Source: Pseudomonas sp. Irchel s3b2 (GTDB taxonomy: Bacteria > Pseudomonadota > Gammaproteobacteria > Pseudomonadales > Pseudomonadaceae). Taken from it: DNA of 64,000 nt. Every line of letters starts with the position of its first letter. Within the stretch, counting starts at the first letter, position 1. A program made the translations under genes and the position numbers. Under the pieces are notes generated by a model. It searched no databases, was not told the origin of the DNA, and saw nothing but the letters and a program-made list of their open reading frames with translations. The stretch is taken from NCBI RefSeq assembly GCF_900187445.1, contig NZ_FYEB01000016.1, positions 1 through 64,000 of the forward strand. The letters are read 5' to 3'. This document shows, in pieces, positions 1-64,000 of the stretch.

Positions 1-371
1 CCAGAGGCCGAACGCAGGTATTGCGTAGGGGGCACCGCGGCAAGGATGCCGCGGTAGCCGCCCCCGGCCATGGATGGCCGATGGCGGCGGGCCCCCGGAG
101 CAATGCCGGAGTGAGGGCATGCCGAGCCTGGGCGAGGCACCGAATGGCGGGGCAAGAGCCCTTGGTTACTTGGGGCTTTTCCAAGTGACTCGCTGTAAAA
201 GCGAAACCGCCAGCGGCCGTGACCGCAGAAACGGATATGTACGCCCAACACCAAGCACTAAGCGCCAAGCACCAAACCCCGGCAGTGAATCTGTAGTTCA
301 AGAGATGTGTAGATACCCATGGCTATCGCCGGCAAGCCCTAATGCCAGTCAGTTAAGGGTAAATCGGACTT
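1..371. other. Non-coding stretch with dense hairpins, possibly a dispersed conserved element
   Basis: I find no convincing gene here. The first 130 bases hold several GC-rich inverted repeats; the clearest is CCGCGGC/GCCGCGG at about 35-56. The only long open frame (74-406) is rich in Arg, Gly and Pro, has no domain I recognise and runs into the REP hairpin. Its middle part (MPSLGEAPNGGARALGYL...) resembles short peptides that I recall from many Pseudomonas genomes next to unrelated genes, which would suggest a dispersed repeat or RNA element rather than a protein. That recollection is unverified. Confidence 0.35.
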
Positions 372-437
372 GTAGGAGTCAGGCTTGCCGGCGAAGGCGT
401 CCTTAAGAGCGCCTTCGCCGGCAAGCCTGGCTCCTAC
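372..437. repeat. REP-like inverted repeat (hairpin)
   Basis: Two 28-base arms (372-399 and 410-437) are near-perfect reverse complements separated by ten bases. Each contains the GGCTTGCCGGCGAAGGCG core with outer GTAGGAG/CTCCTAC ends. This is the usual look of a paired REP (REPIN) in fluorescent pseudomonads. It lies downstream of the parvulin gene. Confidence 0.8.
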
Positions 438-481
438 GAAAAGCTAGGGCAAGCCCGCGATGGGGCCTTGAAGGCAACCGA

Positions 482-757
482 TCAATCCCGGTAAAACACC
501 TGCACCAGGTGATACCCGAACTTGCTCTTGATCGGCCCATGCACCACCCGCAGCGGTTTTTTGAAGATCACCGCATCGATCACCCCGACCATCTGCCCGG
601 GCCGCACTTCACCCAGGTCGCCGCCGCGTTTGCCGGACGGGCACGTGGAGTATTTCTTGGCCAGCACATCGAAGGCTTCGCCCTTGGCGATGCGTTGTTT
701 GAGCTGCTCGGCTTCTTCCGAGGTTTTCACCAGAATATGGCGGGCTTGGGCTTTCAT
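482..757 (-). CDS. ppiC: Parvulin-type peptidyl-prolyl cis-trans isomerase (PpiC)
   Basis: A 91-residue protein made of a single parvulin domain, the usual length of stand-alone PpiC. It should catalyse cis-trans isomerisation of Xaa-Pro bonds. Visible family motifs are RHILVK near the N-terminus, CPSGKRGGDLG in the middle, the GQMV turn, and FGYHLVQV at the C-terminus with the conserved active-site His. There is no signal peptide, so it is probably cytosolic. The ATG at 757 is preceded by an AAGGT ribosome site. A second parvulin is encoded at 16501-16782; the two differ enough to be old paralogs. Confidence 0.93.
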   Translation of the reverse strand: MKAQARHILVKTSEEAEQLKQRIAKGEAFDVLAKKYSTCPSGKRGGDLGEVRPGQMVGVIDAVIFKKPLRVVHGPIKSKFGYHLVQVFYRD

Positions 758-823
758 TGGCAGTACCTTGCAACGGTGGTGGCTATGTTGGTGTCAGCGT
801 AGGGCGCGCGATTATGCCTTAAC

Positions 824-3361
824 TCAGTCCGCTTGGCCGATCATCGTGCGAATCTTGTGGGCCAACAGGTCAATGGAAAAGGGTTTGGCCACCATGTCCA
901 TACCTTCCTCAAGGAAACCCTGGCGTTCGGCGGCGTTCTGCGCGTAACCGGTCATGAACAGCACCTTGAGACCCGGACGGTGCTGACGGGCGATTTCCGC
1001 CAGCTGTCGACCGTTCATGCCCGGCAGACCGACATCGGTCACCAGCAGATCGACCCGCAGGTCAGATTCCAGCAAGGGCAGGGCAGCCTTGGCGTCTTCG
1101 GCTTCATGGGCGTGATAACCCAGTTCATTGAGCAGGTCGAGCACCAGCATGCGCACCGCCGGATCGTCTTCCACCAACACCACGGTCTCACCGGCAATCG
1201 CTGCCGGTGCTTCGCCAGTGGCCGGCAGCAAAGTGTGCTCTGGCAGCGCAACGTGCAACCGTGGCAAATACAGGCGAACGCAGGTGCCTTGGCCCGGCAG
1301 GCTGTGAAGGCTGACGTGCCCGCCAGACTGCTGGGCGAAACCATAAATCATCGACAGTCCAAGACCGGTGCCCTGGCCGATGGGTTTGGTGGTGAAGAAC
1401 GGATCGAAGGCCTTGGCCAACACAGACGGGGTCATGCCGGCACCGTTGTCGCTGACCGCAATCATCAGGTAATCCCCGGCCCTGACCGGTTCCAGGGGGG
1501 TGATGTCGCTACCGTCGAGGTGAACGTTGGCGGTTTCGATCAGCAACTCGCCGCCTTCGGGCATCGCATCCCGGGCATTGATGACGAGGTTGAGCAGAGC
1601 GTTTTCCAGTTGACTGACGTCAGTGCTGACCGGCCAGACTTCGTCGGCCAGTTGCAGCCGCATCTCGATGTGATCGCCCTTGGTCCGCCTGAACAAATCT
1701 TCCAGAGAAAGCACCAGCTGGTTGGCATTCAGCGGTTTGCGATCCAGCGACTGACGTCGGGAGAACGCCAGCAGGCGATGGGTCAGCGCAGCGGCGCGGT
1801 GGGCCGAGGACACCGCGGCGTCGGTAAAACGACCGATCTCGTCAGCGCGACCATTGGCGATGTAGCGTTGCATCAAATCAAGACTGCCGATGATTCCCGT
1901 GAGCATGTTGTTGAAGTCATGGGCGATGCCGCCCGTGAGTTGTCCGACCGCTTCCATTTTCTGTGCATGCCGCAAGGCGTCTTCGGCGCGCTCGCGTTCG
2001 AACATCTCGTTTTGCAGCCGCTGGTTGGTTTCGGCCAATTGTTGAGTGCGGGCGCTCACCCGTTCTTCAAGGGTTTCGTTAAGGTTGCGCAGGGCTTCTT
2101 CGGTCTGTTTGCGCTCGGTCTCGTCGATCACGAAGATGTAAAAGCCATTCACCGCGCCGTCCGGGCCATGACGGGGCAGGTAGTTCATCAAGGCCTGACG
2201 GATGCTGCCATCGCGGTGCGGGGTGCTGATGCTGAAACTGCAAGCCTTGCCTTTCAATGCCTCGGCAATGTATTCGGCGCGCAAGGCATAAGCTTCCTCG
2301 CCCAGCACCTCACGGATGGTGCGGCCGTAAAGCTCCTGGGGCGTCAGACCGTACCATTCCAGATAGGCGGCATTGTTCAGGCGAAAGCGCTCCTCGCTGT
2401 CGACGTAACTGATCAGGATTGGCATGGCGTTGATGATCAGTTGCAGCTCGGTCTGGCTCTGGCGCAAGGCCTGCTCGATGTGTTTGCGTTCGGTCAGGTC
2501 CAGTGCCGCGCCAAGGAAACGGATCGGCCGGCCATGATGGTCCTTGTAGCAGCGGCCTCGGGCAAACACCCAGCGCAGTTGGCCGTCAGGTTGCAGCAAG
2601 CGATACTCCTCGGCGTACTCGCTGCCATGGGTGATGCAATGCTTGATGCTGCGGGCAATCATGGCGCGATCTTCCGGGTGCACGCCGTGGAGGTATTCGC
2701 TGATGGGCAACTGGCTGGCCATGGCCGGGTTGATTCCATGCAGTTGGGCGAAGTGGGCATCAGCGATGAAACGGTCTTCGCCGATGTCCCAGTCCCAAGT
2801 GCCGACGGCATCGGTAGCGGCCAGTGCCAGTTGCAGGCGCTGCTCGGTTTCTTGCTGGGCCTTGAGGCTGGCGGCGGAGCGCTGTTCGAGTTCCAGGGCG
2901 ATGCGCCGGCGTTCGTTGGTTTCGATGGCGGTGACCAGAATCCCGGCAACCTCGGCGCTTTCATTGCGAATGGGGCTGTAGGTCAAATCCAGCCAGAAGT
3001 CGGAATCCTGACCGTCACGCTGCAAGGTGAAGCGCTGTTCGCTGTAGGTTCGCACCTGTCCCTGTAGGACGGCGCTGTAAATCGGGTCGGTGAAGTCTTT
3101 CAGTTCTGGCCAGATCAGGTGCGTCGGTTGCCCGAAAGCGTGAGGGTGTTTGCTGCCGGCGAGAAGGGCGAAGCCGTCGTTGTAGATCTGTGTGAGCTGC
3201 GGACCCCACAGCAACAGCATGGGCATCGGCGAGTGGATCACAATGTCCACGGCGGTGCGCAGGCTCTGCGGCCAATGATCGGCGGCGCCCAGCGGGTTGT
3301 TTGTCCAGTCCAGTCGGGCAATCAGGGCCTGGGCGTCGCTGGCGGTCGGTGGTGCGTTCAT
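824..3361 (-). CDS. Hybrid sensor histidine kinase with PAS domains and C-terminal receiver
   Basis: An 845-residue cytosolic-looking hybrid kinase; no membrane segment is evident. The N-terminal half holds three PAS-like sensory modules (one around residues 30-130, then WDWDIGEDRF..., then IINAMPILISYVD...) linked by a coiled coil. The kinase core has the phospho-acceptor box GGIAHDFNN near residue 480, the N box NARDAMPEGG near 590 and the G boxes SDNGAGM and GTGLGLSM near 660. A receiver domain starts near residue 727 with VEDD and carries the phospho-Asp in VTDVGLPGMNG near 775. I chose the ATG at 3361 because AGGAC precedes it; the longer frame would run into the divergent ATPase gene. 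The signal is unknown. Confidence 0.88.
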   Translation of the reverse strand: MNAPPTASDAQALIARLDWTNNPLGAADHWPQSLRTAVDIVIHSPMPMLLLWGPQLTQIYNDGFALLAGSKHPHAFGQPTHLIWPELKDFTDPIYSAVLQGQVRTYSEQRFTLQRDGQDSDFWLDLTYSPIRNESAEVAGILVTAIETNERRRIALELEQRSAASLKAQQETEQRLQLALAATDAVGTWDWDIGEDRFIADAHFAQLHGINPAMASQLPISEYLHGVHPEDRAMIARSIKHCITHGSEYAEEYRLLQPDGQLRWVFARGRCYKDHHGRPIRFLGAALDLTERKHIEQALRQSQTELQLIINAMPILISYVDSEERFRLNNAAYLEWYGLTPQELYGRTIREVLGEEAYALRAEYIAEALKGKACSFSISTPHRDGSIRQALMNYLPRHGPDGAVNGFYIFVIDETERKQTEEALRNLNETLEERVSARTQQLAETNQRLQNEMFERERAEDALRHAQKMEAVGQLTGGIAHDFNNMLTGIIGSLDLMQRYIANGRADEIGRFTDAAVSSAHRAAALTHRLLAFSRRQSLDRKPLNANQLVLSLEDLFRRTKGDHIEMRLQLADEVWPVSTDVSQLENALLNLVINARDAMPEGGELLIETANVHLDGSDITPLEPVRAGDYLMIAVSDNGAGMTPSVLAKAFDPFFTTKPIGQGTGLGLSMIYGFAQQSGGHVSLHSLPGQGTCVRLYLPRLHVALPEHTLLPATGEAPAAIAGETVVLVEDDPAVRMLVLDLLNELGYHAHEAEDAKAALPLLESDLRVDLLVTDVGLPGMNGRQLAEIARQHRPGLKVLFMTGYAQNAAERQGFLEEGMDMVAKPFSIDLLAHKIRTMIGQAD

Positions 3362-3426
3362 TACAATGTCCTGCGCGTCAGTCGGTGTGGCGGCGTCTAC
3401 TATCCTTGCATGGCGGTAGACGCTGG

Positions 3427-3450
3427 ATGACCCGTTTTGGGTCATTTTTT
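3427..3450 (+). terminator. Intrinsic-terminator-like hairpin in the leader of the pilus ATPase gene
   Basis: A 7-bp perfect stem ATGACCC/GGGTCAT with a GTTTT loop is followed by six T residues on the plus strand. It ends 30 bases before the ATG of the ATPase gene. Divergent genes flank it, so it cannot end a plus-strand gene in this window. It may be a leader attenuator, or it may stop read-through from antisense transcription. Confidence 0.6.
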
Positions 3451-3480
3451 CAATTGAATGCTTCGCGGGTGCTTTTTGCC

Positions 3481-4590
3481 ATGGAAATCGATGCACTGTT
3501 GCAGATTCTGGCCAGCCGCAATGGCTCCGATCTTTACCTGTCCACCGGCGCGCCACCCAGCGCGAAATTTGACGGTGTGCTCAAATCCCTGACCGATCAA
3601 CCGTTCAAGCCGGGGGAAGTGGCGGCCGTTGCCGCGTCCATCATGGACGCCGAGCAGCGCCTGGAGTTCGATAGGGAACTGGAGATGAACCTGGCGCTAT
3701 CATTGGCCGGAGTCGGGCGCTTTCGGCTCAATATTTTCAAGCAGCGTAACGATGTGTCTATCGTGGCGCGCAACATCAAACTCGACATTCCACGCTTCGA
3801 AGACCTCAAGTTGCCGCCGGTGCTGCTCGAAACCGTGATGCTCAAACAAGGGCTGATACTGTTCGTCGGCTCGACCGGCTCGGGCAAGTCGACCTCGCTG
3901 GCGGCGCTGATCGATTACCGCAACCGTCACAGCAGTGGCCATATCATCACCATTGAAGACCCGGTCGAGTTTATCCATCGGCACAAGAAATCAATCATCA
4001 ACCAGCGTGAGGTCGGCGTCGATACCCGCAGTTTCCACGCCGCGCTGAAAAACACCCTGCGCCAGGCACCGGACGTGGTGCTGATCGGCGAGATCCGCGA
4101 CCGAGAGACCATGGAGCACGCGCTGGCGTTTGCCGATACCGGTCATCTGGTGATTTCCACTTTGCATGCGCACAACGCCAATCAGGCGCTGGACCGCGTG
4201 ATCAATTTCTTTCCCGAAGAGCGTCGGGCGCAATTGCTCCATGACCTGGGCAATAACCTCAAGGCCTTTGTTTCCCAGCGTCTGGTACGTACCCGCGATG
4301 GGCAGCGCCGGGCGGCGGTGGAGGTGATGCTGGGAACGCCGACCATCGGCGACTTGATCCGGCGCAATGAGCTTTCTGAACTCAAGGGGATTATGGAAAA
4401 GTCTTCAGAAGCGGGGATGCAGACGTTTGATGGGGCGCTGTTTGAGCTGTTTGCCGAAGGTGCGATTGATGAGGCAGAGGCGTTGAAACATGCGGATTCG
4501 GTGAACAACTTGCGCCTGCGCCTGAAAATGCATGCAGAGGCTACCCCCGGGCCCCATTCACCGCCGGGGGAATGGGGATTAGTAGACTGA
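3481..4590 (+). CDS. PilT/PilU-family type IV pilus ATPase (PilU-like)
   Basis: A 369-residue AAA-type secretion ATPase that should power retraction of type IV pili at the inner membrane. Visible motifs are Walker A GSTGSGKST near residue 130, the Asp box TIEDPVEF, Walker B VVLIGEIRDRETM and the His box STLHAHNANQALDR. The C-terminal region after PEERR is longer than in PilT and fits PilU-type proteins. The last 17 residues (from EATPGPH) look like low-complexity read-through toward the REP sequence. Start: ATG at 3481, where homology to the family begins (MEIDALLQI). No other pilus gene lies nearby, so whether it works as PilT, PilU or an extra paralog is open. Confidence 0.88.
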   Translation: MEIDALLQILASRNGSDLYLSTGAPPSAKFDGVLKSLTDQPFKPGEVAAVAASIMDAEQRLEFDRELEMNLALSLAGVGRFRLNIFKQRNDVSIVARNIKLDIPRFEDLKLPPVLLETVMLKQGLILFVGSTGSGKSTSLAALIDYRNRHSSGHIITIEDPVEFIHRHKKSIINQREVGVDTRSFHAALKNTLRQAPDVVLIGEIRDRETMEHALAFADTGHLVISTLHAHNANQALDRVINFFPEERRAQLLHDLGNNLKAFVSQRLVRTRDGQRRAAVEVMLGTPTIGDLIRRNELSELKGIMEKSSEAGMQTFDGALFELFAEGAIDEAEALKHADSVNNLRLRLKMHAEATPGPHSPPGEWGLVD

Positions 4591-4612
4591 CGGGGCCGCC
4601 GCTGATCAAACA

Positions 4613-4693
4613 TGTGGGAGCGAGATAGCGGTGTGTCAGGCGACATCAATGTTTGACTGTCCCGGCGCCATCGCGAGCAGGATCGCTCCCACA
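4613..4693. repeat. REP-like imperfect inverted repeat
   Basis: TGTGGGAGCGA (4613-4623) is matched by TCGCTCCCACA (4683-4693), with a partly paired interior. This is the GTGGGAGC class of Pseudomonas REP, different from the one at 372-437. It sits between two convergent 3' ends (pilus ATPase and acyl-CoA synthetase). Confidence 0.65.
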
Positions 4694-4706
4694 GTGGATC
4701 TACGTT

Positions 4707-6662
4707 TCAATCGTTCAATTCGGGGCGGTCGCGAAACTGCTCCAGCGCCTCGGGATTGGCCAGTGCATCGGTGTTCTTCACCTTCTGGCCATGCACCACA
4801 TTCCTCACCGCCAGCTCGACCACCTTGCCGCTGATGGTCCGCGGAATGTCCGTCACCGCGACAATCTTCGCTGGTACATGCCGGGGTGTGGTGTTGGCGC
4901 GGATGACTTGGCGAATCTGTTGTTGCAGCGCTTCGTCCAGCTCGACACCGTTGCGCAACTTCACGAACAGTACCACCCGCACGTCATCCTGCCATTGCTG
5001 ACCGATGGCCACGCTGTCCAGCACCTGCGGGACTTTCTCCACCTGACGATAGATTTCTGCTGTGCCGATGCGTACACCGCCGGGGTTGAGTACCGCATCG
5101 GAACGCCCATGGATCAGCATGCCGCCATGGGGCAGTTGCTCGGCGTAATCGCCTTGGGCCCAGATGCCGGGGAACAGGCTGAAATAGGACTTTCGCAGCT
5201 TCTCTCCGTCAGGGTCGTTCCACAGACCGATGGGCATGGCCGGAAAATGTCGAGTGCACACCAGTTCGCCTTTTTCCCCTATCACAGGCTGCCCGGCGTC
5301 GTTCCAGACTTCCACCGCCATGCCCAGGCCCTTGCACTGCATTTCGCCACGGCGCACCGGCAGCACCGGGTTACCGATCACAAAGCACGACACGATGTCG
5401 GTACCGCCGGACATCGAGGACAGGCACAGGTCGGACTTGAACGCGCGATAGACGTAATCAAAGCTTTGCGGCGACAGCGCGGAACCGGTGGACAGCACGG
5501 TTTTCAGGCTGCTCAGATCATGACTTTCGCACGGCTTCAGGCCATTGCTTTCCAGCGCGGTGAGGAACTTGGGACTGGTGCCGAAGACGTTGATGCGTTC
5601 GTCGTCGATCAGGTCAATCAAGCGCTCCGGACCTGGATGAAATGGCGAGCCGTCATACAACACCACGGCGCTGCCGACAGCCAGGGCCGAGACCAGCCAG
5701 TTCCACATCATCCAGCCACAGGTGGTGTAGTAGAACAAACGGTCGCTGGGGCCGAGATCGGTGTGCAGGCCATGCTCCTTGACGTGTTGCAGCAGCACGC
5801 CGCCGGTGCTGTGAACAATGCACTTCGGCACGCCAGTGGTGCCGCTGGAATAGAGGATGTACAGCGGATGGGCGAAGGGCACGGGGACGAATTGTGGCTC
5901 GCCGCCCGGGTCGTAGAAATCATCCCACAGCGTCACGTTGGCCTGGCAATGGAAATCCTTGATGCGCGCCTGGGCGCGTACGTAAGGCACAACGATCAAC
6001 TGCTGCAGGGACGGCAGTTGTCCGAGGATTTCGTTGACCTTGGCGCTCTGGTCGATCTCTTTACCGGCGTAGCGGTAACCGGCGCAGGTGATGAGTACTT
6101 TCGGCTCGATCTGGCCGAAACGGTCGATCACCCCGTGGGTGCCGAAGTCAGGTGAGGAACAGGACCAGATCGCGCCCAGACTGGTGGTGGCAAGCATGGC
6201 CACCAGGGTTTGCCAGGTGTTCGGCATGCACGCGGCCACGCGGTCGCCAAGGCCGACACCGGCGGCTTTCAGGCCGTTTTGAAAACCGGCGACATGGCTC
6301 GCGAGTTCGGCCCAGGTCAGTTGTTCCCGTTGGCCGTTTTCGCCGATGGCCACCACTGCCACGGCATCGTCGCGACGGCGCAGCAAGTGCTCGGCGAAAT
6401 TCAGCGTGGCGCCGGGGAACCACTGGGCGCCGGGCATTTGTGCGCCCTCTATCAGCACCGCGTCTGGCTGATCGTGAAAACGGATGTCGAAGAAATCGAC
6501 GATGGCCTGCCAGAAAGCTGCCCTCTGATCGATGCTCCATTGGTGCAAGGCAGGGTAGCCGGCGATCTCAAGGGTATGGCGCTGATTGACGAAGCGCCGG
6601 AAGGCCTCCATGCGGGTCTTGCCGATGCGCTCGGTGCCGGGTTGCCAGAGGATGTCGGACAT
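4707..6662 (-). CDS. Acetoacetyl-CoA synthetase (acetoacetate--CoA ligase)
   Basis: A 651-residue ANL-superfamily ligase that activates acetoacetate with ATP and CoA, letting ketone-body carbon enter central metabolism. The length and the N-terminal pattern (ILWQPGTERI...) fit acetoacetyl-CoA rather than acetyl-CoA synthetases. Motifs seen: the P-loop YSSGTTGVPKCIVHS, the hinge GRSDAVLNPGGVRIG and the catalytic Lys in RTISGKVVEL near the C-terminus. The ATG at 6662 follows an AGAGG ribosome site. It lies downstream of the 3-hydroxybutyrate dehydrogenase gene on the same strand, separated by 147 bases that hold a REP hairpin, so it is the logical next step of that pathway. Confidence 0.9.
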   Translation of the reverse strand: MSDILWQPGTERIGKTRMEAFRRFVNQRHTLEIAGYPALHQWSIDQRAAFWQAIVDFFDIRFHDQPDAVLIEGAQMPGAQWFPGATLNFAEHLLRRRDDAVAVVAIGENGQREQLTWAELASHVAGFQNGLKAAGVGLGDRVAACMPNTWQTLVAMLATTSLGAIWSCSSPDFGTHGVIDRFGQIEPKVLITCAGYRYAGKEIDQSAKVNEILGQLPSLQQLIVVPYVRAQARIKDFHCQANVTLWDDFYDPGGEPQFVPVPFAHPLYILYSSGTTGVPKCIVHSTGGVLLQHVKEHGLHTDLGPSDRLFYYTTCGWMMWNWLVSALAVGSAVVLYDGSPFHPGPERLIDLIDDERINVFGTSPKFLTALESNGLKPCESHDLSSLKTVLSTGSALSPQSFDYVYRAFKSDLCLSSMSGGTDIVSCFVIGNPVLPVRRGEMQCKGLGMAVEVWNDAGQPVIGEKGELVCTRHFPAMPIGLWNDPDGEKLRKSYFSLFPGIWAQGDYAEQLPHGGMLIHGRSDAVLNPGGVRIGTAEIYRQVEKVPQVLDSVAIGQQWQDDVRVVLFVKLRNGVELDEALQQQIRQVIRANTTPRHVPAKIVAVTDIPRTISGKVVELAVRNVVHGQKVKNTDALANPEALEQFRDRPELND

Positions 6663-6697
6663 GGCTTGGCCTCTTTTTCTTATGTGTACACAGTCTA

Positions 6698-6795
6698 CTG
6701 TGGCGAGGGAGCTTGCTCCCGCTGGACAGCGCAGCTGTCCCAAACCGATTTACGACTGCTTCGCAGCCGAACGGGAGCAAGCTCCCTCGCCACAG
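6698..6795. repeat. REP-like paired inverted repeat
   Basis: Perfect 24-base arms at 6698-6721 and 6772-6795 carry the GGCGAGGGAGCTTGCTCCC core. An internal smaller hairpin GACAGCGCAGCTGTC sits between them. This is a third REP class in the window. It lies between bdhA and the synthetase gene, so it may affect mRNA stability or processing of the operon. Confidence 0.8.
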
Positions 6796-6809
6796 GGGTT
6801 ATCGGTGAT

Positions 6810-7583
6810 TCATTGCGCCAACCATCCACCATCAATATTCCACGCAGCGCCCCGCACTTGGCTACCGGCTTCGCTGCATAAAAACAGCACCAACTCACCC
6901 AGCTGCGGCGGGGTCACGAACTCCAGCGACGGCTGCTTCTCGGCCAGCAAATCATGTTGCGCCTGCTGCGGCTCGATCCCGGTCGCGGCGCGATCATCGA
7001 TCTGCTTCTGCACCAGCGGCGTCAGCACCCAACCCGGGCAGATGGCGTTGCAAGTGACGTTCGTCGTAGCGGTTTCCAGACCGACCACCTTGGTCAGGCC
7101 GATCACACCATGCTTGGCCGCGACGTACGCCGCCTTACCCACCGAACCGACCTGGCCATGCACCGAAGCGATGTTGATGATCCGTCCCCAGCCCTTGGTG
7201 CGCATGCCCGGCAAGCTCAAACGGGTGCTGTGAAACACCGACGACAGGTTGATCGCAATGATCGAGTCCCAGCGCTCCACCGGAAAATCTTCCACCGACG
7301 CCACGTGCTGGATGCCCGCGTTGTTGACCAGGATATCCACGCCGCCGAACTCACGCTCGGCGTACTCGATCATGTCGGCGATCTGCGCCGCGTCGCTGAC
7401 GTCGGCTGGATGATGGCCGACCTTGCCGCCGAATTGCTCCACTTCGGCAATCACCCTGGAGGCATCGCCGAAACCGTTGAGAATCAAGTTGGCGCCGGCC
7501 TTGGCCAGGCTCAGTGCGATTCCCAGGCCAATGCCGCTGGTGGAACCGGTGACCAGTGCGGTCTTGCCCGAAAGAGTCGTCAT
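6810..7583 (-). CDS. bdhA: D-3-hydroxybutyrate dehydrogenase (short-chain dehydrogenase)
   Basis: A 257-residue classical SDR that oxidises D-3-hydroxybutyrate to acetoacetate with NAD. It shows the cofactor motif TGSTSGIG at the N-terminus, the NNAG motif, the catalytic Ser in INIASVHG and the YVAAK Tyr-Lys pair. The VHGQVGSVGKAAY segment and the LVQKQ-type C-terminal region are typical of 3-hydroxybutyrate dehydrogenases. The start at 7583 (MTTLSGK) avoids an upstream in-frame ATG inside the permease end. The gene follows the permease after 7 bases, so the two are co-transcribed. Confidence 0.92.
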   Translation of the reverse strand: MTTLSGKTALVTGSTSGIGLGIALSLAKAGANLILNGFGDASRVIAEVEQFGGKVGHHPADVSDAAQIADMIEYAEREFGGVDILVNNAGIQHVASVEDFPVERWDSIIAINLSSVFHSTRLSLPGMRTKGWGRIINIASVHGQVGSVGKAAYVAAKHGVIGLTKVVGLETATTNVTCNAICPGWVLTPLVQKQIDDRAATGIEPQQAQHDLLAEKQPSLEFVTPPQLGELVLFLCSEAGSQVRGAAWNIDGGWLAQ

Positions 7584-7590
7584 GAATACC

Positions 7591-8982
7591 TCACACAATG
7601 CCAGTGGCGTAGAAAGTACCGATCACCACAAAAACAGCGAGTGTCTTGATCAGCGTAATACAGAAAATGTCTTTGTAGGCCTCGCGGTGGGTCAAACCGG
7701 TAACCGCCAGCAAAGTAATCACCGCGCCGTTGTGCGGCAGGGTGTCCATGCCGCCACTGGCCATCGCGGCGACCCGGTGCAGCACTTCCAATGGAATATT
7801 GGCGGCGTGGGCGGCGCTGATGAACGTCTCGGACATCGCTGCCAGGGCGATGCTCATGCCGCCCGACGCCGAACCGGTGATGCCGGCCAGCAGGGTGACG
7901 GTAATCGCTTCGTTGACCAGCGGATTGGGAATGCTTTTGAGCCAGCCGGACAGCACCAGAAAACCCGGTAGCGAAGCGATCACTGCACCGAAACCGTATT
8001 CCGATGCTGTGTTCATCGCTGCCAGTAATGCGCCGCTGACCGCACTTTTACTGCCTTCGGCCAACTTGCCGCGAATCGTCTGGAAGGCGAACACCAGCAC
8101 CATGACGATGCCCACCAGCAAGGCCGCCTGGACCGCCCAGATCGCTGTCAGCTTGGCGATGTCGGTGGTCACCGGCGCTGCCATGCCCGGCAGCGAAAGG
8201 CTGTGAGTCTTGCCATACCACTCTGGAATCCAACGGGTGAATAGCAGGTTCATCAGGCCCACCATCAATAGCGGCGACAGCGCGATCCATGGGTTGGGCA
8301 GCTTGATGTCCGGCGCGGTTTCCGGCTCGTTGCGCAGCGCCGAACCATAACCTTCACCCTTGCGCTGGGCCTTGTTGCGCTGGCTCTGCAAAAACAGCAT
8401 ACCGGCGCAAAACACGAAAATCGTGCCGATCACCCCCAGCCACGGTGCGGCCCAGGCAGTGGTGTTGAAGAAAGTGCTGGGGATGATGTTCTGGATCTGC
8501 GGCGTACCGGGCAGGGCGTCCATGGTGAACGAGAACGCGCCGAGGGCGATGGTCGCCGGGATCAGGCGCTTGGGAATATTGCTCTGGCGGAACATCTCGG
8601 CGGCAAACGGGTAGACCGCAAACACCACCACAAACAGCGACACGCCGCCGTAAGTGAGCAGGGCGCAGACCAGTACGATCACCAGCATCGCCTGACGAGT
8701 ACCGAGCAAGCGAATGGCCGCTGCAACAATGGATCGCGAGAAGCCCGACAACTCGATCAGCTTGCCGAATACGGCACCGAGCAGGAACACCGGGAAATAC
8801 AGTTTGACGAAACCGACCATTTTTTCCATGAACACCCCGGTGAAGACTGGGGCAACGGCGGAAGGGTCGGTGAGCAGGACGGCGCCGAGGGCGGCGATCG
8901 GGGCAAAGAGGATAACGCTGTAGCCACGGTAAGCAGCCACCATCAGCAGCGTGAGGGCTGCCAAGGCAATGATCACACTCAT
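7591..8982 (-). CDS. GntP-family permease, probably for D-3-hydroxybutyrate
   Basis: A 463-residue, strongly hydrophobic inner-membrane transporter of the GntP family with about 12-14 predicted membrane segments. Family features include the GTPQIQN-type loop and the small-residue-rich segment GSASGGMSIAL. The ATG at 8982 has an AGGAG ribosome site. The substrate is inferred from context: it heads an operon with 3-hydroxybutyrate dehydrogenase and acetoacetyl-CoA synthetase, behind a sigma-54 promoter and next to a sigma-54 activator. The same arrangement is known for hydroxybutyrate use in P. aeruginosa. Confidence 0.88.
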   Translation of the reverse strand: MSVIIALAALTLLMVAAYRGYSVILFAPIAALGAVLLTDPSAVAPVFTGVFMEKMVGFVKLYFPVFLLGAVFGKLIELSGFSRSIVAAAIRLLGTRQAMLVIVLVCALLTYGGVSLFVVVFAVYPFAAEMFRQSNIPKRLIPATIALGAFSFTMDALPGTPQIQNIIPSTFFNTTAWAAPWLGVIGTIFVFCAGMLFLQSQRNKAQRKGEGYGSALRNEPETAPDIKLPNPWIALSPLLMVGLMNLLFTRWIPEWYGKTHSLSLPGMAAPVTTDIAKLTAIWAVQAALLVGIVMVLVFAFQTIRGKLAEGSKSAVSGALLAAMNTASEYGFGAVIASLPGFLVLSGWLKSIPNPLVNEAITVTLLAGITGSASGGMSIALAAMSETFISAAHAANIPLEVLHRVAAMASGGMDTLPHNGAVITLLAVTGLTHREAYKDIFCITLIKTLAVFVVIGTFYATGIV

Positions 8983-9037
8983 GGTGTGTCTCCTGGATTG
9001 TTATTTTTGTAGGTGAAGCTTTGTTGGGAGGGCTATA

Positions 9038-9052
9038 GCGAGTTTCGTGCCA
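9038..9052 (-). promoter_or_regulatory. Sigma-54 (-24/-12) promoter of the hydroxybutyrate operon
   Basis: On the minus strand the sequence reads TGGCACGAAACTCGC, matching TGGCAC-N5-TTGC with one mismatch. The invariant GG and GC dinucleotides are ten bases apart as required. It lies about 55 bases upstream of the permease ATG. An adjacent sigma-54 activator gene supports the call. Confidence 0.8.
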
Positions 9053-9113
9053 GAAGATAAGTTGTTGAAATTTAAAGGGATTATAGATTTTTGAAGTGGG
9101 TTTGTGAGTTTTT

Positions 9114-9129
9114 GTCTCTGTATTGAGAT
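9114..9129. promoter_or_regulatory. Candidate activator-binding dyad (upstream activating site)
   Basis: GTCTC-TGTATT-GAGAT, an imperfect dyad about 60-75 bases upstream of the sigma-54 promoter. A second copy with the same architecture lies at 9262-9277. This spacing and repetition is what an enhancer-binding protein such as the neighbouring regulator would use. The assignment is inferred from pattern and position only. Confidence 0.45.
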
Positions 9130-9151
9130 TTTTGGTGACTGGGCCGACGCT

Positions 9152-9233
9152 TTCGCGGGCAAGCCTCGCTCCTACGGGATTGTGGTGATTTACAACATTT
9201 GCACTATCTGTAGGAGCGAGGCTTGCCCGCGAA
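9152..9233. repeat. REP-like paired inverted repeat
   Basis: Perfect 23-base arms at 9152-9174 and 9211-9233, each with the CGGGCAAGCCTCGCTCC core, are separated by 36 bases. It lies between the two candidate activator sites and just downstream of the activator gene. Confidence 0.82.
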
Positions 9234-9267
9234 GAGGCCATATCTACCAATGGAGATCAACGTCTCG

Positions 9268-10692
<1,425 letters not shown>

Positions 10693-10721
10693 GTCCAGAA
10701 TGTTTGTTGTCTGTGCGGGCG

Positions 10722-10789
10722 CCTTCGCGGGCAAGCCTCGCTCCTACAGGTCGAGGTGATCCGTAGGAGCTAAGGCCGCGACGCGGTCT
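10722..10789. repeat. Degenerate REP-like hairpin
   Basis: CTTCGCGGGCAAGCCTCGC...CTCCTAC is partly matched by GTAGGAGCTAAGGCCGCG across a short loop. The left half is the same class as the repeat at 9152-9233; the right half has diverged. It lies between the activator gene and the ABC ATPase gene. Confidence 0.55.
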
Positions 10790-10805
10790 GACTGCATGGC
10801 GCCGA

Positions 10806-12386
10806 TTATGCCCACCCCGGACGCGCCGCCGCCAACAGCTCTTTGGTATACGGATGCTGCGGCGAATCAAACACGTCGTGGCTCGCGCCGCTTTCCACCA
10901 CTTTGCCATCCTTGATCACGATCATGTCGTGGGCCAGGGCGCGTATCACGGCCAGGTCGTGGCTGATGAACAGGTAGGTCAGGCCATGTTTTTCCTGAAG
11001 CTGGCGGAGCAGGGCGACCACTTGTTTTTGCACCGTGCGATCCAGCGCCGAGGTCGGTTCGTCGAGCAGGATCAGCGCCGGTTTCAGTACCAGCGCGCGG
11101 GCAATGGCGATGCGTTGGCGTTGGCCGCCGGAGAACTCGTGCGGGTAGCGATGACGACTTTGCGGGTCGAGGCCGACTTCTTCCAGCACCTGGATCACTT
11201 GCGCTTCGCATTCGTCCGGGGTGGACTGGCTGTGAACCTCAAGACCTTCACTGATGATCTGCGCCACCGACATCCTCGGGCTGAGGCTGCCGAAGGGATC
11301 CTGAAATACCACCTGCATCTTTTTGCGCCACGGTCGCAGCTGCTTTTGCGTCAGGCCATCCAGGGCCTCACCCTGAAAGCGAATGCTGCCCTGCGAGTCG
11401 AGCAAGCGCAGGATCGCCTGACCGAGTGTGGATTTGCCCGATCCGGACTCGCCGACGATGCCCAAGGTCTTGCCGCGCTGAACATTCAGGCTGATGCCAT
11501 CCACCGCGCGTAAGTAAGTTTTACGCTGAAACAGCCCGCCACCGAGGGCGAACTGTACGTGCAAATTGTCCACTTCCAGCACCTTTTCACGCTCGTCCCG
11601 GGACAGGGCTTCGCCTTCCGGTTCGGCGTTCAACAGCACGCGGCTGTAAGGATGTTTCGGCTCGGTGAACAGTATTTCGCAGGGCGCCTGCTCGACGATT
11701 TCCCCGGCTTTCATTACGCACACTCGCTGGGCGATGCTGCGCACCAGATTGAGGTCGTGGCTGATCAGCAACAGTGACATGCCGAGCCGTTGTTGCAGGG
11801 ACTTGAGCAGCAGCAGGATCTTGCGCTGCACTGTCACATCCAGCGCGGTAGTCGGCTCATCGGCGATCAGCAATTCCGGCTCGCAGGCCAGGGCCATGGC
11901 GATCATCACCCGTTGCCGCTGACCGCCGGACAACTGATGGGGATAGGCCTTGAGCCGCTCTTCGGGTTTCTGGATGCCCACCAGTTGAAGTAACTCGAGA
12001 GTCCGCGCTTGCGCCGCTTTGCCGCCCAGCCCTTTATGCAATAGCAGGGTTTCGCCGATCTGCTTTTCAATGCTGTGCAGCGGGTTGAGGGAGGTCATCG
12101 GCTCCTGAAAGATCATCGCGATCCGGTTGCCGCGCAGCTCGCGCAAAACCTTGATGTCGGTGCCGATCAATTCCTGGTCTCGATAGCGAATGCTGCCGGT
12201 GGTTTCAGTGCCGGTCTCGGGTAGCAGTTGCAGGATCGAGTGGGCGGTCACCGACTTGCCGCAACCTGACTCGCCGACCAGCGCCAGGCATTCGCCGGGG
12301 CGGATGTCCAGGCACAGGTTGCGCACTACGGTCTGGCCGCTGAAGGCCACGTTGAGGTCACGGATTTCGATCAGGTTGTCACTCAT
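10806..12386 (-). CDS. yejF: Peptide ABC transporter ATPase with two nucleotide-binding domains (YejF)
   Basis: A 526-residue fused ATPase that energises import of peptides by the Yej system. Both halves are complete: Walker A GESGCGKS and signature LSGGQRQRV in the first, Walker A GESGSGKS and signature FSGGQRQRI in the second, each with a DEPT Walker B. Start at 12386 ([11 protein letters not shown]). It is the last gene of the operon yejA-yejB-yejE-yejF, 27 bases after yejE. Confidence 0.92.
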
Positions 12387-12413
12387 ATCAACAGTCCGTC
12401 TCATCATCGTGGA

Positions 12414-13436
12414 TCAAGATCGTGGATCAAAGGCATCACGCAACGCCTCGCCAATGAACACTAATAAAGAAAGAATCAGCGCCAGGGTGAAAAACGCCGT
12501 CAGCCCCAGCCACGGCGCTTGCAGATTCTGCTTGCCTTGACCGATCAATTCACCCAGAGACGCACTGCCGGCCGGCATGCCGAAGCCGAGGAAGTCCAAC
12601 GCCGTGAGGGTGGAGATCGCCCCGGTCAGGATGAACGGCAGATAACTCAGGGTGGCGTTCATCGCGTTGGGCAGAATGTGCCGCACGATCACCTTACGGT
12701 CGGTCAGGCCCAGCGCACGGGCGGCCTTGACGTATTCCAGGTTGCGCCCGCGCAGGAATTCGGCGCGCACCACGTCCACCAAAGCCAGCCAGGAAAACAG
12801 CGCCATGATCCCCAGCAGCCACCAGAAATTCGGCTCGACGAACCCCGACAGAATGATCAGCAGGTACAGCACCGGCAGCCCCGACCAGACTTCCAACAAG
12901 CGCTGACCGAGCAGGTCGACCCAGCCGCCGTAATAGCCTTGCAGGGCACCGGCGGCGATGCCGATCAGCGCGCTGATAAACGTCAGCGCCAACGCAAACA
13001 AAATCGACACCCGTGCGCCGAAAATCACCCGGGCCAGCACGTCCCGGGCCTGATCGTCGGTGCCCAGCCAGTTGACCTTCGACGGTGGACTCGGCGCCGG
13101 TTGGTTGAGGTCGTAATTGGGCGTGTCGTCGCTGAACGGGATCGGCGGAAACAGCATCCAGCCGCCGTCCTTGTGAATCAGCTTCTGCACGTAATCGCTG
13201 CGGTAGTCGGCCTGGAACGGCAGTTGCCCACCGAACTCCTGCTCGGTGTGGCGTTTGAACGCCGGGAAGTACAGCGAGCCCTGATAACTGACCATCAGCG
13301 GTTTGTCGTTGGCGATCAGCTCGCCGCCCAAGGTCAGCAGGAACAGGCCGATAAACAACCACAGCGACCACCAGCCCCGGCGGTTTTTCTTGAAGCGGTC
13401 GAAACGGCGACGGCCCAGCGGCGAGAGCTTGAACAT
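12414..13436 (-). CDS. yejE: Peptide ABC transporter permease (YejE)
   Basis: A 340-residue inner-membrane permease of the OppC/DppC group. A cytoplasmic basic N-terminus (FKLSPLGRRRFDRFKKNRR) precedes the first membrane segment. A large periplasmic loop follows, then the permease core with the EAA-type loop RAARALGLTDRKVIVRHILPNA (family consensus region, about residues 225-250). The ATG at 13436 overlaps the yejB stop (ATGA), showing translational coupling. Confidence 0.92.
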   Translation of the reverse strand: MFKLSPLGRRRFDRFKKNRRGWWSLWLFIGLFLLTLGGELIANDKPLMVSYQGSLYFPAFKRHTEQEFGGQLPFQADYRSDYVQKLIHKDGGWMLFPPIPFSDDTPNYDLNQPAPSPPSKVNWLGTDDQARDVLARVIFGARVSILFALALTFISALIGIAAGALQGYYGGWVDLLGQRLLEVWSGLPVLYLLIILSGFVEPNFWWLLGIMALFSWLALVDVVRAEFLRGRNLEYVKAARALGLTDRKVIVRHILPNAMNATLSYLPFILTGAISTLTALDFLGFGMPAGSASLGELIGQGKQNLQAPWLGLTAFFTLALILSLLVFIGEALRDAFDPRS

Positions 13437-14497
13437 CAGGCGTTCCTCGCCGCGAAGTCGATACGTGGATCGACCAGGGTGTAGCAAAGGTCGCCGATGA
13501 GTTTTATCAGCAGGCCGAACAAGGTGAAGATGAACAGCGAACCGAAGACCACCGGGTAATCCCGTGAAACCGCAGCTTCGTAACTCATGCGACCCAGGCC
13601 ATCGAGGGAAAAAATCACTTCGATCAGCAGCGAACCGGCGAAAAATACACTGATGAAAGCCTGCGGAATCCCCGACACTACCAACAGCATCGCGTTACGA
13701 AACACATGGCCGTAAAGCACCCGGCGTTCGCTCAAGCCCTTGGCACGGGCAGTAACCACATACTGGCGTGTGATTTCATTCAGAAAGGAGTTTTTGGTGA
13801 GAATGGTCAGCGTGGCGAAACCGCCGACCACCAGCGCCGTCACTGGCAGTACCAGGTGCCAAAAGTAATCGGTGATTTTGCCCAGGGTCGACAGCGACTC
13901 AAAATTGTCCGAGACCAGTCCGCGCACCGGGAACCAGTTCAACGAGGTGCCGCCGGCGAAAACCACGATCAGGAACATTGCGAACAGGAATGCCGGCATC
14001 GCATAACCGATGATGATCGCGGTGCTGCTCCAGATATCGAAATGGCTGCCATGGTGCACAGCCTTGCGGATGCCCAGAGGGATCGACACCAGATAAGTGA
14101 TCAGCGTGGCCCAGAGCCCGAGGGAAATGGTCACCGGCATTTTTTCCAGGATCAGGTCGGTGACGGTGGCGCCGCGGAAAAAACTCTTGCCGAAGTCGAG
14201 GCGGGCGTAGTTCTTGAGCATCAACCACAGACGTTCCGGTGCCGGCTTATCGAAGCCGTATTGCTTTTCGATCTCTTTGATCAACTGCGGATCGAGTCCA
14301 CGACTGGCACGCGAACTGCCCTGCACGGCGTCGCTGGAACCGCCGCCGACATTCGTGCCGCCGATGCCTTGCAACTGCGCAATGGCCTGTTCCACCGGGC
14401 CACCAGGCGCGGCCTGAACGATGATGAAATTGACCAGAAGAATGATCACCAGTGTCGGAATGATCAGCAGCAAGCGCCGCAATACGTAAGCCCACAT
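13436..14497 (-). CDS. yejB: Peptide ABC transporter permease (YejB)
   Basis: A 353-residue inner-membrane permease of the OppB/DppB group. The N-terminus [16 protein letters not shown] is the standard first membrane segment. A periplasmic insertion follows (about residues 45-95, Gly/Ser rich), then the core with the coupling loop [21 protein letters not shown] (about 260-280). The start codon overlaps the stop of the binding-protein gene (ATGA). Confidence 0.92.
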
Positions 14498-16365
14498 CAG
14501 TGTGGCCCTCCGGGTTTGCCGCGTTTGATGAGCTCGGCAGTCATCTGTTGGTTGGTCAAGGGAGTGGAGCTCACTTCCCACCAACTCTCGATGGCTGCGT
14601 CATTGCTCGCCTGTACAGAGGGAATGCCGAAGCGGTTCCACCACACGGTCGAGCTGCCTGGCGGGTAATAATTGGGAATCCAATAGAAGTTCCATTGCAG
14701 GACACGGTCCAGGGCATGGGCGTAGCGCAGCATGTCAGCCTGGGTGGTGGCGCGGACCAGGCCGTTGACCAGCGTATCCACCGCCGGGTTCTTCAGCACC
14801 ATGTAGTTGTTGGAACCGGGATCGTTGGCCGCCGCCGAGCCAAAATAGTTGTACAACTCGTTGCCCGGCGAAGTGGTGACCGGGTAGCCGGTGACGATCA
14901 TGTCGTAATCCCGGGACATCAAGCGGTTTACGTATTGGGAGGCGTCGATGTGGCGAATATTCATGTCGATGCCGATTTGTTTGAGGGTGCGCTTATAAGG
15001 CAGCAGCAATCGGTCCATGCCGTTCTGGCTGATCAGGAAGGTGAAGCTCAGCGGTTGACCTTCTGCATTCACCAGTTGATCGCCATCGGGTTTCCAGCCC
15101 GCCTGTTCGAGCAAGTCCAGGGCTTGCAACTGTTTGTCGCGAATCACGCCGCTGCCGTCGGTTTTCGGTGCTTCGAAGACCTGGGTGAAGACTTCGTCGG
15201 GGATTTGACCGCGCAGCGGTTCGAGAATCGCCCGCTCACCTGCGTCGGGCAGTTGCCGGGCTGCAAGGTCGGTATTGGAAAAGTAGCTCTGCTGGCGGAT
15301 GTACAGGTTGCGCATCATTTGCCGGTTGCTCCACTCGAAATCCCAGAGCATGGCCAGGGCCTGGCGCACTCGGCGGTCCTGAAACATCGGGTTTTGCAGG
15401 TTGAACACAAACCCCTGGGCCGTTTGCGGTGCCTCTTTGGCCAGGTGGGCCTTTTGCAGGCGACCGTCGCTCAGGGCCGGGCTCTCGTAACCAATGGAGT
15501 AAGCGGTGGCGGAGAATTCGCGGTTGTAATCGTAGGCGCCGCCACGCAGCACCTGACGGGCAACGTCGGTATCGCCGAAGTACTCGATGCTGAAATGATC
15601 GAAGTTGTAGAGGCCGCGACTGACCGGTAAATCCTTGCCCCACCAGTCGGCATTACGCTCGAAGGTGATGCTGCGCCCGGAGTCGACCTTGTTCACGCGG
15701 TACGGCCCGCTGCCCAGTGGCGGCTCGTAACCGCCACCATTGGCGAAATCGCGGGTCTTCCACCAGTGCTCGGGAAATACCGGCAAGGTCGCGAGGTCCA
15801 GAGGCAGGGTACGGTTTTCATTGCTCTTGAAGTCGAACCGGACAGTGAGTGGCGACTCTACTTCGACGCCTTTGACGTCGGCGAATTGCGTGCGATAGCG
15901 CAGGCTGCCCTGGGTCATCAGCAGGTCGAAAGTGTAGCGCACGTCTTCGGCGGTGATCGGCTTGCCGTCGGCGAAACGGGCCTTCGGATTCAGGTAGAAA
16001 CGCAGAGACAGTCCGTCGTCGGAACGCTCGATCTGTTGGGCCACCAGACCGTAAACGGTATAGGGTTCGTCTAGCGAGCGCTGGGCCAGGGGCGAGTAGA
16101 TCAAGCCGTCGATCTGCGTGACACCCGTGCCCTTGTCGATGTACGGCAAGATATGGTCGAAATGACCGATTTCCATCGCCGAGCGACGCATCGTGCCGCC
16201 CTTGGGCGCTTGCGGGTTGGTGTAGGCGAAATGGCTGAAGCCAGCGGGATACTTCGCCGGTTCACCGTATACGGTCAACGCATGTTGCGGTGCAGCGTTC
16301 ACACCGGCGGCACTCAATAACAGGGCCACGGCAGTGAACAATAAAGTAGGGAAAGCCAGTCGCAT
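14497..16365 (-). CDS. yejA: Periplasmic peptide-binding protein of the Yej system (family 5)
   Basis: A 622-residue solute-binding protein of the SBP_bac_5 family. The N-terminus [19 protein letters not shown]... ending at VNAAP is a clear signal peptide. The mature part begins with [19 protein letters not shown], typical of YejA-type proteins, and has the conserved [10 protein letters not shown] and [12 protein letters not shown] segments. It heads the operon and delivers substrate, probably short or modified peptides, to YejB/YejE. Pseudomonads often carry two tandem binding proteins here; only one is present. Confidence 0.9.
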
Positions 16366-16449
16366 TGTCAGCCTTGGAGCCGGGTGGTCGATAACCACAA
16401 TTTGTACGCTAGCGGCGCGTCCCTCGCCAGCCGTATCACGTAACGAAAG

Positions 16450-16481
16450 CACAACGGCCCACCAAAAGGCGGGCCGTTGTG
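16450..16481 (-). terminator. Hairpin terminator after the second parvulin gene
   Basis: Arms of 14 bases (16450-16463 and 16468-16481) form a near-perfect stem around a 4-base loop, CACAACGGCCCGCC-TTTT-GGTGGGCCGTTGTG on the minus strand, followed by a weak CTTTCGTT tail. It starts 20 bases past the parvulin stop codon. It separates that gene from yejA. Confidence 0.65.
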
Positions 16482-16500
16482 TAGAAAGTTTAGGGGTTGA

Positions 16501-16782
16501 TCAGTCCTGACGGCTGGTCACTTCCAGCAGGTGGTAACCGAACTGGGTCTTGACCGGACCTTGTACCACGTTGATCGGTGCGCTGAAGACCACGGTGTCG
16601 AATTCCTTGACCATCTGGCCTGGACCGAACGAACCCAGGTCACCGCCCTGGCGGCTGGACGGGCAGCTGGAGTTGGCTTTGGCTACTTCGGCGAAGTCGG
16701 CACCGGCCTCGATCTGGGCTTTGAGTTCATTGCACTTTTCTTCGCTGGAAACCAGGATGTGACGGGCAGTGGCTTTGGCCAT
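16501..16782 (-). CDS. ppiC: Parvulin-type peptidyl-prolyl cis-trans isomerase (second PpiC paralog)
   Basis: A 93-residue single-domain parvulin with the start MAKATARHILV typical of PpiC; an in-frame ATG five codons upstream is less likely. Motifs are SSCPSSRQGGDLG, the GQMVKEFD turn and FGYHLLEV at the end. It has no signal peptide and is probably cytosolic. Compared with the parvulin at 482-757 it has a more acidic surface (EEKCNELKAQIEAGADF) and lacks the KRGG basic step. It is a single-gene unit with its own terminator. Confidence 0.93.
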   Translation of the reverse strand: MAKATARHILVSSEEKCNELKAQIEAGADFAEVAKANSSCPSSRQGGDLGSFGPGQMVKEFDTVVFSAPINVVQGPVKTQFGYHLLEVTSRQD

Positions 16783-16903
16783 GGGAAAATACTCCATTCA
16801 ATGTTCAATAAAGTGCGGAGCCTACCGGATTCAGTGGGCTATTTCTCTCTCAAAGTTCCGTCAATGTCAGTTCCGTCTATCTCGCATGGCATCGTGGCAT
16901 TGC

Positions 16904-17785
16904 CTAAAGGCCGGCATTTCTCAAGCGTTCGGCATGCTGTACGTACAGGGCGATTGGGTCGATGCCCTTGCGGACCTGACCGGTTGTCTGGCCGAGGCTG
17001 TCCAGATGATCCAGCGGATAGTCCGAACGGATCACTTTCCCCAGATGGGTACTGAATCGGCCGACCATGCCGTCATTCTGCTCGGCTTCGGTGGTGAAAT
17101 AGTGGGAGAAGGCCCGCAGGAAACCGTGCAGCGGATTGAGTGCATGGAGCCCCTCATCGGGAATGTTTCCCTGCAGGGTGCCGCTCCAGGAATAGTAGCG
17201 CACGCCGTTCACCAGTTCGCGACCCTTGCCGCCCCAGGTTTTCGGTAGGCCTTGAGGGTACTTGTCGTTGAATGCGCCGACGCCTTCGGTGGTCAGTGCA
17301 TTGAGCGCGGCGATGGCGTTCTGCGGCAGGTGCCGGTTGCCACTGAGCAACGACAGGAAGTCGGCGAACAGGGTGGCCACCGCTCCGGCGACATGCTCCG
17401 GCAGGCGCCCGGGCGTCAGCGCCTTGCGCAGGAAGTCGGCCAGTTCCGAGCCATGGTTCGGCCCGCTGACCGATGTCACCGAGGCGACCGCCTCCGGCGC
17501 CAGTGCTCCGGCATACCGTGCAGCCAATGCGCCCTGACTGTGACCGATCAGGTTGACTTTGCTTGCACCGGTTCCTTGCAATACCCGATCGATCTGCGCC
17601 AACAGTTGTTCGCCGCGGGTTTCATTGCTGTGGGTAGCTGACAGATGTGGGATGAAAACCCTCGCGCCGGCACTTCTCAGGGCCAGCTTGACGTCATGGA
17701 ACAGTTCCAGATTGCCGATGCGATCGAAGCCGAAGAGCCCATGGGTCAGCAGGATGGGATACTGAGTGGTTGCATTCCTTAGCAT
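16904..17785 (-). CDS. Triacylglycerol lipase, subfamily I.1 (P. fragi type)
   Basis: A 293-residue alpha/beta hydrolase that hydrolyses triacylglycerols. The length and the positions of Ser83 (GHSQG), Asp238 (QNDGMVGR) and His260 (PLDHLDS) agree with my memory of the P. fragi lipase triad. The oxyanion segment YPILLTHGLFGFDR opens the protein, and VSGPNHGSELADF follows the nucleophile. As in P. fragi, there is no obvious signal peptide and no Cys pair, so the export route is unclear. No lipase foldase gene is adjacent. I chose the ATG at 17785; the upstream extension has no homology. It is transcribed alone. Confidence 0.93.
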   Translation of the reverse strand: MLRNATTQYPILLTHGLFGFDRIGNLELFHDVKLALRSAGARVFIPHLSATHSNETRGEQLLAQIDRVLQGTGASKVNLIGHSQGALAARYAGALAPEAVASVTSVSGPNHGSELADFLRKALTPGRLPEHVAGAVATLFADFLSLLSGNRHLPQNAIAALNALTTEGVGAFNDKYPQGLPKTWGGKGRELVNGVRYYSWSGTLQGNIPDEGLHALNPLHGFLRAFSHYFTTEAEQNDGMVGRFSTHLGKVIRSDYPLDHLDSLGQTTGQVRKGIDPIALYVQHAERLRNAGL

Positions 17786-18123
17786 GTAGATTCCTTTTTC
17801 GCAGTAGGTCAGGTGTGTACTCAAGGGGCACTCTAAAGCACACCAGCCGTTCGGCGATGTATGGAAAAGCCGCTGCAACCTGATGAAAACGGAATAGAAA
17901 CGGTACGAAAGTTCGGATGAACATGAGGTCTTGGTCGGAATTTCCGGACATCTTTTTAACGATGGCTGAACGCTTCTCCGTAATGACCTACCTCTGAAAC
18001 GTCCTTTTACCGTGCAAGCCGACGCGATTGTCCGGCAGCGCGGATCGGCGTCGTGAGGTTCAATAGGCTTCGTTTGATGCCGACCGTCAAGGCGGCATTT
18101 ATTCCAAGGACTGGAGCGTATGA
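17786..18123. other. Intergenic region between divergent lipase and repeat-protein genes
   Basis: No gene found in these 338 bases. It must contain the two divergent promoters. A short hairpin TGCCG-N10-CGGCA lies near 18077-18096. I see no strong operator or sigma-54 signature. Confidence 0.5.
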
Positions 18124-19176
18124 ATGACTACTTGTGAAGCAGAGAGCCTGAATGTCGTAGAGCAATATAGGGTGGCACCACAGCTGGACCAGGCGATTAA
18201 CGCTACGCTCGATCCATCCGAAAAAAAGGCCATCGTCACCGTCGCGGCTTACCCCGACATGGTCTGTGGAGACAAGCTGGACATGCGCTGGTCAGGTATC
18301 GACTCAGAGGGTGTTGCGTATTGGCATGAGGTGTCGCGTTTTGTCAGCGAAGCTCAGGTGGGCAGGGCGATTGTCTTTTGCGTATCGGGTGTACACATCG
18401 CCGCACTGGACGGTGGGTCACTCGAGGTTTACTACATCCTCTACACTGCGCGCCTTCGTGAACCTGTGGAGTCCGGGCGTTTATACCTGAACGTCGGTGA
18501 TGCCCGGCCAGGTTTGTTGCCTGTGATTGTGGACGATGCGGTGGGCGGCACGCTCGATCCGGACAGGGTCGCGGAGGGCGCGCGCGTAACGATCAGGCCG
18601 TATGCCCGGATGGCGGCTGGAGATCGGGTCTTGTTGTCCTGGGCAGGTGTTACGCCACAAGCGAGCTTCAATGACGCATTGAAAATCGAATCTTTTGCAG
18701 TCGGCGGCGAACTATCGTTTTGGGTAAATCCCGACTGTATTGCACCCAATCTCGGGGCAGTTGTTACGATCAGCTATTGCGTCGAGCAGAAGGGGCAAGC
18801 GTCACGCTTCTCAGAGCCTGCACGGCTATTGATCGGCCCGCTGGAGCGAGGACCGCTTTTGCCACCTACCGTGCTGGAAGCCGATGAGGGTTGGCTGGAT
18901 CTGCAAGATGCGATCGATGGTGTCACGATTGTGATCGACGATGCCCAAGCCGAGGAGGGGGAACTGGTCTATCTGAAATGTGATGGGGAGCATTTCAGTC
19001 ACCGTGATGATCGTGAAATATCCAGGGAAATGGCCGGTCAGTCGCTGGTATTTATCGTTCCCTACAGATTCTGGCGCGAGCATCGGGACTTGACGGTCCG
19101 AGTAGCCTATTCAGTTGAACGTCTCGACGATGTGAGCCAGCAGTCCGAAGTGACGTTGGTGCAAGTGCAGTCATAG
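18124..19176 (+). CDS. Unrecognised protein of three tandem beta-sandwich-like repeats
   Basis: A 350-residue acidic protein that I cannot assign to a named family. After about 25 residues it consists of three diverged repeats of roughly 110 residues, starting near ATLDPSEKKAIVTV, GTLDPDRVAEGARVTI and WLDLQDAIDGVTIVI. Each repeat has the pattern hydrophobic strand, then GD(K/R)(L/V)xxxW or EGELVYLKC, then a Phe-rich strand and an ending like VxYSV/ISYCV. Alternating strands suggest Ig-like folds, as in repeats of large Pseudomonas surface proteins. No signal peptide or membrane segment is seen, so location is open. ATG at 18124 follows GGAGCG. It is convergent with the DAHP synthase gene. Confidence 0.7.
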   Translation: MTTCEAESLNVVEQYRVAPQLDQAINATLDPSEKKAIVTVAAYPDMVCGDKLDMRWSGIDSEGVAYWHEVSRFVSEAQVGRAIVFCVSGVHIAALDGGSLEVYYILYTARLREPVESGRLYLNVGDARPGLLPVIVDDAVGGTLDPDRVAEGARVTIRPYARMAAGDRVLLSWAGVTPQASFNDALKIESFAVGGELSFWVNPDCIAPNLGAVVTISYCVEQKGQASRFSEPARLLIGPLERGPLLPPTVLEADEGWLDLQDAIDGVTIVIDDAQAEEGELVYLKCDGEHFSHRDDREISREMAGQSLVFIVPYRFWREHRDLTVRVAYSVERLDDVSQQSEVTLVQVQS

Positions 19177-19194
19177 CTGATTTAACGTCAACCA

Positions 19195-19223
19195 CCGTCC
19201 GGTTTTCGATTGAAACCGGACGG
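19195..19223. terminator. Hairpin between convergent genes, probable bidirectional terminator
   Basis: CCGTCCGGTTTTC (19195-19207) pairs with GAAACCGGACGG (19212-19223) around a GATT loop. It lies in the 57-base gap between two convergent stop codons. The T tail is poor, so efficiency is uncertain. Confidence 0.6.
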
Positions 19224-19233
19224 CGGGCACTGG

Positions 19234-20322
19234 TCACTTTGGTTGTTGAGTATGGCGCTGAGAACGAAGTCGCTCGGCTGCCTGCAGCAACAATTGTTCC
19301 GTCCCGGTCCAGCCAAGACAGCCGTCCGTTACCGAAACGCCGTAACGCAGCGACGGGCTCAACGGTTGGCAGCCTTCGAACAAATGGCTTTCAAGCATCA
19401 TGCCGACCAGCGAGCGATCACCTTGCAGGCGTTGTTCGAGCACGTCATTGAACACGGCTGGCTGACGCAATGGATCTTTACCGCTGTTGGCATGGCTGCA
19501 GTCGACCATGATCCGTGCCGGAATCTTGAGTCTGGTCAAATCGCTGTGCACTTGGGCAATGCTGTCGCGGTCGTAGTTCGGCCCGCGATGGCCACCACGC
19601 AGTACCAGGTGGGTGTCGGGGTTGCCTGGTGTCTGGATAATTGCAGGGTGCCCTTGGCTATCGACGCCGAAATGGCGATGCGGATGGGCGGCCGAGCGCA
19701 TGGCGTCGCTGGCGATAGCCACACCGCCATCGGTACCGTTCTTGAACCCTACCGGCATGCTCAGGCCGCTGGCCATTTCCCGGTGGATCTGTGATTCGGT
19801 GGTACGGGCGCCAATCGCGACCCAGCTCAGCAGGTCATCGAAGTAGCCGGCGGCCATCGGCTGCAGCAACTCGGTAGCAACGGGTAAGCCCAGTTGGAGC
19901 ATTTCGCGCATCAATTCGCGGGACAGCGTCAAACCGCCCGCCATATCGTCGCTGCCATCCAGATGCGGGTCGTAGGCCAGGCCTTTCCAGCCGATCGTGG
20001 TGCGGGGTTTTTCGACGTAGGCGCGCATTACCAGCAGCATTTCATCGCTGACTTGCGCGGACAGACGAGCCAGGTTGGCGGCGTATTCGAGGGCTGAACG
20101 GGGATCGTGAATCGAGCAGGGACCGACGATGACCAACAGACGGGAGTCTTCACCGTTGAGGATCGCGCGAACCGCCTGACGGTGGTCGGCGACTTGCCGG
20201 GTCAGGGCATTGCTGAGGGGTAATTGTTGTTTAAGCTGCAATGAGCTGGGCAGACGCAAAGTCAGCGCTTCATTGGCAGGGCTCAGGGTGGACAGTGGCA
20301 GAGCAGAGACGGACGAGTTCAT
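19234..20322 (-). CDS. 3-deoxy-7-phosphoheptulonate synthase (DAHP synthase, class I)
   Basis: A 362-residue class I (AroG/AroF/AroH-type) enzyme that condenses phosphoenolpyruvate and erythrose 4-phosphate, the first step of aromatic amino-acid synthesis. Conserved segments are VIVGPCSIHD near residue 65, MRAYVEKPRTTIGWKG, ELLQP, SWVAIGARTTESQ, MPVGFKNGTDG and VDCSHANSGK. Start ATG at 20322 has an AGGAA ribosome site. A long leader upstream carries two short aromatic-rich ORFs and an intrinsic terminator, so expression is probably attenuated by aromatic amino-acid supply. I do not assign the allosteric type (Phe, Tyr or Trp) from sequence alone. Confidence 0.93.
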   Translation of the reverse strand: MNSSVSALPLSTLSPANEALTLRLPSSLQLKQQLPLSNALTRQVADHRQAVRAILNGEDSRLLVIVGPCSIHDPRSALEYAANLARLSAQVSDEMLLVMRAYVEKPRTTIGWKGLAYDPHLDGSDDMAGGLTLSRELMREMLQLGLPVATELLQPMAAGYFDDLLSWVAIGARTTESQIHREMASGLSMPVGFKNGTDGGVAIASDAMRSAAHPHRHFGVDSQGHPAIIQTPGNPDTHLVLRGGHRGPNYDRDSIAQVHSDLTRLKIPARIMVDCSHANSGKDPLRQPAVFNDVLEQRLQGDRSLVGMMLESHLFEGCQPLSPSLRYGVSVTDGCLGWTGTEQLLLQAAERLRSQRHTQQPK

Positions 20323-20370
20323 ATTCGGTCTTCCTGGGCTGGCGGCGGGTTCGTTCCCGCACGCTCGGCC

Positions 20371-20523
20371 CTACTGGGGTGTTCGACAATTGGCCGGATT
20401 GGCTGCGTGTGTGTGCTTGCCACCTGTGGGTGACCGATCGGAGGCGGCAGGCTGTCCCGAGCGGAGGCTGGTAAATCGCCAGGCGGTAAAGCTGTCGTAA
20501 CGGTAATAAGTGGCGTAGTTCAT
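20371..20523 (-). CDS. Short ORF in DAHP synthase leader, Tyr/aromatic-rich (possible second leader peptide)
   Basis: A 50-codon ORF with a strong CAGGAG ribosome site, starting 49 bases past the intrinsic terminator and ending 48 bases before the synthase ATG. Its first 17 residues read MNYATYYRYDSFTAWRF, with four Tyr, two Phe and one Trp, while the rest (SLRSGQPAASDRSP...) is unremarkable. Such an aromatic cluster right after a good start is typical of regulatory leader peptides, and translation could sense tyrosine or phenylalanine charging. A stable small protein is an alternative. Confidence 0.55.
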   Translation of the reverse strand: MNYATYYRYDSFTAWRFTSLRSGQPAASDRSPTGGKHTHAANPANCRTPQ

Positions 20524-20571
20524 GTTCAAAACTCCTGGATGTCTGATCTGACGCTAAAAATGTTCAGGGCT

Positions 20572-20611
20572 GAAAAAACAAAACCCCCGGTCGGGGAGCC
20601 GACCGGGGGTT
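20572..20611 (-). terminator. Intrinsic terminator (attenuator) in the DAHP synthase leader
   Basis: On the minus strand a perfect 13-bp stem AACCCCCGGTCGG / CCGACCGGGGGTT with a CTCC loop is followed by TTGTTTTTTC. It lies 47 bases past the stop of the first aromatic leader peptide and about 250 bases before the synthase ATG. A terminator this strong inside a leader that must be crossed to reach the gene is the hallmark of attenuation. Confidence 0.88.
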
Positions 20612-20658
20612 GAGAATTCTCTGGTGGCGACCCGTTTAAAGTGGGCGCCGTGTGGGTA

Positions 20659-20787
20659 TCAGGCGCGCCAGTGGCTAAACCAATACCCAAAATAAAAGCT
20701 GACCGAAGCACAAACGTCATTCGCCCGGGCAGCCACAACCGAGCGCGAGGCGCTGGCGGTACGAAGCTGTAAGAGGGCGTTGAGCAT
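20659..20787 (-). CDS. Aromatic-rich leader peptide of the DAHP synthase attenuator
   Basis: A 42-codon ORF (MLNALLQLRTASASRS...) that ends with FYFGYWFSHWRA: seven of ten residues in FYFGYWFSHW are Phe, Tyr or Trp. This is the standard design of an attenuator leader, where ribosome stalling at aromatic codons changes RNA pairing. The RNA over codons GGG-TAT (20683-20689, TGGGTAT on the minus strand) can pair with ATACCCA at 20653-20659, which overlaps the stop codon, giving a pause-type hairpin. The intrinsic terminator follows 47 bases later. The ATG at 20787 is preceded by CGGAGACAGACC. Confidence 0.82.
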   Translation of the reverse strand: MLNALLQLRTASASRSVVAARANDVCASVSFYFGYWFSHWRA

Positions 20788-20946
20788 GGTCTGTCTCCGA
20801 TGAATGCACCGAGCTTACTAGAGGCCGGTACGCGGATTCAATCAGAAAATGCTATCGATGATCACGGGTTTTTCTATCGCTTGAGTACATAGAGGGTTGT
20901 GACACACTTTGCACTGCGCCCAAACACAACGACACAAGGACGAACC

Positions 20947-21705
20947 ATGACGACACTGAGCATCGCCGCCGCTCAAGCGATCTCCATCGCTGGTGATCTT
21001 GCCGCCAATATTTCCTGGCACCAGCGCTTCATGCAGGTTGCCGCGGAGCAGGGCGTGCAATTGCTGGTGTTCCCGGAGTTATCGCTGACCGGGTATGAGC
21101 GTAGCCTGGCGGCGGAGTTGGCCATAACGCCTGACGCCGGGGTGTTGCAGCCGCTGCGCGATTTCGCACGGGAAGTCGGTGTGACCAGTATCGTCGGGAT
21201 GCCGATTCGTCTGTCGGACGATTCGCCGATATTGATCGGTGCTCTGGTCTTGGGCGCCGATGGTTCGCTCGGGGTTTACAGCAAACAGCATCTGCATCCG
21301 GGCGAAGAGGTAGCATTTGCTCCTGGAACGGGCGGTTCGACATTGAAAATCGGTACCGACACCGTCGCACTGGCGGTATGTGCTGATTTTTCTCACGCCA
21401 GTCACGCGACAGCGGCGGCGGCTCAGGGCGCTGATCTTTACGCTGCGGGCGTGTTGATCACAGAAAACGGCTACGCTCCAGATACCGCACTATTGCAAGG
21501 TTATGCCCAAACCCATGCGATGGCGGTGCTGATGGCCAACCATGGCGGCGCAACGGGTGGCTGGGAATCGGCAGGACGCAGTGCAATCTGGGCGGCGGAC
21601 GGGACGTTGATTGTGGCGGCACCGGGCACGGGGAATCTTATGGTTGTTGCTCGCCGCAATGCCGACGGCTGGAAGGGGCAAATCGTGGCTGTGGCGGAGG
21701 CTTGA
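20947..21705 (+). CDS. Carbon-nitrogen hydrolase (nitrilase superfamily)
   Basis: A 252-residue amidase-type hydrolase with the Glu-Lys-Cys triad visible: Glu44 in VFPELSLTGYE, Lys113 in YSKQHLHPGEE and Cys145 in LAVCADFSHA. The substrate is not predictable from this sequence; omega-amidase-like and other small-amide activities are possible. No signal peptide. I chose ATG 20947 (MTTLSIAAAQ), where homology begins, over an in-frame ATG 16 codons upstream. The stop codon is followed at once by the acetyltransferase ATG, so the two are one operon. Confidence 0.88.
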   Translation: MTTLSIAAAQAISIAGDLAANISWHQRFMQVAAEQGVQLLVFPELSLTGYERSLAAELAITPDAGVLQPLRDFAREVGVTSIVGMPIRLSDDSPILIGALVLGADGSLGVYSKQHLHPGEEVAFAPGTGGSTLKIGTDTVALAVCADFSHASHATAAAAQGADLYAAGVLITENGYAPDTALLQGYAQTHAMAVLMANHGGATGGWESAGRSAIWAADGTLIVAAPGTGNLMVVARRNADGWKGQIVAVAEA

Positions 21706-22149
21706 ATGGGGTTCGAATTACGTCCGGCAACATCTCGGGACCTGGACTTCGCTCGTAACCTGACTTGCCGAAACATGCTTCGCTACTACATTCAACATGA
21801 TCTGTTATGGCTGGACGAGGCCTTCGATGTCGCTTGGGAGGGACGCGAAAACTGGCTGATTGTGCGTGATGAGACGCTGATGGGTTATATCAGCCTGAGC
21901 CGTGATGCCAGGGCCTTGTATATCCGCGAATTGCATTTACTTGAAGCGTATCAGGGCCAGGGCGCAGGTTCCTGGGCGATCGATCAGGTATTCGCCATGG
22001 CATGCAAGGAGCGACGTTCGGCATTGCGTCTGACCGTTTTTGAAAATAACCCGGCAAAAAAGCTCTACGAAAGAAAGGGTCTGAAGGTGGTCGGCAAAGA
22101 CGACTGTTTCCTGAGAATGCAGCGTGATATCAATGAACTGCTTCGCTGA
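21706..22149 (+). CDS. GNAT-family N-acetyltransferase
   Basis: A 147-residue GNAT enzyme transferring an acetyl group from acetyl-CoA to an unknown amine. The acetyl-CoA loop is seen as LEAYQGQGAGSWAI (V/I-x-x-x-x-Q-G-x-G-x type, residues about 79-92). The C-terminal ENNPAKKLYERKGLKVV is the usual beta-5/alpha-4 end of the fold. It starts directly after the stop codon of the nitrilase-type gene. Confidence 0.88.
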   Translation: MGFELRPATSRDLDFARNLTCRNMLRYYIQHDLLWLDEAFDVAWEGRENWLIVRDETLMGYISLSRDARALYIRELHLLEAYQGQGAGSWAIDQVFAMACKERRSALRLTVFENNPAKKLYERKGLKVVGKDDCFLRMQRDINELLR

Positions 22150-22276
22150 AACACTCTAGTGGCAAGCCTCGCAAGAAGAATTGACACTTTTTATATGCTG
22201 CTTTCCGCTAGGTCTGCCAGTTGCTTTTTGCTAAGGTGTTCGGCAATCCAATAAGACCAAATCGCGAGGTGTCTGC

Positions 22277-22918
22277 TTGATTAGGGTGCTAGTAGTCGAT
22301 GACCATGATCTCGTTCGTACAGGCATTACACGAATGCTGGCTGACATCGATGGCCTGCAAGTAGTCGGCCAGGCTGAGTCAGGGGAGGAATCCCTGCTTA
22401 AAGCGCGAGAGTTGAAACCCGATGTGGTGCTGATGGACGTCAAGATGCCCGGGATCGGTGGTCTTGAAGCCACGCGCAAATTATTGCGCAGTCATCCAGA
22501 CATCAAAGTCGTCGCAGTTACCGTATGCGAAGAGGATCCGTTTCCTACCCGGCTGTTGCAGGCAGGTGCCGCAGGTTATCTCACCAAGGGCGCCGGATTG
22601 CCTGAAATGGTCCAGGCCATTCGCCTGGTGTTTGCCGGGCAACGCTATATCAGCCCGCAGATTGCCCAGCAACTGGCGATCAAGTCGTTCCAGCCAACCA
22701 ATGATTCGCCCTTCGACGCCTTGTCGGAGCGGGAAATCCAGATTGCGTTGATGATTGTCGGCTGTCAGAAGGTGCAGATCATTTCTGACAAGCTGTGCCT
22801 GTCGCCAAAAACAGTGAATACCTACCGTTACCGAATTTTCGAGAAGCTTTCGATCAGCAGCGATGTCGAGTTGACGCTGTTGGCGGTTCGTCACGGCATG
22901 GTTGATGCCAGCCTCTGA
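22277..22918 (+). CDS. gacA: Global response regulator GacA
   Basis: A 213-residue NarL/LuxR-type response regulator, the output of the GacS/GacA system that switches on regulatory RNAs and so secondary metabolism. The receiver has the acidic pair VDDH near residue 9, the phospho-acceptor Asp54 in VLMDVKMPG and Lys in YLTKGAG. The LuxR helix-turn-helix is [18 protein letters not shown]...[17 protein letters not shown]. The start is TTG at 22277 (TTGATTAGGGTG); no ATG or GTG fits. uvrC follows two bases after the stop, the conserved Pseudomonas order. Confidence 0.96.
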
Positions 22919-22920
22919 AA

Positions 22921-24744
22921 ATGACTGAAACCTTCGATCCAAGTGCTTTTCTGTCGACGGTCAGTGGGCGGCCGGGCGTCTATCGCATGTTCGACATCGA
23001 TGCGCGTCTGCTTTATGTCGGCAAAGCCAAAAATCTCAAGAAGCGTTTGGCGAGCTATTTCCGCAAAGCGGGTCTTGCCCCCAAGACCGCTGCGCTGGTA
23101 GGCCGTATCGCCCAGGTCGAAACCACTATCACGGCCAACGAAACCGAAGCCTTGCTGCTTGAGCAGACGCTGATCAAGGAATGGCGCCCGCCATACAACA
23201 TCCTGCTGCGCGACGACAAATCCTACCCTTACGTCTTTCTCTCGGATGGTCAGTTCCCACGCTTGAGCATTCATCGGGGGGCGAAAAAGGCCAAGGGCAA
23301 ATATTTCGGCCCTTATCCCAGCGCCGGTGCGATTCGCGAAAGCCTGAGTCTGCTGCAAAAGGCTTTTTTTGTTCGTCAGTGTGAAGACAGCTTTTACAAG
23401 AATCGCGCTCGACCTTGCCTGCAATACCAGATCAAGCGCTGTAAGGCGCCGTGTGTGGGACTGGTGGAACCCGAGGTGTATGCCGAAGATGTACGCCACT
23501 CGGTGATGTTTCTTGAAGGGCGCAGCAACGCCCTGGCGGACGAGTTGTCTGCGGCCATGGAGGAGGCGGCGGTCAACCTCGAGTTCGAGCGTGCCGCCGA
23601 GTTGCGTGACCAGATCTCATTGCTGCGTCGGGTCCAGGACCAGCAGAGCATGGAAGGCGGGACGGGCGATGTCGATGTGATTGCGGCGTTCGTCAATCCA
23701 GGTGGCGCCTGTGTACACCTGATCAGCGTGCGCGGTGGCCGGGTATTGGGGAGCAAGAACTTCTTTCCGCAGGTGGGTATTGAGGAAGACGTTGCCGAAG
23801 TCATGGCCGCGTTTCTCGGCCAATATTACATCAGCAGTCCCGAACGCGACTTGCCGAGCGAGCTGATCGTCAACGTGGTACACGAAGACTTTCCGACCCT
23901 GATCGCAGCCATCGAAGAGCTGCGCGGTCGTGAGTTGACCATCAGCCATCGAGTACGCGGCACCCGAGCGCGCTGGCAGCAATTGGCGGTCACTAATGCT
24001 GAGCAAGCGCTGGGCGCACGTCTGGCTAACCGGCAACACGTTGCGGCACGTTTCGATGCTCTGGCCGACGTGCTGAGCCTGGATGAACCGCCGCAACGTC
24101 TTGAGTGTTATGACATCAGTCATTCCAGCGGCGAGGCCACTGTGGCGTCCTGCGTGGTGTTCGGCCCGGAAGGCCCGATCAAATCCGACTATCGCCGCTA
24201 CAACATTGAAGGCGTTACGCCAGGCGACGACTATGCCGCGATGCATCAGGCCTTGAGCCGGCGCTTCAGCAAATTGAAGGACGGCGAGGGTAAATTGCCG
24301 GACATTTTGCTGGTCGACGGCGGTAAAGGTCAGCTGTCGATGGCGCGTGACGTGCTAAACGAACTGGCTGTGCCGGATCTTATTCTCTTGGGTGTGGCCA
24401 AGGGCGCAACACGCAAGGCCGGTTTCGAAACCCTGTACCTCAACGATGCGGCCCATGAATTCACCTTGCGCGGCGATTCCCCCGCGCTGCATTTAATTCA
24501 GCAGATTCGCGACGAAGCCCACCGTTTCGCCATTACCGGGCACCGCGCACGTCGTGGAAAAACTCGCCGCACGTCTACACTTGAGGGCGTTGCCGGCGTC
24601 GGACCGACACGTCGACGCGATTTGTTGAAACATTTTGGTGGATTGCAGGAGCTGTCTCGTGCCAGCATCGAAGAGATTGCCAAAGCACCCGGAATCAGCA
24701 AAAAGCTCGCAGAGTTGATTTATGCAAATCTGCACAGCGAGTAG
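22921..24744 (+). CDS. uvrC: Excinuclease ABC subunit C (UvrC)
   Basis: A 607-residue nuclease that makes the two incisions of nucleotide excision repair. The N-terminal GIY-YIG domain starts with [10 protein letters not shown] and has [15 protein letters not shown] Cys-rich segment ([16 protein letters not shown]) is followed by the UVR helix pair that binds UvrB (about 200-240). The C-terminal RNase H-like endonuclease domain has [10 protein letters not shown] and [10 protein letters not shown], and the end carries helix-hairpin-helix motifs ([16 protein letters not shown]). Full length. It is two bases after gacA and upstream of pgsA. Confidence 0.97.
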
Positions 24745-24777
24745 AATGCCCAACTCACCTCGTAGCCAGTTGTGCCG

Positions 24778-25338
24778 ATGAATATCCCTAATCTGATTAC
24801 CGTTCTACGCGTCCTGCTCATCCCGATCTTCATTTTGCTGTTTTACTTGCCTTACCATTGGAGCTATTTGGCGTCCGCCTCGGTCTTTGCATTTGCTGCC
24901 GCGACCGACTGGCTCGACGGGTATCTGGCCCGTCGTCTGGAACAAAGCACACCGTTCGGGGCCTTCCTCGATCCTGTTGCGGACAAGCTGATGGTCGCTG
25001 TTGCCCTGGTTCTGCTGGTGCAAGAGCATGGCAACCTGTGGCTCACGCTGCCGGCCGCCGTAATCATCGGTCGTGAAATTGTCGTTTCGGCACTGCGCGA
25101 GTGGATGGCCGAACTCGGTGCCCGTGCTCATGTGGCGGTGTCGAACCTGGGCAAATGGAAAACCGCCGCGCAAATGCTGGCGCTGGTGATCCTGCTGGCC
25201 AATCCGTCGAGTTTCAGCTTCTGGGTCCTGATGGGTTACGCCTTGCTGCTGGTGTCCGCGGGCCTGACGTTGTGGTCCATGGTCCAATACTTGCGGGCCG
25301 CCTGGCCACATCTGAAGACGGACGTGGAAAAGAAATAA
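24778..25338 (+). CDS. pgsA: CDP-diacylglycerol--glycerol-3-phosphate 3-phosphatidyltransferase (PgsA)
   Basis: A 186-residue inner-membrane enzyme making phosphatidylglycerol phosphate. It has the CDP-alcohol phosphotransferase signature [19 protein letters not shown], with all four Asp of the motif, and four or more hydrophobic segments. ATG at 24778 ([11 protein letters not shown]) is the conserved start; an upstream in-frame GTG two codons earlier is less likely. It follows uvrC by 33 bases and precedes tRNA-Gly. Confidence 0.95.
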
Positions 25339-25358
25339 AACTTTTTTGAATCAAGGGG

Positions 25359-25386
25359 TTGACGGAGCATCTGGATTCTATAGAAT
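25359..25386 (+). promoter_or_regulatory. Sigma-70-type promoter of tRNA-Gly
   Basis: TTGACG (25359-25364) and TAGAAT (25381-25386) are separated by 16 bases. The predicted start point lies a few bases before the mature tRNA at 25402. Confidence 0.7.
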
Positions 25387-25401
25387 GCGCCTCACCAAGA
25401 C

Positions 25402-25477
<76 letters not shown>

Positions 25478-25524
25478 AATATTGCGCTACAGAGTTCCAC
25501 TGAATTCTGTAAGTGATTGAAATC

Positions 25525-25546
25525 AGGACCTTCGGGTCCTTTTTTC
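25525..25546 (+). terminator. Intrinsic terminator after tRNA-Gly
   Basis: AGGACC-TTCG-GGTCCT with a stable UUCG-type loop, followed by a run of T. It lies 48 bases past the tRNA. Confidence 0.88.
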
Positions 25547-25687
25547 GTTCCGGCGGGAAGCACTGAAATCCAGCACTATCCGGTGCGTTTAAGTCCAGGA
25601 TTCTGACGCGTACTAAATCGGTTTGTTGCTGGAGCAGTTTACGTAGCGAGATGAGCATCTAGCCCTGACTCTGTTCAGGAGCTCGCG

Positions 25688-25921
25688 ATGGCACTCTCAG
25701 AAATGGCTGTTCGACACGCCCGAGTCACAGGTAATGACTACACGCTCGGTGACAGTGATGGCCTCACGCTCAACGTGGCGGTTAGCGGCGGAAAAATCTG
25801 GCTTTTCCGTTACTACTGGTCAGGCAAGCAGAAGCGCATGTCTCTCGGTAGTTACCCGCAGATCAGCCTCAAAGAAGCCCGAGCGCGACGCGATGAGGCG
25901 CGTGCCTTGGTAGCCTTTTAG
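25688..25921 (+). pseudogene. Integrase remnant (P4-type tyrosine recombinase, N-terminal part only)
   Basis: Seventy-seven codons matching only the N-terminal arm-type DNA-binding domain of a phage-like integrase (MALSEMAVRHARVTG..., with SLGSYPQISLKEARARRDEARALVA). The match breaks off there, two codons before a stop, and the core-binding and catalytic domains (about 300 residues) are missing. Position 211 bases after tRNA-Gly is where the integrase of a tRNA-Gly-specific island normally sits. A related remnant at 37167 continues a little further past the same ALVA point. Confidence 0.85.
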
Positions 25922-25970
25922 GCGGCATCACTGGCCGGTGTTCGTCAGGCCAGCACGTCCAGGCGTGACG

Positions 25971-26486
25971 TTACTGCGCCTTGATCGCTGTAACCGTGAT
26001 CTCCACCAACCAGCCCGGCGGTACCAGGCGTATGACTTGAGCGCGGGTACGCGCAGGCACGTTAGGCTGGGCCTGCGTTCCGAAGTACTGGTTGTAAACC
26101 TCTGAGAAGCCCTCGAAGTCGGCCTCTCCGTTCAACGCCGGGTCGCCGACGACAAGCGCTTGCATACTCACCACGTCACCCAAGGTATAACCGTGACGCT
26201 TCAGTGTGGCCTCGATCTGCTTGATGACACTCAGGGTTTGCGCCTTGGTGCCGCCGTAGGCCTTGATCGAGCCGGCTGCGGCGCTGGGGTCGGCAAGCTC
26301 CGGCCCGACCCCGCTGAGGACGATCTGCCTGGCATTGGCAGGGACCTCGATGGCTTCGGCGAATTCCCGAGCCCAAGGCTCGCTGGCACTGGCGGGGTTC
26401 AGGTGGCGAATGATGTTGTCACTGGCTTGAGTGGGCATGATGGATAGCATTCCAGTTAGTACGATAAAGAGGGTTGCAACACGCAT
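25971..26486 (-). CDS. Exported RidA/YjgF-family protein
   Basis: A 171-residue member of the RidA superfamily with an N-terminal signal peptide (MRVATLFIVLTGMLSIMPTQA), so it is probably periplasmic, unlike RidA itself. RidA enzymes hydrolyse reactive 2-imino acids to 2-oxo acids plus ammonia. The key Arg of the active site appears in NVPARTRAQVIRL, and the GGTKAQTLSVIKQIEATL helix is the family hallmark. An upstream in-frame extension before the Met at 26486 lacks homology. A LysR-type box at 26607-26629, identical in layout to the one upstream of the ABC operon, puts this gene under the same regulator. Confidence 0.82.
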   Translation of the reverse strand: MRVATLFIVLTGMLSIMPTQASDNIIRHLNPASASEPWAREFAEAIEVPANARQIVLSGVGPELADPSAAAGSIKAYGGTKAQTLSVIKQIEATLKRHGYTLGDVVSMQALVVGDPALNGEADFEGFSEVYNQYFGTQAQPNVPARTRAQVIRLVPPGWLVEITVTAIKAQ

Positions 26487-26606
26487 TGGAGTGTCCCTTT
26501 GATGTCTTGGCATTGCCACGCCGAGCAGCCCTGCCATCAGGGATTGCGGCGCAGCAACCGATCATCGGCAGGTGCTCATGCACTGACAAACGATTTGATT
26601 GCACAC

Positions 26607-26629
26607 ATGCATGAGCTGAGGGCATGCAT
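26607..26629. promoter_or_regulatory. LysR-type operator (ATGCAT-N11-ATGCAT) upstream of ridA
   Basis: ATGCAT-GAGCTGAGGGC-ATGCAT, a T-N11-A dyad of the kind bound by LysR-type regulators. Its lower edge is 120 bases upstream of the ridA ATG. The same ATGCAT arms and N11 spacing recur at 27643-27665. Confidence 0.72.
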
Positions 26630-26637
26630 GGTGGAAT

Positions 26638-27618
26638 TCACTTGGTTTCATGAATGATCTTGCTCGCCAGGTCACGAATCTGCGCCGCCTCGCTCTGTAC
26701 CCATTTGCAGAATAATCTCAGGGAGCGGTCCTCCGCCGCGTCTTTGCCGGTCAGCAGGTAATACTCCCCGGCGCTCTCAAGCCCAGGCTCGAAAGGGCAC
26801 AGCAGTTCATGGCGAAAATCGCATTGCTGGAGTAGCACCAGTGGCACGATCGCCACGCCCTTGCAATCGCGTGCCGCCTGCAACGCAATAAAGAAGTGCC
26901 CGAAATCCGCCGTCTCCTTGAATTTTTCGTAATTGAGCTTGTGCTGGCCAAGCCAGTCAGGCCAGGCATGCTTGCGGCTTGAGGTATTTATCAGCCGGTA
27001 ATGCAGCAGATCCTTGGGCGTCTCCAGCGGTGCGCCTTGGGACAGTAGGCGGCGGGCAATGACCGGCACCAGCACGTCGGCAAACAACGGCTCAGCCCTG
27101 ACGCCGGTCCAATTGTCGACCATCTCCATTTCTATGCGCGGCTGTTTCTTCTGATAGACCTTGCCCGGCAGCCGCCCCACCCGTAGGGCGACGTCGACGG
27201 TGCCTGAATGAAAATCCACCGGATGGATCGAGGTGATCAGGCGTAGCTCGATGTCCGGATAAGCCTGGGTGAACTTGCCCAGGCGTGGCATCAGCCAGAG
27301 TGTGGCGAGCGTCGGCAGCACGTTGACCGTCACTATCTGCGGGTCCTTGCTGTTCCTGACTTTGGTAGTGGCTTTGGCGATGGCCTGAAACGCGGCCTGA
27401 ATGCTCTGCAAGTATTGACTGCCGGCATCCGTCAGCTCAATGCGCCGGGTCATGCGCTCGAACAGCTTGCAGCCCAGGAAGGATTCCAGGGCGCGGATCT
27501 GGCGACTGACGGCGCTTTGGGTAATGAACAGCTCCTTGCCGGCGTCGGTGAAAGACAGATGACGGGCGGCGACTTCGAACACTTTGAGCGCAGCGAGCGG
27601 GGGCAACTGAGGCGACAT
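26638..27618 (-). CDS. LysR-type transcriptional regulator (GcvA-like)
   Basis: A 326-residue LysR regulator. The N-terminal winged helix has LAALKVFEVAARHLSFTDAG and the recognition helix segment TQSAVSRQIRALE. The GcvA-like subgroup is suggested by the LPPLAALKVFE start. The rest is an effector-binding domain of periplasmic-binding fold. ATG at 27618 (MSPQLPPLA) fits the family start better than an in-frame ATG ten codons earlier, which overlaps the operator. It is divergent from the ABC operon and probably senses the imported compound or a product of it. Two near-identical boxes mark its likely targets. Confidence 0.9.
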   Translation of the reverse strand: MSPQLPPLAALKVFEVAARHLSFTDAGKELFITQSAVSRQIRALESFLGCKLFERMTRRIELTDAGSQYLQSIQAAFQAIAKATTKVRNSKDPQIVTVNVLPTLATLWLMPRLGKFTQAYPDIELRLITSIHPVDFHSGTVDVALRVGRLPGKVYQKKQPRIEMEMVDNWTGVRAEPLFADVLVPVIARRLLSQGAPLETPKDLLHYRLINTSSRKHAWPDWLGQHKLNYEKFKETADFGHFFIALQAARDCKGVAIVPLVLLQQCDFRHELLCPFEPGLESAGEYYLLTGKDAAEDRSLRLFCKWVQSEAAQIRDLASKIIHETK

Positions 27619-27642
27619 GTAGGCACCACCTAGGAAAGGTTT

Positions 27643-27665
27643 ATGCATGATTCTGGCTCATGCAT
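27643..27665. promoter_or_regulatory. LysR-type operator between lysR and the ABC operon
   Basis: ATGCATGA-TTCTGGC-TCATGCAT, a perfect 8-bp inverted repeat that also reads ATGCAT-N11-ATGCAT (T-N11-A). It is 25 bases upstream of the lysR ATG and 116 bases upstream of the ABC ATPase ATG, so one site can serve autoregulation and activation. Confidence 0.8.
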
Positions 27666-27781
27666 AGAGGTGCAACAAGTTGTTTGTCAGGCCTCGAAGG
27701 TCGGCCTTACGATCACCCCATCAGCCGGCGACCAATGTCGGCTGGGGCGTGCAAACCCAGAGCTGGAAGAGCCTAATTACA

Positions 27782-29272
27782 ATGAAAACCATTTTTCAGG
27801 CGTCAGGAATTTCCAAACACTACGGCACCACCTGCGCTCTGCGCGATGCGAACCTGGTGTTGAAAGCAGGGCAGATTCACGCATTGATGGGGGAGAACGG
27901 CGCAGGAAAATCGACATTCGTCAAAATCCTGGTCGGCGCCATTCGCCCGGATGGCGGGGCACTGGTGCTGGACGGGCAACCGGTGGTCTTCGGTTCGGTG
28001 CGTGATGCATTGAAACAGGGCGTGGTTCCGGTTTATCAGCACTCCACCTTGTTCACCCCATTGACCGTGCTTGAAAACCTGAGTGCCTTTGGCCTGGGTA
28101 GCGCGCAACGTTCGTGGGCCCGGAACAACTGCCTGGATCGCCAGCAAGCGACTGAAGTGCTGAGCCTGGTCGGCCTGGATGTATCGCTGGACAGCCTGGT
28201 CGATGAGCTGTCGCTGGGCGAGCGGCAGTTGCTGGAAATCGCCCGTGGCGTGGGCCGCCGCTGTTCGGTGCTGATTCTCGACGAGCCGACCGCCGCCCTG
28301 GGCGCCAGGGAAGCCGATCGCCTGCACCAGGCGTTGCAGGTGCTGTGCGCCAAAGGCACGGCGATTCTCTACATCTCGCACAAGATCGACGATATCAAGC
28401 GCATGGCGGACGCCGTGACCATTCTGCGCGACGGTTTGACGGTGGTGAATGCCGCTGCCCGCGACGATATTTCAGCAGAGCAGATCGTCCAGCACATGCT
28501 CGGGCAAACCTTTGAGCCGCAAGCGTTGTGCGTGAGTACCCGAGGTGAGGTGGTGCTTGAGGCCAAGGACATCCGGCTGACACCCACGGCGCAACCGTTG
28601 TCGCTTTGCGTGCACCAGGGTGAAGTGCTCGGCATCGTCGGTGTCGCCGGTTCTGGCGCCCTGCGCCTGGGCGAGGTGCTGGCGGGTGCGGCCAGCGGCC
28701 ACGGCGGGACGGTCTCGCTCAATGCAACGTCGGAGGTGGTCAATGATCGCCAGTCGGCAATGCGCGCTGGTATCGGCTACGTGCCCTCGGATCGACATGC
28801 CGATGGTTTGTTCCTCGGCTTGTCCGCGCTGCAAAACGCCTCGGCATCGGTCTTGCGTGGTTTTTCGAGCTGGGGCGTCCTGCGCTTGCGCGAGGAGGCC
28901 GGTCCGTTCGACGCCTTGATCGCTCAATTCAATCTCAACCCGCCACGACTGGATCTGGACGCGGCGTATTACAGCGGTGGCAATCAACAAAAGCTGCTGT
29001 TCCTGCGCAACCTGGTGCTACCGAACCTGCGCGTCCTGGTGGTATTGGAGCCGACCCGAGGGGTGGATGTGGGGGCCCGCGAAAGCATTCATCAAGCGCT
29101 TCGTGCACTGGCCTGTCGCGGCATTGCGATCATCGTGGTGTCGTCCGATCTGCTGGAGGTGAACACTTTGTGTCATCAGTTGCTGGTGGTCGCTTCCCAT
29201 CAGGTCGCGGGCCGGATGATGGCCGACGCGCAAACCGATGCAGTCCTTTCAATGATGGCGGGAGCGTGCTGA
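27782..29272 (+). CDS. Sugar-type ABC importer ATPase (RbsA/MglA family, two domains)
   Basis: A 496-residue double ATPase of the carbohydrate-uptake-2 (ribose-type) group. The first domain is complete: Walker A GENGAGKST, signature LSLGERQLLEIA, Walker B LILDEPTAA. In the second, Walker A is degenerate (GVAGSGALRLGE), as is usual in this group, and the signature is YSGGNQQK. The Walker B Asp is replaced by Leu422 (VVLEPTRGVD), which is unusual. ATG at 27782. It starts a tight operon with two permeases and a binding protein; the substrate is likely a small polar molecule and need not be a sugar. Confidence 0.9.
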   Translation: MKTIFQASGISKHYGTTCALRDANLVLKAGQIHALMGENGAGKSTFVKILVGAIRPDGGALVLDGQPVVFGSVRDALKQGVVPVYQHSTLFTPLTVLENLSAFGLGSAQRSWARNNCLDRQQATEVLSLVGLDVSLDSLVDELSLGERQLLEIARGVGRRCSVLILDEPTAALGAREADRLHQALQVLCAKGTAILYISHKIDDIKRMADAVTILRDGLTVVNAAARDDISAEQIVQHMLGQTFEPQALCVSTRGEVVLEAKDIRLTPTAQPLSLCVHQGEVLGIVGVAGSGALRLGEVLAGAASGHGGTVSLNATSEVVNDRQSAMRAGIGYVPSDRHADGLFLGLSALQNASASVLRGFSSWGVLRLREEAGPFDALIAQFNLNPPRLDLDAAYYSGGNQQKLLFLRNLVLPNLRVLVVLEPTRGVDVGARESIHQALRALACRGIAIIVVSSDLLEVNTLCHQLLVVASHQVAGRMMADAQTDAVLSMMAGAC

Positions 29273-30258
29273 TGACGACGTTGATCAAACAGCATCCGGC
29301 GATTGTGCTGGGCTCACGGATCGGTGTGATTGCCGTGCCGTTGCTGGTGTTTATCTTGTGTATATTGTTCGTGCCGAGATTCCTGTCCGTGGACAACCTG
29401 CAGAACGTATTGCGTGTCGGCTCGATTCTGCTGATTGCGGCCTGCGGGCAAACCGGGATCCTGATCGTCGGCGGAATCGATTTCTCAATGGGCTCGGCGG
29501 TCGCGCTGCTCAGCGTTGTGACCGTGATACTGGCGCCTGAGTTGGGGGTCGCGCTGGCATTTACCGGCGGTATCTGTGTCGCGGTGCTGGTCGGTTTATG
29601 CAACGGTTTACTGATCGCGTACCTGAAGCTTCCGGCCTTTCTGGTGACCCTGGGCATGTTGCTGGTGCTGCATGGACTGGCGTCGCTGCTGTCCGGCGGA
29701 ATGCCGCTGGACGCCGCACCTTCGCCGGGCTTCTTGTGGCTGGGCAGCGGGCACGTCGCGGGTATACCGGTGCCGATCATCCTCGCACTGCTGGCGGTAC
29801 TGAGCCTGCATGGCCTGTTGCGGTCCACGCTGGTCGGGCGCAGCTGGTACCTGGTCGGGACCAACTTCAACGCCGCGCTGAATGCCGGGCTGCCGGCACG
29901 GCGCATGGTGTTGCTGGCCTATATCGTCGCCGGGCTGTTTTGCGCACTGGCCGGGGCGATTCTGACCAGCCGCGTTGGCTCCGGCCAGCCCAATCTTTAT
30001 CCCGACCTGGCGTTCGCAACCATCGCGGTCTGTGCCATTGGCGGGATTCCGTTGAATGGCGGGCGCGGCTCTGCGGTGCAGGTGGTGTGCGGTACGCTGA
30101 TCATCGCCATGCTCAATAACGCTGTGGTGCTGCTCAACCTGACGTCGGCCTGGCAACAGTTGCTGATGGCGCTGGTTATCGGTGCCGCGGTGGTACTGCC
30201 GCAATTGCCCAACGTTCGTCGACGCTGCATCCACCTGCTCAGGGGCAACGTTCAATGA
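29272..30258 (+). CDS. ABC importer permease (RbsC family), first
   Basis: A 328-residue inner-membrane permease of the BPD_transp_2 family with about ten hydrophobic segments. Family segments are GGIDFSMGSAVAL, the cytoplasmic coupling region WYLVGTNFNAALNAGLPARRM and GGIPLNGGRGSAVQVVCG. The ATG overlaps the ATPase stop (TGATG). It forms a heterodimer with the next permease. Confidence 0.92.
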   Translation: MTTLIKQHPAIVLGSRIGVIAVPLLVFILCILFVPRFLSVDNLQNVLRVGSILLIAACGQTGILIVGGIDFSMGSAVALLSVVTVILAPELGVALAFTGGICVAVLVGLCNGLLIAYLKLPAFLVTLGMLLVLHGLASLLSGGMPLDAAPSPGFLWLGSGHVAGIPVPIILALLAVLSLHGLLRSTLVGRSWYLVGTNFNAALNAGLPARRMVLLAYIVAGLFCALAGAILTSRVGSGQPNLYPDLAFATIAVCAIGGIPLNGGRGSAVQVVCGTLIIAMLNNAVVLLNLTSAWQQLLMALVIGAAVVLPQLPNVRRRCIHLLRGNVQ

Positions 30259-31223
30259 AGGCATCAACGATCAACCGCCAGGCACGTTTTCTGGTGGCCC
30301 CCGGTGCTTTGCTCCTGGTTTTATTGATGGCCGGGGCCCTGGTTGCCGATTACGCAAGCCTGGGCAACCTGCAAAACATCGGCTCGCAAGCCGCCATCCT
30401 CGCGCTGCTGGCGTTGGGGCAGATGCTGGTGATGCTGGTGCGCGGCTTTGATATTTCGGTGGGGGCGGTCGCGGCCTGTTCGAGCACCGTCGCGGCATTG
30501 ACCATGGATTGGCTGGGTACGCCCTCGATCACCCTCGCGGTGGTGGTCGGTTTACTGTTTGGTGGCCTCAATGGGCTGCTGATTGCCTACCTTCGGGTGC
30601 AGCCGATTGTCGCGACACTGTGCAGCATGATCGCGGCTCAAGGCCTGGCGCGGCTGATTTCCGATGACGGTCAACCGGTGGTGCCCATCGACGCCAGCGC
30701 ACTGACAGACCTTGCCTTTCAAAACGTCGCGGGGATCCCCCTGCTGCTGGCCCCGGCCTTGATCTGCATGCTGCTGGTCGGGCTGACCCTGAAGAAATTC
30801 ACCCTCGGGCGGCACCTGTTCATGGTCGGCTGCGACCCGCAGGCCGCGTCACTGGTGGGCGTCGACAGTCGCCGGGTGACGTGCATCGCCTATCTGGCCT
30901 GTGGCGCATTGGCGGGCCTGGCCGGCGCCGTGCTCTTCTGCAAGACCGGCACCGGCTTGCCCACCGAGGGCGTCAGTTGGGCACTGCAGTCGGTGGCCGC
31001 GGCCGTGATCGGCGGCACCGCGTTGCAGGGCGGGACGGCGAGCGTCTGGCCAGTGTTTTTCGGCGTGCTGCTGATCCAGGCGCTGGAGACCGCATTGAAT
31101 ATCGAAGGGGTGTCACCGTTCATTGCGGAGATCGTGATGGGTCTGATCATCCTCGTTGCTGGCGGCCTGGATCGTTTGATCCTGCGGCTTTTTTCCTCCT
31201 CTACCGCATACGGTGAATCATGA
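30255..31223 (+). CDS. ABC importer permease (RbsC family), second
   Basis: A 322-residue paralog of the previous permease with RGFDISVGAVAA, LFMVGCDPQAASLVGVDSRRV and GGTALQGGTASVW at the equivalent places. The start overlaps the upstream stop by four bases, so translation is coupled. Two different permeases together with a double ATPase form one complete importer. Confidence 0.92.
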   Translation: MKASTINRQARFLVAPGALLLVLLMAGALVADYASLGNLQNIGSQAAILALLALGQMLVMLVRGFDISVGAVAACSSTVAALTMDWLGTPSITLAVVVGLLFGGLNGLLIAYLRVQPIVATLCSMIAAQGLARLISDDGQPVVPIDASALTDLAFQNVAGIPLLLAPALICMLLVGLTLKKFTLGRHLFMVGCDPQAASLVGVDSRRVTCIAYLACGALAGLAGAVLFCKTGTGLPTEGVSWALQSVAAAVIGGTALQGGTASVWPVFFGVLLIQALETALNIEGVSPFIAEIVMGLIILVAGGLDRLILRLFSSSTAYGES

Positions 31224-32191
31224 TGAAGACGTTCATACAGCCTTGGCGTGCGCCACTTGCAATGCTTGCCGTGACCCTATCGTGCGTCGCCGAAGTGGGC
31301 GCCGAGGAGTTGACGATCGGTTATGCCGTGCCAAGCCTGTCGCAGTCTTTCTGGATATCCAGCGCCTATGGCGCGCAGGACGAGGCGAGCAAGGAGGGCG
31401 TCAAACTGATCAAGCTCAGTGCTGGCGGGGATGGCAATGTCGCCCAGCAGATCTCCCAGTTGCAGTCGTTGATCCAGCGACGTGTCGGGGCCATCGTCGT
31501 CGGGGCAACCAATGGTGACGCGGTGCGCGCGGTGGTCGATCAGGCGGTGCGCCAGGGGATTGCGGTGATCGGTATTTCGTCACCGCCCAACAGCCAGCAC
31601 CTGACCTCCATCGTCACCGCCGATCATTACGACATGGGTCGCATGCAGGCCGAATGCCTCGGTGAGGCGCTGCAAGGGCAGGGCGATGTGGCAATGCTCG
31701 CAGGTCCCGCCGGGCAAGCGTGGTCGGACCTGCGCGCCCAGGGTTTTCGTCAGACCCTCAAAGACAAATTCCCCGGGATCAACGTGGTAGCGCAATCGCG
31801 CCTGGCAGACAACCGCAACGCCTCGCTCAATACCACCGAAGACTGGTTGCAGCGATTCGCCAACCTCAAAGGCATCTACTCGGCCACCGAAGACATGGCC
31901 GCAGGTGCCGTGGCCGCGCTGCGTGCCTCGGGCCGTCTGGAGCAAGTCAAGGTTTCCACCTCTAACTTCAGCCCGACCACCCGGGAGCTGTTGGCCAACA
32001 ACGAGGTGGTGTGCAGTTCGGTGCAACAGGTGGTCGAGCAGGGGCGTTCCGCCTTGCGCCTGGCCGTTGCGGCAGCGCACAAGCAAAGCGTCGAAAAAGT
32101 CGTGTCGCTGCCCGCCCTGAAAATCTCGCCCCAGGACGTGGCAACAATCAACCTGGACCAGGTCATGGCGCCTGCCAGTTACACCCCGTGA
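31220..32191 (+). CDS. Periplasmic binding protein of the ribose-type importer
   Basis: A 323-residue type I periplasmic-binding protein. The signal peptide runs to about VAEVGAEE, and the mature part opens with LTIGYAVPSLSQSFWISSAYGAQDEA, the usual first strand of this family. Hinge-region motifs QISQLQSLIQRRVGAIVVGATNGDAV and VAMLAGPAGQAWSDLRAQGF are seen. The ligand is not predictable from sequence; context suggests a nitrogen-containing small carboxylate, amide or imide. The start may be at 31220 or the next codon (MMK). Confidence 0.9.
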   Translation: MMKTFIQPWRAPLAMLAVTLSCVAEVGAEELTIGYAVPSLSQSFWISSAYGAQDEASKEGVKLIKLSAGGDGNVAQQISQLQSLIQRRVGAIVVGATNGDAVRAVVDQAVRQGIAVIGISSPPNSQHLTSIVTADHYDMGRMQAECLGEALQGQGDVAMLAGPAGQAWSDLRAQGFRQTLKDKFPGINVVAQSRLADNRNASLNTTEDWLQRFANLKGIYSATEDMAAGAVAALRASGRLEQVKVSTSNFSPTTRELLANNEVVCSSVQQVVEQGRSALRLAVAAAHKQSVEKVVSLPALKISPQDVATINLDQVMAPASYTP

Positions 32192-32249
32192 CCATCGGCC
32201 AACGGTTTCTCCCGCTCCTTCAAGAACCGTCATCAAAAGAGGCTTGCTC

Positions 32250-33161
32250 ATGCTACCTGGACCTAATCGTTTCGCTTATTCAGGCATAGAGTCACGCGCA
32301 GATTTTCAATGGCCGGAGGGCAAGCGACTGGCGTTTTATGTCGCGCTCTGCGTCGAGCATTTTTCCTACGGCAGCGGCGGGCTCGGGCTGTCTTACTCGC
32401 CCGGTATTTCTCAACCGAACACCTACAACTGGGCTTGGCGCGAGTACGGCAATCGCGTCGGCGGCTGGCGCATTCTTACACTGTGCAAGGAGTTGGGCAT
32501 TCCGCTCACGGTGCTGCTCAACACTGAATGCTATGAGCACTGCCCTGAGCTGGTACAGGCACTGGTAGATGCCGGAGCGGAAATCGTTGCCCATGGGCGC
32601 AGCAACTCCGAAATACAGAACGGTTTGTCAGAAGAGCAGGAACGACAGTTGATCCATTCGGCGACCGAATCGATCAAGCAACACAGCAGCTTACAGCCCG
32701 TCGGCTGGATGAGCCCCGGTGCCAACCCCAGCGCCGTGACCGAGGACCTGCTGCAAGAAGCCGGCTATTTATACACGCTGGACTGGCCGATGGATGACCA
32801 GCCGGTATGGATGAAAACCCGTGAAGGCAAGCTTCTGAGCCTGCCTTACCCGCATGAAGTCAACGATGTGCCCATGGTCGTTCTGCACCACGGAACCGCA
32901 CCGGCCTTCGCGGAAATGGCGATCGCCAATTTCGATGAAATGCTGGTCCAGTCCACCCAGCAGTCCCTCGTCTACGGCATGACCCTGCACACCTTCATCA
33001 TGGGTCAGCCGTTTCGGCTACAGGCCTTGCGCAAACTGCTCGAACACATCAAGCGCCGGGACGATGCCGTTTGGTTCACCACCGCCGGGCAAATTGCCAA
33101 GCATTACGCGCAGCAGATTGCGCCGGATTTCAACGATAGCCCTCAGGGAGCCCCAGCATGA
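32250..33161 (+). CDS. Polysaccharide-deacetylase-fold enzyme, PuuE-like (possible cyclic amide/imide hydrolase)
   Basis: A 303-residue protein of the NodB/PuuE superfamily. It starts like PuuE-type proteins (SGIESRADFQWPEGKRLAFYVAL) and has the conserved PELVQALVDAGAEIVAHG and GWMSPGANPS segments. The usual deacetylase motifs are altered: no TFDDG is present (it reads VALCVEHFSYG), and the HxxxH motif is reduced to AHGRSN. This fits the branch that holds allantoinase PuuE and some cyclic-imide hydrolases rather than chitin-type deacetylases. ATG at 32250 with AAGAGG is preferred to the upstream TTG. The next gene overlaps it by four bases. The substrate is unknown. Confidence 0.8.
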   Translation: MLPGPNRFAYSGIESRADFQWPEGKRLAFYVALCVEHFSYGSGGLGLSYSPGISQPNTYNWAWREYGNRVGGWRILTLCKELGIPLTVLLNTECYEHCPELVQALVDAGAEIVAHGRSNSEIQNGLSEEQERQLIHSATESIKQHSSLQPVGWMSPGANPSAVTEDLLQEAGYLYTLDWPMDDQPVWMKTREGKLLSLPYPHEVNDVPMVVLHHGTAPAFAEMAIANFDEMLVQSTQQSLVYGMTLHTFIMGQPFRLQALRKLLEHIKRRDDAVWFTTAGQIAKHYAQQIAPDFNDSPQGAPA

Positions 33162-33982
33162 CCACTAGCCCCTATTCTTCCGATTTACGCATCGGCATCG
33201 TCGGTCTGGGCGCTGTGGGTGCGTCGTTGGCGCGAACCTTCGACGCAGGCATCCCCGGCATCCGCCTGGTGGGCATCACCGTACGCAACCCCGAGCGCGC
33301 AGCAGGGGTGTTGGCCAACCTGAAGAATCCACCGGCGCTGCTGGACCTGGATGAATTGGCGCAGGCCAGCGATGTGGTCATCGAATGCGCACCCGCGACG
33401 CTGTTGCCGCAGATTGCGCTGCTCGTTCTGAGCGCCGGTAAAAAGCTGGTGGTGCTCAGCTCCGGCGCCTTGCTGGAAAACCCGCACCTGATCGACCTGG
33501 CGCGCCTGCATGGTGGCCAGATTCTTGTGCCCACCGGTGCCTTGCTTGGGCTGGATGCAGTGACCGCAGCGGCGGAGGGCGTGATTCACTCCGTACGAAT
33601 GATCACGCGCAAGCCACCTCGTGGCCTGGTGGGTGCGCCTTATCTGCTGGAGAACTTCATCAGCATCGAAGGGCTCGACAAGCCCAAGCGCGTGTTCAAG
33701 GGCAGTGCACGCGAGGCCGCTCGCGGGTTTCCGGCCAACCTCAATGTGGTGGTGGCCCTATCGCTGGCGGGGATCGGCCCTGACCGCACGACCCTGGAAA
33801 TCTGGGCAGACCCGTCGGTGACCCGCAATACTCATTTGATCGAGGTCGATGCCGATTCGGCGAGCCTGACCATGACCATCGAGAACATCCCCTCGGACAA
33901 CCCCAGGACCGGTCGCATCACCGCGCAGAGTGTGGTGGCTCTGCTACGCAAAATGAACGCGCCGCTGCGCATCGGTACGTGA
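33158..33982 (+). CDS. Aspartate-dehydrogenase-family oxidoreductase
   Basis: A 274-residue NAD(P)-dependent enzyme of the L-aspartate dehydrogenase (NadX-like) family. It shows the Rossmann motif GIVGLGAVGASLA, the middle segment VPTGALLGLDAV and the catalytic region FPANLNVVVALSLAGIGPDRT with NTHLIEVD, where the conserved His lies. The C-terminal ENIPSDNPRTGRITAQSV...IGT is characteristic. Such enzymes oxidise L-aspartate to iminoaspartate/oxaloacetate. That is chemistry RidA proteins complement, and a ridA gene shares the regulon. The start overlaps the previous stop. True substrate unproven. Confidence 0.85.
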   Translation: MTTSPYSSDLRIGIVGLGAVGASLARTFDAGIPGIRLVGITVRNPERAAGVLANLKNPPALLDLDELAQASDVVIECAPATLLPQIALLVLSAGKKLVVLSSGALLENPHLIDLARLHGGQILVPTGALLGLDAVTAAAEGVIHSVRMITRKPPRGLVGAPYLLENFISIEGLDKPKRVFKGSAREAARGFPANLNVVVALSLAGIGPDRTTLEIWADPSVTRNTHLIEVDADSASLTMTIENIPSDNPRTGRITAQSVVALLRKMNAPLRIGT

Positions 33983-34091
33983 AGCCGCAGCCCCATGGCG
34001 TCTGTCAATTGGCCGCCTGCTGCTTGCCAGTGCCGACGCCGAGCGGTCGGCCCTGGCTAATCGCCCGATCGATCATGGAGCATTGTCCGTC

Positions 34092-35453
34092 ATGAGCATG
34101 ATGTCGCTGGAGTCATTGCGTATTGAGTTGGCGCGCGGTCGAACCACCAGCCGCGCACTACTTGAAACCTGCCTGGAACGCGCACTCGATCCAGACGGTG
34201 AAGGTGCGCGCACCTTTTTGCATATTGATGTGAGAGGCGCCCGGCTGCGGGCGGATTCGGTCGATGCCTGGCGGCAGAAGGGCCAACAGATGTCGCCTTA
34301 CGCGGGGCTCGTGGTCTCGGTCAAGGACCTGTTCGACGTGGCGGGGCAAGTCACGGCCGCCGGCTCCTGGGTGCTATCCAGCGCATCGCCGGCCCACGAG
34401 GACGCCTTCGCCGTTGCGCGACTGAAGGCCGCGGGCTTGATCATCATAGGCCGAACCAATATGAGCGAGTTTGCCTATACCGGCATTGGCCTCAACCCCC
34501 ATTACGGGACGCCGGCCAACCCCTTTGAGCGGGCACTCAAACGCATCCCCGGGGGCTCGTCTTCGGGGGCGGCGATATCTGTCACTGACGGGATGGCGGC
34601 GGCGGGGCTCGGTACCGATACAGGTGGCTCGTGCCGGATTCCTGCGGCCTTGACCGGCATTAGCGGCTTCAAACCCAGCGCATCGAGGGTCAATGGCAGG
34701 GGCGTGTTTGGGTTGTCCAAGAGCCTCGACTCAGTAGGCGTACTGGCGCCTGACGCGGGCTGTTGCGCGATTATCGATAGCATCGTTGCCGGAACAGACA
34801 TCCGCCTGCCCGCTGAAATCAATCTGCGTGGAGTGAAGTTCGGCGTGCCCCAGACCCTGGTGCTCGATGGCCTCGATCAGCACGTGGCGCAGACGTATTC
34901 GGCAGTCTTGAAGCGCTTGCACGATGCCGGCGCCGAGCTGCGGGAGATGGCGCTTGATGAGTTGGCCGAAGTGGCCACGATCAATCGCCGGGGAGCGATT
35001 GTGGCGTTTGAAGCTTATGCCTTGCATCAGGAGATATTGCGCACCCGTGCGGATCAGTACGACCCCAATGTACGGGCGCGTATCGAGAACGGTGCGTTGT
35101 ACCGCCAGGCTGATTATGAGGATGCCTGTAACGCTCGCCGGGACTGGATCACGCGTGTGCAGCGGCGCATGCAGGACGTGGATCTGTTGATATGCCCCAC
35201 GGTCCCGATCATCGCACCGACCTTCTCCCAAGTGGCAGACAACAGGGATTTCCAACACTTCAACCTGCTATTGCTGCGCAATCCCATGCTCGCCAATTTT
35301 CTTGATGGCTGCTCTGTTTCCATCCCTTGCCATGAACCCGGCACAGCCCCTGTGGGGTTGATGCTGATCGATCGGCATGGCCGCGATGAATCGTTGTTGA
35401 GTGTGGCTCAGTCCGTGCAACGACTTTTACGAAGCGTCGAAAACCGCGTGTGA
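34092..35453 (+). CDS. Amidase-signature-family hydrolase
   Basis: A 453-residue amidase with the complete Ser-cisSer-Lys triad: Lys in VVSVKDLFDVAG, the cis-Ser and oxyanion region IPGGSSSGAA, and the nucleophile region GTDTGGSCRIPAALTG. It hydrolyses a C-N amide bond of unknown substrate. ATG at 34092 is chosen after GGAG; TTG at 34083 and two close ATGs are alternatives. There is a 109-base gap after the dehydrogenase gene, but the strand and the following tight genes suggest the same operon. With a PuuE-like enzyme upstream it could act on a half-amide product. Confidence 0.88.
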   Translation: MSMMSLESLRIELARGRTTSRALLETCLERALDPDGEGARTFLHIDVRGARLRADSVDAWRQKGQQMSPYAGLVVSVKDLFDVAGQVTAAGSWVLSSASPAHEDAFAVARLKAAGLIIIGRTNMSEFAYTGIGLNPHYGTPANPFERALKRIPGGSSSGAAISVTDGMAAAGLGTDTGGSCRIPAALTGISGFKPSASRVNGRGVFGLSKSLDSVGVLAPDAGCCAIIDSIVAGTDIRLPAEINLRGVKFGVPQTLVLDGLDQHVAQTYSAVLKRLHDAGAELREMALDELAEVATINRRGAIVAFEAYALHQEILRTRADQYDPNVRARIENGALYRQADYEDACNARRDWITRVQRRMQDVDLLICPTVPIIAPTFSQVADNRDFQHFNLLLLRNPMLANFLDGCSVSIPCHEPGTAPVGLMLIDRHGRDESLLSVAQSVQRLLRSVENRV

Positions 35454-35484
35454 CCTAACGTTCAGTTGTTATCTGGAGAACATC

Positions 35485-35898
35485 ATGCAATCAATTTTTC
35501 ACTTGGCTTATCACGTTCGCAACCTTGATGAATCGCGTCATTTCTACTGCACGTTGTTGGGGTGCAAGGAAGGGCGGAGTACCGAGACCTGGGTCGATAT
35601 CGACTTTTTCGGTCACCAGCTCTCATTGCACCTTGGCGAGCCTTTCGCCGTGACCAACACCGGACGCGTCGGCGAACATTGGGTGCCGATGCCACACCTG
35701 GGGGTGATTCTCGCAATGCCCGACTGGCAGGCGCTGGCTGATCGACTGGTAGAGCAGGGGCTTGCATTTGTCATGGCGCCGAGCATTCGTTTTGCCGGCC
35801 AACCGGGCGAGCAGGCGACGATGTTCTTCCTCGACCCGGCGGGAAACCCGATTGAAGTGAAAGGCTTTGCGGATCTGCAGCAGGTGTATGCTGTATGA
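35485..35898 (+). CDS. VOC-family (glyoxalase/dioxygenase fold) protein
   Basis: A 137-residue two-module vicinal-oxygen-chelate protein. The first strand IFHLAYHVRNLDESRHFYCTLLG carries a metal-ligand His, and the end DPAGNPIEVKGF carries the family's last Glu. The central ETWVDIDFFGHQLSLHLG also has a conserved His. It could be a metal-dependent lyase, isomerase or dioxygenase. ATG at 35485 follows TGGAG. It overlaps the next gene by four bases. Confidence 0.86.
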   Translation: MQSIFHLAYHVRNLDESRHFYCTLLGCKEGRSTETWVDIDFFGHQLSLHLGEPFAVTNTGRVGEHWVPMPHLGVILAMPDWQALADRLVEQGLAFVMAPSIRFAGQPGEQATMFFLDPAGNPIEVKGFADLQQVYAV

Positions 35899-36845
35899 AT
35901 CCGCCGATTCCGTTTCTCGCCGCGCCTGGCTATCCGGCGACGCAACAATGGATCGCAGCCCTGCAAGAGGCGATGCCTGGCGAACGTATTGTCATGTTCA
36001 GCCAACTCAATGATGCTGATAAAGCCGCGTGCACCCTGGCCATCGTGGCCAATCCCAGCCCCGCCGACTTGAAGCAGTTGCCTGAGTTGTGCTGGGTACA
36101 CAGCGTCTGGGCGGGCGTCGAACGCCTTGTCGCCGACCTGAAGCAGACTCAGGCTGAACTGAAGATCGTCCGCCTGATCGACCCGCAACTCGCCGAAACC
36201 ATGGCCGAAGCCGTACTGGCCTGGACGCTGTATCTGCATCGCGACATGCCCAGCTATATCCGTCAGCAACGGCAGAAACGTTGGCAGCCACTGCCTGCCG
36301 TGCGCGCTCAAGAGCGGACGGTCGGCTTGCTTGGCATGGGCGTGCTGGGCGAAGCGGCCGCACAGCGTCTGCATGCGGCGAACTTCAAGGTCAGAGGCTG
36401 GAGTCGCGAGCGCAAGGCACTGGCGAATGTCGAGTGCTTCGCCGGCGCTGCAGAATTGCAATCGATGCTCGCCGCGACCGACATCCTGATCTGCCTGCTG
36501 CCATTGACCGAGCACACCACCGGGTTGCTCAACGCTCAAACCCTCGGCTGGTTACCGGCGGGCGCGAGCCTGATCAACTTTGCCAGAGGGCCGATCATCG
36601 ATGACGCAGCGCTGTCGAGCGCACTGGACAGCGGCCATATTGGCCATGCGGTACTGGACGTCTTTGCCGTCGAACCCTTACCCCAAGATCAATGGCAGTG
36701 GACGCACCCACAGGTGTCGGTGCTGCCACATTGTTCCGCACCGACCCATCATCAAACCGCATCAGCCATTGTCGCATCCAACATTCAGGCATTTCGCAGC
36801 AGCGGTTTGATCCCAGCAAGCGTCGATACGCAAGCAGGTTACTGA
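35895..36845 (+). CDS. D-isomer-specific 2-hydroxyacid dehydrogenase (GhrA-like)
   Basis: A 316-residue NAD(P)-dependent reductase of the glyoxylate/hydroxypyruvate reductase A type. Rossmann motif GLLGMGVLGEAAAQRL near residue 140; catalytic Arg in NFARGPIIDD, Glu in VFAVEPLPQ and His in LPHCSAPTHH. It reduces small 2-oxo acids to D-2-hydroxy acids. As the last gene before a hairpin terminator it could dispose of the oxo acid made by the upstream dehydrogenase. Confidence 0.9.
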   Translation: MNPPIPFLAAPGYPATQQWIAALQEAMPGERIVMFSQLNDADKAACTLAIVANPSPADLKQLPELCWVHSVWAGVERLVADLKQTQAELKIVRLIDPQLAETMAEAVLAWTLYLHRDMPSYIRQQRQKRWQPLPAVRAQERTVGLLGMGVLGEAAAQRLHAANFKVRGWSRERKALANVECFAGAAELQSMLAATDILICLLPLTEHTTGLLNAQTLGWLPAGASLINFARGPIIDDAALSSALDSGHIGHAVLDVFAVEPLPQDQWQWTHPQVSVLPHCSAPTHHQTASAIVASNIQAFRSSGLIPASVDTQAGY

Positions 36846-36883
36846 TTCGGCCGGGGTGGTCCTGTTCATTATCCTGGAGGGTG

Positions 36884-36904
36884 AGGGTGCATAGCACCCT
36901 TTTA
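36884..36904 (+). terminator. Intrinsic terminator of the catabolic operon
   Basis: AGGGTGC-ATA-GCACCCT with a short T tail, 39 bases past the stop of the reductase gene. The stem is only 7 bp but perfect. Confidence 0.6.
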
Positions 36905-37166
36905 ATCGTCAGAGGCTTATGGGCTCTTGTGCGAGGGGGCACACAGTGATCATGAAGGTGTGCAGAGTCGGTGCTAAGTGATAAGTCGATTCCTGCAACC
37001 TGCTGGCTGCTCCTCCAGTTGGCTATGAGAAAATCCAATATCGTGGCTTGGAATTGCCCCCTTTTTTTGTTCTTGATACCCCCTGAAAACACTCAGATCC
37101 AGCCCCAATGGGCACATTTTGCACTGCATCAATCCGGTGCTCGGCAGATCGGTTTTCTCGTGGCGT
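36905..37166. other. Intergenic stretch before the second integrase remnant
   Basis: No gene seen. It contains no clear copy of the tRNA-Gly 3' end that would mark an attachment site. Confidence 0.4.
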
Positions 37167-37452
37167 ATGGCGCTCACCAAGACCGCGGTCCGACACGCCA
37201 AGCCCGGAGCCAAGGATTACACCCTCCCTGACTTCAACGGCCTCGCGAAAGGCGCCAAGTGCTGGCACTTCCGCTTTTCCTGAGCGGATAAGCAACCCCG
37301 TATTTCTCTCGGTACCTATCCTGAAATTAGCTTACGAGATGCTCGCGCTCTGCGTGATGAAGCGAGGGCACTGGTCGCCAGGAGCATCGATCCGCGTGTC
37401 CATCGGCAGCTGGAGCGTAATGCCAGGCGCCAGGCCTCGGAAAAACGCCTAA
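37167..37452 (+). pseudogene. Second integrase remnant (P4-type, N-terminal part, in-frame stop)
   Basis: Translation from ATG 37167 gives MALTKTAVRHAKPGAKDYTL..., clearly related to the remnant at 25688. It has a short internal deletion (about seven residues), an in-frame TGA at RFS*ADKQ, then ISLGTYPEISLRDARALRDEARALVARSIDPRVHRQLE before homology ends near 37452. The two remnants share the same strand but differ at many positions. They therefore come from two related integrases, not from a recent duplication. It marks the right side of the catabolic island. Confidence 0.85.
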
Positions 37453-37598
37453 GAAGCGCTTGTTCAGCATTGGCCTCCCGCTTCAATTGGCCGCCGAGTC
37501 GGCTGACAGCGAGGGCGCTCAGGTTGCGATGTAGAGGCGGGCGCCTTTCCTACGCTGTTCATGGGCAGTTAAGCCTTTTGGGCCGGCCAGGTCGGTGA

Positions 37599-37955
37599 TC
37601 AGTCATTAGGCAAGTGCAACTGCACTTCCATGGCGTCATGAAGGAGTCGGACGACCTCGATCACGTCGTCGTTTGCCACACGATAGAACACGATATGGCG
37701 CGGGTTTTTGACCATCCCATGAGGGTGTTTGGCCTGCTGGCGTGAATAGACGAGGTGATAGCTGCGAAGCCCCGGTGCAAGCTCATCGCGATCGTGGCTG
37801 CCAATGCGATAAGGCGTGCCGGCAATCGCTTGCAGCGCCGCGAGGATCAGTGCCTGGTAGCGCTGGCGTGCTTGATCTCCGAACTGAGTCTGGGAGAGCC
37901 TGAGGATGTCGACAATGTCGGCGCGCGCCGCGTTGGAAATCCGATACGGCGGCAT
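37599..37955 (-). CDS. parE: ParE/RelE-type toxin
   Basis: A 118-residue toxin of the RelE/ParE superfamily, with YRISNAARADIVDILRLSQTQFGDQARQRY at the start and a C-terminal VFYRVANDDVIEVVRLLHD strand typical of ParE. It presumably poisons gyrase as known ParE proteins do. Two bases separate its ATG from the antitoxin stop. The middle part (RQQAKHPHGMVKN) is longer than usual. Confidence 0.88.
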   Translation of the reverse strand: MPPYRISNAARADIVDILRLSQTQFGDQARQRYQALILAALQAIAGTPYRIGSHDRDELAPGLRSYHLVYSRQQAKHPHGMVKNPRHIVFYRVANDDVIEVVRLLHDAMEVQLHLPND

Positions 37956-37957
37956 GC

Positions 37958-38248
37958 TCAGTCTTTCTTCCGCGCGGGGAGGGTTGCCTCCATGCTCAAG
38001 TCCTCGAGGTAGTGCTCCAGATCTCCTTCGGTCAACTGAGTAAAGCGCTCGTGCTCAAGATCCATGATGCCGATCGAGGTCGCCTGGCGCAGGGCTTCAA
38101 TTTTGGCGGTGTCTTCGGCGACGCGCTGTTCCAATAGACGCAAACCTTCTCGCATCACTTCGCTGGCGTTCTGATAACGGCCGGACTGGACCAGGTCATG
38201 GATAACCTGTTCCTGGTGAGGGGTGAGCACAACGTTTCGCGTCGCCAT
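37958..38248 (-). CDS. parD: ParD-type antitoxin
   Basis: A 96-residue antitoxin with a ribbon-helix-helix N-terminus (MATRNVVLTPHQEQVIHDLVQ, then SGRYQNASEVMREGLRLLE), the ParD signature. It binds DNA as a dimer and wraps the toxin with its acidic C-terminus. It is upstream of the toxin in one operon. It probably helps retain this accessory region. Confidence 0.9.
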   Translation of the reverse strand: MATRNVVLTPHQEQVIHDLVQSGRYQNASEVMREGLRLLEQRVAEDTAKIEALRQATSIGIMDLEHERFTQLTEGDLEHYLEDLSMEATLPARKKD

Positions 38249-38526
38249 AATTAGCTCCAGCCTTGGGCAGACAAGTTCTTCCGATCATTGGCATATAATG
38301 CCATTTTACCTGCGTACATATAGTTTGGGATTTGTATCTGACGAACTGTGTCGTTCGACATCCGAAGGGAGTTTTTTGAACGCTACCATGAGACGGGAAA
38401 AGGCGGGTGGGGGTTTGGCCAATGCTTGAGGGCAGAAATATTGCTGCTGAGCGTGCTGAAGATAAAGCTGGGGTCGGTTGGCCGAGCCCCGGCGCTGTCA
38501 ATCGACGCAATACTTGCGTTGTGGCC
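38249..38526. other. Region without recognised gene
   Basis: Contains the ParD promoter side and short open frames on both strands with no family resemblance. I see no RNA gene or repeat. Confidence 0.4.
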
Positions 38527-38727
38527 TCAAATCCCCGGACTGGACTGCCCCTGCATGGGCTCTTTGGACATGTTGAGCATCACCAACTGAATCAGCCCCA
38601 AAGCAATGAGGACGACCATCGAAATCAGGATCAGCCACTTGTTCAGCCATCCTGCTTCCGGCGTGCGCGGCCACATCAGGTTGATGATGGAGGCAATGCC
38701 GAAAACCAGTGTGATCACTTTAACCAC
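38527..38727 (-). CDS. Possible small membrane protein
   Basis: A 66-codon frame from a GTG with two hydrophobic segments (VITLVFGIASIINLMW and WLILISMVVLIALGLIQLVML) separated by PRTPEAGWLNK. This layout is plausible for a real small membrane protein. It has no family I recognise, and its start abuts the IS1182-type remnant, so it could be the 3' part of a truncated gene. Confidence 0.4.
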   Translation of the reverse strand: MVKVITLVFGIASIINLMWPRTPEAGWLNKWLILISMVVLIALGLIQLVMLNMSKEPMQGQSSPGI

Positions 38728-38780
38728 AAGGCCCGCAGATCCAAGTTGAAATCCCCATCAGCGCGCCACCCGCGAAGACT

Positions 38781-39045
38781 GATCCCGCCGACCAGCTAAA
38801 GCTCTATCTCTACGGCCATTTCCAGCGGATTCGCTCTTCGCGTCGACTTGAAGCCGAATGTCAGCGCAACATCGAGGTCATGTGGCTGATCAGCTGACTC
38901 AAGCCAGACTTCAAGACCATCGCTGACTTTCGCAAAAACAACAAACCCGCCTTTGTTGCGACTTGCCGTGCCTTCGCCCGGTTTTGCCGCACGGCCGGCC
39001 TGATAGCAGGCGTGGCCTTCGATGGCAGTAAGTTTCAGGCCGTCG
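38781..39045 (+). mobile_element. IS1182-family transposase fragment
   Basis: Frame starting DPADQLKLYLYGHFQRIRSSRR, then QRNIEVMWL, then KPDFKTIADFR and AFDGSKFQAVA matches the N-terminal third of IS1182-type transposases. It is interrupted by TGA at 38895-38897 (WLIS*LKPDF) and lacks both the start and the rest of the gene. No terminal inverted repeats were seen. It runs up to the 3' end of bcsC. Confidence 0.78.
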
Positions 39046-39058
39046 CTTCCTCGCGGCG

Positions 39059-42000
39059 TCAGCGCCTGTCAGCGTAAGGCGCTATGGGTTCGACCGGCAA
39101 CGGCAGGTTGCCTTGCCAGGGGTCGAAGGTGTAACGCAGGTAGAGCAAGGCCCGGCTCGGAGCGTAGCCCTCGCTGTGCTGCCAGGTGATGCCGGAGCCC
39201 AGGACCAGGTTGTCCGATAGCCTGCGTTCGAACAGGCCTTGCAGGCGGACGTTAACCCCGCTGCTACTGCTGCCGGTGTTGGCCTGGCTGGCATTTTCGT
39301 CGAACACGTAGCCGGCCTGCTCGACCAGCTCGCGCAACTTGTCCGCCCCATGAGCGGGATAAAGATCGCTATCGCTGGTCTTGGCATAGGACCAGCCCAC
39401 CGAGCTTTCCAGCAGCACTGACCAGTCGGCATTTCGCCAGGCATAGTTGAGCGGTACGCCGATGGAATAGTACTGCTGTGGGCTGTAGTAACCGCCCTGG
39501 CCCAGGCTGTATTCGCTCAGGTCTTTGTCGTAGCCCCAGTACATGAGGGTCAGACCGGTGCGAAGACGCTCGTCGGCGCGGTCGATCAGGCGGTAGTAAT
39601 AGCCGGCCATGGCCGACCGGCGCTGGTTGTCGGCGACGTTCTTGCCCCGCAACCAGTGGGCGCCGAGGCTGGCCCAGACGCCGTCGACCCCCCCTTCGTC
39701 ATGACTGAGCCCCAGGGTGACGCCATTGGCGGTGACGCCCCCCCAGGTGATTCCGGTGATCGGGTCGACCGCGCCGGCATAGGACACCAGAGAGTTGCTC
39801 AGCGGCCGTCGCGAGGCCGTAAGGGACCAGCCAAGGGACCGCCAGTCACTGCTGTAGGTGACCCCGCCGAGCCAGTTCGGAACCTTGAAGCCTTCTGGCG
39901 AATGTCCCAGATCCAGCGCCCAGCGCTCATTTTTCCAACCCATCGCCAAGCCTGTGCCGCTGGTACTTTCCGAGGTATCCGGGCAACCGCTGGTGACCAG
40001 TGCGCAGGTACCGAACTGCTCGCGGTGCAGGCCGTTGGCATCGGTGGCGAAACTGCCGGCATCCAGCTCCACCCGCTCGGCCTGGAGGAAGCCCTGACCT
40101 TCGGTAATCGGCGCATCCAGGCGCAGGATGGTGGTCTGTGTGGTCAGGTCGGAAATTCCCGACGACGAGTTGTCCGTACGCCAGGCGAAGTCATGGGAGA
40201 GGTGCACAGTCGGGTTCTGCGCCTGGTACAGGGTGTCCACGTCACTGCGCAGGCTGCGCGGCAGCCACTCGTCGGCGTCCTTCGCCCGGCTCGCCAGGGT
40301 CATGGCGCGATCGTCGCGGGGGTTGGCCTGCGCGGGATCGATCAAGCTGGCGGCGGCCATGCTGCGGGCATAGTTGTCCAGCGCCTGCTGGGGCTGTTGG
40401 CGGGACATCAGCCGCGCCGCATCTCGATACAGCAGCGGATCGCTCTGTGGCGTATCGAGCAGGCGGGCGTACAGCGCGCGCGCCTTGTCCGGCTGGCTCA
40501 CCCCGGTCCAGGCATTGGCCAGGCGCCGCTGGTAGGCCGCTGGCGCGTTCGCTGGCACCGCCAGTTCTTCCAGGGCGCGCTGCGCCGGCGCAAGCTGGCC
40601 GCGGGTAATCAGGGTTTCGATCAGGCCCAGCTGTGCCTCGGCGTTGTGCGGCTCGCGCTGCAGGACTTGCCGATAGTAGGTCTCGGCTTGCAGCTGATCG
40701 CCGCGCTGGTAGGCCCAGTCTGCCAGGGTCGCCAGATCGTCGGTGCTCGGGGCGCGCAGCAGCAGGGCGATCGCCTGCGGCTCGTGACCGGCATCACGCA
40801 GGGCCCGGGCCCGGGCCAACAGCTGACGGCGTTCGACCCGGCTGGACAGATCGCGCATATTGTCGTCCCACTGCGCCGCGGGAATGGCGGCCAGGGTGGC
40901 GAGAGTCTCGCTATCACGCCCGATCGAGGCCAGGTACAAGCCGTGGGCGTAACGGGCCTGGGCATTGCTGCCCTGGCGCCGGATCAACTGGCGGAAGCTG
41001 TCTTCGGCCGCGCTGTCCTTCCCCTGTTCATGCTGGGCATTGGCCAGGCGATAGGTCAGCCAGGGATCGTCCGGGGCCAGTGGCCGGGCCTTGAACAGCA
41101 CCCGCGAAACCGTAGGCCAGTCGGCGCGCTGGGTCGCGGCATCTGCTTCGAGGTTAAGACGGTCGAGTTCCAGGCTCCGGCGCAAGGCCGCAAATTCGCG
41201 CTGGGTGGCCGCCGGCAAAGTGTCGAGGTAGCCCTGGGCCTTTTCCGGCGCTTGCGTCTGGTACAGACGCACCAGAGCGCGCACCGCCTTGCCGTTGTCG
41301 GGCTGCAGCTTACGCGCCTGCAGCAGCAGGGCCTCGGCCTGAATGTCTTCGCCTTCGGCCAGTGCGACATTGGCCAGGCCCACTAGCCAGTCGGCTTCGT
41401 CGGGATTGACCTGGCGCGCCTGTTGATAGGCTTTGCGGGCCACCGCCAGGTCCTTGCGCTCCAGGGCTTCGTCACCCTGCTGCAGCAGCATCCAGTTGCG
41501 GTTGGCCAGCTGCAGGTCTTTCCACTTGCTGATCCAGGAAGTGTCCTGTTCCTTGCCCAAGGCTTCGGTGAACGCCGTATAGGCCTGGTCATGCTTGTTC
41601 TGATGCATCAATGCGATGCCTAGGGAGCCGATCAGGCTGGCATCATCCGGGTAGCTGCGCGAAGCGCGGCGCAAGAGCTTTTCGGCGCCGACATTGTCGT
41701 TGGCCTCCAGCAGCTCCTTGCCTTTGACGCCGGCCTGCCAGGCCGGGTCGCCGAGCAACTGGCGCTGATGCTGCAGCTGCTTGGCTGCTTGGTTCTTGAA
41801 GGTCGAATAGGGGTAATGCCGTTGGAAGTCTTCCCAGGCGCGAGCGGTTTCGCCGTTGACCGGCAGCTTGCTCAGGTAGTTGTATTCGCGCTCGGAGGCG
41901 AGGTTGCTGGCCTGGGGATCGCTGGCCAGCTGGTGCAGAATCGCCAAGGCTTCGGCATCGCGCTGTTCGGCGAACAGCAGGCCGGCGAGCATCTGGCGCA

Positions 42001-42553
42001 GCCCCGCGTTACCCGGGTACTGGCTGTCGAGGCTTTGCAACTGCTGGGTCACCGCGGGGCGCTGGCCGCTGATGGCACTGCGCACAGCCCAGTATTCCAA
42101 CGCGCTGGAGAAGTCCGGCGGCTCGCTGCCGAACAGCTCCTGGTACTGTGCGGCGGCCTCTTCGGCCCGTCCGGCAGCTGCCAGCAGGCGGGCTTGCTGC
42201 AACAGATGCTGACCGTCCTTGCTCTGCAGCTTGATCAGGGCCTGGGCCTGGTGCAGAGCCGGCGAACCCGGGGCCTGGCGGCGCAATTGCTGCAGGCGTT
42301 GCTCGACCAGCGGCTGGTTATGTTGCAGCAGGGCTTGGCGAATCCCGCCGACCAAGACCTGCGGATGTTCTGGAGCAATCGACTCCAGGCGCGCCAGCGA
42401 GTCGCGCACCAGGTCCTCGCGATACATCGCCTCGCCCAGGCGTACCTGTCCGAGCAGCCACTGTTGCTGGTCCTGGGGGGTAACCGGCTGAGCCAGCGCG
42501 GTGCCCGACAAGCAGCTCAACACCAACGTCCATTGCGACACGACTTTGCGCAT
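39059..42553 (-). CDS. bcsC: Cellulose synthase subunit BcsC (outer-membrane export)
   Basis: A 1164-residue protein with a signal peptide (MRKVVSQWTLVLSCLSGTALAQ). A long array of TPR repeats spans roughly residues 30-800. The C-terminal 350 residues form a beta-barrel (starts near LYQAQNPTVHLSHDFAWRTD; ends YLRYTFDPWQGNLPLP...). It guides the glucan through the periplasm and outer membrane. Last gene of the bcs operon, six bases after bcsZ. ATG 42553 is the usual start; ATG 42568, overlapping bcsZ, is possible. The stop abuts an IS remnant, but the barrel end looks intact. Confidence 0.93.
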   Translation of the reverse strand: MRKVVSQWTLVLSCLSGTALAQPVTPQDQQQWLLGQVRLGEAMYREDLVRDSLARLESIAPEHPQVLVGGIRQALLQHNQPLVEQRLQQLRRQAPGSPALHQAQALIKLQSKDGQHLLQQARLLAAAGRAEEAAAQYQELFGSEPPDFSSALEYWAVRSAISGQRPAVTQQLQSLDSQYPGNAGLRQMLAGLLFAEQRDAEALAILHQLASDPQASNLASEREYNYLSKLPVNGETARAWEDFQRHYPYSTFKNQAAKQLQHQRQLLGDPAWQAGVKGKELLEANDNVGAEKLLRRASRSYPDDASLIGSLGIALMHQNKHDQAYTAFTEALGKEQDTSWISKWKDLQLANRNWMLLQQGDEALERKDLAVARKAYQQARQVNPDEADWLVGLANVALAEGEDIQAEALLLQARKLQPDNGKAVRALVRLYQTQAPEKAQGYLDTLPAATQREFAALRRSLELDRLNLEADAATQRADWPTVSRVLFKARPLAPDDPWLTYRLANAQHEQGKDSAAEDSFRQLIRRQGSNAQARYAHGLYLASIGRDSETLATLAAIPAAQWDDNMRDLSSRVERRQLLARARALRDAGHEPQAIALLLRAPSTDDLATLADWAYQRGDQLQAETYYRQVLQREPHNAEAQLGLIETLITRGQLAPAQRALEELAVPANAPAAYQRRLANAWTGVSQPDKARALYARLLDTPQSDPLLYRDAARLMSRQQPQQALDNYARSMAAASLIDPAQANPRDDRAMTLASRAKDADEWLPRSLRSDVDTLYQAQNPTVHLSHDFAWRTDNSSSGISDLTTQTTILRLDAPITEGQGFLQAERVELDAGSFATDANGLHREQFGTCALVTSGCPDTSESTSGTGLAMGWKNERWALDLGHSPEGFKVPNWLGGVTYSSDWRSLGWSLTASRRPLSNSLVSYAGAVDPITGITWGGVTANGVTLGLSHDEGGVDGVWASLGAHWLRGKNVADNQRRSAMAGYYYRLIDRADERLRTGLTLMYWGYDKDLSEYSLGQGGYYSPQQYYSIGVPLNYAWRNADWSVLLESSVGWSYAKTSDSDLYPAHGADKLRELVEQAGYVFDENASQANTGSSSSGVNVRLQGLFERRLSDNLVLGSGITWQHSEGYAPSRALLYLRYTFDPWQGNLPLPVEPIAPYADRR

Positions 42554-42558
42554 GAGCA

Positions 42559-43662
42559 CTACTTGCATGATGAAGTCCACGCCGGCAGCAGCCGGCCGTC
42601 CTTGTCGAAACGATAACGCTGTTGGTCCCAGCCTTGGCCGAACATCAGCAGTGATTGGTTGTAATAGGCGTCCGCCGGAGGCGGGTTCTGGCGTAGGCGT
42701 TCGCGTTGGGCCGCCAACGCCGCATCGCCTTCGGCTGCGCTGGCCAGCAGCGGCAACAGCGCCGCCGAGAAGCCAACCGGGCCGACGCCCTCTGCGGTGC
42801 CTTGGGCGATATCCACACGCTCCGGCGGATGGCCGAGCCGCGCCGTCAGCGCCACCATGGGTTGCACCTGCGCGAGCAACTCGGTCCTGTCCGGGGCTTG
42901 GGGATCGAGCATGCCCAGCCAGAGGTAGACGCGGATCGCGTCATAGCTGCCGATAGCGCCCTTGGCATCCGCTGCCCAGCCTTGCCCTGCCTTCCAGGCC
43001 ACCCAGTCGGCGACTTGGCCCTTGGGCGAGCTTTCCAGCAGCAGGCGCCGGGTACTGTTCGCCACGTCGCCCCACACGGGAGCGACCAGGGCAAAACGCG
43101 CCAGCAGTTGTGGCGGCAGGTAGCTGGGGTTGAGTCGCCAGCCATCGGCGGATTCGAAGCCGACATCCCCCGGCAACAGCATCAGGCCCAGCCCGGGCAG
43201 CGGGCGCAGGGTTTGCGCGGCGCTGCGCCAGAGCATGTTGCGGCCAAGGGTTTCATAATCCGGTCGCTTCCAGAGGCGACCGGCCTCCAGCAGGCTGTAG
43301 GCCATCCACAGGTCGGCATCGCTGGCGTTGTTCGGATCCAGCACCTGCCAGCGACCCTCCTTGCTCAGGCCCCACTGCCAGGCGGGCAGCTGGTGGTTCA
43401 GGTCTCCGCCGGCGAGGTTGTCCCGGGTCCAGTTCAGCAGCTTGGCGAAGCTGTCACGGTCGTTGCCCAGCAGGGCAAAGAACATTCCGTAGCTCTGGCC
43501 TTCCGAGGTGGTGATCTGCTGCTGCAACGAGTGATCGATCACCCGTCCATCGGGGCTCACCATCGCCTTCTTGTAGCTCTCCCAGGCCGGCCAGGTGCAC
43601 TCGGCGGCAGTCGCCAGACCCGGCAGGCTCAGGGCCAACGCCCATGCGATGGCGGCTTTCAT
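42559..43662 (-). CDS. bcsZ: Periplasmic endoglucanase BcsZ (GH8)
   Basis: A 367-residue family-8 glycoside hydrolase with signal peptide (MKAAIAWALALSLPGLATAA). It trims cellulose in the periplasm and is needed for good export. The catalytic-acid region TTSEGQSYGMFFALLGNDRD and the base-side segment GSYDAIRVYLWLGM are present. It sits 3 bases after bcsB. Confidence 0.95.
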   Translation of the reverse strand: MKAAIAWALALSLPGLATAAECTWPAWESYKKAMVSPDGRVIDHSLQQQITTSEGQSYGMFFALLGNDRDSFAKLLNWTRDNLAGGDLNHQLPAWQWGLSKEGRWQVLDPNNASDADLWMAYSLLEAGRLWKRPDYETLGRNMLWRSAAQTLRPLPGLGLMLLPGDVGFESADGWRLNPSYLPPQLLARFALVAPVWGDVANSTRRLLLESSPKGQVADWVAWKAGQGWAADAKGAIGSYDAIRVYLWLGMLDPQAPDRTELLAQVQPMVALTARLGHPPERVDIAQGTAEGVGPVGFSAALLPLLASAAEGDAALAAQRERLRQNPPPADAYYNQSLLMFGQGWDQQRYRFDKDGRLLPAWTSSCK

Positions 43663-43665
43663 CCC

Positions 43666-45954
43666 TTACTCCTCGTTCGCCAACCGACGACGCGCAGCCC
43701 AGCGCAAGGCGCGCCACAGCAGGAAGGCGGTCAGCAGCACGCTCAGGACCGCCATGCCAGCCAGCAGTACCGGATGTTCCGAGAGCTGGAACCAGAGCAT
43801 CAGCCACCAGGGCAAGTAGCCGACAAAGTACTGCTCGCCGACCAGCTGGCTGTTCACGCCGCTGCTGCGGATCATCGCCACGGAACCGGACACGGCATCG
43901 ATTTTCCCGTTATCGCTCAGGGTTTCGCGCAGCATCTGGTAGTCGGGGGTATCGGTGGCCAGCAGCGCGACAATGCTGCGCTGGCTATGGAAGGGCGACT
44001 GCATACCGACGATCGCTGCCATCGGGGCCTTGGCCGACACTTCGACCCGGTTGGCTCCCAGGTTGCGCTCATCGTTGATCTGCCCGGCCCGGGGCGAAGA
44101 CTGACCGGCGGCGGCATTCGACGCCTGCATCAGGGAGTCGCGGGTGTGGTCGAGCCACAGGTTGAGGTCCGGTTGGTCCCGCAGGTCCGCGGGCAGGGCG
44201 CCCAGCACAAGCAGGTCGACGTCGGCTTTCCTGGCGTCATCCCATTTGTCGCTCAGGTTCAGGGCCAGCGCCGGGAAGCCGGTTTGCGAGGAGATCTTGG
44301 CGACCGCCTCAAACAAGGTGCTGAGCTGGGTGGCGGTCGGATTGGCCGGCACCACCACCAGGGTCTCCGACAGGTCGGCCATGCGGCTGAACGGGAAGCC
44401 GCTGCGGGCGAAAGCGCGCAGGTCCGGCATGGCGATGTAATGGTGATAGCCCGACAGGTCGATGGTCGACTCATCGTCGATCAGGGCCCGGGTGTCCACC
44501 GGCAGGGAGGTCTGGCAACGGTCGCGCTGGGAGCTGCCGAAAGTGCTGGCGAAACTGAAATCGAAGCGGATGCTGTTGCGATCGCCGATTTTCAGTGCCG
44601 GTACCAAGAGGTGGTCGCTGGTGTTTGCCGACTCGTTGGACAGCACCGCCAGGCGCAGTTCTTCCAGACGGCTGTTGGTGTTGCGCAGCAGTGGCAGGCT
44701 GGTGATGAACTGGTTGTTGAGGCTGATGTTCAGGCGCGACTCGTCGTTGGTCGACGGCGGCGTGTAGCGGTACTTGGTCTGCAGCGGGATGCCCTGGTTC
44801 CGCCAGACGAACAGGTCGGGCGGCAGGTTGATGTCGAGGATGATCGGCCGCGGCAGAAGGCCGCTGATCTGCAACTGCTCAGGGTACTTGAGCAGTTCGG
44901 CGAAGCGCACCGGGCGGTCGGTACGCATCCAGTTGGGGGCGTCGTAGGGCTTGCGCGGCTGCAACTGCTGGACGTTTTCCACCGTCACCCGCGAGCTGCG
45001 GAACAGCTCGCCGCCCAAGGCCAGGGCACGGGCGGCCACCGCCAGGTCAGCGTCATTGCGCCCCATTACCAGCAGCACTTTACTGTAGCGGTCGTTGGGG
45101 TGGTCGATCAGCTGCACCACTGGCGCCTGCACCAGCGGGAACTTCTCCAGGTCAGCGAGGAACTGTGGCCGATGATCGTTGGTGGCGAACACCACCGAAG
45201 GGTTGAGGGTGTCCTGGTCCTGGCTCGCCGGCAACTGATCGAATAGCACCGGGAACCGGGTACCACGCCAACCCGCCAGGCTGCCGAAGTAAGAGGCCAG
45301 GATGCCGGCGGCGCGCTGTTCGCCTACGGTCGGGGAGGCGGCGAACAGCAGGTTGATGACCGGCTTGCCATAGCCCAGTGCGTCGAAGAATGGCCTCGGG
45401 AAGAACGCCAGATCGTTTTTGGTCGCCAGTGCCTGTTCCTGCAGGGAAACCTGGCTGGCGCGGCTGACGTTAACCCACAAGGCGCTGTTGGCGGGGTCTT
45501 CGCACATGTCGGTGTAATGGCCGACGAATTCCAGACGGACGCGGTTGAAATCGGTGACCAGCCGGGGATCCAGGGCGATCTGCTGCGTGGTCTTGCGCCC
45601 CAGTTGTTCTTTCTCGATGGGCACCACGCTCATCAGGGTGTCATTCAGGTAGACCCGCATATGCGAGAGCGTCGGCAGCAGCGCCGGAGACGGGGTGTAT
45701 TCCAGCTTAAGCCTGGCATCGCTGGCGATACGGTCGCGCCGCAGGGTGAACTCGATCTGATCGCTGTTGTGGATCCCCAGCAACAGGCTGTCGGCCGAAC
45801 GCCCCAGCTGTTCGAAGGTGCGCGTGGTGGCCCAGCTCGGGGCTTGCTGCTCCTGCGCCAGCGGAGGAGTGACAGGCGCCGGGGCGGCCTGCGCGCAGGC
45901 GACGGCCAGGAGCGCCAGGCTGGCAAATAAAGATTTGCTGAAATAGCGGCTCAT
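43666..45954 (-). CDS. bcsB: Cellulose synthase regulatory subunit BcsB
   Basis: A 762-residue periplasmic, membrane-anchored partner of BcsA. A signal peptide is followed by alternating carbohydrate-binding and flavodoxin-like domains (LRLEFVGHYTDMCEDPANSALWV is a conserved piece). A single C-terminal membrane helix (HPVLLAGMAVLSVLLTAFLLW) ends in a basic tail. The start overlaps the bcsA stop by four bases. Confidence 0.94.
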   Translation of the reverse strand: MSRYFSKSLFASLALLAVACAQAAPAPVTPPLAQEQQAPSWATTRTFEQLGRSADSLLLGIHNSDQIEFTLRRDRIASDARLKLEYTPSPALLPTLSHMRVYLNDTLMSVVPIEKEQLGRKTTQQIALDPRLVTDFNRVRLEFVGHYTDMCEDPANSALWVNVSRASQVSLQEQALATKNDLAFFPRPFFDALGYGKPVINLLFAASPTVGEQRAAGILASYFGSLAGWRGTRFPVLFDQLPASQDQDTLNPSVVFATNDHRPQFLADLEKFPLVQAPVVQLIDHPNDRYSKVLLVMGRNDADLAVAARALALGGELFRSSRVTVENVQQLQPRKPYDAPNWMRTDRPVRFAELLKYPEQLQISGLLPRPIILDINLPPDLFVWRNQGIPLQTKYRYTPPSTNDESRLNISLNNQFITSLPLLRNTNSRLEELRLAVLSNESANTSDHLLVPALKIGDRNSIRFDFSFASTFGSSQRDRCQTSLPVDTRALIDDESTIDLSGYHHYIAMPDLRAFARSGFPFSRMADLSETLVVVPANPTATQLSTLFEAVAKISSQTGFPALALNLSDKWDDARKADVDLLVLGALPADLRDQPDLNLWLDHTRDSLMQASNAAAGQSSPRAGQINDERNLGANRVEVSAKAPMAAIVGMQSPFHSQRSIVALLATDTPDYQMLRETLSDNGKIDAVSGSVAMIRSSGVNSQLVGEQYFVGYLPWWLMLWFQLSEHPVLLAGMAVLSVLLTAFLLWRALRWAARRRLANEE

Positions 45955-48545
45955 GATGCGTTCACCGTTATAGAAGAAGAGGAGGGGGAAGACGCCAGGG
46001 GCATACGCGGCAGGTAACTGCCCAGCAAGGCCAGCAGGCGCAGGAACGGACCGATCACCACGCGGGCCCAGGCTGGCAGGTATTCGTAGAGCCGGTAGTA
46101 ACCCTTGGCGCCCAGCTTGAGAATGTCCAGGAAACTGTGCAGCGGCCGGTCCTGGGCGAAGTCTTCGCGCCAGTTAAGCCAGGCGTCGGCCCGGGCGAAG
46201 GTGCACTGCACGAAATCGATCTTTTGTTGCTCCGTGAGCTGGGTGAAGCTGATGCCCACGAAGTTCTTGTGGCTACGACAGACCACGCCGGGAAACAGGA
46301 ACTCGCGCTGCCCACGCTGCATCAGCAGAGAAACGCGACTGCCCGCCGGCAGCGACAGCGGCACATCCACCTGGAACCCGGCGCCGCCGTCGGAGTAATC
46401 CACCAGCATGCCGGAGTAGAAGCGACCGTTATCCAGACGCACGGCCGCCGGCAGCTTGGACTGCACCCTGTGGGTCTGGCGCACCTGCCGAACTTCAGCG
46501 GCAATCGCCACTGCGGCACCGATGATCAGCAGGTTGTAGACCACCCAGAGAGTGCTCACCAGCACCGTGCCGATCTCGGTCGCGGGGCCAGTGAACAAGC
46601 GCCAGAAGGCGAAGCCCAGGCCCGCTATGTTCAGGGCCGAGAGCACCAGATAGGGCTGGGCGATTTTCCAGTCGAACTGGTTGTGCTCCATCAGGCCGCC
46701 TTTGGCCGTGACGTTGAACTTGCCTTTCCTGGGGTTGAACAGCGCCATGGTGGTGGGTCGGGCGATGTACCAAGCCAGCACCGTTTCGTAGACCTCACCC
46801 CAGAATGTCTGGCGAAAACTGCCCTGCATCCGCGAGTTGGTCAGGCTGGCATGGATCATGTGCGGCAGCACATACAACAGGATCATCAACGCCGGGGCGT
46901 AGATGATGTAGGCGTGCAGAAACAGGAAGGCCAACGGCGCGGTGAGAAACACCAGCCGCGGCAGCCCGGCCAGGAAGTGCATCATCGCGTTGGCATAACA
47001 GACCCGCTGGAAGATCGTCAGGCCCTTGCCCAGCAAGGGGTTGTCGGTGCGGAAAATCTGCGCCATGCCGCGGGCCCAGCGAATCCGCTGACCGATGTGC
47101 GCCGACAGGCTTTCGGTCGCCAACCCGGCAGCCTGGGGAATGCGCATGTAGGCCGAGTTCCAGCCGTGCCGGTGCAATCGCAGCGCGGTATGGGCGTCCT
47201 CTGTCACGGTTTCGACCGCGAAGCCGCCGATCTCGTCCAGCGCGGCGCGGCGCAATACCGCACAGGAACCGCAGAAGAACGCCGCGTTCCACATATCGTT
47301 GCCGTCCTGCACCAGGCCGTAGAACAGTTCGCCCTCGTTGGGCCGGCGACGGAACATGTTCAGGTTGCGCTCAAACGGGTCGGGAGACAGGAAGTGGTGC
47401 GGGGTCTGCACCAGGGCCAGCTTCGGATCGCGCAAAAACCAGCCCACTGTGAGCTGCAAGAAGGAGCGCACAGGGATGTGGTCGCAGTCGAAAATCGCCA
47501 CCAGCTCGCCATCGATACGGCTCAACGCATGGTTGAGGTTGCCGGCCTTGGCATGCCGGTTATCGGCGCGAGTGATGTAGCCGACGCCGACGTCGGCAGC
47601 GAACTGGCGGAAGTTCTCGCGCTTGCCGTCATCGAGAATATAGATGCGCAGCTTGTCCTGCGGCCAGTCGATGCCCAGGGCGGCGTAGACCGTGCCGCGG
47701 ACCACCGAGAGGTCCTCGTTGTAGGTCGGGATCAGCAGATCGACGGTGGGCCACAACCGGGTATCGCGAGGCATCTGCGCCGGCTGGCGCTCCAGCGGCC
47801 AGCAGGTCTGGATATAGCCCAGGATCAACACCACCCAAGCGTAGGTTTCGGCCGCCAGCAGCAACAGGCCGATGGTCAGGTCCAGCGGGTTGTTCCAGTT
47901 TAGGGTCGAGGTGTAGCGCCACCACAGGTAACGGCAGGACACGATGGTCGACAGGACGATCATCAACAGCGTCGGGAAGCGCCCCGGGATACGCCGCACC
48001 AGCATGGCCAGCGCCCAGAGCAGAATCACGAACACCAGTTGGGCGATGTAGCCGAAGGGTTCGGTGATGCACACCAACATCAGCACCACCGCTACCACGC
48101 CCACACCGATGTTCAGCCAGCGCTGACAGCGAGGCTCCAGGTCTTTCCACCAGATCTGGCTCTGCCGTACTCGCCGGCTTTGCTGGACATGGCGCGGCAA
48201 GGCTTCGAGCAAGCGGTCCAAGCGCACGCCGAGCAGGCGTTGCCGCAGCCGCGCGGGGCGCGTCCAGCGCGGCCAGCTCAGCGGGTGGCGTGGCCGCAGC
48301 GGCTGCACCAGCAGCAACCAGACGCTTTGCACCAGGAAACGCAGCGGATCACCCAGGCTCGGTGGCTTGTTCGCCAACTGCGGATACCAGCGCTGGCGCT
48401 GCTCGCGCAACTGCTGCCAGCCCGGCGCCTCCAGGCGCAGGAACAGCCAGGCCAGAGCATTGAGCGAGGCCAGCCAGAGCCCGGTCAGAGGGGGGGTATC
48501 GTACTCGCGACGCAGGTAGGTGTAGGGAAACCAGCGGGCAATCAT
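45951..48545 (-). CDS. bcsA: Cellulose synthase catalytic subunit BcsA (UDP-forming)
   Basis: An 864-residue inner-membrane GT2 synthase. It carries the substrate and catalytic motifs FDCDHIP (DxD), TEDAHTALRLH (TED) and GQRIRWARG (QxxRW) between clusters of membrane helices. The C-terminal PilZ domain has an RxxxR motif (RQTHR) and DYSDGG, so synthesis is switched on by cyclic di-GMP. The N-terminal extension of about 250 residues is the E. coli-type layout. Start ATG 48545 overlaps the bcsQ stop (ATGA). Confidence 0.96.
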   Translation of the reverse strand: MIARWFPYTYLRREYDTPPLTGLWLASLNALAWLFLRLEAPGWQQLREQRQRWYPQLANKPPSLGDPLRFLVQSVWLLLVQPLRPRHPLSWPRWTRPARLRQRLLGVRLDRLLEALPRHVQQSRRVRQSQIWWKDLEPRCQRWLNIGVGVVAVVLMLVCITEPFGYIAQLVFVILLWALAMLVRRIPGRFPTLLMIVLSTIVSCRYLWWRYTSTLNWNNPLDLTIGLLLLAAETYAWVVLILGYIQTCWPLERQPAQMPRDTRLWPTVDLLIPTYNEDLSVVRGTVYAALGIDWPQDKLRIYILDDGKRENFRQFAADVGVGYITRADNRHAKAGNLNHALSRIDGELVAIFDCDHIPVRSFLQLTVGWFLRDPKLALVQTPHHFLSPDPFERNLNMFRRRPNEGELFYGLVQDGNDMWNAAFFCGSCAVLRRAALDEIGGFAVETVTEDAHTALRLHRHGWNSAYMRIPQAAGLATESLSAHIGQRIRWARGMAQIFRTDNPLLGKGLTIFQRVCYANAMMHFLAGLPRLVFLTAPLAFLFLHAYIIYAPALMILLYVLPHMIHASLTNSRMQGSFRQTFWGEVYETVLAWYIARPTTMALFNPRKGKFNVTAKGGLMEHNQFDWKIAQPYLVLSALNIAGLGFAFWRLFTGPATEIGTVLVSTLWVVYNLLIIGAAVAIAAEVRQVRQTHRVQSKLPAAVRLDNGRFYSGMLVDYSDGGAGFQVDVPLSLPAGSRVSLLMQRGQREFLFPGVVCRSHKNFVGISFTQLTEQQKIDFVQCTFARADAWLNWREDFAQDRPLHSFLDILKLGAKGYYRLYEYLPAWARVVIGPFLRLLALLGSYLPRMPLASSPSSSSITVNAS

Positions 48546-49264
48546 GCCACCTCCCGGCGGCGGGCCAGGCACCAGGTCGCCAGGCTCAGCACGTCCTGGG
48601 CCGCCAGACTGCCCGGCGCATACAGCCCGATCGGGGTCTTGAACGCGAGCGACTCGCGCATCGCCTCATCGTTGTGCACGGTCAGGGACAGCAACCGATC
48701 GGCGTGGGTCTTGCGCCAGATAAGCATCAAGTCGCGCTGCAACTGGCTACCGGGATCGAAACGATTGACCAGCAGCGGACCGCTTACCGTCTCTTGCTGT
48801 TGCAGCAGCACATGGCAAGCAGCGTCCGCTTCGGCGATCTGGATAGGGAAATGGCAGGGGCCGGTGTTGCCGTGCCCGACCAGGCGCTGCGGCACATCGA
48901 ACAGTACCCAGTCGTAGTGTTCGGCCAGGCTGGCCTGACGCTTGGCCCACAGGGTGTGGTCCATCGCCAGGCGGCGTTCCATTTCAAGTTGTTCGTCACG
49001 GTCGAGGCGGCCATAGGGCAGCAAACTCAGATTTGGCGCCAGGCTCCAGGCCTGGTTGTACCAATTCTCGCCATCGAGCATGCCGCGGGCCCAGCCGCCG
49101 CTTTCCAGGGTCGCCAGATTGAAGTACAGGCGCAGCAGGTTTTCCGGACACATGTCCACCACCAGCACCCGCTCGCCCAGGCTGTGCAGGGCGTAGCCTA
49201 TCCCCGCCAACAGGGAACTGCTGCCGACGCCCCCACGCAACCCGCGCAGACTCAGCGATCTCAC
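48542..49264 (-). CDS. bcsQ: Cellulose biosynthesis protein BcsQ (MinD/ParA-like)
   Basis: A 240-residue ParA/MinD-superfamily protein that in E. coli localises the cellulose machine to the pole. The P-loop is degenerate: GLRGGVGSSSLLAG instead of KGGVGKT, so ATP hydrolysis may be impaired. The switch regions VLVVDMCPENLL and DWVLFDVPQ and the C-terminal helices are conserved. Start is GTG at 49264 overlapping the bcsR stop (GTGA). Confidence 0.88.
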   Translation of the reverse strand: MRSLSLRGLRGGVGSSSLLAGIGYALHSLGERVLVVDMCPENLLRLYFNLATLESGGWARGMLDGENWYNQAWSLAPNLSLLPYGRLDRDEQLEMERRLAMDHTLWAKRQASLAEHYDWVLFDVPQRLVGHGNTGPCHFPIQIAEADAACHVLLQQQETVSGPLLVNRFDPGSQLQRDLMLIWRKTHADRLLSLTVHNDEAMRESLAFKTPIGLYAPGSLAAQDVLSLATWCLARRREVA

Positions 49265-49497
49265 GTCCTCACCTCCTCTGGGGCCTTCAGTTGTGTTTCC
49301 AGCTGCAGTGCCTCTTCGAGCTCGGCCAATAGCGGCCAGCGCTGCAAGGCGCGGCGCAGTTCCAGTTCGGCGGAAATGTCCAGGTACTCGAGGTCCTGCA
49401 GCTCCAGCTCAAGCTTCAGTCGGGCGATGTCATCGGCCCGCCCGTTACGGGCATGCGCCAAGGCACTCATTTGAAGCGCTGAGGGTAAGGTAGCCAT
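49261..49497 (-). CDS. bcsR: Cellulose biosynthesis protein BcsR
   Basis: A 78-residue protein with the BcsR core ADDIARL...DLEYLDISAE; the C-terminal half is a charged helix. BcsR works with BcsQ in the cytosolic part of the synthase complex. The ATG at 49497 has a strong AAGGAG ribosome site inside the end of bcsG; a second ATG at 49470 overlaps the bcsG stop and could also serve. Confidence 0.8.
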   Translation of the reverse strand: MATLPSALQMSALAHARNGRADDIARLKLELELQDLEYLDISAELELRRALQRWPLLAELEEALQLETQLKAPEEVRT

Positions 49498-51098
49498 GCA
49501 CCTTTCTCCTTGATCCGGACATAGGGCTTGCCGGCGTAGTCGAGCACCACGGTGCCGGAGTTCTCGGACACCGCAGGGGTCTGCGGCAGATCGCTCAACA
49601 GCGCCTGCCAGTCCAGCCCCTGGCCCTCGGCCTGAGGAGCGGCGGCATACAAACGGGCGATGATTTCGGACAAGGCCAGGTAACTGGTGGGTGCGCTGAC
49701 ATGCAGTGGGGCTGAGTTCGCCGCGGAACCCATGCCGATCAGCTTGATGCCCACCGGCACGTGAGTGATCGACGGGCTAGGAATCTCGCGCATGCCGGGG
49801 ATCTGCATGCGATCGCCATGTAACGCCGCGCCGTGCTCGGGCACTATCACCACGGCCACGCGTCGACCGCTGCGCTCGAGTTTCTTGATAAAGGCCGTCA
49901 GGTCGTCGATCAGGGCCTGGGCACGAGGTTTGTACTCGGCGCTCTTGGTGCCGCCGTCGGCAGTCAGCGCTCGGTTGCCGTCGTGCAGCGTGGTGGTGTT
50001 GTAGAACAGCGCCACGCGCGGATCCTGATTGTTCTCGCGGTGCTGCCACCACTTGTCCAGGACTTCCCGGTCGCGCCAGATCGGCGAGCCGTCGAAGCCC
50101 ACCAGTGCCCGCGACAGGTTCGAGGCGCTCACCGCCGGATTGGGCAGAGCTCCCTGGCTGCGGACTTCATCGAGGAAGCCTTCGAACTGCCCGGTGTGGT
50201 TGAGCATTACTTCGCTGGCAAACCCGAGCTTGCGCAGATCGTCCATCAGCAGGCATTGCTCCGGCGCCACGCCGTAGAGCTTGTGGTGCGGTTGCTGGCC
50301 ACAGCTGGCGCGCAATAGACGTATCGCCGCCGGGCCGCTGTAGGCGGTGGCCGAGTTGAAGTTGTCGAACACCACATCCATCTGCTGCAACAGCGGGTTG
50401 TCCCGCAGGCCCACGGAGTCCAGGTCGTCCCAGGCCATGGAGCAGATATTGATCAACAGCAGATCGAACGGCTGGGCCGCCGAGGTCGAGGGTTTGAACT
50501 CGACGCGCCGGCCGGCCTCGGTGTCATAGAACTTCTGCAGGTAGTCGTCCAGCGTCGCGCTGTCGGGCTCTGCGTTGTTGACCACGGCGCTGGCAGAAGC
50601 CGTGCCGGGGTTCGCAGCCTGTTGCGCGGGTGCTTGCAAAGCCAGCAGGTTGGCGCTGCCCAGCAACGCCAGCCAGCCCAGGGTCAGGGTGGTCAGGCGC
50701 AGCCACTGGCTGACGAACAGGTAGGCCACCACCACGATCAGCAGCAGCCCGCAGAGGTTCCAGTCGATGAAACGACCGGCCAGCTCCAGTAGGTATTCAC
50801 CGGTGAAGTTCAGTACGCCGGGTTGGTCGAGCAGGCGGCTGAACGGCGGCAACCAGGAGTCCTGATAGAACAGCGCCACCCCCAGCGGCACGGCGATCAG
50901 CCAACGCAGAAGACTCGCATGGCGATTGCGCAACGGCACCAGCAAGACGGCAGCGAACACCAGATTGGGCAGGATCTGCAGGTTGAGGTAACCGCCCCAG
51001 AACAACAGCAACTTGATCAGGAAGTACAGGTTCCACAGGCCCAAACCCGGCCAGCTCCACGCAGGTTGCGCGATGACAGGGATTTCAAGACGGCTCAT
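49467..51098 (-). CDS. bcsG: Cellulose phosphoethanolamine transferase BcsG
   Basis: A 543-residue inner-membrane enzyme. The first 165 residues hold about five membrane helices. The periplasmic part is an alkaline-phosphatase-type zinc transferase with INICSMAWDDLDSVG, the SATAYSGPAAIRL segment where the nucleophilic Ser of the family lies, and the metal-site segment VPEHGAALHGDRMQIPGMRE. It adds phosphoethanolamine to nascent cellulose, as shown for E. coli. Start 51098 lies inside the end of bcsF. Confidence 0.92.
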   Translation of the reverse strand: MSRLEIPVIAQPAWSWPGLGLWNLYFLIKLLLFWGGYLNLQILPNLVFAAVLLVPLRNRHASLLRWLIAVPLGVALFYQDSWLPPFSRLLDQPGVLNFTGEYLLELAGRFIDWNLCGLLLIVVVAYLFVSQWLRLTTLTLGWLALLGSANLLALQAPAQQAANPGTASASAVVNNAEPDSATLDDYLQKFYDTEAGRRVEFKPSTSAAQPFDLLLINICSMAWDDLDSVGLRDNPLLQQMDVVFDNFNSATAYSGPAAIRLLRASCGQQPHHKLYGVAPEQCLLMDDLRKLGFASEVMLNHTGQFEGFLDEVRSQGALPNPAVSASNLSRALVGFDGSPIWRDREVLDKWWQHRENNQDPRVALFYNTTTLHDGNRALTADGGTKSAEYKPRAQALIDDLTAFIKKLERSGRRVAVVIVPEHGAALHGDRMQIPGMREIPSPSITHVPVGIKLIGMGSAANSAPLHVSAPTSYLALSEIIARLYAAAPQAEGQGLDWQALLSDLPQTPAVSENSGTVVLDYAGKPYVRIKEKGAWLPYPQRFK

Positions 51099-51285
51099 GG
51101 GGCTCACTCTGGGCAGGTTGCGGGGTCGTACGCCGACGTACGCCACGGGATTTCAAGTAACGCGGGCGCAAGTAACGCTCAAGCCCGCGCCTGATACGCT
51201 GACTGAAACGGCTCAGCAGCAGCGCCAGCGCCAGCGTCAGCAGACTGCTGGCGGCTATCACCTGCAGCAACTCGGAATACATCAT
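51085..51285 (-). CDS. bcsF: Cellulose biosynthesis protein BcsF
   Basis: A 66-residue membrane protein with one N-terminal hydrophobic helix (LLQVIAASSLLTLALALLL) and a strongly basic cytosolic tail. In E. coli BcsF recruits BcsE to BcsG at the membrane. The ATG overlaps the bcsE stop; two adjacent ATG codons are possible starts. Confidence 0.85.
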   Translation of the reverse strand: MMYSELLQVIAASSLLTLALALLLSRFSQRIRRGLERYLRPRYLKSRGVRRRTTPQPAQSEPHEPS

Positions 51286-52823
51286 GCGCAAGGTTCCGTG
51301 AGCGAAAGGGTGATGCGGTGTGGCGTAAAGCCGGTCAACCCGACGGGCGGCAACAGGTTGTCGACGACCCGCTCATCCGCCAGCCGGAAGGTCTCGGGCA
51401 ATTCGGTCGCCTCGATAAAGTCCTTACGCGGCAAGTGATCCACCGACGACAATGACTCGCAGGCGCTGAAAATATCGGCCCATGGCAGGCGGCATATATT
51501 GCCCAGGGCCGGCTCCAGGCCATCGGCGCGACAGGCGAACAGAAACAGGTAGAAGGTGCCGTCCAGCACGCAAGCGATGTCGCCATAGCGGCGCAGGCTG
51601 ATCTGACTCAGGTATTGCTCGATCTCGAGCCCGCCACGTGACTGCAGTTTCAGCAACTGGTGGCTGATCTCGCCCGAGGCGCCGCTATACACCTGGTCCA
51701 GGATTGCGATGAACGTGCTCGGTGTCAGCAGCCCGCGAACATGAGGGGGGTGCATGCGGTCGTACAGGGTCTGGAAATCAATGTCGCTGCGGTAATGCCA
51801 GAGCTGCCCCTGCACGCTATCGGTCAGGCTTAGAAAGTGCGCCAGCGAGGCCTTCAGCGGCACGATCAGATTGGCGCCGCAGGCCAGCAGCAGACGCTCG
51901 TCGCGGTAGCGCAGGCAGGGCTCCATTTCGCGAACGATGATTTTCAGTGCCGCTCCGCACTGATTGCGCAATTTGTGCAACTGACGGGCAAGGTCTTCGA
52001 CCTGGTCGTTGCCTTCGATGGCCACGATCACGCTAGCGGCTCGCATCTTGAGGGCGTGCAGCAGCAACTCGTTGCGCCCCTCGAACAGTCGCCATTGCTG
52101 GGACAGCGGCGGTGCGCCTTCGAGTACGCTGCGCTGAATCAGGTAGATGCGCCGGTCATCGGTGCGGATGGCTTGCGGGCTGCCACGTTGCGCCTGGCTC
52201 AAGCCAAGAACGCCGTCGGCCTGCTCCAGTTCGAACTCTTGGGCGGTACACACGCCCAGCTCGTTGTGCCAGAAGTGCAGCTGATAACGGATGCTGCCAT
52301 CACGCCGATACAACTGCGCCAACCCCGATAACTCTTCGTTGAGGCCCACCAGTTCGGCATGCACCGCCGGTTCCTGACCGTGGCACAGTACCACCAGGGT
52401 GCAGCGACGCTGGCGCAACCACTGGCGCACTTCTTCACACCATTGCTGCAGATGCCGGGCGTCAAAACGCCGCCAGGCCAGGGCCGGTAATAGCAGGAGG
52501 ATTTGACTGCCTGGGGTCCTGACGCTGCGATGCAGCTCGGACACCCAGGATTTCAGGGCCATCCCGAGATCATCATCGGCTAATTCGAAGAGCCGCAGAC
52601 GCTCCGGGCCAGACTCGCCGTCGAGGTTTTCCAGAAGGATCCATGGATCGCATCCGCCGCATACCAGTGTGGTTGGCTGGGCTTGCGGCAAGGCGCTCAG
52701 GAACTGAAGCGCAAGCGTCTCGGCATCGCCGTTCAGGTCGACGGAGACCCAGTACAGGCCGCCTTGACGCAATAGCACTTGCTCATCCTGCAAATGCCGG
52801 ATGCCTAAGCTGACATGACTCAA
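51282..52823 (-). CDS. bcsE: Cyclic di-GMP-binding cellulose biosynthesis protein BcsE
   Basis: About 513 residues. The N-terminal part is a degenerate P-loop-like domain. The GIL domain follows, with EMEPCLRYRDERLLLACGAN containing an RxxD cyclic di-GMP motif. First gene of the operon. The start is uncertain: TTG at 52823 (reads SHVSLGIRHLQDE after AGAGG) agrees best with the family start, while ATG 52877 would add 18 unusual residues. Confidence 0.85.
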   Translation of the reverse strand: MSHVSLGIRHLQDEQVLLRQGGLYWVSVDLNGDAETLALQFLSALPQAQPTTLVCGGCDPWILLENLDGESGPERLRLFELADDDLGMALKSWVSELHRSVRTPGSQILLLLPALAWRRFDARHLQQWCEEVRQWLRQRRCTLVVLCHGQEPAVHAELVGLNEELSGLAQLYRRDGSIRYQLHFWHNELGVCTAQEFELEQADGVLGLSQAQRGSPQAIRTDDRRIYLIQRSVLEGAPPLSQQWRLFEGRNELLLHALKMRAASVIVAIEGNDQVEDLARQLHKLRNQCGAALKIIVREMEPCLRYRDERLLLACGANLIVPLKASLAHFLSLTDSVQGQLWHYRSDIDFQTLYDRMHPPHVRGLLTPSTFIAILDQVYSGASGEISHQLLKLQSRGGLEIEQYLSQISLRRYGDIACVLDGTFYLFLFACRADGLEPALGNICRLPWADIFSACESLSSVDHLPRKDFIEATELPETFRLADERVVDNLLPPVGLTGFTPHRITLSLTEPCA

Positions 52824-52923
52824 ACTGACCTCTGCGTAACAGAAAAATGCCTTAAACCAAACGGGCCGCAAGCCCAATGCAACAATCGATCCTCTACCGC
52901 TTTCTTACCCTGTGAACCGGGTG

Positions 52924-52939
52924 TGCAACGGCCGTTGCA
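52924..52939. promoter_or_regulatory. Perfect 16-bp palindrome upstream of the bcs operon
   Basis: TGCAACGGCCGTTGCA is a perfect even palindrome about 100 bases upstream of bcsE. It has the look of a LacI-family operator. No such regulator gene is nearby, so the protein is unknown. Confidence 0.45.
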
Positions 52940-53689
52940 AAGGAGCTGCCATCTGGCCGAAATACCTCGAAAAAACGTTCAGGATGAACCCTGCGCCTGA
53001 CATGATCTGAATCATCCTTGCTGCTGGACGGGGCAGACCCGTTCATGTGCCAGTTGCCATATCGGATGCGAAAACAATCCGGGGCGCTCCGTGTCTGGCT
53101 CGTGTGACTTCTTGAACCATCCACGGCAGCGCCTCGGGATCCCGTAAAGCCGGGACTCGCGGCGTGCAATCATCGAGTGTTTTTTCGAGTAATGGATAAC
53201 GTCCTTGTCATCTTGCAGCGAACCTTTCCTTGGTTATCAAGACTTTACGACAATGATCGGTGAGCTTCGCGTTCAGGGCCGAGGGCGCTGTCAACGCGGC
53301 ACCTCGTTGGCGTGGCGGGATTCCCATGCAACTTGAACCAGCCCTGTCGTCACCAATCACTCAGTCGAGTGTCTTGTCTGAATACTTTTGTGTTCACCAG
53401 GGTGCATGGCAAATCAAGCTGCTGGTCTGTGCATTTTGATCCGAGCCCGGTAGGCGCCGCAAACAGCGCAACGTACAGGCAAGTGCAACCACGGTTTCGA
53501 AGCCTATCCGCTGCTTGTCATGTCGGTTAAGCAAGTCGACAGCAAGGTTGATATTAAAATGATACCGCCAATTTTTTGAATTGTCCAAGAGTTGATTCGG
53601 GAATTATCATTAGAAACAACCAAATGGCGCCAAAAAAATGGCGGCATGCGCTTGGCCATCGTCACAGCCCATTCGAGAGCGCAAAAAAC
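52940..53689. other. Upstream region of the bcs operon without recognised genes
   Basis: Only short open frames with no family resemblance occur on either strand. The part from 53550 to 53650 is AT-richer. It probably contains the bcs promoter, but I could not locate it with confidence. Confidence 0.4.
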
Positions 53690-53821
53690 TCAGCGGGCTG
53701 CGCCGATGATTGCAATATCGACTGTAATTGCCTTTTGAAGGGGAAGCGTCGGCGTTCGCCGGTCCAGCAGCTCAACCCAACCGGAGGTCGTGGTCAGTTG
53801 CAATTTTGAAGCGACGAACAT
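53690..53821 (-). pseudogene. Possible 5' remnant of an FAD-dependent oxidoreductase gene
   Basis: ATG at 53821 opens a 43-codon frame ending KAITVDIAIIGAAR, then stop. VDIAIIGA is the start of the FAD-binding motif in D-amino-acid-oxidase-type enzymes, usually followed by GxxG. Everything after it is missing. Its place downstream of a DapA-family remnant would suit a former hydroxyproline-type catabolic cluster. Weak evidence. Confidence 0.3.
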
Positions 53822-53871
53822 GGTGTTTCCCTTGCTCAAGACGCAGCTGGCTTCGAGTTCTACCAGTTGCC

Positions 53872-54350
53872 CTAGCGCGTCGAGTAGCACTCTGGTTGCT
53901 CGGCAGAAAGGGGAGTCAGGGGACGCCGGGGTTGGCCGGCACCGTATCCGGTGATGTCGGCGCCGGCATAAACGGATTGAACGTAGTCGCCCTCCCAAAT
54001 CAGCGACATCACGGGTTCAAGCAGCGTTCAGATTTCCCGAGCCTCATCCCAAAGATGTTGGGTGGCGGCTTTTACTAGCGCGACGCAGGTCTTGGGAGCC
54101 ATGTTCGCACCGCCCCAGATGAGCCCTGCACAGCCAGCAAAGAGCGCATAGGGAACCAAAGGGGTCAGCGCCATTCATGACAGGCAACCCGGTGCGGATC
54201 AGTGAGGCTTGTTTGCCGAGATCGCCGCTGCTGTCCTTAACGCCTGAAAAACCAGGGATCAGGCACAGTTTGCGGTGAAGATCCGGAGTGACTTCGACGC
54301 CGACCGCTTGAGGTGCGTTGTAGCCAATGATCGGCAAGCGCGATATCACT
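53872..54350 (-). pseudogene. Broken DapA-family (dihydrodipicolinate-synthase-like) lyase gene
   Basis: Only the C-terminal half remains. The frame begins LPIIGYNAPQAVGVEVTPDL and includes the Schiff-base Lys region GFSGVKDSSGDLGK. After VMNGADP near 54157 an extra T shifts the frame; in the corrected frame the protein continues LVPYALFAGCAGLIWGGANM to an in-frame TGA (AREI*TLLEP) and ends at 53872. The 5' half is lost at the junction with the MFS gene. Non-functional. Confidence 0.8.
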
Positions 54351-54370
54351 CTACTTCATCCTGGATTCGG

Positions 54371-55522
54371 TTAATTGCGAAGTAATCGAGCGGTCGCACT
54401 GACAAAAACCAGCAGAACACTTATGCAACCCAGAGCGAATGACAAGGTGCTTAGATGGGCGACCGCCCCGATAAATACGGGACCGATCAGAATGCCCGCG
54501 TAGCCCATCGAGATGACAGCGGGGATGGCTACCGACTGTGGCATCCGTTGCTGGCGGCCTACAGCGGTAAAGAGCACTGGGACAATGTTTGAGCATCCAG
54601 CCCCGACCAGAGCGTAGCCAATCAAGGGCGCGACCCAACCTTCGATCTCAAGCGACACGAGCATGCCTGCGGCTGCGCAGAGCCCGCCTAGCGCAACGAC
54701 GCGCGCACCGCCAAGTTTGCTGACGATGGCATCTCCTGTCAGGCGGCCCACCGTCATCGCAGCGGCGAAGGATGCGTAGCCCAAACCGGCGATGCTCGGC
54801 TCTAACCCTCGGCTCGAGACAAGGAAAACCGCGCTCCAGTCGAGTATTGCGCCTTCAGTGAGGAAGACGATGAAACAGAGCGCCCCTAAAAACAGCACGA
54901 TACCCCTGGGCACCGCGAACATTGGTCCACCCCGTTCAGTGCCATAAGTCAGCAAAGCAGGCGCAGCCTTGTAAAGCGCTCCCAAAACGGTGGCAACGAT
55001 GCAGAGCGCAGCAATCAACGGATTCAGGCCGAAGGTCAGCAGGGCGGTCATCGCCCCGGCGCCCAATATGCCTCCGACGCTGTAAAGGCCATGGAAGCCG
55101 GACTGAAGTGCCTGCCCGCTGTTTTTCTCGACGATGACGGACTGTATGTTCATGGCGCAATCAAGCATGCCCATGCTGGCGCCGAAGATAATGACAGCTA
55201 TGACCAGGCCGGGCAGCCAGACCACGGTGCTCAACAGCGGAAAAACGGCGCACAAGACAATCGTCGACCAGATTACGACCGGTCGGCATCCATAGTGTGC
55301 TGTGAGATAACCAGCGAAGGGCATGGCCACAATTGATCCACCGCCCAGGCCAAGAAGCAGCAACCCTAGGCCACCATCGTCCAAGCCAGCGCGGGCTTTA
55401 ACCAATGGGACCAGAGGCGCCCATGCGGACATGAGTAAGCCCGCGATAAGGAAGGCGATGCGTGTAGACATCCGCTCGCTGTGGTTAGCCGTGGGTACCA
55501 ACACTTGCGATGGAGCATTCAT
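54371..55522 (-). CDS. MFS transporter (YbjJ-like)
   Basis: A 383-residue major-facilitator protein with about 12 hydrophobic segments. It shows GLGLLLLGLGGGSIVAMPFAG in the first helices, FGASMGMLDCAMNIQSVIVE and FHGLYSVGGILGAG, a set typical of the YbjJ/fucose-permease-like branch. The substrate is unknown. It has its own upstream region with a short palindrome and is surrounded by decayed genes. Confidence 0.85.
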   Translation of the reverse strand: MNAPSQVLVPTANHSERMSTRIAFLIAGLLMSAWAPLVPLVKARAGLDDGGLGLLLLGLGGGSIVAMPFAGYLTAHYGCRPVVIWSTIVLCAVFPLLSTVVWLPGLVIAVIIFGASMGMLDCAMNIQSVIVEKNSGQALQSGFHGLYSVGGILGAGAMTALLTFGLNPLIAALCIVATVLGALYKAAPALLTYGTERGGPMFAVPRGIVLFLGALCFIVFLTEGAILDWSAVFLVSSRGLEPSIAGLGYASFAAAMTVGRLTGDAIVSKLGGARVVALGGLCAAAGMLVSLEIEGWVAPLIGYALVGAGCSNIVPVLFTAVGRQQRMPQSVAIPAVISMGYAGILIGPVFIGAVAHLSTLSFALGCISVLLVFVSATARLLRN

Positions 55523-55543
55523 AATTCTCGGTAATCCTTATCG

Positions 55544-55560
55544 ATGATGCTAGTCATCAT
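55544..55560. promoter_or_regulatory. Short palindrome upstream of the MFS gene
   Basis: ATGATG-CTAGT-CATCAT, 22 bases upstream of the MFS start codon. It is a possible operator, perhaps for the neighbouring AraC-type regulator, but nothing else supports this. Confidence 0.3.
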
Positions 55561-55619
55561 TTGCTCGGCTTAGACAGTGCGGGTTCTTGTGTTTTTTGCA
55601 TGCCCGGGTTTCGGAAAAC

Positions 55620-56309
55620 TTAGCGCCTGCGCTCATGCGTCGCTCTATAACTACTCGGCGCGACGCCAAAGAAGTCCCGAAAGCGCATATGGAAGTTGGC
55701 GAAACTACAGAAGCCGGTCGCAATCGCGATATCGGTGATCGGCCGATTGCTCTGCAAAATAAGCTGTCGCGCTCGAGTCAAGCGCAGCTCAAGGTAGTAA
55801 CGTGTGGGCGTGGCGCCCACGAAACGACAGAAGCGACGTTCCAATTGTCGTCGGGAAATGTTCACACACTCAGCCAGTTCATCGATCGATAACGGCTCTT
55901 CGATGTTCTTTTGCATCAGCTCTAAAGCGAGCTTCAGGGTTTGTGGCAAGGTGGGGTCAGAGTCAACGATGACAGTCGATATCCCAGAAACTTCAGAGCT
56001 CTGATCGCAACTGAGTATTTCCTCGACAGCATGGGTCAGTGACACGCCTTGTTTAGCGGTGATGAGCTCCAGCATCATTCGTAACGAGCTGCTGGCGCCG
56101 GCGCACGTGATACGGTTTTTGTCTATTACGTGAGTTCGACAAGAGACCAGGACTTTGGGGAAAACATCCTCCATCATTGCTCGCCCATCTGGATGGAAGG
56201 CGCACTCGACACCGTCCATTAGCTGAGCTTCCGCCAGGAAAAATGCACCGTTCCACAATCCCCCCATGGTCGCGCCAAGAGAGGCGACATTACGATGAGA
56301 TTTCTCCAT
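55620..56309 (-). pseudogene. 5'-truncated GlxA-type AraC-family regulator
   Basis: A 229-codon frame. The C-terminal AraC helix-turn-helix pair is intact (SIDELAECVNISRRQLERRF, then PITDIAIATGFCSFANFHMRF). The upstream DJ-1/PfpI-like domain begins midway (GATMGGLWNGAFFLAEAQLMDG), so about 100 N-terminal residues are missing compared with full GlxA-type proteins of around 330. The ATG at 56309 lies at the junction with another truncated gene and is probably fortuitous. A short product keeping DNA-binding ability cannot be excluded. Confidence 0.75.
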
Positions 56310-56314
56310 TTTTT

Positions 56315-56920
56315 GGCCCTAATCAAATGCCGTCTTCTCTGCCGCAATTCGAGAAGGTTGCCGAAGATTACCATTCCTCTGTATTGGCACTCGCGCGAAT
56401 GCTTATTGGCGGGATCGCGCTGAGCTTGGGTTTACCACAAGATTACTTTGAACATCTTCAGCGTAAGCCCATCACTATTCAACGGATTTTGCGTTACCCG
56501 CCCCAGATCGGAAGGGTTTCCCAAGAGGAGATCGGTATCGGGGCACACACGGACTATGGTTTCTTGACGGTCCTGTCCCAAGATGCAGTGGGCGGTTTGC
56601 AAGTCAGGAACCGTGCAGGGGAGTGGGTTACTGCCCCACCAGTCGAAGGCACTTTTATCGTCAATATTGGTGACCTGGTTCAAACCCTCACCAACGATCG
56701 CTACACCTCAACAATGCATCGCGTCATAAATACTAGCGGTCTAGAGCGCTATTCAATTCCTTTCTTTATTGATTTGGATTTTGATGCAGTTGTTGAGCCT
56801 GTGCCAACCTGCGTGAGTGAGGCTCAACCCGCGAAGTACGAAGCGTACACTTGTGGTAAACACAAATTTAAGCGTTTCGTTGATAGCTATGCGCATCTTC
56901 AAGAAATCGAGAAGGTATGA
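56315..56920 (+). pseudogene. 5'-truncated 2-oxoglutarate/Fe(II) oxygenase (isopenicillin-N-synthase-like)
   Basis: Homology starts abruptly at GPNQMPSSLPQFEKVAEDYH and runs to the natural end. The iron ligands HxD (GAHTDYGF) and the distal His (STMHRVIN) plus the Arg of RYSIPFF remain, but the N-terminal third (about 100 residues) is missing. The open frame extends upstream only through antisense of the GlxA-type gene. Probably inactive. Confidence 0.75.
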
Positions 56921-57001
56921 TCGCTCTTCTGGCTACGCTAATGCCTGATTTAGGTATTGTTGAGTAATAGCAGTGAGGTTACCGCGATCACCAATTCGTC
57001 G

Positions 57002-57166
57002 AGAGATCAAGGCTTGTCCCAAGTAAATTGGTGCCCTTTGAACCAGCCGGCGCGACTTAGCGAGCATGATCCTTATGCCTGTTTGAAGGACATTCTCACG
57101 CGCCTGCCAACGCATTGAGCGAATGAAATTGCCGAGCTGCTGCCACATAAGTGGCAGCCTGCGTGA
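57002..57166 (+). mobile_element. IS66-family transposase C-terminal fragment
   Basis: The plus-strand frame SEHDPYACLKDILTRLPTH*ANEIAELLPHKWQPA* matches the conserved C-terminal end of IS66 TnpC, with an internal stop in place of Gln or Arg. Nothing else of the element is present. Confidence 0.75.
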
Positions 57167-57179
57167 TGACAAATGGGAT

Positions 57180-57488
57180 CTAAGCCGGGATCGTTGATCC
57201 AAGGTGCAAAACGGTCGCAGGGCCTGCCCTGAAGGTAGGACTGTATGCGTCAGCTGCAATCATATGAGGCGTAATGTCATGAGCTTCCAGGGCTGATTTC
57301 GACGCCCATCGCTCAATCAAAACAAATTGGTCTTCATCGTCAGTGACCCTATGAAGGTCGTATTGCAGGCACCCATCTTCATTTCTGACAAGTGGGGCAA
57401 GTTTTTCAAATGCATCAATTTGCTCTTGTCCTCGCCCCGCCTGCGTAGAAATCAAAATTATCAGCTTCACTTCACTAGCCATAAACAT
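57180..57488 (-). CDS. Antibiotic-biosynthesis-monooxygenase-family (YgiN-like) protein
   Basis: A 102-residue ABM-domain protein. Its pattern is EVKLIILISTQAGRGQEQIDAFEKL, then EDGCLQYDLHRVTDDEDQFVLIERW and an H at LEAHDITPHM, the usual dimeric ferredoxin-like fold. Related proteins are quinol monooxygenases or haem-degrading enzymes; the role here is unknown. It stands alone beside IS and pseudogene remnants. Confidence 0.82.
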   Translation of the reverse strand: MFMASEVKLIILISTQAGRGQEQIDAFEKLAPLVRNEDGCLQYDLHRVTDDEDQFVLIERWASKSALEAHDITPHMIAADAYSPTFRAGPATVLHLGSTIPA

Positions 57489-57613
57489 GCTCCATGCTGG
57501 TATTCAGAAATTTGATTGCATTACCTATTGAGAACACATGAATTGTCAACTTTGTAGTGAGGTGAACAACGAGAGGACGGGGTGGCATCCTCTTTTCTAG
57601 TAAGTTCGCGCGC

Positions 57614-60600
57614 TTACGCCAGTTCTGCTGTTTCAGTTTGCCTCTGAGTGACAGGACTGATCTTGAACCAGATGGAGTACATCGCTGGCAGGAACACTAG
57701 CGTCATGATGGTTCCGACGAACGTACCTCCGATCAGTGTGTAGGCCAGGGTCCCCCAGAAGACGGAGTGTGTCAGGGGGATGAACGCCAGGATGGCTGCC
57801 AGCGCTGTCAACAGCACCGGGCGAGCACGTTGTACTGTGGCTTCGATCACTGCGTGGAACGGATCCAGTCCTTCTTGTGCGTTGTGATGGATTTGCCCGA
57901 TCAGAATCAGCGTATTACGCATCAGAATGCCAGACAGCGCGATCAGCCCAACCAGGGCGTTGATACCAAACGGTTGCTGGAAGATGAGCAATGTCGGCAC
58001 CACGCCAATCAACCCCAGCGGCGCGGTGAGAAACACCATGATCATCGCCGAGACCGAACGTACCTGCAGGATGATGATCAGCAGCGTGATGGCAATCATG
58101 ATCGGGAGCAGCGGCAATATCGCCTGGCCAGCCTTGCCCGACTCCTCGATTGCACCGGACTGCTCGATACGATACCCATCAGGCAACTTGTCGACGACCG
58201 GCTGCAGTTCCTTTGTGATCACGCTCGAGACGTCCGGTGGCTGCAAGCCTTCGGCAATATCGCCGCGCACGGTAATGGTTGGTGTGCGGTCACGACGCCG
58301 TAGGATCGGATCCTCCATACGCACGTCGACTTCCCCTACCTGGGACAGCGGAATCCGCTGGCCCGCCGTGCCCACGAGTGTAAAGCCTTCTATTTTTGCA
58401 GGGTCGAGCCGGATATCACCCGCAGCACGCCCGATCACCTGCACCGAACGAATGTCTTCACGAACTGCCGTGATGGGTACCCCCGCGAGCAGGAACTGCA
58501 GCTGCTGCGCGACAGCACTGGACGTCAGCCCCACCGCCTGCAAGCGGTCCTGATCCAGGGTGAAATGCAACGTCGGCGTAAGCGAGCCCCAGTCGGTGTT
58601 GACGGTTCTCATCATCGGGCTCGCCTGCATCACTTCCTGTACCTGGCCGGCGATCTCGCGCAATTTTGTCGGATCAGGTCCCATTACCCGGTAGGCAACA
58701 GGGAATGGCGAATACGGACCAAACACCAGTTGAGTCACCCTGACACGGGCTTCTGGGGCAAGTCCTTCAGCAACTGCCTCGCGAATACGGAACTTGAGGG
58801 CCTCACGCGCCTCCTGACTGTCCGTCAGCACCACAACCTTCGCGAATGATGGGTCAGGGAGTTCCGGCGCCATCGCCAAGTAGAAGCGCGGTGCACCTTG
58901 CCCGATATAGGCTGTGACGATTTTTGCTTCAGCCTGCTTTTGCAGCCAGGCCTCTATCTTGGCGGTGGTGGCGCTGGTCTGCTCGATGGAGGTTCCATAG
59001 GGCATTTGCACTTCGACCAACACCTCAGGACGGTCTGAGGTAGGGAAGAACTGCTTCTTGACCAGGCTCATGCCGAGAATCGCTACGACAAACGTAGTAA
59101 TAACAGTACCGGCCACTAGCCATTTGCGGGCGATGACGCGCGTCAAAATCTGGCGGAAGCGGTTGTAATTAGGGGTGTTATAGATGGCCGCGTGACCACC
59201 TTCGACCTTCTTGATCTTCGGCAACATCTTCACGCCCAGATAGGGGGTAAAAACCACCGCAACTACCCATGATGCAATCAGGGCAATGCCCACGATCCAG
59301 AACATATTGCTGGTGTACTCGCCGGCTGTCGACTGTGCGAAACCGTTGGGTAAAAAGCCGATGGCGGTCACCAGCGTACCGGAAAGCATCGGTGCGGCCG
59401 TATGACTCCAGGCATACGCGGAAGCTTTGATGCGGTCGTAGCCTTCCTCCATTTTTACCACCATCATTTCGATAGCAATGATGGCGTCGTCCACCAGCAG
59501 TCCAAGCGCCAGAATCAACGACCCGAGGGTAATACGGTCAAAGTTCTTTCCAGTGGCCGCCATCACCACAAACACTACGGCCAGTGTCAATGGCACAGCC
59601 GCCGCCACCACAATACCTACGTGCCAGCCCATGCTGAGAAAGCAGACAAGCATCACAACCAGCAGGGCGACGAAGAACTTGACCATGAACTCGTCGACGG
59701 CCGAACTGATATTCACGGACTGATCAGTGACCTTGGTGAGCGTCATGCCCAGCGGCATGCCTTCATTGATCCTGGTCGTCTCCGCGTCCAATGCCTTGCC
59801 CAGGTCAAGACCGTTCCAGCCCTCACGCATCACGACCCCCAGCAGCAGGGCCTCCTCACCGTTATTACGCACGAGGAAGGTGGCCGGATCTTCATAGCCA
59901 CGCTCGACCGTAGCCACGTCCGAGAGCTTCAGTGTTCGACCTTGCACCGCAAGAGGTGTGTCACGAATCTTCTGCACCTTATCGAATGCACCGTCGAGGC
60001 GGAGGAAGATTTGCGGCCCATCGGTTTCAATTGAGCCGGCAGGCGTAAGCGCATTCTGATTGTTCAGCGCGGCAAAAATGTCCTGGGGAGATACACCCAG
60101 CGTGGCCAACCGATCATGAGAGAAGGAAACAAAGATGCGTTCGACCTGCTCACCAATGATATTGACCTTCTTCACACCCGGCACGTGCAACAGGCGCTGG
60201 CGCAACGATTCCGCATCACGCACCAACAGTCGCTGCGGCTCGCCTTTGGCTTTCAAGGCGAAAAGCGCAAATGTCACATCTGAAAACTCGTCGTTGACCA
60301 TCGGGCCAATGACACCCGCCGGTAGCTTGATGGCTTCATCGTCGAGCTTTTTACGCGCCTGATAGAACTCCTCCTGCACTTGGGAAGGCGGTGTGCGATC
60401 GAGCAGTGTCACCATGGTGAAGGCAAGACCTGGACGGGTGTAGGTTTCCGTGCGGTCGTACCACTTCAGTTCTTGCAGGCGTTTTTCAAGTGGCTCTGCA
60501 ACCTGATCTTGCATCTCCTGCGCCGTAGCGCCTGGCCACGCGGTTATGACCGTCAACTGCTTTACCGTAAACGGAGGATCTTCCGCACGCCCCAGCTGGA

Positions 60601-60703
60601 AGAACGACAGGATCCCTGCAACAGCGATCAGCAAGATCAGGAATACCGTGATCGAGTGCTCGCGAACGGCGATCGCCGAAAGGTTGAAGCGCCCCTGGCT
60701 CAT
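57614..60703 (-). CDS. RND efflux pump inner-membrane transporter (TriC-like, HAE-1 family)
   Basis: A 1029-residue proton-driven pump with the two-fold pattern of six-helix blocks and large periplasmic loops. The start MSQGRFNLSAIAVREHSITVF and the segments GRAEDPPFTVKQ and LGLLVDDAIIAIEMMV (the helix-4 Asp pair used for proton relay) resemble the triclosan pump TriC as I remember it. The start overlaps the upstream membrane-fusion gene (ATGA). It forms a tripartite system with the divergent outer-membrane gene. Confidence 0.93.
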   Translation of the reverse strand: MSQGRFNLSAIAVREHSITVFLILLIAVAGILSFFQLGRAEDPPFTVKQLTVITAWPGATAQEMQDQVAEPLEKRLQELKWYDRTETYTRPGLAFTMVTLLDRTPPSQVQEEFYQARKKLDDEAIKLPAGVIGPMVNDEFSDVTFALFALKAKGEPQRLLVRDAESLRQRLLHVPGVKKVNIIGEQVERIFVSFSHDRLATLGVSPQDIFAALNNQNALTPAGSIETDGPQIFLRLDGAFDKVQKIRDTPLAVQGRTLKLSDVATVERGYEDPATFLVRNNGEEALLLGVVMREGWNGLDLGKALDAETTRINEGMPLGMTLTKVTDQSVNISSAVDEFMVKFFVALLVVMLVCFLSMGWHVGIVVAAAVPLTLAVVFVVMAATGKNFDRITLGSLILALGLLVDDAIIAIEMMVVKMEEGYDRIKASAYAWSHTAAPMLSGTLVTAIGFLPNGFAQSTAGEYTSNMFWIVGIALIASWVVAVVFTPYLGVKMLPKIKKVEGGHAAIYNTPNYNRFRQILTRVIARKWLVAGTVITTFVVAILGMSLVKKQFFPTSDRPEVLVEVQMPYGTSIEQTSATTAKIEAWLQKQAEAKIVTAYIGQGAPRFYLAMAPELPDPSFAKVVVLTDSQEAREALKFRIREAVAEGLAPEARVRVTQLVFGPYSPFPVAYRVMGPDPTKLREIAGQVQEVMQASPMMRTVNTDWGSLTPTLHFTLDQDRLQAVGLTSSAVAQQLQFLLAGVPITAVREDIRSVQVIGRAAGDIRLDPAKIEGFTLVGTAGQRIPLSQVGEVDVRMEDPILRRRDRTPTITVRGDIAEGLQPPDVSSVITKELQPVVDKLPDGYRIEQSGAIEESGKAGQAILPLLPIMIAITLLIIILQVRSVSAMIMVFLTAPLGLIGVVPTLLIFQQPFGINALVGLIALSGILMRNTLILIGQIHHNAQEGLDPFHAVIEATVQRARPVLLTALAAILAFIPLTHSVFWGTLAYTLIGGTFVGTIMTLVFLPAMYSIWFKISPVTQRQTETAELA

Positions 60704-61809
60704 GGATGGCCCCCGGCAACTTTGACGTCACCCTGTTGAGCCAGTCTCACCTCCTCACCATCGCGCAGCAGATGTGCGCCTAACGCGACAATCTGCTCGC
60801 CGACCTTGAGATCGCCTGCAACTCGCGCTGCGTCGTCGCTCAAGCCCAAGACCCGAACAGGCCGCCAGGTCACCTTTGCTGGTTCGCCAGCAATGACCCA
60901 CACGCCAGTACCTTTGCCCGGGTCATAAACGGCAGCGATCGGCACTTGCAACACCTGTCCATTTGCGGTGCCTTCGGCGATCCGAAGAGTGACGGTCGCC
61001 CCCAGCGGCGCATTGGCCAACGCGCCCTCAAGCACATACCGCGCCTCAAAGGTGCGCGTCATACGGTCGGCCGAGTCAGAAAGCAGCCTCAGCTTCGCTG
61101 TAACAGCACCCATGGTATTGCCGTAAAGCGTTGCTTGCGCAGTGGATCCTGCTGCCGGGCGTAGCGTCTCGGGCAGGTGCACGATGGCTTCGCGCTGCCC
61201 GGCCCGTGCCAGTCGAACCACAGGCTGCCCCGGGCTGACGACTTGCCCGGGCTCGGCGAGCGTCTCCACCACAACTCCATCGGAATCAGCAAACAACACC
61301 GCATAACCAGAAGCATTGCGAGCCACGTCAGCCTGCGCCTCAGCAGCGCTGAACTGTGCCTTTGCGGTGTCGGCCGCTGCTTTGATCTGGTCGTAGGCCG
61401 ATGCAGAAATAGCGCCTGCGGTGACCAGGTCGCGATATCGAGCCTCGTCATCGGCTGTCTGCCTGGCTCGGGCCCGAGCGGCTGTGACCGACTCTTGCTG
61501 TGCTCGCGCCTGCAACCCCAGGTCGATTGGGTCAAGACGCATGAGCGGCTGACCCCGCTTAACGGTCTGACCAGTGTCAACCAAACGCTCAAGTATCTTG
61601 CCTGATACCCGAAAGCCCAGGTCAGCCTGGACGCGGGCAGCCACGACGCCAGTGAAAGAGCGTGAAACGTCGGACGAACCCTGAGCCGCAGAGGACCTCA
61701 CCAGAGGAGCATGCGTGCGTGGATCTTCAGCGGTGGATGAGTTGCCACACGCCGTCAGGACTAGAGGCAATAAGCAAGCAGCAATAGGGACAGGTCGAAG
61801 CCGGCGCAT
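60700..61809 (-). CDS. RND efflux periplasmic adaptor (membrane-fusion lipoprotein)
   Basis: A 369-residue adaptor with a lipoprotein signal (LPLVLTACGNSS, acylated Cys). The lipoyl half-motifs GFRVSGKILERLVDTGQTVKRGQPLMRLD and SDGVVVETLAEPGQVVSPGQPVVRLA flank a coiled-coil hairpin. It bridges pump and channel. Only one adaptor is present, whereas TriABC has two. Confidence 0.92.
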   Translation of the reverse strand: MRRLRPVPIAACLLPLVLTACGNSSTAEDPRTHAPLVRSSAAQGSSDVSRSFTGVVAARVQADLGFRVSGKILERLVDTGQTVKRGQPLMRLDPIDLGLQARAQQESVTAARARARQTADDEARYRDLVTAGAISASAYDQIKAAADTAKAQFSAAEAQADVARNASGYAVLFADSDGVVVETLAEPGQVVSPGQPVVRLARAGQREAIVHLPETLRPAAGSTAQATLYGNTMGAVTAKLRLLSDSADRMTRTFEARYVLEGALANAPLGATVTLRIAEGTANGQVLQVPIAAVYDPGKGTGVWVIAGEPAKVTWRPVRVLGLSDDAARVAGDLKVGEQIVALGAHLLRDGEEVRLAQQGDVKVAGGHP

Positions 61810-61856
61810 AGATTCCCTTACTTAAAAAATAGGACATGCGCCACATTCTCAGGCTG

Positions 61857-61880
61857 GTGACCATATCTGTCAATGGTCAC
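61857..61880. promoter_or_regulatory. Operator over the adaptor-pump promoter
   Basis: GTGACCAT-N8-ATGGTCAC, perfect 8-bp arms. On the minus strand it contains the -35 hexamer TTGACA (61868-61873); 17 bases further lies GAGAAT (61845-61850) as -10, followed by the adaptor ATG at 61809. A repressor bound here would block the promoter. Confidence 0.82.
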
Positions 61881-61968
61881 AATCTGGAAGTGTTGGGAAT
61901 CTCTGTGTTTACGCAAAAGCAGCCGTATTCATTGGAGAGAATTTTGAGGCCTGATCAAATGGCGTTGA

Positions 61969-61996
61969 TTGACAGGATGTGACCATAACGTAATAT
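61969..61996 (+). promoter_or_regulatory. Promoter of the outer-membrane channel gene
   Basis: TTGACA (61969-61974, perfect -35) and TAATAT (61991-61996, -10) with a 16-base spacer. The operator at 61979-62002 covers the spacer and -10. Confidence 0.75.
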
Positions 61997-62002
61997 GGTC
62001 AC
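61979..62002. promoter_or_regulatory. Operator over the outer-membrane channel promoter
   Basis: GTGACCAT-N8-ATGGTCAC, the same arms and spacing as at 61857-61880; the perfect symmetry extends to 10-bp arms (TGTGACCATA/TATGGTCACA). It overlaps the -10 element. This is the size and form expected for a TetR-family operator. Confidence 0.85.
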
Positions 62003-62028
62003 AAATATCCTCGATTGAAGGAACCTCA

Positions 62029-63489
62029 ATGCCTCTCCATCGTCCCATTGCTCTTTTGGTGAGCGCCAGCTTAATGGCAGGCTGCGCGGTCGGTCCGGAC
62101 TATCAACGTCCAGACGCTCCTCTTTCGGATCGTTACGTGGGTCAATCTGCTGTCGAGCAGAGGCCCGTAGTGACGCCGGCCAGTCTTGTGGCCTGGTGGG
62201 AAGGTTTTGGTGATCCAGTGTTAACCAACTTCGTCTCCAAGGCTCTTGAGCAGAATCTGGATCTGGCGCAGGCGTGGGCGCGAGTCACGCAGGCGCGGGC
62301 GGGATTGGGTGCGGCAAATGCCGCTTTACTGCCCTCGGGGAACATCAGTGGCCAGGCTGCGCGCTCCTACCAGTCAATCGAAACCCCGCTCGGCCAGGTG
62401 TTGAACTCAACGCCTGGCTATGATCGGTACGCAAGCGCCTATGAGGTTAATCTCAGTGCTGGCTGGGAGGTTGATGTCTTTGGCGGCCTGCGACGCGGAC
62501 GCGAAGCCGCACTCGCCGAGTACCAGGCTTCTGAGGCGGGCGTCGCTGCCACACGACTGGCCATCGCCGCGCAAACCGCCGATATCTACATCACTATCCG
62601 CGGATTGCAGGCCCGGTTGGACATTGCGAACCGACAAGTCAGAACGCAGCAGGGACTGCTAGAGAAAGTCCGCTTGCTCTACGGCAAGGGCCTCGCTGCC
62701 AACTATCAGGTTCACCAGACCGAGGGAGCACTATCGCAGGTCCAAGCGACAGTGCCGGTCCTGCAGACCGGACTGGATGCTGCCACGAATGCACTGGATG
62801 TAATGCTCGGTACACCACCAGGCACTCATCGCACGCAACTGGCAAATGCAGGGAGCATTCCTCTTGCGCCGCAGATAAAGACCACGGGAACGCCGGCCGA
62901 TCTGCTGCGCCGCAGGCCCGATCTCATCGTGGCTGAGCGCCGACTTGCGGCCTCCAATGCACGCATCGGGCTGGCGATTGCTGAGTACTACCCGAAATTC
63001 TCCCTCAGCGCATTGCTGGGAAGTGCCACGACCGTCTCCGGCGGCAACCTTTTCACCGGTGGAGCCAGCCAGTCGGCGGGCGTACTGGGGCTGCGCTGGA
63101 GGCTTTTCGACTTTGGCCGGATAAATGCTCAAATCGATCAAGCCAAGGGACAGGAAGCCGAAGCCCTGGCCGCTTACCGTCAGTCCGTATTACGCGCCAC
63201 CGAGGATGTTGAGAATGCCTTCTCCGCCCTGGTGAATCGGGAAGCTCAGGCAACCACCCTGACTGGAGGCGAGGCATCTCTGGCACAGGCTCGCCAATCG
63301 TCATTCATTGCCTACGAGAAAGGCACAGCCAGCCTGATCGATGTTCTGCACGCCGACGAAACGATGCTGCAGGCTTCCGATGCGCGAGCACAGGCGCGAA
63401 CGGAATCGGCACGGGCGGCGGTCGCAGCATTCAAGGCGCTCGGTGGTGGTTGGCAGCCTCCTGAGGCCCGGTCTGTGGCGACTCGATGA
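62029..63489 (+). CDS. Outer-membrane efflux lipoprotein (OprM/NodT family)
   Basis: A 486-residue channel with a lipoprotein signal (LLVSASLMAGCAVGPDY, acylated Cys). It has the two-fold outer-membrane-efflux repeats (WEGFGDPVLTNFV...AALLPSGNISG and GTPADLLRRRPDLIVAERRLAASNARIG). ATG 62029 follows AAGGAAC; the upstream frame covers the promoter and is not coding. Divergent from and co-regulated with the pump genes. Confidence 0.93.
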   Translation: MPLHRPIALLVSASLMAGCAVGPDYQRPDAPLSDRYVGQSAVEQRPVVTPASLVAWWEGFGDPVLTNFVSKALEQNLDLAQAWARVTQARAGLGAANAALLPSGNISGQAARSYQSIETPLGQVLNSTPGYDRYASAYEVNLSAGWEVDVFGGLRRGREAALAEYQASEAGVAATRLAIAAQTADIYITIRGLQARLDIANRQVRTQQGLLEKVRLLYGKGLAANYQVHQTEGALSQVQATVPVLQTGLDAATNALDVMLGTPPGTHRTQLANAGSIPLAPQIKTTGTPADLLRRRPDLIVAERRLAASNARIGLAIAEYYPKFSLSALLGSATTVSGGNLFTGGASQSAGVLGLRWRLFDFGRINAQIDQAKGQEAEALAAYRQSVLRATEDVENAFSALVNREAQATTLTGGEASLAQARQSSFIAYEKGTASLIDVLHADETMLQASDARAQARTESARAAVAAFKALGGGWQPPEARSVATR

Positions 63490-63543
63490 TTTAACCCCAA
63501 TCATCGTTTTGACCTGGGCCGCGCAGGACGAGCGTATTGCCAT

Positions 63544-63567
63544 GTGACTATTTCAGATAAAAGTCAC
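63544..63567. promoter_or_regulatory. Third, degenerate operator-like site
   Basis: GTGACTAT-N8-AAAGTCAC follows the layout of the two operators with two or three changes. It lies 55 bases past the stop of the channel gene, between it and the convergent TetR gene, with no obvious promoter nearby. A small hairpin GGGCA-AATAAA-TGCCC follows at about 63573-63588. It may be a decoy, a decayed operator or chance. Confidence 0.4.
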
Positions 63568-63674
63568 ATAACGGGCAAATAAATGCCCTTCGACGGCTGG
63601 AGGAAGGGCAAAGTGAAAAGCCGATTGGGTGATATGTCGCTCAGGCCAGTAGGCGTTCGACCGTTAGCTGAAGA

Positions 63675-64000
63675 TCAAGGCATGAGGCTACGCAAGATGA
63701 GATTAGAGGTGAGCGTAGGCGCCTCTTCGACGAAATCGAGGTTGTATTGCAGCAGTAGAGGGTTGACGAATGGCCGCAGAGCAAGATGTATTGCTTCTAC
63801 AGTCTCGTCCAGGGGAGTCTTGCGCTCAAACTCACCCATCTCTCGCCCTTCACGCACAATTTGTAAAATAAACTGCTTGATCTGTGCATCATAAACTTGC
63901 GAACTGGGCCAACGCTCCGACGCAGCAAACGCTGCAATATCATAGAGTTTCCGATCATTAAAGAACAGATTCACACCTGTGGCGATCACCGTTTTGACCA
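63675..64000 (-). CDS. TetR-family repressor, partial (runs off the window)
   Basis: The visible 108 codons are the C-terminal ligand-binding part (TGVNLFFNDRKLYDIAAFAASERWPSS...). The frame stays open to the window edge, so the helix-turn-helix and start lie outside. Its convergent position next to the efflux channel gene, together with TetR-type palindromes over both efflux promoters, makes it the likely local repressor. Confidence 0.72.
   Translation of the reverse strand, partial: VKTVIATGVNLFFNDRKLYDIAAFAASERWPSSQVYDAQIKQFILQIVREGREMGEFERKTPLDETVEAIHLALRPFVNPLLLQYNLDFVEEAPTLTSNLILRSLMP

Follow-up and report, generated by a model that had tools for sequence, protein, structure and literature searches.

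Candidate TetR operators at an RND efflux locus of Pseudomonas sp. Irchel s3b2, including the probable relic of a lost FadL-type gene

Genes and palindromes at the efflux locus

The window, i.e., the whole stretch of 64,000 nt that was analyzed (Pseudomonas sp. Irchel s3b2, NZ_FYEB01000016.1, positions 1 to 64,000), carries an RND efflux locus whose features are collected in Table 1. According to profile matches, the tripartite set is complete at this locus, with genes for the permease, the periplasmic adaptor, and the outer-membrane factor (OMF). The operon has a single adaptor gene, which shares 4 bp with the start of the permease gene; on the 5′ side of the adaptor gene lies the divergent channel gene, whose outer_NodT score was taken with a longer open reading frame (ORF) starting at 61969, and on the 3′ side of the permease gene lies an ABM-domain ORF (57180-57488). 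The first-pass annotation had called the pump TriABC-like. This label does not suit a locus with one adaptor, its own NodT-type channel, and a permease for which MexK (854.6 bits) is a nearer solved relative in the PDB than TriC (6vej; 768.5 bits), these two being the nearest solved permeases. The tetR gene crosses the window edge; its product contains the domains TetR_N (PF00440, 6.9e-13) and TetR_C_27 (PF17935, 3.4e-9), both above cut-off. Upstream of tetR, past operator 4 and on the same strand as tetR, a gene of the ornithine cyclodeaminase/mu-crystallin family is located (contig 64474-65517; L005 8475-9518). At the far side of the pump genes, an ORF for an AraC-type regulator (55620-56309, minus strand) overlaps head to head with a 2OG-Fe(II) oxygenase ORF (56177-56920, plus strand). 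Both presumably lack the usual N-terminal parts of their families, which resembles a deletion or rearrangement junction near 56310.

The pattern GTGACCAT-N8-ATGGTCAC occurs in the window in two perfect copies and in a third one with 3 mismatches, just as the first-pass annotation had described, and the exact core GTGAC-N14-GTCAC is common to all three sites. In 100 dinucleotide shuffles, the mean number of matches was 0.20 and the largest was 2; none had three. The annotation had also proposed a genome search for further copies, which revealed five exact cores in 6,218,707 bp, four of them at the locus. The fourth precedes tetR just outside the window (operator 4, Table 1), and the fifth (C9:80731) overlaps a 246-aa ORF. 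Exact cores and 2-mismatch matches to the 8+8 pattern gave no sign of a wider regulon in the genome: the fifth core overlaps an ORF of at least 100 aa, and so do both of the 2-mismatch matches. The bare core was present in 124 of the 144 genomes searched (own genome included), where a reversed control pattern was mostly commoner; since the core is not rare, its frequency is no proof, and it is clustering and position that bear the evidence.

The promoters in Table 1 are consensus predictions. The promoter scan gave 2 promoter-like hits against 1.3 expected, which taken alone is weak evidence. The class consensus of the relatives described below contains both arrangements, namely TTGACa and gAgaAT at the operator of the pump and, spanning that of the channel, TTGACA-N16-TAATAT. 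As a prediction, the earlier placement of one copy over the pump -35 and one over the channel -10 thus holds. What does not hold is the "identical geometry" that had been ascribed to the two divergent promoters, because the operator sits on the -35 element of one and on the -10 element of the other.

Table 1. Features of the efflux locus (window coordinates unless marked as contig coordinates)
Feature	Position	Strand	Basis or remark
RND permease, 1029 aa, MexK/TriC class	57614..60703	-	Pfam ACR_tran 1.8e-148
Periplasmic adaptor (MFP), 369 aa	60700..61809	-	RND_mfp TIGR01730, 199.6 bits (cut-off 94.9)
Predicted pump promoter	61845..61873	-	Promoter scan; -35 TTGACA 61873-61868, 17 bp, -10 GAGAAT 61850-61845
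Putative operator 1, perfect, over predicted pump -35	61857..61880	.	Pattern match; conserved in relatives
Predicted channel promoter	61969..61996	+	Promoter scan; -35 TTGACA 61969-61974, N16, -10 TAATAT 61991-61996
Putative operator 2, perfect, over predicted channel -10	61979..62002	.	Pattern match; conserved in relatives
Outer-membrane channel (NodT-type OMF), 486 aa	62029..63489	+	outer_NodT TIGR01845, 313.4 bits (cut-off 210.05)
Deletion scar, 25 bp matching relatives' SDR gene 44 bp from its 3′ end	63500..63524	.	BLAST and offset comparison
Putative operator 3, 3 mismatches, probable former fadL promoter-operator	63544..63567		Arms intact; -35 core TTGAC now TTATC
Possible intrinsic tetR terminator, GCCCTTC-N11-GAAGGGC-ATTTATTT	63577..63609	-	Read from sequence; ends 9 bp before operator 3
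TetR repressor gene, 206 aa	63675..64000, on to contig 64295	-	TetR_N and TetR_C_27
Putative operator 4	contig 64334-64357		334 bp beyond window edge; 38 bp upstream of tetR start

Conservation of the sites and the regulator reading them

Relatives of the locus were chosen by similarity of the TetR protein alone; the set comprises the best 80 of at least 512 loci, with 1,566,890 bp in total. Within these best 80, the arms with a spacer of 14 were found at 202 sites distributed over 80/80 loci, whereas every other spacer from 8 to 21 yielded 0 to 7 sites each, and the conserved sites all fall at the same few places. Specifically, an exact core lies upstream of the adaptor gene in 76/76 loci having an adaptor, upstream of the channel gene as a site of its own in 60 of the 62 loci with an OMF gene (the exceptions being L087 and L104), and upstream of tetR in 52/80 loci, all within the same best 80 of at least 512. 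In L087, the site within 300 bp of the channel gene is that of the pump and was not scored for the channel. When the 202 sites were allotted to genes, some of those in divergent loci were credited to two genes at once; the allotment was repeated by nearest start. From the 28 loci of the best 80 of at least 512 in which tetR has no exact core before it, autoregulation appears to be less general than control of the pump. Six loci from outside Pseudomonas (Dechloromonas, Pseudogulbenkiania, Methyloversatilis, Sedimenticola, Zoogloea, and a Rhodocyclales MAG), with tetR 66 to 70% identical, retain two sites each. Two loci (L068 10690 and L076 10711) possess tetR and operators without an intact pump in the locus, L076 retaining a 70-residue permease match. 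A second TetR gene, 53 to 60% identical, is located between channel and adaptor genes in L057, L059, L108, L109, L110, and L111, with operators of the same kind on either side; with 6/80 loci (best 80 of at least 512) in this state, the reading protein is not unique everywhere.

More distant loci, 20 in number, were hand-picked from tetR matches at or below 64% identity. In these 20, a spacer of 14 accounted for 31 sites and the other spacers from 10 to 18 together for 1. The exact core was present in 15/15 of the loci whose TetR has the recognition helix FSKAY[IV]YKF, and in 0/5 of those in which the segment reads I[TS]TAYIYRF. Four of the latter five adjoin a permease 68 to 72% identical to that of the window. 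The changed helix goes along with lower overall identity to the window TetR (38 to 46%, vs 53 to 63% in the same-helix loci), so that helix and general divergence are confounded in this comparison. The loci with the changed helix (L129, L130, L131, L134, and L141) represent a sister TetR subfamily without the motif. L129 features the palindrome TTGTTTACA-TAATTAAAATA-TGTAAACAA beside tetR in place of the motif, and a palindrome search across this subfamily gave this one clear palindrome and no spacing in common. Of the computed evidence that the sites are read by the TetR protein at the window edge, this agreement between helix and motif is the strongest. Together with the conservation of the sites and the operator before the repressor's own gene, it makes the single regulator that the first-pass annotation had proposed for both divergent promoters, namely this TetR, very likely.

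The sites could instead belong to another regulator such as CRP/Vfr, with half-sites TGTGA...TCACA, to which TTGTGAC/GTCACAA bears a resemblance. CRP half-sites are spaced by 6, whereas TGTGA and TCACA are 16 apart here; the spacer is fixed, the sites occur at 80/80 loci found by this tetR alone (best 80 of at least 512), and the motif is missing where the recognition helix of TetR differs. We consider a reader other than the neighboring TetR very improbable, and CRP/Vfr was rejected as a candidate on its half-site spacing. The permease scores given above speak for another rival, in which the locus is MexJK-MexL or TriABC-OpmH and the palindromes are the known operators of that system. Comparison with a genome containing a MexJK pair (G460; permease at 2005 bits to MexK) argues otherwise: the window permease and adaptor are 42% and 36% identical to this pair, the TetR encoded divergently from mexJK matches the window TetR significantly only over 71 DNA-binding residues at 32%, and the mexJK region (2,001 bp) contains no GTGAC-Nn-GTCAC with n from 8 to 21. 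An identity with either system, one of which differs moreover in having two adaptors, has a very low probability in our estimate. MexJK/MexL was rejected for its pump identities, the lack of a shared operator in the 2,001 bp compared, and a regulator that is not orthologous to the MexL type, and TriABC for the single adaptor and the closer relation of the permease to MexK.

Origin and fate of operator 3

Among the relatives, two main layouts were distinguished. In one of them, the pump follows directly after tetR (at most 250 bp from the tetR end to the adaptor start), which applies to 28 of 81 rows; a single site serves channel and tetR in 23 loci of the best 80 of at least 512. In the other layout, tetR is followed by a FadL-type gene (Pfam OMPP1/FadL/TodX), intact in 24 of the 81 rows. 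Four of these 24 have an acyl-CoA thioesterase-like gene before fadL, and 11 have a full SDR gene beyond it. The distance from the tetR stop to the start of the fadL operator is 84 to 114 bp in 22 of these 24 loci, and 42 and 218 bp in the other two. In the window, where tetR and channel gene are separated by 185 bp, operator 3 lies 107 bp past the tetR stop, and the first 134 bp of this gap, through operator 3, align at 82% to the region between tetR and fadL of L039. Consistently, the window row groups with L039 and L042, both possessing fadL, in the tetR tree.

The remainder of the gap contains a deletion scar. BLAST matches of the scar were found in 7 loci and are short (19 to 27 bp, E 0.06 to 2.7 each). 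With all other offsets along the SDR gene as the control, offset 44 was the best of all in 17/17 full-SDR loci, with a mean of 19.1 identities of 25 compared to 12.2 for the next offset. At offset 44, the identity amounts to 18 to 22 of 25 in 13 Pseudomonas loci and 15 to 16 in 4 others. From the gap alignment and the SDR scar, it follows that a deletion has probably removed fadL here, together with almost the whole SDR gene; the -35 element inside operator 3 has decayed. The third copy, taken in the first-pass annotation for a control site of this pump, is accordingly reinterpreted: rather than controlling this pump, it occupies the position at which a FadL-type gene has its operator-promoter in relatives. 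A paralogue of fadL is present elsewhere in the genome (G000:C17:975813-977081, L119; 65% identical to the FadL protein of L039), and in its 4,269-bp locus even the best site, located about 1.2 kb upstream, has at least 2 arm mismatches.

On the tetR tree (81 rows; a short gene and a quick tree), the state of fadL requires at least 18 changes, 10 of them forced by starred branches, in a count that does not tell gain and loss apart. With the fadL labels shuffled, the mean was 20.9 changes, and a count as low as 18 was reached in 45 of 500 shuffles; on a tree this short and poorly resolved, the label therefore shows scarcely any clustering. A history of repeated fadL losses is one reading that fits; strain-to-strain exchange or errors in the tree could inflate the number of changes as well. 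Loci were scored as without intact fadL if there was no alignment over 380 residues downstream of tetR. This includes L101 and L067 (321 and 305 residues), which may be frameshifts or partial copies.

In the 24 loci with fadL, the arms deviate at 2/240 positions and the -35 core TTGAC at 0/120. In 25 of the 29 rows without intact fadL, a site with up to 3 arm mismatches was found, with deviations at 12/250 arm and 43/125 core positions; the stretch that best matched the consensus of the fadL operators was taken as the site, an ascertainment that also applies to the pairwise comparison below. The four rows with more than 3 arm mismatches (L069, L070, L075, and L081) are outside the 25, L075 keeping half a site, and the 25 include L059 (a spurious match with 3 arm mismatches) and L108 to L111, of which L109 to L111 have SDR next and L108 was grouped with them. 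For a pairwise comparison with the nearest relatives having fadL, 20 loci without intact fadL were used (L059, L069, L070, L075, L081, and L108 to L111 dropped). The arms had changed at 10/200 positions (5 of the changes in the fadL+ partner), compared to 43 expected, and the core at 90/280, at a mean flank divergence of 0.22. In the pairs with tetR identity of at least 90%, there were 8/110 arm changes vs 18 expected (p 0.004), while pairs of two fadL+ loci gave 6/240 for the arms, 49/336 for the core, and 0.19 for the flanks. As partners were reused and near relatives are not independent, the p values are not those of independent events. The figures are suggestive of arms that are mostly preserved and of a promoter part that diverges more than the sequence flanking it.

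Several explanations of this pattern were considered. What preserves the arms of operator 3 might be not TetR binding but an RNA hairpin located at the 3′ terminus of either the channel or the tetR transcript. Of 200 shuffled versions, 198 folded less well than the stretch 63529-63599, in which the arms pair into a hairpin. The terminator hairpin of tetR also appears in the computed fold (z-score of the whole stretch, -0.50); the terminator scan, with a loop limit of 8, did not list 63577-63609, whose loop is N11. Conservation extends, however, to the arm letters themselves, beyond mere pairing, no U run follows the arm hairpin in the direction of the channel transcript, and the sites persist in L103, L105, and L106, loci without an OMF gene by tblastn. 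An RNA element thus appears improbable. That operator 3 is a passive remnant without function, its arms intact by chance and recency, has in our view close to an even chance. The deletion scar adjoins the operator, and no recognizable site is present in 5 of the 25 loci that lack intact fadL once the direct-pump layout and L108 to L111 are set aside, indicating that the site is not essential; the deficit of arm changes in the above pairs, with their reused partners, speaks against a merely passive state. We propose only tentatively, at odds below even, that selection has retained the operator after repeated losses of fadL, as a repressor site that has lost its -35 and sits without a promoter between convergent genes. 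If the operator is under such selection, the -35 was perhaps lost actively, since it would otherwise drive antisense transcription into the channel gene, and with TetR bound the site would serve either as an auxiliary operator, looping to the sites at distances of about 0.8 and 1.5 kb, or as a block between the convergent genes. The unusual point of the locus is in any case an operator apparently retained without its promoter.

Proposed regulation and comparison with known systems

Taken together, we assign a probability of roughly 0.84 to the following reading of the sequence data: pump, channel, and tetR are controlled by TetR through operators, and the additional site is the relic of a lost FadL-type gene. 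The repressor would bind the 24-bp operators via their GTGAC-N14-GTCAC arms. With operators on the -35 of the adaptor-permease operon, on the -10 of the channel gene, and 38 bp before tetR, three units would be closed together, RNA polymerase presumably being blocked sterically at the pump -35 and the channel -10, and tetR would be autoregulated via operator 4. A ligand removing the repressor would then open pump, channel, and tetR together. The operators of QacR and TtgR hold two dimers, and by analogy the wide 24-bp operator may accommodate two dimers per site. The company of a FadL-type porin, an acyl-CoA thioesterase-like enzyme, and an SDR leads us to guess that substrate and ligand are hydrophobic, perhaps fatty acid-like, rather than only biocides.

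In this way, three palindromes turn into a testable regulon with one repressor, a motif of fixed spacing, a defined recognition helix, and a set of genes. The regulon is very likely real, with its likely regulator already named in the first-pass annotation. The repeated absence of the FadL gene with operator arms retained provides a natural test for roles of operators beyond local promoter control. Among the titles and abstract openings listed in searches of open-licence papers, no description of the locus or the motif was found; one may nevertheless be in print.

The MexJK-MexL system of Pseudomonas aeruginosa resembles the window locus in having a TetR repressor beside an adaptor-permease operon and a permease of the same class. 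It differs in that the MexL-type protein is related in its DNA-binding part only and no matching operator is present; according to PMC6018408, its operon is without a channel gene, whereas the window locus has its own channel and four putative operators. The permease class is likewise shared with TriABC-OpmH of P. aeruginosa, which requires two adaptors according to Mima 2007, as cited in PMC9323910. Unlike that system, the window locus has one adaptor and its own NodT-type channel. Local repressors of the TtgR, SmeT, and PmeR type are TetR proteins with inverted-repeat operators over the promoters of RND pumps. The window TetR resembles them in its TetR-type domains and in the inverted repeats at its predicted target promoters and before its own gene. 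The window family is distinguished from this type by an operator sequence and spacing of its own and by relatives that place a cassette of FadL, thioesterase, and SDR genes under the same candidate operator.
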